Positions 1-64,000 of a stretch of 64,000 bases of DNA are shown here, one piece after another; the first letter of the stretch is position 1; each line of letters starts with the position of its first letter. The notes under the pieces are model-generated. The model was not told where the DNA came from, did no database searches, and worked only from the letters and a program-made list of their open reading frames with translations. The position numbers and the translations under genes were made by a program. Location of the stretch: assembly GCA_025024175.1 (NCBI GenBank), contig QCXZ01000137.1, positions 16,988,001 to 17,052,000 on the forward strand. The letters are read 5' to 3'. The DNA comes from Rhyzopertha dominica. Lineage: Eukaryota; Arthropoda; Insecta; Coleoptera; Bostrichidae.

Positions 1-1415
1 TAGACGTTAGCTGCAACATCTGAAATACGCTAATCGTTATACTCAAAATAAATAAACGTATCTATCTGTTCACATAATCTTATACAAATACGTTTTAGTG
101 TCTTGTCCATCAATACAACCTTTAAAGTATCTTTGTAACGTCAACTAGAATTGGCAACCTCTCATGCAATGTCGCCGTCCGGGATTTTCTGAATTATCCA
201 ACTGAGAGCCTGCAGTATTATTTGAGGGTTATTTGGGCTAATATGTGCCGTATCAGCCCCTGTAAACCTTTCACTGGGGTATTAGGGCGGTGTCGCAACC
301 CCACAGCAGTTATTAATTATTTGGGGTAGTCAGCACTGCAAAATATTATGCTTGTGTTTGGTATTATCGAGGGAGGTTGAGTATGATTAAAGATTTAACT
401 TCGGGTTTGCGTATTTTGTTTCTGATTTAAGATTACAGAGGGGCGGTGTTCCTAATGGCGCAAAGATAGCCAAATGGCTCGAAGTAAGGATAAATTCGTA
501 AAGGGGTACGTTGTGTAATAAAGAATTTGTGGGCTGGCCTAAATGTAAAATCATTTAACGATATTTTCACATTAATCAAGTATTTATTGCAAAAGTGACT
601 AAATTAATAATAATGGCAAGATTATGGTGATTGGCAGATGATAATGGTTTTTAGAAATGCAAACGGTAATGGCGTATCTTCAATTTTTTGAGATCTTACA
701 AACGTTTCTTCATTGTTTGGTAATGAGTATTTAATCAGTACCAATTATTACCATTACTATACTCGCTCATATAAATAAAATATAGGACATATCATTATAA
801 CTAAAATAGCAGTAATGTAAACTTTTAATACTCAACAGAATGCTTATGCAACAATCATTTACTTTTTTCATGCTGCACTTGTTAAGGGACTAATGTAACA
901 AGGAATTCAGTGCGTTTGATTGTAGTGCTGTGAGGAATCATTACTATTAGTTTAGCTAATATCGATCAATATATGCTAACCACATGCAACCTTAGGTAAA
1001 ACAATAGCAATATCGACAAATGGAAGGCGGCATTCCAAAAACGGCCGGTGATTTCAGTGATCGTGCATCCTCAATCATTTCAACGCTAACTATGTTTTCT
1101 TAAGAAAGGAGATAAGTCATCACTTCGTTATTAACTAATAAATAAAAGGCTAAAATACATTAGCAACGTTTTTTACTGCTGTTGTTGTGGATAATAGGTC
1201 AATATCAGAAAAATATGTGTATTACTTCTAAGGCAGACTGTATTTGCCTGTGGTGTTCAACAAAGTTGCCTCTAGATTTACTAGTAAAGGACTTTCTGAC
1301 TCATTTATCCCCACTTGTGTTGTGTAGTTTAGTTTCAAAGAGGAAACATGAATATCGGTTACAACAGCGAAGAATATTATGTTATTTTATAGGCTAGCAA
1401 CGAAATCCAGGGAGG
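1..1415. other. No gene seen; unassigned repeat-like block
   Basis: I find no convincing coding sequence here. Roughly 120-480 has more balanced composition and repeated GGGCGGTGT-like words (about 286 and 441), which suggests an old repeat that I cannot place. The open frame at 1182-1397 has no recognisable motif. Confidence 0.4.
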
Positions 1416-1419
1416 GGAA

Positions 1420-2065
1420 ATGAAATCCACATCGAGCAAGAACTAGAAATTTTGGAGTTTTCTGAAGAAAATCTTAGGTAAAGTATTATAGAAGCGTCTA
1501 GGCGATGTAATATGTCCGCAAACAATGTATGCAGAATACTGTCCACAATAAATTGCATCCCGGTTAAAAAAAATTGTTACTTACGGATCAAAATCTTCGC
1601 AGAGTAATATTAGACAACAGTAATAGAAATCCTCAGTTTCCTATTTGACTGGAGAACATCAACATACGTTTTCCCTTAATGTATGACTGGTATTATAGGT
1701 GACTTTGATAAGACCTTACATTTTGCCTAGGCTTTTAGGAAGTGCAGAGTAGGTATGCTTTCTATAAAAATTTTTTCCATTTTTCCGACTTAGAGGAGAT
1801 GTGCTCATTTTTCATTAGCTGTATAGAATGGTTTGAAGAACATTTTCCAGACCGTTGTAGTGGGAAAGGCTAGGAAACACCTATTCAGTGGCATCCGAAG
1901 TCTCCGGACTAAAATCCAATTGACTTCTATTTCTGTTGCCGTATGAAGACATTGTTTATTGGACTGAAGTCAACACTATTGAAAAACCACAAGAAAAAAT
2001 ATTTAACATTTTCGATGAAACAAGAGCCACCGTACACAATTTATGTTCAGTAAATTTTATTTTTT
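1420..2065 (+). pseudogene. Decayed DDE transposase (IS630/Tc1-mariner superfamily, DUF4817 type)
   Basis: Broken reading frames on the plus strand keep the order of motifs of an insect IS630-like transposase. Around 1483-1566 a helix-turn-helix stretch reads SIIEASRRCNMSANNVCRIL. At 1830-1860 comes EWFEEHFPDR, and near 1880-1935 PIQWHPKSPD, a stop, then NPIDFYF. These match the family's pattern in which the second catalytic Asp block is followed by 'PI.WP.RSPDL.PLDFF', which carries the third acidic residue. Several stops and frame changes show it is dead. No terminal repeats were found. It may belong to the same broad family as the 46.5-kb frame. The family call is by motif memory only. Confidence 0.5.
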
Positions 2066-2189
2066 ATAAAAGACAATTGTTATAAATTAGTTGTTGTTAT
2101 TATTACACTCCTTGTTTTTGTTGAGTCCTTACTCTATTACTTTAGTTGTTGAATGCTGCTGTATGATTAAACTATATGTGTACTTTGCC

Positions 2190-3068
2190 CAGTGATGGGC
2201 GCGTAGAATACGCCATGTAAATTACGCTATTATCTACGCGTAAACTATGTAATACTCTACCTTAAAAGTCTACTGTAGAAAACAGCATTGTGTAGACAAA
2301 CAGAACTCTAGAAATATATAGTTTTTTTTTAGTGGTGTTCTGGTGTTCATCATCAGTACCACTCAAAACGCCTCAAATGCCAATATTATTTTGTATTTTA
2401 TTATTATTTTATATTTATTCTTAATTAAACAAAATACTACTTTGTTGTAATTNAGTTTGACTAGATAAATGTTTAAATAACAATAACTTGTATGGGTATA
2501 CGTCAATTATAGCAAGAAGACCTGAGTAAGCAGGCTAAGTGTGCTGTCCAAAAGCACTTTGGCGCACTTTGGATTTTATTATCTTTATTCTCTATAAACG
2601 GAAATACGCGGCCAATTTTATATGCCATCCATGTTCTTTCACGAGACGTTTTTAATTGCAAGTCATTTTTATTGTCGTATATATGTATACTGAACTAGGT
2701 ACATTGATCTAGAAAGTAACAGGTGATAATTGATTACAGTAGATACCTTTCTTTGGAGAAAAATCAACTTGTACTAATTTGATAGCATGTGAAAATAGGC
2801 TTCTTAAAAATGCACTTAATATAGTCGTGGAAGGAAAACATAATGTTTTGTCTTTTATGTTCTAAAGAAAACTGTTATAAAAAGGAAATTGACACATGAA
2901 GAAGCTAGCAAAACAGAGAAATTAGAAACAAAATGGTTTCCATTCAGGTTTATCGCGTACCTACTTAATACACTTTAACCATAATATACTCGTCTTGAAT
3001 TTTCTACTCAAACGTATCTGCGTGTAACGCAGAAAATTATAATTTACGCGTAAACGCCCATCACTGCG
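2190..3068. mobile_element. Non-autonomous hAT-like DNA transposon with 8-bp TSD
   Basis: The left end reads CAGTGATGGGCG (2190-2201); the right end carries its inverse, CGCCCATCACTG (3055-3066). Subterminal TTTACGCGTA-type words are also mirrored (about 2236-2248 and 3040-3052). The 8-mer ACTTTGCC flanks both sides (2182-2189 and 3069-3076). An 8-bp duplication and CAGTGATGG-like termini are typical of hAT elements. The right end has two extra bases (CG) before the duplication, so the exact border is uncertain. The interior is AT-rich and non-coding, with one N at 2453, so any movement would need a transposase supplied in trans. Confidence 0.7.
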
Positions 3069-3076
3069 ACTTTGCC

Positions 3077-4455
3077 TCTGTATTGATTTATTCTGCCAGA
3101 CATGAATCAGGTGCTACTTTAAGAGTACCTTTTAAATACCTACCTACTTTTTCGAATATCTCATTTTTGCATGTTTTTTATTATTATTTCGTAATCTACA
3201 TAGAATAAACGGTTTTATTGACAAAAAAAGCAATGCCTACTACTTCTTTTAGTAGACAATATTTATGTGTTTAACAGTTTAACATCCCGCTTATTAAGGA
3301 ACACCCTATATATTAAAAGTCTGTTTCAAATTACAGATTGCCCCTGATATAGAACAAGCAATTAGATGCAGATGCAGATTAGATCCATTGGAAAATTGAA
3401 AACTGTATTAATAATTGACTTAGTATTTAAATCCTTCTTTGCATTGTAAGTACTCTAAAAAGGCACTTTACTTTAGGCTATTTTTCACAAAGACGGTCTG
3501 TGGCATATACATTGTAAACAAATAAAAATACTTTTGCAATTTAGTGTAATCATCCATGAGGTTCTTTCAATTAGAATGTACCATTTGTAAAATAAGCATA
3601 GATGCAGCAAACCTTAATGTGACAGAAGGGTATTTTATATATTCAGATTACTATTTTTGACAAAAATAAAGCTACAAATGCTTCTATACCTATAATATAT
3701 AATAATAATAATAATTACCTTGAGTATTTTTCATGAAAAACTTATGTTTAGAGCGATTTCTGATTCCTTGTTGTGACTTTTGTATTTACCATGGATATCA
3801 AGTAATGGTATAATTTGTTTACAAATAAATGTTTAGTTTTTGATAACAAGATTTTCTTTATTACAAACGGTACATAATAAATATTCCACTACTATGACAT
3901 AAACAGATTTCAACATATTATAACAGCAGCTTTCACTCAACGAACGTACTAATTCGCTTCAGTTGGTAGATAACTGATTAGATATTAGAGATGTAAAAAT
4001 ACTTTCTTATATCTCTGATATTTTATGCTTTACCAATACGTGTATACCAAATGGTAAAACACAATATATACATAAGTATTTTCTGTCTTAGATATAGTGA
4101 TGCTTCTATACTTAGCTGGAGAATTCTTATAGGTAATTCTAGTTTTTCTTTTGTCTTCTGGCACTGAGAAGCTCCGTTTTCGATGGTTCTCCTATTAAGA
4201 GTCCACTTGTGCACTGTTTGCCACGAGACTCTTAGAGGCAGTTTGGCGTACACTAAGTGTATACTAAGCGTTATCCAGGGTACACCCCTCCGAATATTAT
4301 TATACACAAAAGGTTTATGCATTAGTTAATAGTAAAGGTTCGATAATTCAACAATCCCCTAAATATTTAGTCAATATGGACACAAATTTCCATTCGTGAC
4401 TATTTTACAAGCATTCAGTAGGACGACTTGATTGAAATCCTCTTCGAAACTCTGT
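3077..4455. other. AT-rich DNA, no gene seen
   Basis: Nothing coding is supported. A short AAT-type microsatellite lies near 3690-3715. The frame at 4023-4322 (minus) shows no motif. Confidence 0.5.
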
Positions 4456-4460
4456 CCTTG

Positions 4461-4495
4461 TATAAAATCCCGCTTCCTTTGTAATTACTTCAGAA
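4461..4495 (+). promoter_or_regulatory. Predicted TATA + initiator core promoter
   Basis: TATAAAAT lies at 4461-4468, and an initiator-like TTCAGA at 4489-4494 puts the A of the start site at 4492. The spacing of about 31 bases from the first T of the TATA box is what arthropod TATA/Inr promoters use. The sequence immediately downstream changes abruptly from AT-rich to GC- and CpG-rich. This is a prediction from sequence; no transcript is known to me. Confidence 0.5.
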
Positions 4496-4925
4496 TTCAT
4501 TTCAATTAAAACAGAAGAAGTGCTCTCCCATAGATTAACGTTCGGAATGGAAAACAAACATTCCACTCATTCTCCATTCTACCCCATTCCACGTTCGCCG
4601 CATAAACACCGGAAACCGACACCTCGAACAACACTCCCCTCGACCCTGCGGCAGTGCCAAGAAGAAAAGGTGCCGTTGAAACGCAGGTACATCTCTCGCG
4701 TACGCCCCGCAGGAAAGTTGAAAAGCTCGCGCAAGCTCCGGCGACGCCGTGCGGTTTGGTCCAGCGTCGGGACGCTCGCTGGCGTAGTCTTTAACGGCGT
4801 TCGGTGCGGTCTGGTTGACGGTTGACGGAGGATTCCGAGACCATCGACAACTGGCGTCCAAACACAGCCGGTGAAACAGACGAACAACTAGTGACTGAAG
4901 AAGACGTTCGATTACGGGAATTAAG
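4492..4925 (+). other. Probable untranslated first exon of a host gene
   Basis: This island is far richer in G+C and CpG than its surroundings, especially 4560-4920. It starts at the predicted TATA/Inr promoter and ends at TTAAG|GTAAGG, with the GT at 4926-4927, a close match to the splice-donor consensus. No ATG lies between about 4800 and the donor. The frames inside (4520-4825 plus, 4535-4966 minus and others) are low-complexity, Arg/Ser/Pro-rich products of GC-rich DNA with no family resemblance. I therefore read it as 5' UTR with upstream ORFs rather than coding sequence. If correct, the first intron runs rightwards for an unknown distance, possibly past the window. The gene cannot be named from this. 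Confidence 0.45.
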
Positions 4926-7320
4926 GTAAGGATCGTTTTTGATGGTTTGGATTTTGGTGATTTCACAGAGATTTATTTGACAAATGTATAAGCTGAACTT
5001 CTGATTAAGAAGATTTAAAAAGAATGTCGTGAACTCGTTGGTTTTTAATCTTTCGTTTCGTTTTAGCTTAGAACTAAAGTACATCTAAAGAATTTCGTCT
5101 GACGTTTATGTTGGAGTCTTCTTAGGCCTATAGCTTTTGCCGTGGTTCTTGTATTTAAATAGAACAGACCTGTATGTTTCTTACGTTTAAACGTAAAAAA
5201 CTGGAAGATCTAATTTTATTACTATGAGTGGTGAATTAACTCTCAAGATATGATTTTGTCACAATATGCGTGTCCTCATTACTTGAATGATGTAGACCGC
5301 ATTATGAAATGACATAAATGCGAGCACTTCAAAGTAGGTTTATATTAAAACGACATCGTAGATTCATAACAAAGACTCTACAGAAGGAGCAGAAAGCATA
5401 GTATTTGTAACAAAGCTCTTCACTCGGTATAGACTGCACTTTCATAAAACCTTGTATTCACACCTGTTGTAACTTGAAATCGCACGTATGGCAGGACTAA
5501 ATTTAACAGAAATTATAAAAAAATATATTTCTTGCTATAGCATAATGCATTTTGTTATAAATATGAAGTTATCTAAAATTCAATTGTTGATGCTTCTAAC
5601 AAAATGCTTTTATTTTTTACATCAGCATTATTTTGTTTTATCTTGGATACGAGATACATTATAAAGCCCGTTACGCCTTAGGGTGTTATTATTACGCCCG
5701 CTTATAACGCTATTTGGTTCACGTGTGTTGTAAATTTGACATAACAAGCAAATCATAATGGAGAACAATTATTTTTAATCCTTAAAATTAATAATGCAAT
5801 TTTAATAAAAATATCCATAAATTGATTGTATACCTATTCAAAGCTGAATTTTGCATTAGACGTTTCATCTTTATAGCCGAGTACGATTTTCAGCATTATC
5901 ATTTTCGATATTCTACTGTCTTCAATATAACCTGATGCAACTGTATCACTTTTCTACTTTCCGTATCCCTTTAACCGACACCTTCGCAAGAAGAATTGCC
6001 GATGTTTGACGTAAACAGTGGCCCATGCGTTCTTAGACATTGAAATAACCAAGATATAATGCAATTCTTGACGTGATGTATCCATTTTTAACAACTGGTA
6101 GTGGGCGAAAGCCCAAAAAACCCGTCGTTTTCTTATCCCGTTTGGTAGGAGTAAAACTTTTTGAACCACCAGTTTTTGTCTTGAGCATTGACCACCACAC
6201 CTCCTCTGTCATGTATGCCGTCTATGGTTCACAGTCCTCCAAAAGGAACCATTAATAGGACAACCTATATAAAGAAAGTTACATCATCAATTGGGTTATT
6301 ATATATCTATATTCTTTCCAAAAAATGTATTGTTTGTAATTGTTGTGGTCAAAATTTACGATTTTTGAGTATATTGTCGCATTTGGGCCTCAGCTGGACG
6401 GGATCAGTGGTGGTCAAGCCAAATGCCGTATACAAGCCACGAGATTTAATAGTAATCACAGATCAACTCAGTAAAGATATAGGTACAAAAATAAAGACCA
6501 AGTTACGCATGTTACAAAAATGCAAAAATTATCAACGGACATAAAAATGAGAGAACATGACTAAGTTTCATTAACGATAAGGAATTTTAAAAGACAATAG
6601 AGGTTCAAATTTTTACTTACGTGAATTATTGCACTTATATCTTTTCAAAGCAATGAGGATACCTAGATAGCAGTNTCGCAACCTCTCGGTGATCAAGCCT
6701 GAACCTGACTCCCCGATCGTTATCTACGATTTCCGTATCTAGATGAAAACAGCAAATTTGCGCTTTACGCGGTTGTCATGTTTTTATTTTTTTCAGATCT
6801 GATAGATGGAAAATGGCAACAATGTTGCGAGTGCTTTAGAGGGTATGCGACAATATATCCTTTCAATACTTGCTCTAAAAACTTGTTTTTATGTTTATTT
6901 TCCGGTAAAGCACCGTTTTTGTTACTCCATTGTGGAAATTTGTTCGAATTCTTTTTCATACTGATTTCAGTATATTTTTGGGAACAACTCTGCATGAACT
7001 TTTTCGGCTCCTGCAAGTATATTTTCTGAAATTTTACTAATTTCATCCATAACGAGCCCGTATTTCATACGTATCGCTGTTTTTCACAAATATATAAATC
7101 GTCTTGTAATCAATTAAAACAAATCGAACGAGTAGTTTCATGTTCCAAATTTTGATTTTTTTAAGTATTCNAAGTGNAAAATAAAACGTATGCCTCACAA
7201 TGTTCATATCCTTCGGGCGACTTACAAAATCTTAGGCTCTATGGCCCTAGATTTGTGTAAACTCGTCACCCTGCTAGGTCATAAACATCTAAGTAATACC
7301 CTTGGTACATAAACAAAATT
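4926..7320. other. AT-rich DNA, no gene seen
   Basis: Probable start of a long intron if the 4.5-kb exon is real. The frames at 5954-6169, 6073-6255, 6188-6544 and 6765-7046 have no motif. Single ambiguous bases lie at 6675, 7171 and 7177. Confidence 0.4.
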
Positions 7321-7321
7321 T

Positions 7322-7425
7322 TGTTCAAACTTATGTCAGCCAATTGTTCTATTTTTGGCAAAGATTACAGGTGTAATCGAAACGTCAGATTAATAACTTT
7401 TTGTCAGTGCTGGTTACTGACTGAT
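7322..7425 (+). repeat. Fragment of a Penelope-like element terminal arm
   Basis: The stretch contains GTTCAAACTTATGTCAG, then GGCAAAGATTACAGGTG followed by TAATCGAAACGTCAG and TTTTTGTCAGTG. The same words occur in the same order in the arms of the Penelope-like elements at 36.3, 38.8, 45.9 and 46.4 kb. It includes the GATTAC/GTAATC hairpin followed by GAAACGTC. No coding part and no second arm were found, so it looks like a degraded fragment. Confidence 0.7.
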
Positions 7426-7429
7426 ACTT

Positions 7430-9360
7430 TGGACACTGACAACCTCCATTCTCGTATAACTGTTGTATATTTTATATTGCGGTAATAATAATTTTAGCCT
7501 GTACTTTAATCACGCCTACTTTATTATCTAATTATGGGCAATATTACTCTCGCAAATCTGATGGCAGTAATACACTTTGAAGGATATGTTTTCTTAACCA
7601 ACGTGTCATGTCGGTAAACTATTTGATATCATATTGCGTTGAAATACCATTGGCCCCTTTAACTTAATATAAAATTCTAATATAAGTTTGCAATAATATG
7701 TATACGTTCCTATAATTCGACCGCTGCCTAACTAATTTGAAGCATTTGGATGGGTTGTCTCAAGAGCTACAAATATTATATTTATGGATACTAAATTGTT
7801 GTGTTTACCGTAATTGAATGCGTTGTTCTATGTTTTTCAGTACTATTTCTTTTACCTGTATCAATTTTCGCATTTAATCTTTCACATTCGTCACATGAAT
7901 CATAACTCTGTTATTTAGCTGTTTTTCATGAGCGTGCTACAAACATAGTGACTGACATAAAAATAATAACAGACTGGGAAGAAGGCGAATATGCAAAAAA
8001 AAACAAATAAACTTCGTGACGGGCAAAAGTAACATTTCTAAAAGCTTATTTGATTATCGCTATACGAGAGCAAACAAGTGCAAATCTCGTCAGCTTAGCA
8101 AGATAAAGGACCAGAGTTTCTTTCGTCTTCTTTAAACAAAACAACGCTAATTTGTTGCGTTTGCCTTTAAGATACCACGATATTCATCACTCGAACACGT
8201 CCGGCTCATTATGGGAACAAAATTGCAAAATTTGCTTAACTCTCACAGACTCTAACGGTGCTTCAGGGTGCTGTAGAAGTAACTTGAGTTGACTTGTTGG
8301 TGAACGCTTAGAGCATCGTGGTACTCTACCTATTATTCATATCCTTTTGGGTTTTTTTGTATTTATTTTACTTATGCAAACCAAGGTTTATTCAAATAGA
8401 ATAATTACTACTATGTGTTTTTCTTTTTGTCGGTCATATATTAGTATTTGTAGTGATGCTACTGGTACTCCTAATATTCGTTAATGTGAAGATCTATGAC
8501 TAATAGCGATTTTTATAAGGGCAGCGGGATTGATGGTGGAATAAAATGTAATCTATTATTTGCTGATGATGAGCGATAAAATGCAGAAGCACATATAATT
8601 AACAGCAGAACAGTGGTTAGTGAAAAAGATGCGTTTAGTACAACTCTGGTTCATAAATGTCATAGACCAGAAGTTAGTCAGTTCATAGAAATAGCTGCCA
8701 CGATCTTGCAAAATAATTTTTATATATTCCTTTCGTTTTTGGGTAAAAACTTAATATGGTCTCTTTTTTGTCAGTATGAGTAAATGTCGAAAGCGTGCTG
8801 TTTTAAAACGGCTTCATATATAATCGAGTTGCTACATATGAAATTCATACCCACAACATCCCTTCGAAAGACCTTCGCTCTTGGTTATAAAACTTTTTAC
8901 TCATGTTGCTCTCGTCTGTAGATATTAAATTTGCATTGCACAAACTGTTATTACAGCTTTAAGAATATCGCGAGGTTTCTATGAGGCTAACATAATATAC
9001 TTGCAGAATTCTAGACTTAACATCATACATCATTAAATGCTAGTCAAAATAAACACCAGAGGAGATTTAAGCATGAGAACAAATTACAAGAGGAACCAAG
9101 CTTATTTAAAAATTAGTAATTCCTAGTGGTATTCTAGTTTTACCTCAGAGGTATCAATTGCATAGCAACCCACTCTGTCCATGCTGTAAGATTAATTAAT
9201 ATATTTTGGGTTTTGAAAGACGTTGATGACTAGTAAAGCGACAGTTAAGAACAGAGTACTGACTGTAATAAGAGGAAATACCGAAGCATTTAAAAGTACT
9301 GACAAATATTCAACGTATTTGGAAGAAAACTAATTACCTATCTTTGGTAACGATCATGTG
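7430..9360. other. AT-rich DNA, no gene supported
   Basis: A LLFADD-like reading near 8550 hints at a very old reverse transcriptase, but the context does not support it. Nothing else was seen. Confidence 0.35.
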
Positions 9361-9363
9361 TGT

Positions 9364-9432
9364 ACAATATAAATATAATATAAATATGATATAAATACAA
9401 ATATAATATAAATACAAATATAATATAAATTA
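9364..9432 (+). repeat. AT-rich tandem repeat, period about 17 bp
   Basis: The unit AAATATAATATAAATAC is repeated about three to four times with small changes. It is a simple minisatellite; the minus frame over it (9338-9535) is an artefact of the repeat. Confidence 0.75.
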
Positions 9433-10041
9433 CTTTTGCATGGGTGTGAATCATGGGTTCTAATAGATAGGACGAAGAAGGGCAACAGGAATAATAATGA
9501 TTGATAAGCCAGAAATTATGTAATAATAAGAACACTGGAAAGAATAGTGGGGATATAAATAAGGCAGGGCTGAATAAGAGACTAAGAAAAGCTTAACCAA
9601 CCGAAACTGGCACAGGTTCTTTAAAAAACTATTTAACTGAGGTGAAAGCAATGTTTATAGAAAAGACCGGTGTAAAGCAATAAATTGGTTAATGTTAAAT
9701 TTTACCTTAACACCTAATGGCAGAAGAGGCTTTTACTAAGGAAGAGAATATGATTCTATCTTAGTATTGGATAGGTCCATCTTATGGAGGAGGATATAAT
9801 AAATAATGAAAAAGTATTCATCCTGGGGAGACAAATACTTTTTCTTTATTTGATTCTATGTTATACTCTGTTTTTTAGAACAGCAAGAGTACAAATACTC
9901 AGTGGCAAGTTTGCAAGTATTCAATTTATTTTCAAAGTTTTCGGCAAAATTAATGAATGACAAGACAAACTCCAAGATTTATTTTAGTTATGGTTGACTG
10001 TTACACTGAATGTCTTTATTAAAAGTAATTAAGTTCAGTTA

Positions 10042-10194
10042 AAATGTATGTATATGCTATGCTGTCTGCAACGCAAAATAGCTGCAGATAGATCTATTTC
10101 GCTATCATTATATCTCATCACTGCAATTTAGGTCTAGTGCTGACAGCATAGCACACAACTGGTTTGACTATATACCAAAGTCTTGGTATGGGGG
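10042..10194 (-). mobile_element. Short hammerhead-bearing retroelement, copy A (5'-truncated)
   Basis: On the minus strand this 153-bp repeat shares the stem I segment, the GATGA core, a stem II, GAAA and the stem III word ATAGATCTAT with the copies at 18.8 and 53.1 kb. It also shares their 3' end (CATAG...TACAT plus A/T tail). Near-perfect 12-bp direct repeats TAAGTTCA(G/A)TTA flank it at 10030-10041 and 10195-10206. The core C3 is G here (GTGATGA instead of CTGATGA), and stem II is weakened, so this copy should not self-cleave. It lacks the 5' third seen in the other two copies, as expected of 5' truncation during reverse transcription. Confidence 0.75.
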
Positions 10195-10206
10195 TAAGTT
10201 CAATTA

Positions 10207-11555
10207 TCAATTATAGGCTCTGAATCTTAAAATAAGAATTTATCAACTATATAAGGGAACCGGTGCCAAATATTCATTTATCAGGTCATGTCATATAGGT
10301 CTGGCAGAAAACATATAATTTCTCTAATTCCACTTTCATTCGACTAATGCATTTCACTAACTGTTTTGTTGTGCAAGCTTATACTTTATTAACTCATACT
10401 CTATTATTAAATCACATTTGCAATGTTATTACTAATTTGTTAATACGCTGAGATAATATCGTACCTACTATATATCGTATATTCAAATCTTTTTGTTCAT
10501 AAAAGCTGAAGCAAAAGCTTTTGACAATTAGCCAATTCTTATCAAACTGACTTTCTCCAGGCATCTGACACAAGCTCGTCATTGAGTGAAGCAAGCTATT
10601 AAATTGGGCAAACCATGCTGTATTATTATAATAGAGCTGGGTGTAATCACTGTATGTACTGACTGTTACCATGTGCATGAAATTAATAATTATATCCTTA
10701 CCATTAGTTACAGCTATATCGCGGCTTTTATTTTACACAACTTTGAACCATACAATATAATATACGATTTCGCTTACACTATAGGACTAAAATCAGTATT
10801 GTAAAATTGCATATTGTTATCGCATCAACTGCCAGTAAAGTTTTAACTGTTTTTGTTTTAATTCCTGGCACATGTTTGGTCCGCTTATCCACCCATCCCT
10901 TCCTAATAACTCGATATTTGTGTGATAGCAGTTGAAATAGAAGAAAACGCGAGAGCTGCATTTGCCTACATTAACCAGGCTAGTAAGTGCTATGGCTAGA
11001 TATCCCATAAAAATACATTTAATCTTATATTTAGAAAATGTGATGATGCCTGTAGGATAGAACTCCAACTCGAATATTTTCATGTTGAATACCAACGAAT
11101 AAAAAAACAATTACCGGACTTCAATCAAGATTTTATATCGCTGAAACAGGGGAGTTTTTCCTTTTTTTAAGTTAGTAAAGTTCGTAGTTATCGCGCAAGT
11201 GAAGATCATAGGTTTCAAAATTCAATGGTCTGCAGACCACATCGAAAGCTGTGGTTAACATGTTTTATTTGAAGTACCAAAATAGTTTATAGAGTTTCAC
11301 TAAAATAATAAAGTGAGTACTGATTCCCTAGGCATTACAAAAAAATATTTATCAGGGAAACATTTCGAACTCTTTATGCTCCCATTAAAGTTATTTAAGT
11401 ATCATATATTAATTTATTCACATAAAATATGTTTTCACATTTAAACGAATTATATGCCAACAACAGTTTCATTATGTTGTGGTTGCGATGCCAAAAGAGA
11501 TAACAACAGGCCATAATGACTGCCCAATGCAGAGGTGATACAATTCTATTTTATA
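10207..11555. other. AT-rich DNA, no gene seen
   Basis: The frames at 10412-10678, 10586-10804 and 10817-11110 overlap each other on both strands and show no family motif. Confidence 0.4.
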
Positions 11556-11559
11556 GCGA

Positions 11560-12120
11560 GAAATAATGCTGGGGTCTGCAATTTCATCGGACCGCCGCTG
11601 TTGCACCCTGCCACATTAATTGACGAAACGTTAGCAGCAGTAACCAACTGACAGCTGGATTTAGCAATCAAAAATATTAACAGAATTAATTTGGAGACAT
11701 CCATTGCCATTATAACCGTCGGCGCTTTTCCGCCCGTTCTCCAGCTTCATTCTGTTCAATATAAACGCAGAGGCGATTTTATTTTCCAATTAAAAATAGA
11801 TTGGCCTTCGATTTCCATTGTGCCACTTTTTTCAGCAATATAAAACCGACAGTTATTAAACAGTAAAAGTACGAATGGGAATGGCCGTAATGAGGACGAG
11901 TTTCATTTGATGCGGCCGGGAAATATTCGTAAAATTTTACAGCGGAGTTTTCTCTGCTCTGCATCCATGTTTATGTTGCCTCTGCCGTTTCGGCTTCTCG
12001 ATGCGCACAGCTAATGTCCCAGAATAATTTTATGGGCCTTTTGGGAAATAATAGATTAGGATGAGGCGAAGTGCCCATCCACTTGGAGGAGAACCGGCAG
12101 AGGAACTGGAAACGGGAATG
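11560..12120. promoter_or_regulatory. Enhancer-like island of ordinary composition
   Basis: Base composition becomes balanced and homopolymers vanish relative to both flanks, with no reading frame of note. Site-like words include TTAAAAATAG (an exact MEF2-type match, about 11790), TGTTTATGTT (forkhead-like, about 11970) and TTTTATGGGC (Abd-B/Cdx-like, about 12030). Such islands in insect introns are often conserved non-coding elements. The assignment is inference from composition only. Confidence 0.3.
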
Positions 12121-12535
12121 TGTCCAATTCAGAACTGGATTTTGCGGAACGGCCTCATCTACATAAAGGTGAAACTGATCCTTTACGACCGTCGGTTACT
12201 TGGGTTGGTTATTTGAGAATAGCACTTTTTAAATTCAGTAAGTGGAAATACATACCTATATTCGCATCAATTTTTCAATCATTCCTGAACCTGCTTTATA
12301 GTAGACATCCAAAATTAATGTTTGACGTAGTATAGAATATGATGTGATATAAAATTTTCTGTAACTGTTATTAGATATGAAGCATTTTTCAGTAAAAACA
12401 TGGAATCATAAAGAACCAGAATATCAGCAATTCAAACCTAACCTATCCTCCTATTCTATGCATTAATAAATTATCTGATGTTTGATTAAAATAGGGTATA
12501 TGCTAAACAGTATTTTATGTGTTGAATAAAGATAT

Positions 12536-12971
12536 TGTTACGTGCAACGCCGTCTGTAGACCGGAGTTGCAGACATGTAGAAATGGTGTAATAGGGCACT
12601 GCAAGTAGTTATTCTAACAACAGCTAGAGGGCGAGAATGTCGATAGAATGTACTCGAAGTATAGACTGCGACAGCAAGATGTTCCTCTAGAAACATCTAT
12701 AAAGATGGCGTAAGCGGAAGCTACCCAAATAACACGCGGGCTGGCGCATGGCGGAAATAGCAATTATCAAGCGAGGAAAAGGCTTAGTGAAACAGGTGTT
12801 TTAGTGCTAAGTGTGTGCCGTGTAGTGGTTTAGTGAATTAGTGGTGTTAAAACAGTAGTGTTTCGTACTAGTTTTCGTTAGACGTAGTGTATTTGATACT
12901 AGTGTTTTAAATAAAAGGAGTTAACCGACTTAAGTCAGAAATCCGCAGTTTTCGAACCCGTAGTCGTAACA
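12536..12971 (+). mobile_element. Solo LTR of an LTR retrotransposon (family B)
   Basis: The sequence begins TGTTACG and ends CGTAACA, is 436 bp, and is flanked by ATAT on both sides (12532-12535 and 12972-12975). It has a TATA box (TATAAAG, 12698-12704) and a polyadenylation signal AATAAA at 12910-12915. Its right half matches the minus strand of 63.04-63.23 kb closely, which shows that it is a repeat. No gag or pol lies beside it, so it is most simply a solo LTR left by recombination. Because the 63-kb relative is also followed by ATATT, the ATAT may be partly element sequence, and the right border is uncertain by a few bases. Confidence 0.65.
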
Positions 12972-12975
12972 ATAT

Positions 12976-14065
12976 TTCAGCGTGGAAAAGGCACAGTAAT
13001 GACAATCTCGCGGGAGTCTTATTGCCTCCTGATTGCCAATGTACAAAAAATTCGATGTCGTTATTAAATGATAAATAAGAGACATCCCTCCATTCAGCGA
13101 AACGCATGAGGTTCTTAATGCGTTTGAATAACCAAGACAAATGTCACCCATTTGGCGTTTAATAAAGCTGCTGTTTATTCAAGATCAAACTGGAAGCAGT
13201 AATGTAAATTTTCGTTAAGCGTAAGTGGAATATTCTGAAACAATATCAGTTTATACTTAGGGCTTATAGATTTCCAAATATACTTACATGAAGAAAAGCT
13301 ACCCGTCAAACAGCCTTCTTGGTGATTTTACTACATTTATCAACTTTAATACGTTGCCAGAATAAACAAGTGCTTCAATATGAAATTTTAAAGAATTAGT
13401 TGTCACTTGACTTTGTGCAGTCCATAGGTTTGTTATGTAATTTCAACCTTGCTAAATTTGTCAAGTCAGCCGTTTTCGCTTTTATGTACTTTATCAGTTA
13501 CCATTAATCTTTAACTAAGAGCAGTCATCTTTATACTCAGGTTTATTGGAAACAGCCCCAAAAATACACTATTAAAACTTTGCGTAAATAATCACCGTGT
13601 GTTTAGAATTACACTGGACCTGCAGGATAAGGTAATGATTATTCATAAAAATGGATCATTTGTTTCCAATACTACCTAGTGAACTTTCGCTTGTGTGCTA
13701 CGGAGCGACTACGAATATAATTGTAACGTTTTTAATGCGGGTGGTAACATCTTGGTAAATATTTCTTAGTACATATATTGTATATTTTACTTTTACTTCC
13801 TAAAATACAAAATGCTTTTTCAAAATTTTAAAACATAGGCTGCTTAATGTCCCATACCACCCACAGTAAACCATAAAGTTATCAAGTAAACACAAAGATA
13901 AAGGGACCTATTCATGTACTGTATTAAGCCAAATCAACTCTGCAATTAAAATTTAAATCACTCACATATCTTACTTAAGGTGTTGTAATAGTTAGCGAGT
14001 TTATTCTAGCTAATACCAGCTTTTATAAACAGAAAAAGGAACGTAGGCTTTCGCGGTCAGAGTTT
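12976..14065. other. No gene seen
   Basis: The overlapping minus frames at 12907-13151 run into the solo LTR and have no motif. The rest is AT-rich. Confidence 0.4.
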
Positions 14066-14069
14066 GATT

Positions 14070-14244
14070 GAAATCTTAGTCTTTTGGGGTTAGACCGCGT
14101 CTGATTTAGGAATAAGGTCGACGTTTCGTCCGCACTTGGGGCATCATCAGGACAGGAATAAGGTGTATGAAATATGGTGCAAACCTGACGCAAGAAACAC
14201 GTCCGAACGAATTCCGCGGTCTAACTCCAAAAGACTAAGATTTC
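14070..14244 (-). mobile_element. Small foldback element carrying a hammerhead-like core
   Basis: Thirty-base arms at 14070-14099 and 14215-14244 are inverse copies with one mismatch (GAAATCTTAGTCTTTTGG at the left outer end). Inside, the minus strand reads CTGATGA (within about 14143-14152), then about 16 bases, then GAAACGTC (about 14120-14128). That is the order of the hammerhead core: CUGANGA, stem II, GAAA, a minimal stem III, and cleavage after GUC. Stem II is weak here, with only a few G-C pairs, and stem I is about three pairs (GTC/GAC). GAAACGTC with a minimal stem III is the form reported in Penelope-like elements, so I read this as a PLE-related terminal-repeat derivative. No clear target duplication was found. 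Confidence 0.55.
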
Positions 14245-15265
14245 AGAAAAAAAAGTTTTTTACGGAAAATTACATACACCTTACGTGAACAGAAACTAGA
14301 TTTAATTTCTTGTTTTCAAATTTAATATTAGATTTGTTAGTAAATATTCTAGATAAATAAAATTGATTAAATAAAAAATTTACGAAATCAAAGGCTGCTA
14401 AATGTCTAAGGATGTATGATGTATTATTGGTTAAACAAAATCTGTACCACGTAAACAATAAAAATGGAGAAAAGCGCACTTTCATTACGTATACTGAAAC
14501 AGGTCACATGCTAGGCAACATTCAAAACACAAAATAACGCCAGGTCAAATTTCTTAGATACTGTTTACAAAAACCCAATTAAAAGTCCCTCCTAAACACA
14601 GAATCCACCCACTTCTAGCAGTAGCGAAAGCAAAAGGTAAATGAAATACTTTTTTAGTTCCTTTCAAAAATACTAATTATATTCGAATTTTACACTTTAC
14701 CCTAGGATTTTATGAATTATGTTTGGAAACAAAAATGCAAAAAATATTCGATCTTATTGAAAGAAGATAATTAACGGTATTTGTAGTAAAACTTGCGCGT
14801 TTGGCACTTCCAGTTTTTTAAGATATAAAAAATCACCCACAATAGAAATGCAAAATACATATTAAAATTGTTTGCACTATAAAACCTAGCCAACTTTATG
14901 GCAATCCATGGAAAAGGCTTTAGGGTAATCCCATGTCAAGTGAATGAATGAAGAATCTATCAGCAAATAATATTAAGATATAAAAAAATTGTGCCGCACC
15001 TAAAGAATATGAAAATGTCAAGATGTGCATTTACGCAGTTAAAAAATTTAGCCCCAAAATGGCAGCAAAACGTCGTTCAGTTCATAAACGTATTGCACCT
15101 GTAATATGGCGTATCACTGATCCATCAGAAATCAGAAGAACTTTGCATATTGTAAGTAGTCAGTTACTGTATCCACACTTACGGTAATTTCGAATCTCCT
15201 AAGATGTAAAGTAAGCAATATAGGAAATTCATTGTTTAAACAGTAAAGTCAAACCTAACCGCAAT
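14245..15265. other. AT-rich DNA, no gene seen
   Basis: The frame at 14270-14485 has no motif. Nothing else was recognised. Confidence 0.4.
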
Positions 15266-15269
15266 TAGG

Positions 15270-15690
15270 CATGGAGGCATTAGAACGAGCCAAGTGGAAG
15301 CCGTAATTTGAAGTTTAGCCTTGCGGTTGTGCAACTTCTCGTTGTTGCGTTGACCTCCTTCCATATTTTATCAAAGCCTAAATTCCCATTCTGTCCATGC
15401 CACGGTTGCACAAAGCACGTAATTATGCCACCCGAGGAGTTTTCCTTCTCCCTGAACTTAAATTAATTCCGCGCAATTCAGCGTTCGGTATTTGATCCGC
15501 TTAATGGTCCAAAACGTGTACAGCATGAGATCCAGTCGTTTGCGGCTCATTCTTTTGTTCTTTTTATCGCCAATTTCGGTCGTAACACACGCTCAGCCCC
15601 TCCACACGTTCTGGGTCCGTTACTACCAGCCTCCAAGCGTTTGTTTCGTTTTGCGGAGGTAGCGCTTTAAATACAAATTTTGATGGAAGG
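15270..15690. promoter_or_regulatory. Enhancer-like island of ordinary composition
   Basis: Compared with its flanks this block is richer in G+C and more complex, with no open frame and no repeat partner in the window. It could be a conserved non-coding element. No specific factor is claimed. Confidence 0.25.
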
Positions 15691-15699
15691 ACCATTAAT

Positions 15700-18600
15700 A
15701 GATTGATACGTAAGAAGAAAGAAGTTTAAACTGCAACGTGCAATTAAGTGTCATTAATTGTTTGTTATGCACTTCTACAGCTAAATAAGTTTATCTGCGT
15801 TCTCGCAAACTTAATTCCGAGATTGAACAAATTTAATTTAAGGAGGAATTAATTGTTGTACAAATCGCATAGTAGAGATTCATTGTGCGTAATTTTCTTC
15901 GCTTTAAGTAGTAAACATTACAAAACTGTTAAATAATTGATCCAATGTTTTTACTTAAAATAGCGTACATCCTATGTGCTTCATTTTATCTTTTGCATTT
16001 TATATCTGGGTCGTATCATACGACAAACAAATTTCTTTCTTCAACCCTATACGGAGTGTGCTACTTTCGAAGGTCTTAAGAGTCGAAGAATTGATTTCTC
16101 ATTGAGGAAAACGCTTACTTTCTGCACTATTGCAACAATGAAATTAGAAAACCATGCAAAATGTTGTGACTATGTCCGCTCTTAAATAGTCGGAGTAAGC
16201 TAACCCCATTTTGAAGATCAGGGAGTAGCATAATGTATTTTTTCGAAATTCAAAGTCTTTAATCTGATTTCAGCATTCATACAGGTCTCAAGTTTATAAT
16301 ATTGTTTCGGTCAACTCACGATGTAATTAATGTAATTTTTGACAAAGTTCATTATTAGGTTCTTCAGCGTAAAAATGTGAAGTTGTTATTGAATTCGCAT
16401 GTTCGTTTTGATGTAACACACAGAGATTTAGGGCCAGTCTCGTTTTCCTGTTTTAGGGAAATGCTCTGGTAGATTCGCGTGAATTAAGTTACGGTCAGTC
16501 TATAGTAATATCGTTCGTAATAAGTAAGGACAAGGTGCTTAAGTGTGATACGTGTGTAATTTAAAATTGTCAGTCACCGGTATTTTATATTTAATATTTG
16601 TCGTTCATTCTTGCGAAGAATAGTTTAATGTGCCTCATGTAAAAGGCTTGTTGAGTATTTTCTAATAAATGTAAGTCAGATATTTGTATTAATTTTTTCA
16701 TTATTCTAATAGTTTAGATTACTAAGAACTAAATACTTTCCATGCGATTACTAGAACTCGCAATCTTGGTGAATTAGTAGGCATCCTATAGTAAATAATG
16801 TCGGCGAACCGTAGTGATACTTATATAAGGGAAGTTTAGAAGCCGCAATTAGAACTTACAGTTCGAAATTGATAGATCCGTTCGACGTTGACTTGGATCC
16901 GTAAGCAGGCATGATAAATATATGCCATAAAATGGATAATTGACTTTAGGTTCATATATTCAGCATCAGTGCCCTAATATTACGGGTGCTGTAAGGTGTC
17001 AAACTAAACACCCTCATTCCATCCAACAAAAATCTAAAAATTACTAATAATTAAAGAAGTGTGTTTTAGTCGAATTTTCTTTCTCATATTTTGAAAAATA
17101 CTATATTGAACAAGATTCTCTATTTTGCAATCTCTTCTTATTGAAATGCTGTGCGATGTAGTACTTAATTAATATTACTCCATTATAAAGAGATGATTTT
17201 CGCAATGTTTAGATATACACATTCGACAAACAGCATTATTATCCACCACCCCATGGGTACAAACAGCAATTTTTTTCGAAAAAAATTAAGTACATTGTAC
17301 AGCAAAAAACTCAGCCGATTTTCGCTACATTGCAACTCATTGATACTGCTCCGTATTAAAACAGACAAAATCGCACTCAAATATTTTTAGATAACCAACA
17401 ACTAGTGATAAAATGTTTTTGTTTTGCTGTCTTCCTAACGCATGTGATAAGCATTTGCGGCCAGTCGATAGCAATATCGCTTCAGATGTCTCCTGAAAAT
17501 TCCCAGACCAGAACTATTTAAGCTTAAATAAATATATAGATATTTCTATCCGAACATACAAGTTATACTAGAGTCTACGGCTTGCCTAATGCGATATCAA
17601 GTCGGGAAAGCTACCGGGAATTAATAAATTTCTTGCTATGCTCCCCAAACATTGGAGTAAGATAATCTTCTCCGGAACTTCGTGGAGTTTGACACATTTA
17701 GGGGTTAGCTGTACTTATCTGTGTCGTAAAATTTTGATCACGTTGACTAGATTTCAGGTGGCCTTGATTGCTTCTCTGAACCCAAGGATTATGGGGTGTG
17801 TGCCAAGAGGGGTTGACGGTGTGATTACTGCATGGTAACGACGTGGATTAATACAGATTGGTGTATGTGAACTCTGTTTTCTATGTAGCGAGAGAGTCAA
17901 GACAACAACAGTGATGTGAAGAATAATAATGTACATGTTCATTATCCATATAATTACTTTACCTTGAATAAGAATCGGATATTTGTACATACTAGGTGAA
18001 TAGAAGCGATATCATGTTATAATAGCAATACTGTTACAACGCTGTTAGCCGTCTCTTCTAATGTAGTTCTCCACCTAATTTTGTCGCGGTATCATCTTTT
18101 GAATCTCATTGCCCCCTCGATCTCGCCGATTCATCTTTGTTCTTAGGGCTGCCTCTCGAAAGCATCTTCTGTCTTTCGTCATTTGCTTCATATTTTTGTG
18201 GATACTGCCAACATCAACCAATGTAGACATACAGTAAAGGCTGCGCTTGCAAGGCAATGTCTGTACTTTACCTGGTAATACATAGATGGCGTGGGAATGG
18301 CAAATGACCCATAACGACCTTTTATCGATCAACTGAAGGTCTTCGAATTAACGTGAAGATGATTGAAGTTTTAAAAGGATCCCGATGTAGGAAGCTGCTC
18401 CTATAAAAACGCGTGAAGATGATCTAATAGCGACTGAGTGATCGCAGTGGAACATGGTGTTTCGCATTTTTAAACCCTGGTCATAATGCAAGAGTTCTCT
18501 ACTACATTCATAGCATGGTACTTTTCTCTACATTGACAATTGTTTCTTGTCTCAAATTTTCTTGTGTTGGCGGTGTATTATTGCTGGTAACTTTTACAGA

Positions 18601-18764
18601 AATAGTCGGTTAGTCTCGCATATACTCATACCAATCCTTATTCTGTAATTAAGCTTGAATAATTATTTTCTAAAGTCTGTTACGCGTTTTGTTTTTGGTT
18701 AGTCCTAGGTATTTTTATTATTAAACTTCCTAACCGTCCCTCAACTTTTGGCTTAGAGTTCAAC
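15700..18764. other. No gene supported
   Basis: Mostly AT-rich. The blocks 17640-17840 and 18060-18340 have better composition and open frames of 66 and 85 codons on opposite strands, but neither resembles a family I recognise. Confidence 0.35.
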
Positions 18765-18776
18765 AATTATCAAATT

Positions 18777-19070
18777 AAAATACATGTCTATGCTGTGCTG
18801 TCTGCACCTCAACCAACTGCAGATAGATCTATTTCGCTGTCATTATAGCTCATCTGTGCAGTTTAGGTCTAGTGCATTTTAATTTATGTAATGTATGTAT
18901 GTAATGACCTGACCTGACCTGACCTGCTGTCAAATTGAAGTATGCAGTTGCATGCCAATTTGTCAGGCTACAGGTCAGTTCCTTTAGGCAATAGTACCCG
19001 TTAAGGCAGCTAGGTGGCTTTGTCATCATGTCAGTGTAATGCTGATATAAGCATTGCCATCTAAATTCTT
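18777..19070 (-). mobile_element. Short hammerhead-bearing retroelement, copy B
   Basis: A 294-bp repeat on the minus strand is flanked by perfect 12-bp direct repeats AATTATCAAATT (18765-18776 and 19071-19082), which fixes both borders. Its 5' third (GAATTTAGATGGCAATGC... to CCACCTAGCTGCC) and its hammerhead segment match the 53.1-kb copy. The middle differs: it contains four GACCT units (18906-18925) and lacks the left half of the 21-bp inverted repeat. The hammerhead core reads CAGATGA (U4 changed to A), while stem III (ATAG/CTAT), GAAA and the seven-pair AACTGCA/TGCAGTT stem I are kept. The ribozyme should be inactive. Confidence 0.8.
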
Positions 19071-19319
19071 AATTATCAAATTGTTATTGCCATAGAACGG
19101 CATATGACTCCTGTTCTTAATTAATCTTATTTAATCCTGTCTTTAATGAAACAGAACATGACATTTTGTTTATTGCACTGCATAAAACCAATGTCATCGA
19201 TGAACTAAAAGACTAAGAAATTGTTACTTCCAGCTTGAGGAGGCACTTCCTCAATTCAGAATATTCCAGCATTGGTGATAAATGAAACTCCAGCGCTTTA
19301 AACAAAAACGCCTATTGTT

Positions 19320-19985
19320 TTAGCGCCTCTAGATTGGCAACCAAGCGCAGGTTAGTGTCGCTTATTTGTGCAGATACGAAGAGTTGAAAACGCGAATGCG
19401 CACATCAAAGCACATGCGGCGGATTTAAATCTTACGGGGATGTGATTTCGGCCGGATTTGTTTCATACACTGCGTGACCACACCTTAGCTACATAGAAAG
19501 AAAAAAGAGTTTTGTATATATCAACCTAAAATGATTTTTATGTAATCGCAAGCCAACACCTAATTGTAAGATTGAAATTTATTATAACTGTGACTAGACC
19601 TTCTTGCTTAGTACAATACCATCTAATTTTAGTAAGACCACCTCACAGAAGAGAAGGCAGCTTATGCGTACTTGCCTTTGCTGCTGCTGCCTCAACCCCT
19701 CCGTTTCGAAGCAGTATACCGGAACACAATTATTCCTGCAGCAGCTTCGAACATAATCAGTGTGTACTCTGCCGGAATTGTGCGAATGCGAATATAGATT
19801 TACTGTTTGCCTTATAGCGCAATACAGACGGCCGTCGAAAATCCGTCTGTTAATAGATTTACACGAGGCCAAGTCAATAAAGATTATGCTACGGTCGGCA
19901 GCCATATTAAATAGGCAGGATGTGGAATATCCGACGAACAATTATACCGCTCCTGTAATTCAACAGGGGATTAACATATTTTAAT
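19320..19985. promoter_or_regulatory. Enhancer-like islands of ordinary composition
   Basis: Two blocks (about 19320-19480 and 19570-19985) stand out as CpG-containing and free of homopolymers in AT-rich DNA. Overlapping frames on both strands (81, 115 and 74 codons) are expected when composition is balanced; none has a recognisable domain. A conserved regulatory element is the likelier reading, but an unrecognised exon is not excluded. Confidence 0.27.
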
Positions 19986-19989
19986 TGAC

Positions 19990-22900
19990 GCCTTTACATA
20001 ACAAACGGCTTACTGTGTTTACATATCGCAAAAGTTAGTTATTCAAATTGCTGGATTAGTTAAATTTAACATAAATAGTGAGAGCGTGCGTTTTGGTAAG
20101 TACCGTGTAAAATATTAATGCTCAATCCGAAACTCCATTACAAGGGGTGTATTGTTAATTATGGTGGATGTATGGTTGGTGTACTCAGGTTATAAACTAT
20201 GCACGCAATGCATATACAGCCGCTTTGCTGAAGCTGAAGTAAACATTAGCATTTTAATGAGGGATGTTTACCATTATTTACTGATTCACTTCATAGACGG
20301 CTTGATTTATTCGCCCGTTGTAGGATCCTATTCTACGTCAAATTTTCGCACACTAAAGACAAATTTTATAGAGGAAATGAAGCTATTTTTGGATGTAAGT
20401 ACTTATAAAGTTCACAGTATGCATGCAGAACACGTTAAGGATATAAAAATGTTTTTTTAGCGTTAAAAGATGTTTTAGAACATAGTCAACGATACATATA
20501 AGCAGTAAAATGGTTTTCTTACTACCAAGTTTCTATAACTGATTCATACAACGAGGGCGGCGCCGATTTTTAATTCTTTGCTCCACCTTTTTGTAACTGC
20601 TGGTATAAGCTACAATTAGGCTTTTTAGGATTACGTCATCTAACATGGCTTCCGAGGGGCACCCAACACGCGCGTGGGACATGCATACGAAACCGTGGAA
20701 ACTGACGCCCGACGCGTGACTGATAGAGTTGGGTCGTTCATGACCAAGTCGTTCAAATTTAACGACTCATGCCTTGATTCATTTTATTCGGCTCACGGTT
20801 AATGAATTAGCGTCGTTCATGTTTTTTTTTATATTCAAAGGAGCACAGCATATTTATATGCTATTAAGGGAACAACCGACCTGCACCTTTTCGAATAGTG
20901 TAGGACAGCAAGGCCTACTCATCCGTGTTCTACGAGAACAAATCTGTTTTGAATAACTGCGATTTATAACGAATATAAAAGCTGTAGTAGCAGGACCCTG
21001 TACTGAATCATGGTCAGGAACTTTGAGCGATATTCTTATTAATCTTACATATTCTCTATTGACGTGGTAAAAACACTCAGTGCTAATTTTTGTTTCTTGG
21101 AGCAGTTAGCAATTCATCGAATGGTTCGCTTCGCCGGCGTAGTTTTATTAAACGCATATTTTTCAATTGCGATATTTAATTCTGGCACAAAGTATTTGAC
21201 AAAATATTCTTCGATTATTTTTTCCTGACTCAGGGTAAATGTGTTATAAATTTCAGTTGCGTCGAGTCCAATAACGATAATGAAGATTGCAGTTTGCACT
21301 TCTGGTCACTTGTTGGCTACGCTGATGGCGGTTGCGTACCATTTAAATTGCTGAACCCATCGTTCCTATTATTTCTTCATGTTTATCTCATTGTTTATGG
21401 AGCTAGGTGTTAAAAGATTTTAAACTAACGCAATTTTTTTTGCCTGGCTTGTTAGGTTGATTTCGGCCTCATGTAAGGTAACCTTGAATATTGTGTTAAC
21501 CTAAACACATTCGACAGCCGCTTCGAAAGTCACGTGTTCTAAAAAGCCTAATAAGCAGAAATACCGCACTGAAGGTTGCGGATCAAGTTATAGCAACAAA
21601 ATTGAAGGTTTTATAAAGATATTTCAACAATTTACGGTTTTATTTTCCTTTCAAATGTAAGTACTAATAATTTGATTGTATCAAAATACAAAAATTACAT
21701 TAATATACACAACTAAGTCTGTTAAAAACCCCTTTTGTTGCGGTCACATACTTTCAGACATAGCTTTATAAATTCCATTAATTTTCGCAAATTTGAAAGC
21801 CTACGCAATCAATCTCATGCCATCCCACAGCTTCAACCATAAAGTTAATTATCCCACAAAACACAACCTTGCATTTTCTCATATTAAAGTATATCAAATA
21901 ATTCAACAGTCAATAACAGATAACCAGCATCAGTCCTAACAATAGTTGTGTTCACTTTCCTGAGAGGCGGCAAATTGATTTAATCGATGATTTCAATAAG
22001 CGTCTGGATGCATAAATCATTTTATAGAAACCCTTTATAACGGTGTAGAAATTTCAAACGACAGACGTACAATACAGTACAGATATACGCATATAATAAT
22101 ATTTAGTTATAAAATGCACATTTCTAAATTATTTTCCAGTTCAGTTCAACAATATATATACCAAGTGAAAACACTTCGATAAAAGGGTGACTTTACAGAG
22201 ATGCAGACTTTTTCAACAGCCATCTGAGCGTCTGGTTTTAACTTGCAGCTGCATTTTGGCTAGAATCCTACAACACCCTAAGATGATAAATGTACCCCGT
22301 ATGAAAAGATTCAGATTAAAGACTGGAATCGGTGGCGAAGTAACAAATACCTCACTGTCTATAATGCCGTTGAGAAAATAATCTCTCAAAGTCATTTCAC
22401 TTCATTTTATACGTTTAGATGCACTTCAATGTAAGATGAATGGTTAGACACTGCTGACTTAATGCATATGTCTTATTTTATACAGCGGATGACTACAAAG
22501 TTGTAGATTTACGCGGAAGTTGCGAAACTGCTCACATTAATGAAAAAATACTACGGAATGTAAGTTGCATTTTGGAATGATCCGTGTTTTAATTTAGTAT
22601 TCTATATCACAGTGTCAGTAAATGCCCCCTTTTCTCACAAAAAAACGTTATTTTTCTGTGAATAGCCTATTCAAAAAGTCACAAGCAGGCTAGTGATAAG
22701 CATCAATCATCAAGTAAAAGTAAACCGCATGCGATTTGTAAGAATGATTTTCTTGCTGAGGTGTCCAATGAACTTGCAGTTGCTCATTATATGCAATCAG
22801 AATAAAAGGCAAAATGTAGGCTTTTTATAGAGTAAGGAGGTTGCGAATTTTTTTTTTTATCAGAACTTCTGTGCTCTACGTTTTTTGGATACCCTAGGTT

Positions 22901-23075
22901 TAAGTGATTATTTTTTATTCCTAGTGTAGAAACTTTAAACTTGCATAATATGCACTCTAAATACATTACCCAACAATAAACCATTGTTCAATGCTGTCGA
23001 AATTGTAAACGTCTTGGCGGGGGAGTTTGAATTAGCTTTCAGCGCCATCATAGTAGTACATGCCTTATACTACAA
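19990..23075. other. No gene supported
   Basis: Mostly AT-rich. A short block at about 21955-22010 contains TGATTTAATCGATGATTT, a near-palindromic run of TGATTT/TAAT words resembling paired homeodomain sites. The frames at 20152-20460 and elsewhere have no motif. Confidence 0.35.
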
Positions 23076-23079
23076 ACTA

Positions 23080-23260
23080 CAATTTCACCAATGATGAGAT
23101 TGTGGACAATATTGAAACCTCAGACGTTTCCAAAAAGTCTAGTCCAGATAGTGTCCTTCCACTACTTCTGAAGGATGCGCAGCAGCCCTGATTACGCTTT
23201 GTCTAGGCTTTTTCGGACGTCATTTGATAAATGCATTTTACCCTTTCGATAAAACAACCT
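23080..23260 (+). pseudogene. Fragment of a Jockey-like non-LTR reverse transcriptase (N-terminal part)
   Basis: One plus frame reads EIVDNIETSDVSKKSSPDSV followed by LPLLLKD. This fits the start of the RT domain of Jockey-superfamily elements, where 'I..L...KSPGPDGIPP..LK' precedes RT motif 1. Stops follow within a few dozen codons and no other domain adjoins it. The fragment is too short for a clade call. Confidence 0.45.
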
Positions 23261-23759
23261 AAATTTAATATGATTTTTAAACCTAGATCTAGAACAGAGG
23301 TGTCCAATAGACTTGTAGCGAGACGAGATTTTGACATTCTCGATCCGGATCTCGAAGAAAAGTAAAATTTGATGTTCACACAGTGTAAATCGCTTAATTA
23401 GAGTACCGGTTGTCTGAATCTATTTGGTTATGTAGGTATATCACACTAAAATTGCTAATCTTTACTGAAACGAATTTATTTATATCTGCATCTGTTGCAT
23501 CCAGTAATTCAGTTGATTTTGTTCTCACACGTTAATATATAAGACTCTACCTAATTAACAACCGGTTTTAAGCAAAAATGTTTTTGCCCAGTAATGCACT
23601 TTATTACTCTCGTTATTAAACACTGCTTCTACCGTGCACTTCTACAAATTTCTTATTATTATTGTTATTATACGAAAGCTGAGAGCCTAGTAAAGAAAAC
23701 TCATTTTTAATTCAATCAATTCATCAAAACATTTTTCCAATCTCTTCTCGAGTTAGGTT

Positions 23760-24790
23760 ATTTACCTCAGTTTTAAACGCGTAGAAAGCTCCTTCTGCTG
23801 TTATAAAACGGAAACCACGCAATTTATCCTTCACCTTAGGGTACAGAAAAAAAATCATTAGGTGCCAAATCAGGACTATACGGCGATTGCCCCAATAATT
23901 CAATATTTTGGGCAGCTAAATATTCGTTTGTTCTAGCCGCTGTATGAGCTCGACAATTTTCACGATAAACGATGACTCTTCATTTTGGTCGCTTTTCTCT
24001 AACAGCCTGAAATACTTAGGGCAAGCAAACTGTAGTATACTATGATCTTTTAAAGCTACAGTTAACACATCCCCAGTAATTCCAAAAAATGTAGCAACCA
24101 CCACCTTGTTTCGACTTTTTTCACGAACCACTTTTGTAGGAACCTTCTCATTCTCGAACACCCAAACTACCGATTGTTGTTTCTCTTCGGGATCATGGCA
24201 ATCCACCTTTCGTCACCTGTAATGATGTTGTACACTAAATGGGATGCACCATTGTTGAAGCTATCCAGGGTAGATCTGCACCAATCACGGGCCTCTTTTT
24301 GAGCTGCAGTCAAATTTTGTGGTACCCAACGAGCACAAAGTTTGCTTACTTTTAAATGTTCGTGCAGAATTGTGTTGATTGCTTTCTCACCAATCCCAAG
24401 AGCTACCTGAATTGTTCGCACCGTAACATGCCGATCTTCTTCAACCATGCGTAGAACCAGAGCGACGTTTTATTTAGTAAAAACAGTTTTTGGCGTAGGG
24501 GTCCGCAATTCGTCTTTTAGATGAAGCCGAACTTGCTGAAATTCGTTGTTCCAACGTCTTATTGTAGCTAACGACTTTATGTCTAGCAGGTGNTTCATTT
24601 CGTTAAAGCATTCTTGTNAGCTTAATCCATGATTGAAATTATAAAAAATTACTGAACGATAGTGCTCTTTATTAAATTCCACAATTTTTGCTGCAGTAAA
24701 TTGATTAAGCGTCGGTATTATTAAAACGATGTAAGATATGTTTAAATTCTTACTGTCACTGAGCTTAAGAAACAAAAGGTTAAAATATCA
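23760..24790 (-). pseudogene. Inactivated mariner transposase
   Basis: Three minus-strand frames (24775-24470, 24448-24167, 24206-23916) and a tail to about 23760 together cover a mariner transposase. In order there is a helix-turn-helix with ATIRRWNNEFQ; the linker motif ARWVPQNLTAAQKEAR, typical of mariner (WVPH.L); the first catalytic Asp in IITGDERW; then KVVVATFFGITG; and finally SPDLAPND with the third Asp, in a shifted frame. The second Asp position, normally in a (H)DNA motif, reads as Glu in RENCRAH. Frame breaks, that substitution and two ambiguous bases (24593, 24618) indicate an inactive copy. I could not find the terminal inverted repeats, so the borders are approximate. Confidence 0.85.
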
Positions 24791-24794
24791 CATT

Positions 24795-25245
24795 AAAATA
24801 TATGTCAAAATATCACAGCCTGCTAGTGAGGCTCAACAGAAAGAGATCAGCCATCGTATTTATACACGTATCCGCCTGCTGTGCCCATTTACACTGAAGT
24901 AAATTGATAATGATGATCTTGATTTTATATCTATGTAAATTTCGTGTTTCGAAAGAAACCGGACAGCAAATGTTAAAAGTATTCAATTTATATATATTTA
25001 TATATAAATTTAATCAGTTTAAGCAGATATATGCAGCATGTAATAATATTATTCTGAAGCTATCTGAAGACAGAAAATAACCATATCTTTAACAGGTAAT
25101 TGACGTAAAAGGCGAACGCGATTTTTAATATAACCAGAAATAACAAACGAAAGTTGAAACTTATGAATACACAGAGCCAAGAAAATCCTTGGCGACAAAG
25201 AAATCGGAAAAAAGAATACAACTGCGCCACAGTCCTAATGAATTA
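24795..25245. other. AT-rich flank of the mariner, no gene
   Basis: A self-complementary run of TATATATTTATATATAAATT lies near 24991-25012. Nothing else was seen. Confidence 0.4.
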
Positions 25246-25249
25246 ATTT

Positions 25250-25770
25250 AAATTCTGCCCGTGACCACCCGTGTAACCAGCATAAGACTGCATAAGGAAA
25301 CTGTTAATTACCGCGGGTAACCCAATTTTGCTGCGAAACTCCCGTCTTCCCTTTAGATTTCAAATCACGCGCTCTCCCAAACTGGAGGCGTAATTGTAGA
25401 GTTTCCGTCTACGAGAGCTTTCCACCTCAGACGTGCCTAATTTGGAATTCTTCGAACAATGAGGACGCGATTCGATTTTTGTGTACCGTTTTTATGGTCT
25501 GCCGCTTCTGGGTGTGCTATTCAATCTAAATGCAAACAAGTGCGACTCGGAAGAAGGCACTTGTTGTGCTAGGCAGAATAGCATTGCGAGGGATCTAGGG
25601 CAGGGTGCAGCGGGCTTGATTTAAATTTGTGCTGAAGTGGTTAGGAGCTTTCGACCACTGATTTCCATTTTCGAATGGCTTAGCCCGGACTAGGTAAATA
25701 TTCCAGCGGAACGGCAGATTGCAGTTTCTCTTGCGAGATCAGAATGTAATTTTGTAATCATCCACATTCC
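25250..25770. promoter_or_regulatory. Enhancer-like island of ordinary composition
   Basis: This is the longest compositionally balanced block in this part of the window, with no notable reading frame on either strand and no repeat partner. Homeodomain-like TAATTA (about 25293) and TTTTTATGG (about 25490) words are present. It is a candidate conserved non-coding element. Confidence 0.3.
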
Positions 25771-25774
25771 AACA

Positions 25775-28370
25775 TAAAAAAATGATTCCAATTTAGGGGC
25801 AATGCATCTCCCATTATACAGTGATTATATTTCTTGTAAATACACTGTGCAGAAACACAGTCTGGGCTCGTCCACTGAGCGTAAATGAAAATGGATATAA
25901 TTTTTCATACTTCTCTCTTCTGTATAATCATAAGCAACCTATAATTATAAAAAGTTCAATCCATAATAAGCATAATTGAACGAAAAATTATTGAAAAAAT
26001 GATCTACACTGAAAATATAAGTTTTAACAAATATGCTGAGACAGATGTTTTATGTTAAAAAAAATCACTATTCTCAACTAAATTTAAATTATTTACATCT
26101 TTTATTTTGGAGTAACGTCATTGATTTTTAATATTTTTAAGCATTTGTATAACGGCTTATAGTAGAAAATGTGCCTACATACCCATCACTGCACAAGAGA
26201 AAAACAAAATTTCGCATAACATTTAAATAAATCAGGTGCAATGTTTGTTGTAGAGAAAGTCTAGAAAACAATAGCCTTGCAATTTATGGCGAAATGCGAT
26301 AGAATTGACCCTCGTTCAATTTAATAAGCCAGGAAGCAACTGTTGCATGTTTTTCACGTCACATGCCTACCCTCGTTGCGGGGAGGCGTTTTCTAGCCTC
26401 CGCTTGGTACGCAAATTTTACAATAACGTGTTTTAAAACCTATTTAAGACTTTACGTTTCATTTGCGCCAGTAGTTTTCTACAATCGGTATGAGTACCTA
26501 CATCTGACACAAAATTATTATTTCGTGAACAAGTCCGGTGTCGAATCAAAATATTGAATGTTATATAACAAATGTTTCGTATAATCTGTTAAAATTGATT
26601 TTTGTTTTGTTTATTACGCCATTGTAATTGAGTTGTATAAGGTGATATTTGGTATTTAGCTGAAATTTATAGCGGATCAGTAATCCTTTGCGAACGCGCT
26701 CACATTATGATGGAAGATAGTTTGGCGCGAGAGAGCGAGCTCTTGCAGATAGATGAATTAAATGTTCATAATTCGCTAGATATAATTGTTGCATTTTTCA
26801 AATATTTTAAATAAAATTTGCATATTACCATCCCAAGGGGATCATTTTTTTTGTTATTAATAAAGATATAGATAAATACAGAAGAATTTTGTAAAAATAA
26901 AAAGAACTTTCAGATCTTTCATTTAAAAAAGAATTAGTTACATTTTGTTACTTTTGGAAATATTGGTCATCAAGTTTACATTGTGAATTCCGGATGAATT
27001 TCCCTTAACCCAATCGAAAATAACTCCATCTAGTTAATAGATTATTGTAGTTTTCTAGCTTGTGAATGTGCATAATTCGTTTTCGTTTCCTTAAGTGACA
27101 GCAAGTAAAAATTGTTATGGCTACAAATACTAACAAGTATCGTGTTATGTATCGAACTTAAAAAAAAAGAAAACCAAAGTAAATCTTTGACAATAGCATT
27201 ATTTTCACGTAGCGCACATACATTTAATGGCATAGCTCGACACTAAATGCTACAAATGCGCGATAAACAAGCAAACAAACTCACAAAAAATGAACTCACT
27301 GTTTCCCGATACATTTTAGAGCTAAATAAATTAAGCTAAATACAATTCACAACATATCGCTTAAAACTGTGGGTATTTATAAATAAAACAACAAGTTCCT
27401 GACCCCCATTTAACCTATTCCGAAAGAGGCCAATTAACTGAACCAAATATTTCAAAAGTAGTTACTGACAAAATATATCAATGATTGGACTGGCCGTCAC
27501 AATTATATTGCCTATTTGGCAAAGCTGGAAAGACATATTTATAGATCTTTAATTATTTTCAGCCCAGAATATTGCGGCAATTTTAAATATCTAATTTAGG
27601 GTAAATAGTACTCTGGCGTTGTCTTTACCTAGTCATAATCGGTACCAAAGAAATAAAATTTATTAATTAATGATTTGAAGATACTAATTTTGATAATTTT
27701 CAGCATCGCCTATTATACCACAATAATTTTCGACAATTAACATTCACTCCTCTTATTAGAGCAATGTCTGCAATATCTGGATTATAGGTGTTTTGTTATA
27801 ATAATGCTGATTTATAACAAAAGGCTATCACGTTCTAGATGCTTAAGATGAGTCTTTAGCTTTCAGTATTTTCTTTCAGCTGTCAGATGGCGTTTATATT
27901 TAGTGGAAAACATCACCAAAAAAATAATTTTATCCAACCATTGCCCTCATAAAAATTTGCACTAGACGGAATGTGAATTTTCCGCGATATTTATAGTGCG
28001 AATAATATTCAATCGCATGCTCAAAGTACTAATCTGCACGTCCAACGCAAAAAAAAGCTAGTGCCAAGCTAGTGTCGGCAACGAACGCTTTGTAGCGCCT
28101 CCTAATAGATAGAAATGTTGCTTTATCTCATAAGCAGTAGTCAAATTAACTGAAATTTTTGCTGAAAGTTACTTATGTACCCTAGATGTGTAGTAATTGT
28201 TTCAGTTGATTTGAATCTGGTCTTTTTCTGAAAATAAAATAAAATTATCCTTCATAAAATATTTTTTTTAATACTTGAATACGGTAAATTTAAACATTAC
28301 GTTATTCAGTACAAGTCATACTGGCATACCAATCTTAGTTACAGTTGGTTTGAAGGCTTCCGTGGTTGAT
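25775..28370. other. AT-rich DNA, no gene seen
   Basis: ACCCATCACTGCAC near 26182 resembles one hAT-type end like that at 2190, but no partner end was found. The rest is featureless. Confidence 0.4.
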
Positions 28371-28404
28371 GTCGATGACATGTTGTTTTCCGGGCTGGTT
28401 TTCA

Positions 28405-28475
28405 CGTTGGTTATTTGACCTTGACGTTTCGACACTCATGTTGGTGTCTTCCCCAGAAGTAGCTCTGAAAATGAA
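28405..28475 (-). repeat. Degenerate hammerhead-like motif of PLE type
   Basis: The minus strand reads CTT, then CTGGGGA, a stem II formed by GACAC and GTGTC, then GAAACGTC and AAG (core 28423-28456). The layout is that of a minimal PLE-type hammerhead: CTT/AAG is stem I, a 5-bp stem II follows, and GAAACGTC closes it. The required A6 of CUGANGA is G here, so it should not cleave. It is probably the remnant of a Penelope-like terminal repeat. No coding part and no target duplication were seen. Confidence 0.45.
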
Positions 28476-28479
28476 GTGT

Positions 28480-30415
28480 CCTTAGTTACAGTTGAAAAAC
28501 TCACCTTAATGCCGGTGATATTTACCATCATTACATCCCCTGCTAGATAACGAAATTGTTCCTTTTTCCCCGTCTTTTTCTGCTGTGCCGCTGACTGNGA
28601 AAGCAGCTACTTAAATACGGACAGTAAAAAAATTAGCATAGATTGTAAAAAGAAGATTGAGAGCCAATATTTTTTAAACTTAAGCGTATATTCCATATCC
28701 TATTCGTAAATGTTCAGCTATATCAGAACAACTAGAAGCTACATAAGTCTGGACAGTATTTGCATAGATTGTATAGAATCACACTCGCGTATCGGTTATC
28801 GGACATAGAGAATTAAAAAGTCGCGGAAAAAGGAAGATTTTCTATATCTAATGTAATGAAGACGAAAGAAATATATTTATTTAGTCCAAAATTCTAGAAA
28901 AAGAAGTTACATTTTTCCTGTATTAACCCCCATTTAATAAAAAAAATTAAGATTATATGAAAAATGAAGTGAGAATTTGAAAGTTCATGTTACGATAAAT
29001 ACAATGAATTTTAAATTTACTACCAGTCGTAGATTTGTATTTCTTAACCTTCTGTTGTGATAATTTTATTTTGAGAAATAGGATATTGTTCCGTTTCACT
29101 TAATTAGGATAAACTTCCCTTCACAAGCTAGAAAAATACTAGCACTAATAAGGTTACAGATTACTGAATCCTACGTAAATTTTGACAAAATAGACCAATT
29201 ACTACCACATCCATCGGATAGGAAGTAACCGATTTTAAAATTTATTTATTTTTGCTAATATTACGAGGACTGTTTGTCTTAGAAAAAAAGTGTAGAGAGA
29301 AAAAATGCTCAAAATGTGATTACTAATCGTATAGTATAAGAATAAAAACGTAATTGTCATTTTAACAATTGTATGTGGAAGTATTGATTCAATTTGCAGC
29401 GGTTTTTTGAAGTGCGATACCTACCGAATAACAGTAAATACTTTCGCTCCGAAATGTATTTTGATGTCCACAAAATCTAGCATTACTTGCTTCAAACATT
29501 TGCATATGTCTGTTTATTTATTCAAGAAGGAAACTCAAACAGAACAGTACCGCTTGCATACTCCAAACAATTGCAACACACTGGTAATGTGGAATTAGTT
29601 CGTTCCTCTCTAGAGTAGAATAATATATTCACATAAGCAGACGTGGCTAGGTATTCAGTAGCGGCATGGTTGAATGTTTCAGAATTTATGCCTCGTGAAA
29701 CACTAGCAAAAGTGCATTCAATGTACACGTGGCTTCGCAGGCTTTGGCAGGTTTTCACTTTGGACTCAGCTTATACGAAGGAACCCAGCTCTAACATGCA
29801 ATTTATTTCTTTAATTCATTACAATTTTTTATGGTAACGAATAAAGTTCATTTAATGCACCGAATTTCTTTTTATCTTTTATATTACCATTGTTAATTGT
29901 TTTCTTCTCTCTCACTTACTAGTAAAAGACAAAAAAGTCAAGCAACTTATTTTCAGTTTTCAGCTACTATAGCTGTGATATTATTCTATTGCTTTACAGA
30001 AAGTCAGTAAAATTTAATAAAAGATTTTATAGTGAAATTCTGCGTAATCGTGTCAAGTTTGTCTCTTATACTCATAAATAGTATTACTTTTTTAAAAACA
30101 ATTAAGCAGTCTTACATTATGTAACAGGAGAAAGGTATATCTTTATTTTATAGATTGCAAGACGAAATCAATGTAGCATCAGTATTTCAGTATAGCTTAT
30201 TATCCTTTTTAGATAAGTCCAAACTACAGGAATACTAGAAGTTCGATATTTTAATGCTAATTTATTGAGGTATCAAAAATACAAAATTAAACACCATTCT
30301 CGGTCGTAAATGACAAACTGAATTCGTTAAGACCAGAGTTATATGGTATGCCCGAGCTTTCCAAAAACGCCGTTCGTCCGATTATGTTAAGTGAACATTA
30401 GGTTCAATGTGGCGA
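28480..30415. other. AT-rich DNA, no gene seen
   Basis: The overlapping frames at 29407-29837 on both strands show no motif. There is one ambiguous base at 28598. Confidence 0.4.
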
Positions 30416-30419
30416 TCCC

Positions 30420-31370
30420 TCAATTTTTCTTTTCCACTACTAATCGAATATTTACACCATTCCAGCGATATCCTGATCATCATGAATATCTTTTGGTTTC
30501 ACATTTGCTAGTTTCTCTTCAACTCGTCTAAATCCCTTCTAATATTCCTGCCTCTTAAGTATTGGGATATACCGAAGACACTTCGTTACACCTCCTTTTC
30601 AGCAGTCATTGTCGTTTAATTTGCCTACTCCGTACTCCCCCTCCATAAGTGAGAGCTGGAACTCCAGTTACTTTTGTCAGCCGCAGCCCATCTCTTGGAA
30701 GGCATACGCTGTTATGTCTGTCAGACATCAAACTTCCATCGACAGCTTTCTCTTGCCCGTTCTTCCTTATCTTTGTGTAATTCTTGAAGTCTAGTCTCTC
30801 ATCAAATTGTATTCCTAGATACTTCCCCGTTCTTTCACCAGAATATATTTATTTTTATTTTTCGACATTCCTTTTTCTAACTCTAATTCGTTTTCACCTC
30901 GCTCGTGAAAGATGTTCATTTCTGGAAGTAACTGCTCAAGAGATACGATATCATTGCATTATTGATCACTTCACTGTTCCTTTTCTTTTGGATGTAAGTG
31001 CCTCTTTCTAACATCTGGTGATCTAAACACCTTTTTTCTATCAGAATCATTTTCAAAACACGTCTCTTTATCAAACCTGGACTTCTTCTTAACCCTAGAA
31101 GGCAGCTATTGGTATCATCTTCCTCTTCTTCGTGTATCACCCCGAACTGTTAGATTCTTAGCTTACTATAACTAGATTCTTCTTGAATCCAAACTGATTC
31201 GGTGGTGATATCTCCAATGATGCTATCTGATCATCAAACTTCTCTTTGATGAAATTAACATGCTGTTCGGGAGATTTACATTTATGAGAAAAATGTACAG
31301 TAACGATCTTGTGCATAAGTAGGTAGTGTCTAGTATACAAAAATTGAACAATATTTATTGGGTCCATAAT
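30420..31370 (-). pseudogene. Heavily decayed non-LTR retrotransposon RT
   Basis: The minus strand has scattered RT-like pieces in the correct order. Near 31200 it reads EISPPNQFGF, like the ISPNQFGFR motif at the start of many non-LTR RT domains. At about 30640-30680 comes VPALTYGGGVR, like the VLPALTYGAETW motif after the RT palm. Then, in another frame, RSVFGISQYLRGRNIRRDL appears, like the following 'FLR.V.G....DR.RN.DIR..L' block. Stops and frame changes are frequent and the spacing is shorter than in an intact element. The exact clade is not clear. Confidence 0.42.
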
Positions 31371-31374
31371 AATG

Positions 31375-34300
31375 TTTTAGCTCGGTGTGGGGGGGGGGAC
31401 ATTTACCATTGACTTCTGCAATGCCAACGCGGTTGTGCCATCCTCGTCTGGCGATTTTTTTATTGTTATCTATATAATATACGTTTGACTTCTTTCGTGG
31501 TGTCTGGTCCGACGTTTTATTGTTGAAATATATTCATGGAACACCCATTAATTCCCTCCTCTGATAAAAACGCCGAGATCTTTTCTCTTTTCTACCATCT
31601 TTAGGAATCCCCACATTTTGCTCCCTGGCTTTATTACATTCTACGTTAGTTTGCACCATTTGTCACCTCTCGTCTAATAAAAAGTTAAAGGTTATAAAGC
31701 CGCACACGTACCGAAAACAAGACTCCACACGCGTTCTACGCGCCTGATCAGAACGGCATAGCATTTACGTAATATAAAATACGAATTATCTTATCGTTCA
31801 TTTAGTTAGTCTTTTTTCATTGTTATTCAATTTTATAGCGTACGACGTATATAGGATTAACAAAGCCTATATAACATCATTGTAATAATTATCGAATCAT
31901 TTGATATATGGCTGAGACACGAGTTAAAACAATGGAAGCAATTTAAATCGCGGGAACTAAGTCCTAGCTGGCCTACTTTCTCTAGGGAATAACATATATT
32001 TTGTTTACCAATTTCCAGCTACGTGTGCCGCATCCAAGCCGATCTCGAAGTCTCAGTATCCGCTGGCGTTCGGCGGACTCCGTAGGAAAACTAGATATAC
32101 TGTGTAATAAATAACACGTAAGATCTTCAGGGAGGCCATTTATTCACGACGTGGAGCTCTGCTGGAGACCCATACATTACATGATATCTTCGCTTTCAGC
32201 TCGGAAAATGGCTTTAAAAATCGGGAGTTCACTTTTTGCCGGCTAGATCTATATACCAATAAAGTCCGTCCGGCATATCCATGAAAGAGCGTATAACTCA
32301 CGGTAGAAAGTATGGGTGTAGCTTTTTGCTTGTACTAACTAGTAATATCAAAGCAAAGATTCCGCATTTTCTCCTTTGAAAACAATGAAATACTTTCCTT
32401 AGTTTTATAACTGGATAGCGGAAACTTTATGAAATAATTTGAATTAAAGATCTGTTACAACTAATCAGCACTGTTTCTTACGAGCATCGTAGTTCGAAGG
32501 CGTGTATTAAGCGCAAAACATCCAGAGACTTCAAGTATCCAAGTTCTCTTGAGACTTACCCCGCCGGATATTGCGAGCTCGGCTCCTTTTTTTGTACGTG
32601 GCACACGTTAACCGCGAAACTTCGTAAACAAAATACTTTTGGCCACGCCCACTGGAGCTTACGTTCCGCGTAATTATAAAATAAAACACGACCGCCTCGT
32701 ATATTGCGGCGCTGAGGGTGTTACGTCAAAGTATTAAATTCATATTAGGCCTTTATTAGAGTCGAGTTAAGCCCGAATCGGAGCGGCGAACTCTGTGCAT
32801 AAGCGGTGTTGCCAAATGATGCAAGAGAATTTGATGTTTAAATAAATGCTGTGTTTAGAACTTAATTAAGTGATTAAAATACATACAGCAGCACACTACA
32901 TAACCATTTGACATCATATACTCGTTCCTGTCAGCGCATTTTCGACGTAATTCTGTGTGGCCAATTCCAAAGAACAACGCAAAGCGTATTCTGCTTTCTC
33001 ATTTCTGTTTTGTATATTGCAGTTATATATTACTGTAATTTTTAGAGATTTTAACAGAACAATATCTCGTTTCAAACACATACCCGTTTCGAATTCGTTC
33101 CTTCTTGACCTACTTGACCGTTTGAAAAATTAAATACTAGGAGGTGAACTCTAAGACCTTAGGTCTTTTCCAACCCCGTCGAAGATATCAGTACCCATTA
33201 CGGACTTCTGTGCCAGCTTTACCTATTAAACATTCAGCATTTAAATTAAAGGTTTATACCTACATGGTTATGGCATCAGCGCAAATGGCGTCTTCCATCG
33301 CGTATAAAAGTTTTTTGAGTATATAATTATTGCGTGTCCAGTAAGAAGTTTTTGGGTTTGTGCAGCGATTTACGAACTGTAAATGCACTGGTGAACGTTT
33401 GAGTTTTACAGCTTCTTGTCTTTGTGTATAGTTAGTAATTGGCTCAAAAAGTACGTTATAGGTAATTTTTCAATACAGATCTTGATGGTTTTTGATTGTT
33501 TGGCTCTGAAACAAAATTACTAAATCTATAGCTTTGATTTTCAAAGACTGGTTTTCTAGGCATTAGATATAGCGAGGTTTCATGATAATGTATATAGACA
33601 GCGATTCCGGCTTTAGCAACTCATCTACCAGTATTGAAATTGTTACAAATGACTGCGATATATGCGAATTCCATTGATTTAAAGAAATTCTTTAACGTCA
33701 AAGTATTATATTACGCTTATAATAAATACATCGGTTGCACCAACCATTAGTTTATCAGCTAATTCGGCCTTGAATTGACACCGGTACATAGAAACTAATT
33801 ACCGTATATTACACTATCGTAACTAATTCATTTTAAATCGTATTTCAAAAAGAAAAAACAAAATTACAGATCGGAGGTCTAACATAATCTGTTAAAGTGA
33901 TAAACACTGACATTCGCCTCTCTCTTTTACCGTTACCATAGAAAAAATAACATTAGGTTTCAGTTGATTTATTTATAGAGATTCTACAATATTATAATTG
34001 AATCCAGAAGCTAACTTTTAACACTGCACGGAAGCATTGAGCAAAAAAATATGCATTAGTGTGGGCAATAAAACAAGTGTTTCTGCGCGTATAATTTAAC
34101 TAGTCCATCTGAAGCATCTGCAGGAAATACCTTTTCTCTCTGCCTAGAGAGGTGATAGTTACGTATTGAAAATAAAGACTGAAGCTTAATAAATACAGTC
34201 TTAATGATTAATTAGAAGACAGTAAGAATGGAGCCTGTCATAGTTTATAAGTTGTAAGTTGAAATATTCTAGCAGACTTAAAAATATAACGTTAATAAAG

Positions 34301-36240
34301 TATATAGTGCTGAAAGAAATTAGTAAATATACCTACCAAATAATAAGAGCAACATATATGTCGTTGTACATAGTGCATACAAAACCTCTAGCATATCGGA
34401 GCACGCGTGACGCAGAAGTACACCCCTTATTTTTTATTTAAAATCACTAAACGGCAAAGTATTAACATCTGAAGGGGAGTTAGTAAATAAACAAGAGCTA
34501 GCGTATATTGAATTCTTTTCATGCATAGATAACATATTTTTTTGTAAAGCATGAAAATTTGCCGGTTAGTAGAAAACAATTATAAATATACACCTATGTA
34601 GAAAAAGATATGATGTTGACGCGAGTCTTTGCCGTACATTAGGCAACTGATACGTTTTTGTGCGACTTACTTGGATAGTTCCTCCATAATAATAAACAGT
34701 TTTTTTTATATTCAGCTGTTAACTATAGACTTTATCTGATTTTGGGGCAGACAAAATTAACATGATCTTTCCACCTTTATTTCTAGTCCAAAAAGAAACC
34801 CAATAATTAGTCATTAAATAAATATGAAATTTGAGCATTTGCCAGTTTGAGATGCATATTCCCACGAACCAGACCCCTCGCTCACGTGTAAGATTTATCC
34901 AGAGGTTCCATAAATTATATACGTTAGTTTGTCATTTATAAAAATAGTAAAAATTATGGAACCCAAAGTGCAGCTCCGTGAAACTTCAAATCAATTTCGA
35001 TCTTTTCAAATAAAGTCTGTCCGATTTTCACATGCGTATTGCGAAATAATAGGTACGAATCTAGCCATGTTAAACACAGTTTTTGGCAGATAAACGGTAT
35101 ATTAAAACGCTCAAATGGAAAAATATCGCTGCAATGTACCTTTTTTAGATGAAGTTGTTTATACATATAATCAACAAAGAGGAAAGGAGCAATCTAGGTT
35201 TACTCACATTCATAGAAAGCCAATAAATTTGTACTCGTCAATCATTCTATGTACACAACCGTTTCTAGAACTAACTAACCAGAACAGCTAATAAAGAGTC
35301 AGAAAATTTACCCAGTCATACTGAAACTTAAACTTTTATAATAACTGTCATCCAAATTCTATCTGGAGCTACCCTGTTCTTATATTTTAGGCGCAGTTTG
35401 CACCTTCTCTACGGTAGCTTCCAAACCCACAGATGTATGAGCACAGCTTTTTCTGTGACAGTGCATTCAGCAAATATACAAGTTCTAAAATGCGTATCTA
35501 AATGATTGCGGGCAGCGTCCGCAAAATGACACTGAGAAAATAGTATGATTCATATAACCATAAACCTGGTATTTGATACAATACCATATGTTTTGTTGTG
35601 CCCCGCATAGACAACATATTTACCTTAGTAGGCTGCAAGTCTGTTTCGCTTAATATTTTTATATTAATCATACAATAAGGTTACATGTTGAATTTAAAAA
35701 TTGTCCCTACCAGTTAAGTATTGTAACTGTAACCACACGAGATAGAACCACCGCGACAATGCATATCGTTACCCTCTGAATACTTCTACGGTTACCATAA
35801 TAAATAATGTAATGATTACTCCTATATACAGTTGTACAAGATGTGACTACGTATCCTTCGTTACTACACTGCATAATTGCTTTTGTGATAAAGTAGCTAT
35901 GCAGTAGCAAATTACTTATCTTTGTCCAAACTATACAACTTATTTGTAATGCCACAATATGCACTAAATCATAGTAAGAATTATTATCACAGAAACTGAT
36001 GTTGCTATAATTATAGCAAAAATTACTGTTATTAAATAAATGTATATTTTGATATAGAAAAATTACCAAAAAAGCAACGTGCACATTTAAAAAGAAATAA
36101 AGAACCACACCTATATCGGCAAATTAAGTTGAGTAATTATACTATGTTAAGGCATCCTTTAAACGTCTGAAACAAATGGCCCAAATTCCAGGAGTCAAGT
36201 AGATATCTTACTGATTGATTACTGCATGTGTCTTGTTAAC
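31375..36240. other. AT-rich DNA, no gene supported
   Basis: A run of ten G lies at 31389-31398. Slightly GC-richer patches occur around 31930-32330 and 32520-32800. The 133-codon minus frame at 35707-36108 is hydrophobic, low in complexity and without a recognisable family, and I do not call it a gene. Confidence 0.4.
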
Positions 36241-36283
36241 CTACACTGCTAGACGAGGGTGAATGCTTTCAGCGTCCATAATA

Positions 36284-36423
36284 TAATAAGATAATATTTT
36301 GTCGGATAGATCGCTGTCTCTTGAAAAACACTGACAAAAAATTAATAGTCTGACGTTTCAATTACAACTGTAATCTTTGTCAAAGACGCAGAACCTCAAA
36401 ATTTGCCTGACACAAGTTCAAAC
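36284..36423 (-). repeat. PLE left inverted arm
   Basis: Inverse of 38792-38930 with few differences. It holds the GATTAC hairpin/GAAACGTC motif on its minus strand. Confidence 0.85.
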
Positions 36424-36566
36424 AAATTTTTGAAAGTAAATAAACAAATCACCAAGGAAGCGAGACGTCATAGAAACAACGTGCCAACCTGATAAAAAAG
36501 GAACCTAACGATGAAAAAGGAACTACCTACCTACTAGATATACACGAACTACTTGATAAAAGATAA

Positions 36567-38714
36567 CTACAAAATAGCCTTCCAAATGTCACCTAACTCA
36601 TAATTTCCATAATCCCTATTAAAATTATTAGTATTCCTACAAATTTCTATAGCTTCTTTTATTAGACGTTTGTGATAATATTTTTCTCTATGTAAAATTT
36701 TTGTTTTATCAAAATCAATCATGTGTCTAGTCAAATATGAGTGTTCAGCTACGGAAGATTTATCTATCTGTTGCAACCTAGTAGCACGTATGTGTTCTTT
36801 CAAACGCGTACCTACTTTTCTTTTTGTTTGACCTATGTAACACTTTCCGCAAGAACAAGTAATTTTGTAAACACCTTCACTCTCTAAATGTACTTTATCT
36901 TTAGTAGAATTTAAAATTTTATCTAAATTATTATATGTACTATCAACAACTAAAATATCATGTTTTCTAAGCATCCTCTTTAATTTTTCCGAAAGGCCTT
37001 GTACATAAGGCAAACTCAACTTCAATTTACTTTGTCGTGGCTGAGAATTTACTTGATTTGGATGAGCACTTTTATTAAAAACTGACCAAATATTCTTACT
37101 ACTATAACCATTTCTCATTAGCGCTGATTTAAGATAATATATTTCTTTTTGTACAGAACTTTCGTCTGATATCCTTTGTGCTCTAACAAATAACGTCCTA
37201 ATAAGACTATTCTTTTGAGAAGGAGGGTGGTGAGATGTGGCATGTAAATATCTGTCTGTGTGTGTTGGTTTTCTGTAAACCTTGTGTCCTAACTGTCCAG
37301 TGTTTGTTCTGTAAATTTTGACATCCAAGAAAGGTAAACTACCATTGCTTTCTAATTCCAAAGTAAATTTTATGTCGGGATTTTGACTGTTCAAATGATT
37401 TAGAAACCTACCCAGCTCTTCTATACCATGGGGCCAAATAACAAAAGTGTCATCTACGTACCTATACCAACATTTTGGTTTAAGATGAAAACTGTTTATC
37501 GCTACATGTTCAAAATTTTCCATAAACAAATTGGCTACTACAGGACTTAGAGGTGAACCCATTGCACAACCTGATTTTTGTTCATAAAAATTATCGTTCC
37601 ATAAGAAATAAGTAGATTTTAAACAATGTTCGGATAATCTGGCTATCGTGTCACCTAAGGGATCGCTATTAAGCTTGGATTTGATGATATCTATCGTTTC
37701 AGGAATGGGTACTTTCGTAAATAAAGAAACCACGTCAAAACTAACCAAAATATCACCTTCTGAAATACTTAAACCTTTTATAATATCGATAAAGTGTGAA
37801 GAATTTTTGATGAAACTACCGGTATTTCCTACATAAGGTTTTAAATAGTTGGCACAAAATTTTGCCAATCTGTAACAAGGACTGCCAATCGTATTGACTA
37901 TGGGTCTTAACGGGACATTGGTTTTGTGGATTTTGGGCAAACCATACAATTTAGGTACCTTGCAATCGGAAACAGTTAAAAGAGACTTCTCCTCATTCGA
38001 AAGATTTGAACTTTTGATAAGATCATTGGTAATTTTGGAAATTTTTGAGGTAGGATCTCGGGATAATTTTTGATATGTTTCCTCATCTAACAAATCTCTA
38101 ACTTTATTCTCGTAATCTGTTCTATCTAAAATTACTGTGGCTGAACCTTTATCTGCTCTAGTAACTATAATGGACTTATCTGTATTTAAATCCTTAAGAG
38201 CCTTCATTTCCTCAGATGTCACATTAGGTTTGGGCATACGTGCATTTCTAATAGCGTGGCATACATCCATCCTAATCTTATCCGCTTGATCTTTCGGAAG
38301 CAGTCTTATGCAAGATTCAACAGATGACATTATCTCCACTTTTGGAATGGTCCGTGGCGTTACAGCAAAGTTCATCCCCTTCGCTAAAATATTTACAGCA
38401 GCATCTGAGACACTCTTTTTTGATAGGTTTATCACAGTGTTGTTGGTGTTGGTTTTGACTATGTTAGATGATTTGAACTTATTGTGTTTAACGGTATCGA
38501 ATTTCTCAAATTTAAGTATGTTTTTTTCCTTGACCTTGTTAAAGTGTTGTTTGTATACTTTTTGTGTAAACTTTATTATGTCTTCAAAATCTTGATAAAA
38601 AAGGTTGTGGGATAGAATTTGCAATGTTATGTTTATGTCTTCATCTAAGAAACCAAGTTGTCTACGTGTGTCGTGTATGCGTTCCCTAATTAAAGCAAAT
38701 TTTGTTTGTAGCAT
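36567..38714 (-). CDS. PLE polyprotein: reverse transcriptase + GIY-YIG endonuclease
   Basis: The 715-codon frame copies element RNA into DNA at a nick made by its own endonuclease. Around residues 380-425 are the RT motifs CAMGSPLSPVVANLF and YRYVDDTF (catalytic YVDD about 419-422), and KLYGLPKIHK lies earlier. A GIY-YIG nuclease domain occupies roughly residues 610-680: GVYKITCSCGKCYIGQTKR contains the G.Y...YIG core with the Cys pair found in Penelope nucleases, and R...EH follows. I use the ATG at 38714. However, the same frame stays open upstream to about 38809 and encodes KRCRDKKVVPNFL, which looks like the conserved N-terminal PLE motif, so the annotated start is probably internal or the 5' end is truncated into the arm. 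There is no internal stop. Single-exon structure fits a retroelement. Confidence 0.93.
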   Translation of the reverse strand: MLQTKFALIRERIHDTRRQLGFLDEDINITLQILSHNLFYQDFEDIIKFTQKVYKQHFNKVKEKNILKFEKFDTVKHNKFKSSNIVKTNTNNTVINLSKKSVSDAAVNILAKGMNFAVTPRTIPKVEIMSSVESCIRLLPKDQADKIRMDVCHAIRNARMPKPNVTSEEMKALKDLNTDKSIIVTRADKGSATVILDRTDYENKVRDLLDEETYQKLSRDPTSKISKITNDLIKSSNLSNEEKSLLTVSDCKVPKLYGLPKIHKTNVPLRPIVNTIGSPCYRLAKFCANYLKPYVGNTGSFIKNSSHFIDIIKGLSISEGDILVSFDVVSLFTKVPIPETIDIIKSKLNSDPLGDTIARLSEHCLKSTYFLWNDNFYEQKSGCAMGSPLSPVVANLFMENFEHVAINSFHLKPKCWYRYVDDTFVIWPHGIEELGRFLNHLNSQNPDIKFTLELESNGSLPFLDVKIYRTNTGQLGHKVYRKPTHTDRYLHATSHHPPSQKNSLIRTLFVRAQRISDESSVQKEIYYLKSALMRNGYSSKNIWSVFNKSAHPNQVNSQPRQSKLKLSLPYVQGLSEKLKRMLRKHDILVVDSTYNNLDKILNSTKDKVHLESEGVYKITCSCGKCYIGQTKRKVGTRLKEHIRATRLQQIDKSSVAEHSYLTRHMIDFDKTKILHREKYYHKRLIKEAIEICRNTNNFNRDYGNYELGDIWKAIL

Positions 38715-38791
38715 AATTTTATTTGACTTGTATGTGTTTATGTGTGTTTTAATATTAAGAAAATTTGGTACGACCTTTTTATCTCTACAGC

Positions 38792-38930
38792 GTTTGAACT
38801 TGTGTCAGGCAAATTTTGAGGTTCTGCGTCTTTGACAAAGATTACAGTTGTAATTGAAACGTCAGACTATTAATTTTTTGTCAGTGTTTTTCAAGAGACA
38901 GCGATCTATCCGACAAAATATTATCTTATT
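38792..38930 (+). repeat. PLE right inverted arm
   Basis: On the plus strand it contains GTCT, a TTGACAAA core-like stretch, a GATTAC...GTAATT hairpin, GAAACGTC and AGAC. GTCT and AGAC can pair as a stem I. Related words occur in all four other arms or fragments in the window. Confidence 0.85.
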
Positions 38931-38944
38931 ACACTGCTAGAAAT

Positions 38945-39895
38945 ATCCATCGTTAACATGTGCAGCAAATAAAAAATAATTGCAATATAGAGTTAATATA
39001 GAGAGTAGGACTTGTTGGAAAGCAATGACAACGTAATAATCAACATACATAATAATATCAGAAGTCCCCAGCAAAAACTAGACTCAGAATGTGCCTTGTC
39101 AGGTATTGCATTGTACAGAGATGATCGCGCCTGAAGATGTAGATGTGACGCCATCATCTTTAGGTTAGGTCTCTTACATATTTCAATGAAAAATTACAAG
39201 AAATAATAAAGAACTTAGCTTAATGGAAGGCTTATGTGGTAGTACGCATTAAATGGTAACACAAAACGGATTTTCACTGAAGCACTGAAGCTTAATGTTT
39301 ACATATAAGCCCAACACGAAAACACAGCGCAACAACACCGTCAACAGCTAAAGATGAAGAAATCGTCCCCACCCACTTTACTTTAAGGTTGTTGTATGAA
39401 CAAAAACGATAATCATTGTGAATATATGGTATAGTCACAAATACCATACACATGAAATATTCATAATAATATTCAATATGGAATAAAAACGCACTGTAAA
39501 GGCGCTAACTATATTTTACAGACACTTTAAACATAAAACCGCCGGGGTTGGGAATATATATTTTTAACACTAGCGTATGGTACTATCAACACAGTACCAT
39601 TTTTCTCAGTGGATGGATTCCATAATCTGTTATTAAGGGTGATATACGTACCTTGCTACGCCTCAGGCCTTTGTTTACTATTTTTTTTCGTCACATTTTA
39701 CCCTTTCTTCGGATCAATTCATCCCCATAGATCGTAGCATATTGCCAACTTTGCTTCCTTTTTTTGTCATGTAAATTGTCAAAACTGTAACTTTCTTCCA
39801 AGAGCGTTAAAACTTTTAAAGGCCCTTAGATTGGGCTACCAAATGTTACAGCATACACTCTTTATTCATACTCGCTTAACAATATCACAGAACAG
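38945..39895. other. AT-rich DNA, no gene seen
   Basis: Nothing recognised. Confidence 0.4.
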
Positions 39896-39899
39896 TTCG

Positions 39900-40335
39900 T
39901 AAGAAAGACTACAAAGGCGTCGCACCCCTGATGTTTGGCAGCACCGGTGGCTCGAGTGCGTGTACGCCATTCCCCTAATTACCCACGGCTAATTTCGTGG
40001 GCAGCAGTTAATGGGTGGAATTCAGCTCCGTGACGGAGTATTGCTGGCAAGTAGCGCTACGACTAATCCGTGCTATCTATTAGAAACCGACAATGCAAGC
40101 GATTCGGCATTCCGGCTCGTTAGAAACCGCACCGTTAACGGATTACTCGATTTACTGCAAGGAAATTTACAACTACTTAGGACGTTGTGGTCTAAATCGA
40201 CGCTGAAGTCTGTATTGCCTTGGAGACGTTAATTTCAAGAGGTCATAGATGCGCTCGTCGGGGTACCTGCCCGATTAATTAATTTCAGGTAGCGATCGCG
40301 TGTACGAACCGCTGATGCAGTAAATGATAATATTC
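39900..40335. promoter_or_regulatory. Enhancer-like island with clustered TAAT and AACCGC words
   Basis: A sharply bounded block of balanced composition includes CTAATTACC, GGCTAATTTC and GATTAATTAATTTC (homeodomain-like) and two TTAGAAACCG words, one reading AAACCGCA (Runt-like). The 73-codon frame at 40011-40232 covers only part of it and has no known motif. Regulatory function is inferred from composition and clustering only. Confidence 0.33.
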
Positions 40336-40529
40336 ATATTTTGACTATAATGTACGAACGCTGTACTGGATCAGGGAGGAGACAAAGTTGCTAATTCTAA
40401 TGAGTGCTCTGTTGATGTAGCTGACCCTTAAACTTAAAAAAAACTGTAAATAAGAAAAGTTGTTTTGGGCTACTATTAATTACTGCAATTACTAGGACTA
40501 ATAAAAGAATTTACCACCAAGCCACATGA

Positions 40530-40880
40530 AAATGAACATATTGAACGTTGCTGTACATAACCTGTCTGATTTTCGTGGTCATCACATTTCCACCTTATTT
40601 TTAACAGTTGTAAATGACATGTGTGCTCCTATGTTGTTACGTTATACGAGTACTATCATAGGGTTTGATAGGATCAATCATAAATTGATGATAACAATAC
40701 TGCACCATACAGGCTTTACCTACAATGCAATGATATTTATGACTTATTATCTTGGGAGATAGAACTCAAATGGTTAAGCTTAATGGGATGATATCAAATT
40801 ATCTTCTTTACTGCATGAACCGAATCTGGTTTCAGAAAAGAACATTTATTATAGTTAACAACAAGTAACGCTTAAGTCCG
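40530..40880 (+). pseudogene. Fragment of a Jockey-like non-LTR reverse transcriptase
   Basis: The plus frame at 40526-40762 reads SDFRGHHISTLFLTVVNDM, like 'GFR..HST..AL..VV.D' before RT motif A. It then gives GFDRINHKLMITILHHTGF, like the 'AFD.INH.LL...L...GF' motif that holds the first catalytic Asp, and then MTYYLGR. In the next frame it continues TQMVKLNGMISN, as Jockey RTs do before the GVPQGS motif. The YADD box is not recognisable downstream. Stops and a frameshift show it is dead. Confidence 0.6.
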
Positions 40881-40884
40881 TTTG

Positions 40885-43260
40885 TGTCAATAATTGTAAG
40901 TATTAAGCATTTAGAATCTACAAATGCAGAAATCTACAGATGACAACTTTTTGTCTTCATACCAATCGCGTTTGTTCTATTTTTTTTGGAATTGCTGATG
41001 CTCAACAAATGCTTAGTTCAGTATGAAGTAATGCTAATGTTAAAGCAAAAGCCTGCTTTGTAAAGAGACGACATTAACAGTGGCAATCCTCAAACAAGTA
41101 ATATAAATTCTGTGATCATGCTGTTTAATTGAAATGGTGCGCCCACCGGAGACTGAACGAAACCAAATTTTAATAATGTTAGATTATGGCGGTGGACTGC
41201 AAGCATTTGTATTTAAAGATGTTTTTCTTTCTAATTATAAATATTCCTAAATCATGAAATGTAGAGACCGAGGTCACTCCATTTTCCAATGGCCTCATTA
41301 TCATTGTCTATGTCAAATGACATAATTGCTGAATTCCTCAGATAATAAAGGTTGAAATGACAGTATGACAGTTGTATTAAAAAAAGAAACATATAATTAC
41401 GGTAACAGACTACCTTGTTTCAGTCATCTATAAATAAATCTCTTTTTAAATGTTAAGCTGCCTGTTTCAGCGTTTATTCAGATTTTTGCAAGTAACAATA
41501 ATTTTAAATTTTATGTATTACTTTAGCTACGCTCTGCATATTTCAAACTACTAAATTTATTTCTCAGTACAATACTTCGCTATGGTGCTCCACCTGGTGC
41601 TAGTAGCGGTACTTCGTCAGTAAATAATGCAGAATTGGATTTAGGCATTTTATTAGATATGTACGCAATAAACTTGTAGTATTTGCATAGATGCCTTGTT
41701 TTTTATGTAATTTGCCTATAAATTGTTTTACAACATTTCTTAATAATGATTAGGTATTACATATTTAAAATTATTTCGTTTCACAGACATGCTTGGAAGC
41801 TACTAACTGAGGACACAAAACTATCGATTAATTATAAAAGGTCTTGGTCACATCAAATCAATAATTATTTTATTCACAGATTGCCTAATTTTTATTTTCT
41901 CTACACTATAGTAACGTAACAATAAATTGTTACATTTAAGTCACTGTGAATTAGAGAAACGAATAAAAGCGCAAATATTAAGCTCTTAGCAATATATAAA
42001 TTGGGTAAAGTATGTTACGCGACACAAAACGGTTTTGTAGCAATCGCCAATGTCGCGCAACAAAAAGGGGCAAAGAAAAAAATAATAGATCAATGAGCTT
42101 GGCAGTTCGAAATTAATCCGCACACGAAAGACTAGTTGCTAAACAGCACCCACTAACACAGCGTAGAGGGGGGTGGGTTAAATAACCAAATAACAGAATT
42201 TACTAGAGCAAAGGACGCCACCCGCTTTCTCACAACCGCTCAGCAACAGATATTTAAATAAAGCGGGAAATACAGTAGCTTAAAGTGGGATGATTAAACC
42301 ACACTTACTGCTTCACTCAAGACTATTGATTATAATTGGAAAACCAAAATAAATAATACATGTCATTTAAATACGGAATACAATTTTGTATGAGACGCAG
42401 ACAATATTAAAGTATACTTTGGTACCAGGTATAGCTTATACGAGGCGTACAAGATTTTACCTTTGGTTTATAGATAAACCCCAAACTACGGCACGCATTT
42501 ACCCAAGTATAGAACGGTAGGTATGAACCAGTCAGCTATTATAAATTCTTATCTGGCTGTCCGATCGGCTGCGTCACAGGGCTGCTGTTACATAGCTGAC
42601 CAGGCGGTGTTGTTCCAACGGTAAGGTAGATCGGCTCACAACCCCCTTGACGTCGTGCAAATGGTAAACCAAAGCCTCTACTGCTACTGTCAGATGGTGG
42701 GTCAGTCTCTCAAAGATACCGTAGATCGGCGGTTTTTAACGTAACGACCAGGATAAGCAAGGTACAACCCAAATATAAGATAGGGGACCTTCGGATGTTA
42801 TGCGGCCTTATGTGGATTGGCGAAACAATGGTGATTATCGCTTAGAATGGAGAATGTGTGTAACGCAACTGCTTCCACGATATCCCACAAGTGGCTTGGT
42901 TCAATAAACACACCAGGAAACGTTTATTGCCACCAAAATTGCAGAAAACAAGGGCTACACTTATAATAAATCCGACTTATGACGTTTACGACTCAAAACT
43001 AAAAATTTGAAAACCACTATGGAAACCAATGGAAGGCCGGCAAATGCTTCTAGATGAAAATAAACATTCGCCCAGATAATGTCACCTTTGGGTTTGTGAA
43101 AACCAAACCAGCTGTTTAACATGGCATTTGAATATTATGTAGGCGACGATTTCCAAACCACTAATTTAAACAATAAACCTGATATTCGAAAAATGAACCG
43201 TAACAAGTAATAAATTGATTGATTAGATTATACCCGAAGATCCATTAAACATGTATATAT
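40885..43260. other. No gene supported
   Basis: The block 42480-42900 is richer in G+C than its flanks but carries no recognisable frame or motif. The rest is AT-rich. Confidence 0.35.
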
Positions 43261-43264
43261 TACT

Positions 43265-43565
43265 TTCTTGGGCGACTTCAAATTAGTCAAATCATTCACG
43301 CGTGGCTGTAAAACTAGTCCCGGCCACCAGGCATCTTTGCCCTCAGGAACTAATTGTCGCAACAGTAATACCGGTAACAAATATCATTGTGAAAAGTTTT
43401 TAATATGCGCGCCACTGCAGCAATGCCTATCTTCAAACAAACGAGCACACTTTCCGCTGACTCGTAAGCAAATCCGAGTTGCAAAGCACGAAAGCTCTCG
43501 ATTGCAGGATGCCCGTACACAATTACCATCGATATCGCTCGAATTAAGCGAAGTTTCTTAATTAA
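43265..43565. promoter_or_regulatory. Enhancer-like island; 97-codon frame of doubtful meaning
   Basis: Composition is balanced and the plus strand is open for 97 codons (43268-43561). The product is Ser/Arg-rich with no domain, and no start context or splice sites support it. ATCGATATCG (about 43529) resembles a DREF-type site. A non-coding conserved element is more likely than a gene. Confidence 0.27.
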
Positions 43566-43929
43566 TGTAGACTTGAACTATGGCGTACCCTGCAAATATT
43601 AACAGAATAATAATAGTACGCAAGACTCGGCTAACAGCATGAACCGGAGTACTCGGGTTAATTTGCAAGTTTGCTGCCCACCAACTGGGATGTTCTGCTT
43701 GCAGTTTAATAACATTAAAATTGTGTACTAAACAAAGAACTTTTTGTAGTACATGAACGTAATAAAATATGCAAAGTTCTGCATAGGGTAAATTTAACGC
43801 TTCTACGTTAAGTTTTCTCCCTTCCGGTGGTTCCAAATTTCTAAAAAGGAATAAATTATGCTATTTTTGACCACGTTCAAGTTCACTAAACTAAAGCGTA
43901 CGAAGTTGTTTTAACTTAAATAATAGCCG

Positions 43930-44505
43930 TATAGATACATAGATAGATATTTATTGTGTCATATACATCCATAATTCTACTCGTCACCGTTTAAGATATA
44001 TATTGTGTAATTAGAGTATAAATATTTTATGTATTATACGCCAATAGTATAAAAAAATATATCACATGTCACTGAAATCATTATGTATAAATTCGTCTAT
44101 CGAGTAGAAAGCCTTAAGCAACAACAAATAAAAGAATAAATCCAAGCGAAAAGCGGTTTAAAAAAACGGCAATGCATTAAATATTCTTATGCAATACTAG
44201 TTGAAACCATGTTTTGTTCGTGTTAATTTTAGTAGATTAATACACATATGGTTACTTCTTGTATCATAGTTATAATAAGAGTTATTTAATTCGTAAGTCT
44301 CTATTCTCTATTAAGTTGTCTAAGTATTTAAATATATAGGATAGTTATTTTTAGGGAAATATTGTTTACAGTCATCCCTGTACGCTCTGTACGCCATTAT
44401 TAGGATTGCCTTTCTCTGAAGTTTGAATAATCTGATAGAGGAATAACTATGGCCCCAAAACTCTCCAGCATAAGCATATGCGATTACAATTTAATTACCA
44501 TCATC
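43930..44505 (-). pseudogene. 3' part of a Jockey-like non-LTR retrotransposon
   Basis: The minus strand encodes AYAGEFWGHSYSSIRLFKLQ and then RKAILIMAYRAYRDDCKQYF without interruption (about 44480-44350). These match the segment after the RT palm in Jockey-superfamily elements ('YG..FWG.S.....F.LQK...R.M......CK..F'). Further on, with stops and frame changes, come YNYDTR and RIFNALP, which also belong to that C-terminal block in that order. The minus strand ends in AATAAA followed by TATC/TATG units (about 43937-43962), the kind of simple tail these elements have. The upstream half of the RT is missing; instead a sequence from the endonuclease region adjoins in the opposite orientation. Confidence 0.7.
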
Positions 44506-44508
44506 CTA

Positions 44509-44920
44509 AATCGTTCTCAATTCGGTAACTTTGATGTTTTCGTGGAAACTCTAAGTAAAATGTTAGATAAAATAAAGTGTAACAAGCAAAACAAGAACAA
44601 AATAATTATCTTCTTCAGCTGATAGATTTACTAGCATCATATAATTTGCACCCATATGTAGACTTTCTCACAAGAAAGTTGGATCCATGTTTGTAATGTA
44701 TGTGAAATTGAATTAAAGTGATATCTCGAATATTAGATACAGAAAAATTACGCCAATTATAAACCTGGGTAAATTGCAAGTCTTTAATGGGATTAATGAA
44801 CTAAACTGGGACTTTATATCCACGGACATTGATTCAAACCACAAATACAATGCTTATTATTAATATATTGTAAATTTTCAGTCTGCTTTTCCTGAAAAAC
44901 AGATCAGATGCCACACCACA
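44509..44920 (+). pseudogene. Inverted endonuclease segment of the same non-LTR element class
   Basis: On the plus strand, GNFDVFVETLSKMLDKIK then NKIIIF matches the APE-like endonuclease segment before the 'GDFN' motif, which is deleted. QLIDLLASYNLHPYVDFLTR fits the block just after it. Near 44765-44890, in another frame, INELNWDF and later FPEKQ fit the linker between endonuclease and RT. The fragment abuts the RT 3' part head to head, with the two 5' sides together, which is the arrangement expected of a 5' inversion made during target-primed reverse transcription. Confidence 0.62.
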
Positions 44921-44924
44921 AATC

Positions 44925-45830
44925 ACGAGTCTCCATTAGAGTTTTTCCATGTAAATTACGTGCTACTGTTCTAATCAACAATTCAACTTGTCTTGAAAGC
45001 CTCTCTGGCAAGCCCTAGGAAATAATAATTCCTGGAAACGCACCATTTTCATAACGGTATCTACCTGCCATTCATTTTATTCTCCCTCGTAAAAAATTAA
45101 TTAAGCTCAGTCAGTAATATCAGAAGTGGGATGCATAAAACTGCCGCCCCCTGCATTCTCGTAATTGAAATGTTCTTGATTCGTTTTTATTGTTTGCCGA
45201 CGTCGGAAGGGCTTCTCATTATGAAATGTAGTATGGAACCCAGGACGCTAATTTGACAGTGAGTGGCAGCTAGAATTGGTTGGCAACCCTTAGATTCAGT
45301 CTAAGGAGTATAATCATTATGTCTGAGCTGAAAAAGATTTTAGTGAAAGATTTATTACGTTAGTTTAATGTTCGGTATAAATTATTCATGCTTTCATGGA
45401 ATTTTGTGGTATTTGTCAAATTTCTTTGTTCTAATACATCTCAGCTGTGGTCTCTGCACAGTGCGAATTATAATTTATGTACACTATAGCTGATAAGTGT
45501 GCAAAAGCAATATTTGTTGATTCTTTTGTATTTTCTTGGCAAGAAAATATATGCCATTCAGTATAAAAGTCTTATGAACTTTTCCGCTTATTTAGCTCCT
45601 TTGACAAACTTTTTATGTTGTGGTAATGGCTAAAAAGGCTAAACTAAGCTTATGTCCTGCTATCAGTACAATTAAAGTCCTTTAGGGGGAACTTGTAAAT
45701 AATTTCTTTATGGCTCTAGAACGGTAAGAGCACAAACTGTTGCACTGACTTAGAATGAGTTTTTTTAGAATTCGATTTAAATTTTGGACTAAGTACACTC
45801 AAATTAAATAAAAGAAAAAAATGTAATTTT
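44925..45830. other. AT-rich DNA, no gene seen
   Basis: Nothing recognised. Confidence 0.4.
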
Positions 45831-45846
45831 AAATTTATTCATTGAT

Positions 45847-46504
45847 ACGAGGGTGAATGCTTTCAGCGTCCATAAATTAAGATAATATTTTGTCGGATAG
45901 ATCGCTGTCTCTTGAAAACACTGACAAAAAATTAATAGTCTGACGTTTCGATTACACCTGTAATCTTTGTCAAAGACGAAGAACTTCAAAATTTACCTGA
46001 CACAAGTTCAAACAAAATTTTGAAGGTAAATAAACAAATCACCAAGGATGCGAGACGTCATAGAAGCAACGTGCCAACCTGATAAAAAAGGAACCTAACG
46101 ATGAAAAAGGAACTACCTACCTACTAGATATACACGAACTACTTGATAAAAGATAACTACAAAATAGCCTTCCAAATGTCACCTAACTCATAATTTCCAC
46201 AATCCCTATTAAAATTATTAGTATTCCTACAAATTTCTATAGCTTCTTTTATTAGACGTTTGTGATAATATTTTTCTCTATGTAAAATTTTTGTTTTATC
46301 AAAATCAATCATGTGTTGTTTCTATGACGTCTCGCATCCTTGGTGATTTGTTTATTTACCTTCAAAATTTAGTTTGAACTTGTGTCAGGCAAATTTTGAG
46401 GTTCTTCGTCTTTGACAAAGATTACAGGTGTAATCGAAACGTCAGACTATTAATTTTTTGTCAGTGTTTTCAAGAGACAGCGATCTACCCGACAAAATAT
46501 TATC
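45847..46504 (-). mobile_element. Internally deleted foldback derivative of the Penelope-like element
   Basis: This 658-bp copy starts with the same ACGAGGGTGAATGC tail as the element at 36253 and ends with the same arm. Thirteen-base direct repeats TTTATTCATTGAT flank it (45834-45846 and 46505-46517). It keeps the sequence equivalent to 36425-36727, including the last 50 or so codons of the PLE frame (46170-46315), and has lost everything upstream. Its arms are longer than in the full element: the right arm begins near 46317 and mirrors 45870-46068, so about 50 extra bases of left-arm-adjacent sequence were copied in inverted form. It encodes no complete enzyme and would depend on one made elsewhere. 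Confidence 0.88.
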
Positions 46505-46544
46505 TTTATTCATTGATATTAAAATTAAATGTGCAGTTAGTACA

Positions 46545-47048
46545 TTAATTACAGAAATTGAATGTCTTCTGGATTTTGGTTTCAGGTGTATTTCTATTTA
46601 TAGTAAAATTAGCTATCATAGCCTGTGAAGTAGAAGCTGCAGTAGTAGGTAATGCATTTTTAACCCGAGTCATGCACACCTCTATTCTCCAGAAGAATGG
46701 ATTTAATTCTTGCTCGTGAAGTGTATGTATTACCCGTCTTTGCGAAATATTTAATTGAGGGGTGATTCTTCTGGTGTTGGTCGTTGCATCTTCTTCCAAT
46801 AGATCTAAAATATTTTTCACTTCTTCTATAGTTTGTCGAACAGCTTTTTCAAACGTTATTATAGCACTTGGAATAGATCCAGTCTCGCAAAATTTGTTAA
46901 AAACTCGAATAAATACGTTTTTGTCAGGAGCCTTCTCACGTGGAAAACGTCGTCGATATTCTTCTACAGCAGCTGTGGCATTGTCATTACAAAAGTTATA
47001 AATAAAAACCATATTAGCATACTCTAAATTAGAAAAAAGCTTTGGCAT
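46545..47048 (-). CDS. DUF4817/HTH transposon protein without a catalytic domain
   Basis: A 167-codon frame with an ATG start at 47048. Residues about 8-57 (EYANMVFIYNFCNDNATAAV, then YRRRFPREKAPDKNVFIRVF and CETGSI) match the DUF4817 N-terminal domain of insect DDE transposons ('EY.DM..IYG...GNA..A...Y..R.P.R..PD...F...H..L.ETGS'). Residues about 70-115 are a second helix-turn-helix (TNTRRITPQLNISQRRVIHT, then LHEQELNPF). The family normally continues with a DDE domain of roughly 200 residues; here only about 50 residues follow and none of the acidic motifs is present. RIEVCMTRVKNAL might be the C-terminal 'R...CI...G.HF' end, which would mean an in-frame internal deletion. It could bind DNA but not cut it. 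The uninterrupted frame is notable in this decayed setting. Confidence 0.7.
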   Translation of the reverse strand: MPKLFSNLEYANMVFIYNFCNDNATAAVEEYRRRFPREKAPDKNVFIRVFNKFCETGSIPSAIITFEKAVRQTIEEVKNILDLLEEDATTNTRRITPQLNISQRRVIHTLHEQELNPFFWRIEVCMTRVKNALPTTAASTSQAMIANFTINRNTPETKIQKTFNFCN

Positions 47049-47080
47049 TTTAAGAAAAAAATGCCACTGATGTTGAGAGT

Positions 47081-47873
47081 TATAGTTTGTGATTTGAAAG
47101 TTGAGCCCACGTCACGATTTCACCAATCAAGCACCGACAACTAATTTTATTGTTGTGCCGTTCGTGCTTGCGTTGCTTATATGGAGTGGCATTTAGGACA
47201 TACGTCTCCTGCGTATTAGACATACGTACCCGTTTCTCTCTCTTTCTAATAGTAGCTGTCATGATGTAGATGCTGCGCGAACTTATGTCGCCAACTAATG
47301 TCATTATTGACATTTCATCAGTGGCGTTGCATTATTATTTGTAGTGAGTGCCTCGTGGTTTATCTTGTGATTTTGCAAACATTTAAACATTGTGTAAGTT
47401 GGCGTACCTATAATATTAGTGTCTACAGTGTCACGAATTTATTTTATTTTAGTGGTGCAACGCGATATTTGGGCTTACGCTTTCCCATATTTAATTCGTA
47501 AGTATAAATATTTCGTTTGCTTTTTATGCATAATTTTTTAAATAGCAGGAAGTTTTTCGAGTCTTATTTCATATTTGTCGGTGTATGTAGTCTTTATGGA
47601 AGCGCACTTTTTTGGTCGCAGTAGGATGTCGGGCCGACGATTGACACAGATATAATAAATTTATTTTATGAATTGCTATAAAAATCAAAATTGTGGGGTA
47701 TAATATCCAGAGCTTGCCTCTTATACATGTACCACCAGCAATACACATTATGTATAATTTGTAGCCCGCTAAACAGCACGCCACTGAAAACATCTGACAG
47801 CGGCTTTCAATCGATTTGAACCATACACTTTAGATTTATGACGTGAGGCTCAACTTTCAAATCACAAACTATA
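47081..47873. mobile_element. TA-flanked MITE with about 34-bp inverted ends
   Basis: TATAGTTTGTGATTTGAAAG and the bases that follow at 47081-47114 are mirrored at 47839-47873 with a single indel. The ends fit a TA target duplication (47081-47082 and 47872-47873), so this is probably a Tc1/mariner-superfamily non-autonomous element of about 790 bp. Short frames inside have no motif. It lies 32 bp upstream of the ATG of the DUF4817 frame, but its left end points outward, so that frame is not part of it. Confidence 0.72.
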
Positions 47874-47879
47874 CAAACA

Positions 47880-48765
47880 GACTTAAGCTTTAAACAAGCA
47901 TGTTTTAATATGTATAACTATGGAAACAAACTTTGTATCCATACTTTTTCGAAGAAGATTAGATATTCATTATTTTTTTTTAATTTGGCTATAACTTGAA
48001 AACAAATAATAATCGGATACGAACATTTAAGGTCGTTTTCATTATTTTGATGTGCAGAATGCAGTCCTGGAGTTCGGTGCGATTCACCCGGTATGGAATA
48101 GTGGTACTGCTCACTGTGCCTTTACTAGGTAATTTGGCAATGCGGATAAGAAGTATTAAATAAAGCACGCACTTCTTCGAAAGATTGTTTATGGTCACCG
48201 TATCCCCGCATCATCAAAATGTCTGTGCACTCAGATTCTGCAGCTCTAGTGCCATTTTGGAAGTATTTAATGACTTTTAACAAGAATTTGACAGGTGCCA
48301 TGCCTCTATTTCAAATGTATGTTAATTCATTTTCAGCAGTTATTTTTTTTATTTTTTATCGTTTTTTGTGCATAAAAATATGTGATGTAGATATTATTCA
48401 AATGTAGCTTTATATTATGCCTATAAAAGTACAAAGTATATAACATAGTTGGGTGCTATTTCCTGTTAAGCCCAAAATGATAACAAATAAAAATTTCGTT
48501 ATAATTAAGTTTATTTTTCACTATATATCCACACCAAACTTCAAAGTAATTGTTTTTCAAATAACAAACTTATTCAGGGGTTCCGGAACACCGTCTACTA
48601 ATGATGTTGGAAAAAATCTTGTAGTCTGTCATCTGACTTTATTTCTTACTCATGTATGTTTTACACTACCGCGAACTAAAACAGGTGTTTTACGCATTTT
48701 TGTGACGAGCAGCCTTGGTTATTACTAACGAATTCATTCGGTGCCTCATAATATTCCGCGATGTC
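47880..48765. other. No gene supported
   Basis: The minus frame at 47989-48198 (PYRVNRTELQDCILHIK) reads like a coherent peptide, but I recognise no family. It may be the eroded end of another transposon. Confidence 0.35.
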
Positions 48766-48769
48766 TTTC

Positions 48770-49200
48770 TCCCAGGCATCTTTGCGAATATATTTAAATT
48801 TCGAGGCAGCTGGCGCCGCAATATTCGTAAAATGGGCGTGAAACTGGAGCACTTTGGTTTAAAATTCCTACGCGAGGGTCCCGCCGTCCTTTATCGAAAA
48901 AGTTGGATTTACTTTGCAAGTGAAAAGCTTATACGCGATGAAGTGATAAATTCATCGACAGCTGACACCCATTTTTCTCCTGAACGCGCCCTGTTCGCCA
49001 ACAAAATTCCAGATATGTTTAAATGGAAAATGAGATTTCGAAACTTCCCGGAATCAAATCAGAGTAGATCGAAATTGATGGGGTATCCGGTGTAGGCGAC
49101 GAACTGACGGAAGTAATGGGTTTTTTTGCCTCCAAAGAGTTAGGAATCAAGAGCTTCGCCATTTTCTGGAAAGTCGATGAACGATGGGAAATTTGAGGCA
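48770..49200. promoter_or_regulatory. Enhancer-like island; 126-codon frame of doubtful meaning
   Basis: A balanced-composition block that overlaps a plus frame (48715-49095, 126 codons) with no recognisable domain and no convincing start. The phrase AATATTCGTAAAAT occurs here (48821-48834) and also in the 11.6-12.1-kb island, which may be a shared binding site or chance. It is a candidate conserved non-coding element. Confidence 0.3.
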
Positions 49201-49204
49201 AATA

Positions 49205-52200
49205 GGAGGAATTTAATTTACAATAGAATTATTTCAAGTTACGTTTTGTCGGGTAGTGAACAAAAATCTATACGAACAAGAAAGCGCCCAATATCTGACA
49301 AGCAATATTAGTTTCAAAGTCAACAAGGGCTGGTAAATATAAACTTATAAACTCATAAACTGCAATTCACTTTATTTATTTACTTCTTTATTGTTTGAAC
49401 GCTACAATATAAGAAGCACTTCGTTACAACAATGGCGAAAATGTTTCTTTTGTCAGCAAACTTAAGTATGTATTTTTAAATTTCAATTTAAAAGAAGACA
49501 ATGTATTCAATAAAACTTATGAATATCTGTTTAGTAACTGCGTATAATTGATACTAATATTAAGCACAACAAAGACTATTTAGTCGCACCTCAAGAGCTA
49601 TAACATGGTGGTGAAGCCTGTTTTGTTTTTATAATGCAACAACGGAGTGGAGCGATTTTCTGGAAGACTGATATAACTATGCTCAAAGTTCAATACGTTT
49701 CCCTATTTTACTAAGAAAAAGCCACTTGCTGCGTTTGTAAATTAGTCCTCATCCATTTGCAGTGATTCCTAGTCATCTTATTTAAATGATGTAAGAACAT
49801 TATAACAATCGGCAGAGCTACCGCCACGGACTTATTTATATTTATAAGTAAAATAGAACATATAAATTGAGTTAGGACAATATTCTGTGTGGACCATTTT
49901 AAATAGTTCTTTTACTCAATAGATATAATAGGTTATGCGAGAGGCAAACTTGTAATAAAAGTATTCCGATTAATTTAGGTTCAGTTCCGTATAGGTACTA
50001 TACTGAAGACTCCTCAGTAGTGAAGACAACATAAAGTAAACAAGTCCTGGACTATTTCAATGAAATAAGAATTCTTATATTATTTAGATTCTAGACAATG
50101 TTTCGCTTAAGATCTGAGTCGTTCAATTTGTCGAGTTTCTTTTTTTTCACTTAATATACAATTTAGAATTAAAACATTTTCTTCCTAGCCTATCTTATCA
50201 AAAACCCGCATAAAAAACTGACTTTTCTGGAAACTGCTTGGGAATAATTGTTGAATCATTTGTAACTATAATGTTTTGTACCTATGTTCTAAAAATCCTA
50301 TTGTATTACTATTATTTGAAAATACTAAATTCTCAGTTTTCTAAAACCATAAATTGTTTTTTAAAGTACGATACGCTTACCGCCTACAAATTTCACGGGT
50401 TCAGATCTGGTCTCTATTTGTTAATATTTCGAGCAAAAAAATTAAAAAGTCTATTCGTCTTGGTAGCGTAGTGTCGGTCAGAACAACGTTATGCTTAAAC
50501 TTTGGATGCCTATAAATCNTTTCCTTGTCATTACATTAAACAAATACCATAGCTAATTCTTCGAGGGTCAACATTTTTTACATTCTAAATCACCAATGGT
50601 ATAACTTCAATCCTGATTATTATATAAAAAATAGTACCACAACGACAATTGTAAACATAAAATGTCAAGTGGCTTAAAAACATTTGGTACCGCTTGCTTC
50701 GTCGTCTTGACGTGCAAAAATTATATAATATCATAAATATCTCCAGATTTGCTCCAGATATATTAGAGATAGATCCAAACATACTTTAATAACAATTTTT
50801 TTAATTTAATTTAATACAATTTCTTACAATACAGAAATAAATATTTTTTTAAACCCCATCCGTTTATCTTTTATCTTTTTTTAGTTCCCGAGATATATTT
50901 TTTGCAACCTCTGCAAATGTTAAATCTATAAAAAAAAGTCAAATGACTGTAAAATGACGCCCAATAGGTACCTAACGTGTATAAATTAAGCTGCATTTAT
51001 ACCCACTATGAATGCAAACATGCAATAACATAGAGAGTGTTCTATTAAAAAAATAATCGGTAGAAAATATTTTCTGCAGACACAAAGCTAAAGTCTGCCA
51101 AGCTTTTGTAAGAAACTTTTACATTTAAATTGATTATAAAGGGTGATCGAGACTTGCTTCTTAAATGGTACACTCGGTATGTCTGGTAGACACATAAAAT
51201 GAGAATTGTAAAGACAACATTATTAAAGCTTCACGAAAAATTATATAACTTCAAAGTAGAAGAATATAGCACCAAACTACTGCGGAAAGGCATAGCATGC
51301 CCTAATGAAGAAACACTGCTGCCAAAAGTATTTAACAAAGAAACAAATGCACAACGAGAATAACATTAATATAATAAAATCACTAAACTAAAATTTATAG
51401 GTATTATATTTTGGCAAAAGAAAGATTTAGCCTTAAAATAGAAATTTTTATTGACCAACAGAACAATTCGCGAGAAAAAGAAAGTAAACATGAGAAAGAT
51501 GCTTTCCATTAACATTGTGAGATGTTTTATATCTTTTGCTACTGCGAGAACAGAACTGTTAAGTGACCAAACAAAAACCCAATGTGCAACAAACAAATCG
51601 TGTAAGGACATAAGGGTTGGATCTGTTTAATCGTAGATTGTAATGCACTTTTTAAGACATTTAAGAACTTCTGCTAGTAACTAATTATAATAAATTATAA
51701 TAAAAATTATAATGGCGAGGACGCGTGTAGTTTGACATGCATGTATGCATGAGCAAATTAGACGCAAAAAGACTTTATCATAATTATCATAATATCATAA
51801 TACGTGGTCAGGGTGTAATGACAACAGAACACATGATTATAAATATTTCAGTATTCATATTTCATATTTTCAGTACTCTTCCCAGCCATCGGCTGGTATA
51901 GGTGTTACTGAGATGTTTCAAAAACACAATATTTGAGCTACAATTTTTATATCCAACTGATAACTATGGTGATCACAAATTAGCTTCGGCAGAATACAAG
52001 CATCCTGTCAGGTAGTTAATCACAAATATATTCTCGCTATTTATTCTCGCAGACACAAAAATTAATATGTGCATTATCTAGAAAAATTCAGAAGGTTACA
52101 AGATTATTTAAGAATTTCTTCTAAGCAGTCCAAACATAGCACTGAAGAGATGAAGGAATGCATTATTTTGTTGTATCCAGACGAACGAAAACTATTAAGA

Positions 52201-52415
52201 CATTTTTTATTGCATAGTTTTATTATCCATTTGCGTCCCGCCCATTAAAGTAACTAGATTACATCGATTTAAGCATATAAGAATTACTACATCAAAGATT
52301 CATCAATACTGTTTTGTTTATCTTGCATAAACCCAAATTTTGAACAAATTATACCTAGACAAACCAGGTTTGTTTGAACATTACAAATCAATTTGCGGTA
52401 AAAGCTAAGAATATA
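49205..52415. other. AT-rich DNA, no gene seen
   Basis: The open frames are short and motif-free. There is one ambiguous base at 50519. Confidence 0.4.
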
Positions 52416-52419
52416 CAAA

Positions 52420-52930
52420 TTCGCGAGCGTGTGTTGTCGTCACAACACACGTTTAACTTTTTGATGAATTATCACAAAGCCAAATTTCCACGCAGATTAC
52501 CAGTTTCCGGTTTACCACGTGCACAGCCCTTCATAACAATGACCCAAACATGCATAGAGCCAGTCTCATGGTCATGAGCAGAAACTGTTGAAAATTTATT
52601 CCCGCCCCATGCATATACCGGTTTCAGGCTAAAAACACCCTCTCCGGCACTTGGAAACCGCGCTGCCGCAAACACGTTCAACACATTCCCGTTTAGCGAA
52701 CGGAACGGATATAAATTAATTAAACTTTGCTGTTGCTACAACGTCGGTCATGTCCTGTCTATTACAATAGCGCGCTTGTCGCCAGGCGGGCGGTTTCAGG
52801 CCGAAATACCGAGGAGCAAAAAGCAGAGGAAGCACAGATGGGAGAAGCGCGACGTTTCAGGGAAAGTGTGGAAACGGACAATTTTTTGCGGATGTAGAGT
52901 GAAAGGCGGAAAACTGTGAGTTCTACATCC
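52420..52930. promoter_or_regulatory. Enhancer-like island with a perfect 10-bp palindrome
   Basis: Balanced composition with CACGTG (E-box, about 52517), AAACCGC and ATTAATTAAA words. At its left edge GCGTGTGTTG, a TCGT loop, and CACAACACAC (about 52427-52450) form a clean inverted repeat. The frames on either strand have no domain. Regulatory function is an inference. Confidence 0.3.
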
Positions 52931-53073
52931 TAAAATTGTGCATGCAAACCGCTACTTAACGCTTAGCTTTTTTGTAGAACTAGTAGTATAATTTTTTCAC
53001 TAAATATGTACTGTAAATATTTCTGCATCCTAAATTCACCGCATTTCAGTTTTTTTTAATATATCAGGGATAT

Positions 53074-53286
53074 AAAGTGAGAATTTAGGATGGCAATGCC
53101 ATCTGTCAGCATTACACTGACATGATGATAAAGCCACCTAGCTGCCTTTGGTATATAAGCAAAACCAGTTCTATGCCGTGTTGTCTACACTAGACCTAAA
53201 CTGCACTGATGAGCTGTAATGACAGCGAAATAGTACTATCTGCAGTTGGTTGAGGTGTAGACAGCACAGCATAGACATGCATTTTA
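53074..53286 (+). mobile_element. Short hammerhead-bearing retroelement, copy C (retrozyme/SINE-like)
   Basis: Perfect 13-bp direct repeats ATATCAGGGATAT (53061-53073 and 53287-53299) delimit a 213-bp repeat. The 3' end, ATAGACATGCATTTTA, is shared with the other two copies, and the 5' region to CCACCTAGCTGCC with copy B. A 21-bp inverted repeat (53170-53190 with 53255-53275, two mismatches) encloses the ribozyme and would extend its stem I. I see no tRNA- or 5S-type promoter boxes, so it is not an ordinary SINE by that test. The long target duplications and common 3' end show it moved by reverse transcription. The enzyme source is unknown; the window's Penelope-like elements are candidates. 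Confidence 0.85.
53199..53247 (+). ncRNA. Type I hammerhead ribozyme, intact core
   Basis: Every conserved position is present. Stem I strand AACTGCA (53199-53205) is followed by the core CTGATGA (53206-53212), then stem II, GCTGT and ACAGC around an AATG loop (53213-53226), then GAA (53227-53229). Stem III is ATAG pairing with CTAT around a TA loop (53230-53239). The cleavage base C17 is 53240, and TGCAGTT (53241-53247) pairs with all seven bases of the first strand. The predicted cut is between 53240 and 53241. The flanking 21-bp inverted repeat would lengthen stem I beyond an internal loop, where tertiary contacts with the loops are usual in natural hammerheads. Transcription has not been shown. 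Confidence 0.85.
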
Positions 53287-53299
53287 ATATCAGGGATAT

Positions 53300-54080
53300 G
53301 TTTAAGAAATTAAAAAGGATGAAATTAATGCAGTCATTGAGCAAATGTTCGTCAAACGAAATCGGACAGTAACTATTAGGCAAAATTTGCCACTTACGAA
53401 CATGGGTTGAAAATTTCCTTACGGCAAACAAAGTAGTCATTCACAGGCTAAATTAGTTTAATCGCATTAAAATAAAACAAGGTTCACATAATTTCGTCTG
53501 TCACGTACATGTTGTAACGTGGAGAGTAAAATTTGGGTTTAAAACGATTACCTATAGTACGAAAACATTACGTTAAAGGAACAGTATTTCCTAAACAACT
53601 ATGAGATACATGACATATACCATTATGAAATACATGTGTTTGCTGTCGCTTTTAAAAATGTTGCTTTTTATACTTTAATGTTTTGGGCATGCTCTCAGAC
53701 CCTTTTTGCCAAAAAGTTCTCACTGTTGCACCAAAATGGACAACATCATAGGTACTGTTAAACGCAATATTCTTTAGACTTACTTAAAAATTTGCTGTGC
53801 ATTTGTTAGTATAGTAAATTATTTAGTATGTAGATCTATCATCATTTACACAATTTTGGGATAGCATTTGTGATTAAGTAGTGTTGATTAATTTATCAGC
53901 AAATATTCCACCATTTACACAGAAACGACGATAGTACCCAGGAAATGTTTAGGTAGGGCCTAAAACACTTTAGTTTGGTATTAAGTGAATAATCCTTTCT
54001 TCCTTCCATTGCTTTTTATTTAGCAAGTACAAGTACACGTCATAGTTCAAGCAGCTTTAGTAAGATTTATTAAAATTTGT
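53300..54080. other. AT-rich DNA, no gene seen
   Basis: Nothing recognised. Confidence 0.4.
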
Positions 54081-54083
54081 CAT

Positions 54084-54787
54084 TGTAACGAAACAGACCA
54101 GCTCCGGTCGAATGCGCGAAGGTACCACCACTCTGCACTACTGAAAAGGTGGGAAGCGCGCTGAACTTTGACCGTGGCTAACCCTATAAAAGTCCAACGG
54201 AAAAGAAATAAGTGTTTGACGTGTCGGTTTTCTTGCAACAATCGTTGAGGTAACCTACCCCAGCTGTTTGGTTTTTCGCGGCCTCTCCTCCACTAAAGTC
54301 CCTCGGCTTTCTGGAACTCTACTCCACCAACGACCACTTGCCTTTCCCTGGTCGCCCCGCTGAACTCCTTGGCCTTCCGGGGTTCTGAACCGCCCTGAAG
54401 TCCCTCGGCTTTCCGGGACCGTCCACACCGTCAGACTTATAGGCCTTCCGGAGTTTGATATCCCAGACCACAGACCGAAGACACCACATTGCTGTAGTAT
54501 TGACATATTTTCAATTACAGCAGTTGTGTCTCAATAACCTCTCTCCATCATCCTCTCTCTAAACCGTTCTTTTTACAATGTCTGCCTGAAAGTGAACCTG
54601 TTATCTTCCCTGAGGCTATCCGTAGCAATATCAATCGCTATCTGGGTGGCCGACCGCTATTATTTTAGTGGCTGATGTCCAACACATTCACAGCGTACGC
54701 TGGTTACTGAAGCTGAATACTTTGTGAGTGGAGTATCACTGCCAAAATACATGTAGATTTTGGCACCAAAGTGTAAGGAGTGTTACA
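54084..54787 (+). mobile_element. LTR of a third LTR-retrotransposon family (5' LTR, body lost)
   Basis: The sequence begins TGTAACG and ends GTGTTACA, about 704 bp, and contains a TATA box (TATAAA, 54185-54190) about 100 bp from its left end. It is not a solo LTR: seven bases after its end comes a primer-binding site, so this is the 5' end of an element whose gag-pol and 3' LTR are absent from the window. It differs in sequence from the 949-bp LTRs at 56.0 and 61.9 kb, although it shares the ...GTTACA type of end and the same primer class. Confidence 0.68.
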
Positions 54788-54794
54788 TAAATTA

Positions 54795-54812
54795 TGGCGC
54801 CCGAGCAGGGAC
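54795..54812 (+). other. Primer-binding site, tRNA-Lys type
   Basis: TGGCGCCCGAGCAGGGAC is complementary to the 3' end of a lysine-type tRNA and nearly identical to the well-known Lys primer sites of retroelements. It sits seven bases downstream of the LTR end, as expected. Confidence 0.8.
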
Positions 54813-56032
54813 CGAGTTACTGACCGATTAATAAATATTAATTATCAGACAGGCTCATAGAAAGAATACTGGACTATGCAGGGAACTGAAGCCGATGCCG
54901 CACTGTTACCAAATAGAAAATAGAAAAAAGATACTGGATTAAAGGTTACTGGATTTATGATCTCCGAAAACAAAATCTGCAGAATCAGCAGGAACCATGT
55001 TTCTTAAACATGGCCTATCTGGCAAAATTTTGTATCTCCGCACCATGCATGTAGGCCTATTCCTTTCGTTTAGCCCTCCACTCATCGATATTTTCTATTT
55101 ATTCCAATTAGCAGCTTATAGGTTAATGATAAAGATATTATTTTATTAATAGTGGCTTTAAGTCGATTACCATAAACACATTTCTATAACGAAAACGGTA
55201 AATGATATTATTAAATTCAAATTTCTAGTAAACAACTACAAAAATGAACTTGCTCAAAACGTTCACATATTCAGGTCCTCACATTTACAAAACCGTCAGT
55301 GCCTTCATAAAACATGGCAATTTCGTCATAACGTATAACACAATTAACCATTTTAATTTAATCGGCAACCACAAAAAAAATACAAAAATAATAAATAAAC
55401 GAAGTGGAGTATTATTGGCTAAATTGTTTAGATTGTAATACAGGTCAAACATACATAAATTTTGATACCAAGATAAACGAACATTTTATTATTTATTATT
55501 AAGACAACTTTTTTGCTCAAACATCACACACAGGACGTTGTCAGTGTTTTTAAAACCAACGTTCGTATTATTTTTCACTTTACTTTAGGCAATATAATAA
55601 CTGGATGAAACTGATTTTCGCCATTGGCCATTTAAAGTCCTTTTGAAGAATGCACGTAAAATGAGAATTTTGAATGCCATCATTTGGCTAAACAAATTCA
55701 CAAATCTTACTAAGTAAATTTTATATTGGTCGAATCAACAATTACTTGTTTGGGCTATTTGTGGATTATTTAGATGAGTAGTAAGACGTCTTCAGCATAC
55801 ATTATATAGAATGACTGAATGAGTAATTTTCAACGCTTTCCCTCATTGTACATACAAACCTTGAGTGTATAGTAACACAACACATAAATAGCTTTATATT
55901 TGTAGCTGGCTTAGTAAAGCTTCTACTCCATCAGTTGGCTAATAATGTGTGATTATCTGTGATTTGATATGCAAAAGCTGCATTATACGATGTACATATA
56001 GGATATCCATGATTAAAATATGTTTATTTTTT
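54813..56032. other. Short leader remnant, then AT-rich DNA
   Basis: Up to about 54960 may be untranslated leader of the LTR element. No gag-like frame follows. The rest has no gene. Confidence 0.35.
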
Positions 56033-56036
56033 GCAG

Positions 56037-56985
56037 TGTAACGGACCGGGTGAGTATTAAATACACACGTTACATAAATAAGAATATAATAACAAAAACG
56101 TAACAGGTAACACATGCAGTGGCATACAAGTCGATATCAACAATAAATACTGGTAAGTATAATTCAAGGTAATATAAATTTGAAAGAATATATATAAATA
56201 ATAAAATCTAAACGCTGTATAAATAATTTCTGTTTCAATTTAATGTGTTAATATGTGACACTGGACTATTAAATGATAATTAAATATATATGCAAACAGT
56301 GGTGGTTTTACTAAATCGTTTGTTTATGAAAATGCAAACCCAATTAAAGAACAGATAGGTAAATATAATATAGAACATTCAATAAACACAATATACCGCA
56401 ATATACGTAAGTTACTTGATCAAGTACCCCCGTTTAACATTTAATCTATCTCGAGATATAACACAAATAATTGTAAAACATTTAAATATTGCAATATGAA
56501 CGAACGACACCTCCAGCGCTACTTATCTTGTTCTTTATACTCGTTTTTGTCAGCAAGCTATCGCATCAATGGCAGTTGTTCTCTCTCGCACCCTCGGGAT
56601 GTACGGAACCTCGATTCTGGTTGTTCCTGAATCGTTATTAATAACTGCATCAATTGTTGACAATTTCCCTTGCAATGAGCTTTCCCATAGACGTTTACGT
56701 GCGGTTGTATGTTTAATCCCTTAATGATTGACTAGTAGTAGATATAGGTATAGATCTAGATTTAGAGCCTAAAACGAAGTACTAAATTGTGGGGACAAAA
56801 GCACCCCTTAACTCACCCCTCACTGCACTGCATACATACAATGTGTTTTAAATCACAAGGAGCTCTAATAAGCACAACCTAGCGAGCCAATGTGCTGCGC
56901 CGGAAGAAGTAATTCGGTCAAAAAACATTTATCTATACCTTCAATGACACTAACCCTATCGACAAATCACGCATGCACCGCTGCA
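56037..56985 (-). repeat. 3' LTR (minus orientation)
   Basis: Same length and, by eye, same sequence as the 5' LTR. The polypurine tract expected just upstream on the minus strand is poor (GGCAGGACTA). A stem-forming inverted repeat (AGTTGATTGAATA with TATTCGATCAACT) and a direct CATAGTCCTG repeat lie at 56984-57051. Confidence 0.93.
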
Positions 56986-57149
56986 TAGTCCTGCCAGTTG
57001 ATTGAATAATAAGTAAACGATTATTTATTCGATCAACTCCCATAGTCCTGTCAATACCCGAAAATTATTAAATTGCAACAACATTAATATTATCTTATCA
57101 TTACTTAACTACAGACTACTCAAATACTTAAAGAACAGCTAATTTATAA

Positions 57150-59522
57150 CTAAACAATATATGGCTTTAATTTTGTTATATTAAATATTCCTTTTGTTTC
57201 TCCTGTTTTTGTATCCTGCAATTCATAGGCATTGTCCCCTTTCTTAGCTGAAATTTTAAATGGACCCTCGTAGATCAGAAACAGTTTCTTTATTTCTTTA
57301 TCCTCGGATGAAGAAAGCTGATTTGCTTTAACCCACACTATATCTTCGACTTCAAATTTAGAAAATTTTGATCTCTTGTTGTGTTTTGCTTGTCTTTTCT
57401 CCGCTTTTCCTAGTAGTCTATCTTTTACTAGCTGTATTGTTATTTTAGGTTGCGAGTTACCATTTTCTGGAAACTCGATTATTTTTCTTATGTATTCTTC
57501 CGGGTGAATACCTTCCTGTAGCTGTATTGGTGCTACTCCAGTGCTTTCGTGTACACAACAGTTGATCCACATCTCAATTTTCTCTACATATGTTCCCCAT
57601 GATGAATGCTTACCATGGCAGTATGTTCGGAGTAAACGCCCTATTTCTCTCATCACCCTTTCACTGGGGTTACCTTGAGGATAATATTTTGATGAGTGCA
57701 GTTCCGTGATACCGTTTGACTGCAAAAATTCTTTCCACAATTTTCCAGTGAAATACGTGGCATTATCAGACAAGATCTTTTTTGGTTTAGTAACAGAGTT
57801 AAAATAACTATTTAGTTTGTTTACAATTGATTTAGTATTTGCTTTCCGCAACGTATATAATTTGACATACTTTGAAAATACATTCAAAACAACCAAAATA
57901 TATTTTACACCCCTTATAGATGAAGGCAAAGGACCAAAAATATCTATTGCTAGTAGATCATCTATATCTTGAGGTATTATAGATTTCATGTGTGCTTGTA
58001 ATATTTGGTTCGGAACTTTGGCTTGCTGGCATAAGGTACATCTAGCTATAACTTTGGCAATTGATCTCCTAATATTATTCCAAATAAAGTTTTGAGTTAT
58101 TACACCATAACACTTCCAAGTTCCATAATGACCATAAATTTCATGATAATCTTTAATTAATTCTTCTTGCATATTAGTTGGTATGAATATTCTCCAAGTA
58201 TCGTTTTCACGTATTCTTGCAAACAAAATGTTATTAAATGTCACGTATTCCATATATCCTATACGTTGTGATATATCTAATGTCAATAAACATTTAATCT
58301 TTCGTATAGCCGGATCTAAATCTTGAAATTTTGCAATGTCTTTTAACTTTTTAAGATTATCAGGGCCAAGTTTTATGTTTACTACTGTTATAAACACATT
58401 TCTGGAATCACCCGCTTCAAAACCATCTTCTGCAGGATTTCTGGACAGTGAATCGGCAATGATATTGTTTTTACCTGAACAGTGTTGAATATCAACAACA
58501 AATTGCTGAATTGTGAGTATCCACCTAGCAATCCTACTGTTTAATAATTTACAACTGAGCATGAATGATAATGCTTTATGATCGTTAATAACCTTTACCT
58601 TACATCCTAAAATAATGGTTTCCCACTTTTTTAAACACCAAACAATGCTCAACATTTCTCTTTCACTTGTTGTGTAATTAATTTCTGCTGCGTTAAGTTT
58701 TCTACTTGCAAAAGCAATGTTATTTTCTGTACCGTCTATCCCATATTGAAATAATCTACCACCTATACCTATGTTTGACGCATCAGTCTGTACAAAGAAA
58801 CATTTATTTAACTCTGGATGATGTAACATAGGAGCTGATGTCAATACCTCTTTAATTTTGATAAAAGCTTGATCACTTTGTTTATTCCAACACCACTTAA
58901 CGTCTTTTTGCAACAAATGAAATAATGGAAGTAAAATGTTTGCATACTGTTCACAAAATTTTCTGTTATAATTACAAATTCCTAGAAATGCTCTTAATTG
59001 TTTGACATTCTTTGGTCTTGGATATTTTGTGATTGCCGTTATTTTGTCTGGATCTACTCTAATACCCTGTGTTGACAAAATCATACCAAGAAACTTTACC
59101 TCTTTTCTGAAAAAATTACACTTGGATAAATTTGCAGTCATGTTAGCATTCTTCAATTTCTGAAACACGTATTCAAGATGTTCTAAATGTTCTTTTGAAT
59201 TTTGTGACGTAATTAGTATGTCATCAATGTATGGTGTTATAAACTCCTTATTTTCCCCAAATACCTTGTCTAAACAACATGTTAAAGCCGCTACTGATGT
59301 TTTTATTCCGAATGGTACCCTTTTGAAAACAAATACTTTACTACCAACCATAAAACCCAAATACTTTTGATGTGCTTCCTCAACTGGTATTTGCCAAAAA
59401 CTACTCGTTAAATCTATTGTAGAAATACAACAACAAGATTGATATCTATAGAGAATATGCTCAGGTGGTGGTGAACAATTATAATCCATTACTATCTTCT
59501 TATTCAATTCTCTCGCATCCAA
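57150..59522 (-). CDS. Pol: RT, RNase H and integrase
   Basis: 790 codons with no ATG at the start, continuing the frame above. RT: DLTSSFWQIPVEEAHQKYLG, VPFGIKTS and YIDDILIT (catalytic YIDD 98-101). RNase H: FFVQTDASNIGIGG (about 243-256) and the NDHKAL motif, then HCSGKNNIIADSLSR. Integrase zinc finger: HEIYGHYG and CTLCQQAK. Core: AIDIFGP (Asp about 526), LSDNATYF (Asp 586) and QGNPSERV (Glu 621). The 34 residues between the last two acidic residues, with NPSERV in place of NG.AER, occur in one insect gypsy lineage as I recall it. The C-terminal segment ending FNITKLKPYIV is an integrase tail. All catalytic residues are present, so only the upstream break disables it. No chromodomain is evident. 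Confidence 0.95.
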   Translation of the reverse strand: MDARELNKKIVMDYNCSPPPEHILYRYQSCCCISTIDLTSSFWQIPVEEAHQKYLGFMVGSKVFVFKRVPFGIKTSVAALTCCLDKVFGENKEFITPYIDDILITSQNSKEHLEHLEYVFQKLKNANMTANLSKCNFFRKEVKFLGMILSTQGIRVDPDKITAITKYPRPKNVKQLRAFLGICNYNRKFCEQYANILLPLFHLLQKDVKWCWNKQSDQAFIKIKEVLTSAPMLHHPELNKCFFVQTDASNIGIGGRLFQYGIDGTENNIAFASRKLNAAEINYTTSEREMLSIVWCLKKWETIILGCKVKVINDHKALSFMLSCKLLNSRIARWILTIQQFVVDIQHCSGKNNIIADSLSRNPAEDGFEAGDSRNVFITVVNIKLGPDNLKKLKDIAKFQDLDPAIRKIKCLLTLDISQRIGYMEYVTFNNILFARIRENDTWRIFIPTNMQEELIKDYHEIYGHYGTWKCYGVITQNFIWNNIRRSIAKVIARCTLCQQAKVPNQILQAHMKSIIPQDIDDLLAIDIFGPLPSSIRGVKYILVVLNVFSKYVKLYTLRKANTKSIVNKLNSYFNSVTKPKKILSDNATYFTGKLWKEFLQSNGITELHSSKYYPQGNPSERVMREIGRLLRTYCHGKHSSWGTYVEKIEMWINCCVHESTGVAPIQLQEGIHPEEYIRKIIEFPENGNSQPKITIQLVKDRLLGKAEKRQAKHNKRSKFSKFEVEDIVWVKANQLSSSEDKEIKKLFLIYEGPFKISAKKGDNAYELQDTKTGETKGIFNITKLKPYIV

Positions 59523-60442
59523 ACAAATTCTGACGGTGCCATCTTTTTTATTACTGGAACTATTGGACTTATGTATTGTGTATCTGATCTTTCAATTATT
59601 CCCTCTTCTACCATCTCCTCTATCTTGTTATTCACTGCTTCCTGATACTTAAATGGTATAGGGTAACTTTTTCTGTGCAATGGCTTGTTGTCATTCAGTT
59701 TTATTTTATGCTTATAAGCATTAGTAAGACCTGGTTTATTGGAAAATACATTTGAGAATTTCTCAATAAGACTCTGCACTTCTTTTAAGTCCTTCTTTTC
59801 ACATTTCTCTTCCTTCTCTTCTTTTTCCATTGTTATGTGCTCTATCTCCACCTCCAGTTCTTGTAGTGTGTTGCATTTCTTAAGGAATGATATTGTAAGA
59901 CCATGTTCAGCGATTACTACAAGTGATTTTTCAAAATCAATTACAGCGTTAAATTTAGTTAAAAAGTCTGTGCCTATTATTACATTATGAATTAAATTTT
60001 CCACAACCAGAAAGACAATATGAAAACAGCTTTTGTCAATTAGCAGTTTTACATAAATTTGCTCTTTAACAGTTTTGCTAGCATTTCCGGTGGCGGTTAC
60101 TATCGTAACTCCACTTACAGGTATAGATTTTATATTAGTACACTGCTTTTGCAACAAAATATAGAAGTCTTTTGATATACATGAGTGCATGCAACCAGAA
60201 TCTACAAGTATGTCAGTGAATAAGCCTTCTATCTTACCTTGTATAAATGGAACTTTATTATCGTTTTTAAGTTGAAGTTTGTTATCAGTTAGAATAGTGT
60301 TACAGTGATATTGCTGGTCCAGTCTACTTGGGTTTATTTTTCGTTGTTCTTCCTGAATTTCGTCTTCATTTCTTGAGTACACTTCCGCTTTGGTTTTGAA
60401 AACTTCTTGGTTGTATCGTTTCGTCATCTGAATACTCTTCAA
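59504..60442 (-). CDS. Pro and start of RT (pol, first part)
   Basis: 312 codons from a non-ATG start, so made as part of a polyprotein. Residues about 65-175 are a retroviral-type aspartic protease: LFTDILVDSGCMHSCIS has the catalytic Asp in DSG (residues 81-83) instead of the more common DTG, and IIGTDFL (155-161) is the second flap-side motif. Residues 245-300 begin the RT (KPLHRKSYPIPFKYQEAV and IIERSDTQYISPIVPVIKK). The frame then runs off into KMAPSEF. In related elements this point reads KKDG..R.C.D.R.LN, and the correct continuation lies in the -1 frame at 59522. The break is at a minus-strand A6-G run (59543-59549). Confidence 0.88.
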   Translation of the reverse strand: MKSIQMTKRYNQEVFKTKAEVYSRNEDEIQEEQRKINPSRLDQQYHCNTILTDNKLQLKNDNKVPFIQGKIEGLFTDILVDSGCMHSCISKDFYILLQKQCTNIKSIPVSGVTIVTATGNASKTVKEQIYVKLLIDKSCFHIVFLVVENLIHNVIIGTDFLTKFNAVIDFEKSLVVIAEHGLTISFLKKCNTLQELEVEIEHITMEKEEKEEKCEKKDLKEVQSLIEKFSNVFSNKPGLTNAYKHKIKLNDNKPLHRKSYPIPFKYQEAVNNKIEEMVEEGIIERSDTQYISPIVPVIKKMAPSEFVWMREN

Positions 60443-61480
60443 CGTTTACTGTCCTTACGTAATGATTTTCTCGTAGTTTTTCTTTCATCCTTCCCCGGTT
60501 CTCTTTAATCTGGGCGGTATTTAGATCTTTGTCTTCTCGTATACGCCAGTTGCTAGCCTTATCCTGCCTCCTGTCCTGCCATTTGTTAGCTCCGTCTCTT
60601 CTGTTGTAATTTTCTCTGTCATCTGTGCGATATCCATACCTAGGAGTATTTTCTGCTTTCCTGTAGTTATTAGGTGAGCGGTACTCTGGTCTGTCTCTAT
60701 ACTTTGGTAAATTTTCTTCATACTTCCTTTGGTATACTTGTCCTTTGTTGACGTATTCTTCGTTTGGTGAGTTTATATGATTGTACCCAGCGTAGTGTTG
60801 TTCATAACCATTGTAATAGTTCTTCTGGTAGCTGTTATGTCTTGAATAATTATGTCGTTCATTTCGTTGTTTGTTTTCTATGGTGTCCAGTCTCTCTAGA
60901 GTCTTGTATATATTTTCAATTGATTTTGGATTAGTACTTACTAAAATTCTTGCTACATCAATGGAAAAATGTGCTGCAATTACGTCAACAACATCATCTT
61001 GATTAAGGTATTTAATAGTTTTTATCTTCTTGTATATCTTCAGAAAGTATTCAGCCATATTTGACGAACCTCTATCTTCGTATTTTCCTTTCATAATACG
61101 CAGCAATGCCTCTTGTTGCTTTTGAGCATCCCAATAACGCTGCATGAATTTGTGACGAAATTCCTCAAACGATCCTGAATTTCCTGCAAATATTTCGAAC
61201 CATATAGCCGCATCTCCTTTCAAACTTCTCTTAGCAAATGACAAACGTTGCTCCCTGGGTATCCATTTTTCTTCCAGCCAATTCTCCAATGATTCAATGA
61301 ATTCAGTTGGTGATGCATTTCTGCCGTTAAAAATTGGTAAATCGCTAGTATCGATACGCCATTGAAAAGCTCTGAAATAATCACTTTCTGTAGGTTGAAA
61401 AGTCGCTCGTTGATAACGTTCATAATCTCTATCAGATGTCGTTCGTGGCTCAAGTTTCTTCTTCGGTTCATCCTTGCTTT
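60366..61480 (-). CDS. Gag, main capsid/nucleocapsid part
   Basis: The open frame continues from the A-run break to the stop at 60366. It forms the particle that packages element RNA. The segment WLEEKWIPREQRLSFAKRSL and IWFEIFAGNSGSFEEFRHKF then FMQRYW fits the retrotransposon gag domain ('W......W......F......L.G.A..W.......WEEF...F...F'). The C-terminal third is very rich in Arg, Asn, Tyr and Asp and contains no CCHC zinc knuckle, so RNA binding probably relies on basic residues. The end overlaps the protease frame by about 76 bases in a different (+1) frame, which may reflect frameshifting or another indel. Confidence 0.85.
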
Positions 61481-61755
61481 TTCATATCTTCTCCCGCCAT
61501 TTCTCCATAATTGTTAATTTTTAACTGGTAACTTTTCTTGATTGCTCCTGTAGCTTGTTCCACTTCCGTAAATTGTTTTACAACCTTTTCCACAGCTCCC
61601 AAATCTCTTGTATCGTACTCTCTATCCTCACCTTCACGTTGAATGCCTAAATCCTCAATTTCTAGATCTCCCAAGTTTCTATTCTCGTTAAATACCTTTT
61701 GCCTATTATTGCTTTTTATATTTGACCTTAAATTCCTATCATTTGCCGTAGCCAT
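61468..61755 (-). CDS. Gag, N-terminal part (frame broken)
   Basis: I start at the ATG at 61755 (context ACAATTATGGC), the first ATG in this frame after the primer site. The frame encodes a charged, Asn/Arg/Glu-rich segment and stops at 61468. The break is a one-base difference in a run of five A on the minus strand (61478-61482); past it the sequence continues as gag in another frame. There is no known domain in this part. Because the LTRs look identical, the break is either very recent or an assembly error in a homopolymer. Confidence 0.7.
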   Translation of the reverse strand: MATANDRNLRSNIKSNNRQKVFNENRNLGDLEIEDLGIQREGEDREYDTRDLGAVEKVVKQFTEVEQATGAIKKSYQLKINNYGEMAGEDMKKQG

Positions 61756-61855
61756 AATTGTAAAGTTATTATACTCATGCAATATTCAGAAATCTACTAA
61801 GCAATCTATAAATTATATGCAAACACATCGAAAACAAGAAAAATATGAATATTTA

Positions 61856-61866
61856 CTCGGGCGCCA
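61856..61866 (-). other. Primer-binding site, tRNA-Lys type (short match)
   Basis: TGGCGCCCGAG on the minus strand, five bases from the 5' LTR. It is the same first 11 bases as the primer site at 54795. Confidence 0.75.
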
Positions 61867-61871
61867 TTTTA

Positions 61872-62820
61872 TGTAACGGACCGGGTGAGTATTAAATACA
61901 CACGTTACATAAATAAGAATATAATAACAAAAACGTAACAGGTAACACATGCAGTGGCATACAAGTCGATATCAACAATAAATACTGGTAAGTATAATTC
62001 AAGGTAATATAAATTTGAAAGAATATATATAAATAATAAAATCTAAACGCTGTATAAATAATTTCTGTTTCAATTTAATGTGTTAATATGTGACACTGGA
62101 CTATTAAATGATAATTAAATATATATGCAAACAGTGGTGGTTTTACTAAATCGTTTGTTTATGAAAATGCAAACCCAATTAAAGAACAGATAGGTAAATA
62201 TAATATAGAACATTCAATAAACACAATATACCGCAATATACGTAAGTTACTTGATCAAGTACCCCCGTTTAACATTTAATCTATCTCGAGATATAACACA
62301 AATAATTGTAAAACATTTAAATATTGCAATATGAACGAACGACACCTCCAGCGCTACTTATCTTGTTCTTTATACTCGTTTTTGTCAGCAAGCTATCGCA
62401 TCAATGGCAGTTGTTCTCTCTCGCACCCTCGGGATGTACGGAACCTCGATTCTGGTTGTTCCTGAATCGTTATTAATAACTGCATCAATTGTTGACAATT
62501 TCCCTTGCAATGAGCTTTCCCATAGACGTTTACGTGCGGTTGTATGTTTAATCCCTTAATGATTGACTAGTAGTAGATATAGGTATAGATCTAGATTTAG
62601 AGCCTAAAACGAAGTACTAAATTGTGGGGACAAAAGCACCCCTTAACTCACCCCTCACTGCACTGCATACATACAATGTGTTTTAAATCACAAGGAGCTC
62701 TAATAAGCACAACCTAGCGAGCCAATGTGCTGCGCCGGAAGAAGTAATTCGGTCAAAAAACATTTATCTATACCTTCAATGACACTAACCCTATCGACAA
62801 ATCACGCATGCACCGCTGCA
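61872..62820 (-). repeat. 5' LTR (minus orientation)
   Basis: 949 bp, beginning TGCAGCGG and ending GTTACA on the minus strand. It supplies promoter and polyadenylation functions, although I did not identify a clear TATA box. Confidence 0.93.
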
Positions 62821-63043
62821 GCAGGAACACAAGAAGCTTTCTACGAACAATTCTTCTAGAAGCCTGATCACTTCATTCTGCGTAAGTATGTCATCGCCAT
62901 GCATCCGCGCACGCTTTCCAACCTTGTAGCATTTGAAATGGTACGGGATAGTGTTCGTTGATAGTTGACATTTCTTAGGATTAGTATTTATTTCATGGAG
63001 GTTATCATCCATGAACTTCTTCAGCTAAACCGCTAGACAATAT
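62821..63043 (-). other. Unassigned sequence with a short minus frame
   Basis: A minus frame begins MDDNLHEIN at 63012 and runs into the gypsy LTR, which interrupts it. Before the insertion it would have ended two codons past the junction. It lies just downstream of the family B LTR-like sequence in the same orientation, so it may be that element's leader or start of gag, but there is no primer site or known motif. Confidence 0.3.
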
Positions 63044-63412
63044 TTTTAGGACTACGGGCTCGAAAACTGCGGACTTCTGACTTAACTCCTTTTTATTTAA
63101 AACACTAGTATCAAATACACTAAGTCTTAACACAACCCGTTCAAAGCGCTACTGCTTTAACACTACCAATTCATTAGAATACACACACTTGGAACTAAAA
63201 CACCTGCTTCACTAGACCTTTCACTCGCTCGGTAACCGCTATTTGAATTCAAGAACTGCCCGCGCTTCTCTCCGTAGAGCTATTTATACCTCCCCATAGA
63301 AAATTTTAGAAGCGACACCTTCCAGACTCTCTCGCAACTTCGCGAAATAGAATCCTCTAGAGAGTGTCAATATCGGTATCTAAAATCACCAGATAGATAT
63401 AGTACCGCAACT
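63044..63412 (-). mobile_element. LTR-like copy of family B
   Basis: On the minus strand, the stretch from about 63232 down to 63044 matches 12787-12971 closely, including TTTGATACTAGTGTTTTAAA, the AATAAA signal and the GCAGTTTTCGA...CCCGTAGTC end. A TATA box (TATAAATA, near 63281-63288) is in the equivalent place. The left part of the LTR (U3) has diverged so far that I cannot fix its border. Confidence 0.6.
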
Positions 63413-63419
63413 GTCCGCC

Positions 63420-64000
63420 ATTTTAATGCAAACTAGCAGTGGTAAATTTAAACGTTTATGTAGAAGACCGGGATTAAACCTATTTGGTTTCAATGGTTTT
63501 GGGGCCATCAGCCATTTTAGTGCTTTTAATCTATCTAGTGACTTTATCGGTATCGAGATTCCCTTGCCATCTGTTTGTAGCTAGGATCACAATTTGCAGT
63601 GTCCCACTACACCGCATCTACACGTCTGTAACTCCCATCCACAGATGGCGCTAATTCAAAACAATATTCAGCGGATGAATAGACCATACATGTATACATC
63701 CCTTATTCTTATAAGCATCCTTTTAGAGTATTCCTATCCTCAAAATTATTTTGGGCGTAGGACACAATGTAAATAGAATGTTTTAGTTTCATTTAGCGTT
63801 TCTATTTAATAAATACAAAGCATGTCATGCCAGTTACAAATACGTTAGTATTGTTAGTACATTAATGCCATTATATGGAATGTTACCGGTAAAAAGAATT
63901 TCGGGAAGTTCTAATAAAATGTTGTTTGTGAGTAATAGTTAATTTCTAATTATGACTAAGAATATAATAGTCTTAACTAGTGGGAAACCTTTTTATTTTG
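63420..64000. other. No gene seen
   Basis: The frame at 63594-63776 has no motif. The sequence is AT-rich towards the end. Confidence 0.4.

Follow-up and report, generated by a model that had tools for sequence, protein, structure and literature searches.

Three copies of a short element and their ends

The window, by which we mean the whole stretch of 64,000 nucleotides of Rhyzopertha dominica DNA analysed here, contains three copies (A, B and C) of a short dispersed element with a hammerhead motif, a Penelope-like element (PLE) with flanking repeats, a Ty3/Gypsy-type retrotransposon and one further ORF. Copy A occupies positions 53074–53286 of the plus strand; it is 213 bp long with a GC content of 41.8%, includes one hammerhead and is bounded by a 13-bp target-site duplication, ATATCAGGGATAT, found at 53061–53073 on its left and at 53287–53299 on its right. 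ORFs lying wholly inside it reach at most 28 amino acids, the longest overlapping one (89 amino acids, minus strand) is located mostly outside, and a search for LTRs within the copy revealed no exact direct repeat that reaches 11 bases. The first-pass annotation had proposed a short retroelement with a complete hammerhead core, and copy A bears this out, being non-coding, flanked by target-site duplications and intact in its core.

Copies B and C were detected by BLAST inside the window, both on the minus strand. A profile search revealed no extra copy; the three weaker rows in its output repeat copies A, B and C as read on the opposite strand. Copy B (about 18776–19070) consists of a 5' module (about 19003–19070) and a hammerhead module (about 18776–18876) with the core CAGATGA. 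The 5' module is common to copies A and B (53080–53148 of the plus strand in A; 91% over 69 bp). The middle of copy B comprises 129 nt where copy A has about 40, and most of the 5' arm of the paired rod described below is thereby gone. This middle (18877–19002) is unrelated sequence with a run of CAGGT pentamers and finds only matches of up to 30 nt elsewhere in the window; after its examination the idea that copy B is a partial dimer was rejected. The duplication around copy B, AATTTGATAATT in minus-strand reading, lies at 19071–19082 on the 5' side of the element and at 18765–18776 on its 3' side, where one base can equally be assigned to the last position of the element. Copy C (10038–10194) is truncated at its 5' end and has kept the hammerhead, here with the core GTGATGA, together with both rod arms. 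It is flanked by TGAACTTA, again in minus-strand reading, at 10195–10202 (5' side) and 10030–10037 (3' side).

Exact target-site duplications are thus present at all three loci, with lengths of 13 (A), 11–12 (B) and 8 bp (C). The 3' end ATTTTA is common to the three copies and lies 46 nt past the predicted cut in copy A; in copy C two extra bases stand between it and the duplication. Copies A and B additionally have a common 5' start (within a few bases). Read as sequence features, variable duplications, a fixed 3' end and 5' truncation are marks of target-primed retroposition and not of a DNA transposon. A poly-A or simple 3' tail is missing from the element. The 213-bp interspersed repeat of the first-pass annotation is indeed repeated, at three places in the window, but the length of 213 bp applies to copy A only. 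The target sites contain 77, 65 and 77% AT compared with 65% in the window, values that 9, 56 and 10% of random stretches equal or exceed. AT-rich targeting, as it occurs with PLEs, was dropped as evidence because these sites are not distinguishable from the background of the window.

Two small inverted repeats were seen near the 5' ends. In copy C a perfect one, ATACCAA-GACT-TTGGTAT (10172–10189, minus strand), has a left arm that is absent from copy A and may be the record of a snap-back in second-strand synthesis. At copy A a perfect 12-nt inverted repeat links the upstream flank (53026–53037) with the 5' end of the element (53081–53092), possibly by chance.

Hammerhead motif, core and rod

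The hammerhead motif of copy A extends from 53199 to 53247 on the plus strand. Its core comprises CTGATGA at 53206–53212, which we take to be positions C3–A9 of the standard numbering, and GAA (53227–53229) followed by A15.1, i.e. 53227–53230 in total. The pair A53230–T53239 closes stem III and C53240 is the cleavage base, both intact in this copy, so that all parts of the complete core named in the first-pass annotation (CTGATGA, GAA, the A–U pair and C) are in place. Stem I is formed by 7 bp (53199–53205 with 53241–53247) and stem II by 5 bp (53213–53217 with 53222–53226), as had been stated before. The 4 bp given for stem III could not be retained, since they would leave a loop of 2 nt; more realistic are 3 bp (53230–53232 with 53237–53239) capped by a palindromic tetraloop, which is GUAC in copy A and GAUC in copies B and C. 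From this fold cleavage is predicted between C53240 and T53241, 46 nt before the 3' end of the element. Copy A exhibits the invariant core and three helices and is open at helix I, as is typical for type I hammerheads. It also has the loop 2 and the stem I bulge through which a tertiary loop 1–loop 2 contact might form; of the four pairs that follow this bulge copy C has lost two. Judged from its sequence, the hammerhead feature in copy A is real and belongs to a known kind.

A full-core descriptor scan over both strands of the window returned a single match, namely this motif; tolerating one mismatch in the core, while stems I and II had to reach 4 bp, added no other. In 1000 dinucleotide-shuffled windows the scan found no match when the minimum stem lengths were set to 5, 4 and 3 bp, in agreement with the earlier statement that chance assembly is very unlikely. 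Looser stems gave matches in 1 (4, 4, 3), 8 (4, 3, 2) and 25 (3, 3, 2) of 1000 dinucleotide shuffles, and one shuffle in 1000 equalled the summed stem length of 16, in a different stem balance. The Rfam check proposed in the first-pass annotation, a match above threshold, turned out negative: no family reached its gathering threshold anywhere in the window. The best match of copy A is Hammerhead_HH9 (RF02275), to which the core is identical and stem II similar, but it scores 28.0 bits where the cut-off is 52 (E 7.6e-5 for a segment of 601 bp). Copy B reaches 21.8 bits with the same family (E 0.0043), and copy C is without an Rfam hammerhead match up to E 5. Pattern scans gave no matches in viral or prokaryote genome contigs, collections in which insect genomes are not expected.

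The core is intact in one of the three copies only (A). Copy B shows a change of U4 to A and copy C of C3 to G; the latter substitution abolished cleavage in the hammerhead of a PLE from anole (PMC11167929; here and below citations refer to the accessible parts of the papers). As their cores read, B and C have probably lost ribozyme activity. No extra conservation of the core was detected in the pairwise comparisons: copies A and B differ at 1 of 12 core positions and at 6 of 89 elsewhere (Fisher p 1.0), copies A and C at 1 of 12 and 22 of 105, respectively (Fisher p 0.46).

The inverted repeat extending stem I, also part of the first-pass description, proved to be real, with arms of 30 nt that are 80% complementary. 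Its rod pairs a 5' arm (53171–53190) with a 3' arm (53255–53274), both on the plus strand; 19 of these 20 pairs are standard in copy A and 3 of the 20 are changed on both sides between copies. Across the three copies 92.4% of 105 cells of the structure pair. Changes on both sides occur at 4 of 40 base pairs, compared with 0 or 1 for structures slid by 1–3 columns, and the observed count is equalled or exceeded in 38 of 500 shuffles, all this with a structure drawn from copy A, which favours that structure. The covariation among three sequences is thus suggestive, not strong, support for the structure.

Folded as a ring of 213 nt, copy A has a predicted z of -6.5 (none of 200 shuffles is as low), and in the linear fold 71% of its bases are predicted to be paired. 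For the isolated 49-nt motif the minimum-energy fold (-13.2 kcal/mol) hides the core, while the catalytic fold is predicted at -9.5 kcal/mol. The 10-nt stretch of stem III alone is predicted to form no stable hairpin. This region is palindromic in copies A, B and C, with predicted self-duplexes of -9.6 and -9.8 kcal/mol. Hammerheads acting as dimers have been described for amphibian retrozymes (PMC7229834) and PLEs (PMC7761336), and by analogy the palindromic stem III would fit this type.

The Penelope-like element and other neighbours

A candidate helper of the element is located 14 kb from copy A. It is a Penelope-like reverse transcriptase ORF of 715 amino acids (36567–38714, minus strand; Pfam RVT_1, E 5.5e-11), the C-terminus of which looks GIY-YIG-like by inspection, a domain for which Pfam reported no match. 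The protein has 1622 relatives at E ≤0.001 among 7994 candidates scored, and the named ones among the 120 listed are mostly from insects, also from anole and echinoderms. The ORF is flanked by a repeat with a degenerate minimal hammerhead (36284–36423, minus strand) and its inverted twin (38792–38931), 100% identical over 140 bp. A second inverted pair of PLE repeats is found at 45878–46013 and 46372–46506, and a more diverged piece at 7314–7409. Degenerate minimal hammerheads with a TTGACAA core and GAAACGTC are located in the PLE repeats at 36359 (minus), 38856 (plus), 45949 (minus) and 46436 (plus); the relics in the 140-bp repeats have two core mismatches each. The loose scan that shows these relics gave 5 matches versus a mean of 0.4 and a maximum of 2 in 60 mononucleotide shuffles. 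Two other places of the minus strand contain PLE-like minimal hammerhead candidates: one at 28430 with one core mismatch, found by scan, and one near 14120 with CTGATGA, GAAACGTC and a poor stem II, found by eye.

The two 140-bp repeats share sequence up to 68 nt past the cut of the relic, and the second, related pair diverges near the corresponding point. One end of the PLE and a second copy stay aligned over about 31 bp more (36253–36566 with 45847–46156), and this extension resembles the optional 'tail' of 30–40 bp described for PLEs (PMC11167929). In the anole PLE reverse transcription is reported to start inside the RNA, downstream of the hammerhead, with uncleaved RNA as the main substrate in vitro (PMC11167929). 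The layout of the short element is similar, with a hammerhead, a short gap and a fixed 3' end. The parallel concerns layout only, as a sequence comparison between element and PLE gave no significant match (best E 1.2) and kinship in sequence was rejected as evidence. Because there is no such similarity, the suggestion that the PLE perhaps acts as helper rests on analogy. That the 213-bp unit is itself a PLE was discarded, since it has no reverse transcriptase or GIY-YIG gene and no ORF above 28 amino acids wholly inside.

Among the other neighbours is a Ty3/Gypsy-type retrotransposon (57150–61289, minus strand) with protease, reverse transcriptase, RNase H and integrase domains. The best relatives of its integrase are 57% identical, those from aphids and beetles about 40% and that from a pseudoscorpion 25%; insects account for four of the five named organisms among 20 relatives, which together with the mostly insect relatives of the PLE protein makes the insect host of the first-pass annotation plausible. 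An ORF of 167 amino acids (46545–47048, minus strand) contains a DUF4817 helix-turn-helix domain, and a protein search with it scored 27 candidates, none of them at E 0.001.

Mobility of the element and its relation to known systems

Unit-length RNA is released only if a tandem transcript is cut twice. Copies A, B and C each consist of one unit with one hammerhead, and a search of 400 bp to either side found no tandem neighbour at any of the three loci, the one match seen being 19 nt on the reverse strand (E 0.03). A transcript from any of these loci would thus have one cleavage point and would give neither unit-length nor circular RNA. The earlier proposal of RNA processed to unit length, possibly circular, consequently fails for these copies; a circle would need tandem source copies, and the window contains none. 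On the other hand each insertion spans the cut site. This means that the template was not the cleaved linear monomer but uncleaved, religated or circular RNA.

We consider it likely that the 213-bp unit belongs to the metazoan non-LTR retrozyme kind, as a non-coding retroelement that is not autonomous and that entered its site as a single unit through target-primed reverse transcription. It would work like a retrozyme and is probably a member of that kind, with single-unit insertion as its peculiarity. A helper reverse transcriptase, perhaps that of a PLE, would begin synthesis downstream of the hammerhead, at a fixed site or close to one, and copy RNA still spanning the cut site, be it uncleaved, religated or circular. 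The ribozyme, possibly as a dimer formed via the palindromic stem III, would trim transcripts that read through or are tandem, and at a single-unit locus it could make one cut at most. A more far-reaching proposal, which we regard as rather doubtful, is that these copies are solo retrozymes, which insert as single units with fixed ends and not as circle-derived tandem cDNA, that the PLE reverse transcriptase starts just downstream of the hammerhead on uncut RNA, and that the palindromic stem III keeps a lone ribozyme off and allows it to switch on only when two RNAs pair.

The enzyme that moves animal retrozymes is described as unsettled (PMC7229834, PMC7761336), and single-unit insertions with readable ends are informative here as they reveal which RNA was copied. 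All copies span their own cut site, which excludes the cut linear monomer as template, and the internal start of a PLE in vitro has its counterpart in the fixed 3' end close to the hammerhead. Together, template and fixed end make the question of the helper testable.

Several other readings have to be weighed against this retrozyme-like retroelement. Tentatively, copies A–C could be unit-length reverse transcripts of a circle whose source, tandem or circular-RNA retrozymes, lies elsewhere in the genome; this possibility, to which we give appreciable weight without holding it probable, overlaps the favoured reading as a special case of it. The templates spanned the cut site in all three copies and the common end points of A and B could stem from a single pass around a circle. 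PMC7229834 reports circular expression of metazoan retrozymes, and cDNAs of various lengths, monomeric ones included, are expected for plant retrozymes in PMC4918200. All three loci are without a tandem or partial dimer, however, and the published retrozyme model, as it is described in PMC7761336, expects cDNAs longer than one unit. The element could also be a retroposon of SINE type that has its own promoter and depends on a LINE for transposition; its hammerhead would then have been captured and would play no part in mobility. A fixed 3' end, the common 5' start of A and B, the truncation of C and variable duplications would fit any target-primed retroposon, and the schistosome elements Sm-alpha and Sj-alpha are described as SINE-like elements with hammerheads (PMC2770079). 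We regard this reading as unlikely. A convincing RNA polymerase III promoter was not seen: there is one exact A-box match (element position 174) and no exact B-box match, and with one mismatch a loose B box is found at 54 and 95 and an A box at 76 and 150, whereas a strict B box does not occur. These one-mismatch matches are not in the order and spacing that are, as general knowledge, usual for such boxes. ARAGORN found no tRNA gene in the window, the element has no poly-A or simple 3' tail, and the paired rod around the hammerhead speaks against a passive passenger.

The motif might further resemble a hammerhead by chance, or be the product of decay, within an ordinary repeat and be without ribozyme function now. 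The substitutions in the core of two of the three copies, the Rfam score under the cut-off and the hiding of the core in the minimum-energy fold would all agree with decay. We nevertheless judge it improbable, given that none of the 1000 shuffles had a match at stems of at least 5, 4 and 3 bp and that changes on both sides occur at 4 of 40 pairs versus 0–1 for slid structures, a contrast that is favoured by drawing the structure from copy A. By far the least credible origin is a DNA transposon, for instance a MITE, with the motif lying in its long inverted repeat by accident. It could account for the long inverted arms and the short size, and the outermost six bases of each end of copy A can pair. 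But the long arms are internal and not terminal, the duplications (13, 11–12 and 8 bp) are unequal in length and sequence, and one end is truncated in copy C; it was rejected on the internal arms and the unequal duplications.

As a retrozyme-like retroelement the unit can be compared with systems already described. Metazoan non-LTR retrozymes are non-coding elements of 170–400 nt with less than 45% GC and a type I hammerhead with short stem III; they have duplications of more than 4 bp, no LTR and highly paired RNA, a PLE helper has been proposed for them (PMC7229834), and insects are named among their carriers (PMC7229834; Cervera and de la Pena 2020). Copy A resembles them with its 213 nt, 41.8% GC and lack of gene and LTR, and so do the duplications of 13, 11–12 and 8 bp, all above 4 bp; moreover, a PLE ORF (36567–38714) coexists in the window. 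More than 70% of the bases are paired in metazoan retrozyme RNAs (PMC4918200), and the RNA of copy A is likewise predicted to be highly self-paired (71%; ring z -6.5), values that apply to this copy only. In contrast, the published metazoan retrozymes are tandem, from dimers to large multimers (PMC7229834), while copies A–C are single units at all three loci, and the published ones that have been studied are expressed as circles (PMC7229834). A literature search, with most subscription papers beyond its reach, found no title or abstract start on single-unit insect retrozymes.

Other hammerheads share particular traits with the element. The satellite pDo500 of Dolichopoda cave crickets (PMC2837043) is also from insects and has a 49-nt hammerhead with compensatory stem changes; it is however a satellite of about 500 bp, whereas the element occurs as dispersed units with target-site duplications, and the two are likened by description only. 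The Sm-alpha and Sj-alpha elements of schistosomes (PMC2770079) are likewise short retroposons with a hammerhead, but they belong to flatworms and Sm-alpha is tRNA-related (PMC2770079), whereas this window has no tRNA gene. The minimal hammerheads of PLEs are, like presumably that of the element, located upstream of the start of reverse transcription (PMC11167929, PMC7761336). Most of helix III is usually missing from them, and they can occur in elements that encode proteins (PMC11167929, PMC7761336), in contrast with the fuller stem III, the long rod and the absence of a gene in the element. Type III hammerheads of termites and dipterans (PMC7936874) are also found in insect genomes, in termites as isolated motifs, but differ in type from the type I motif seen here and are linked to HDV-like circular RNAs (PMC7936874). 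Minimal type I motifs have also been reported dispersed in non-coding regions of animal genomes (PMC7761336), and plant hammerheads are often isolated motifs (PMC4918200). Considering these dispersed animal motifs, the isolated ones of plants and termites and the hammerheads of schistosomes and crickets, the single-unit peculiarity of the element is not without precedent.
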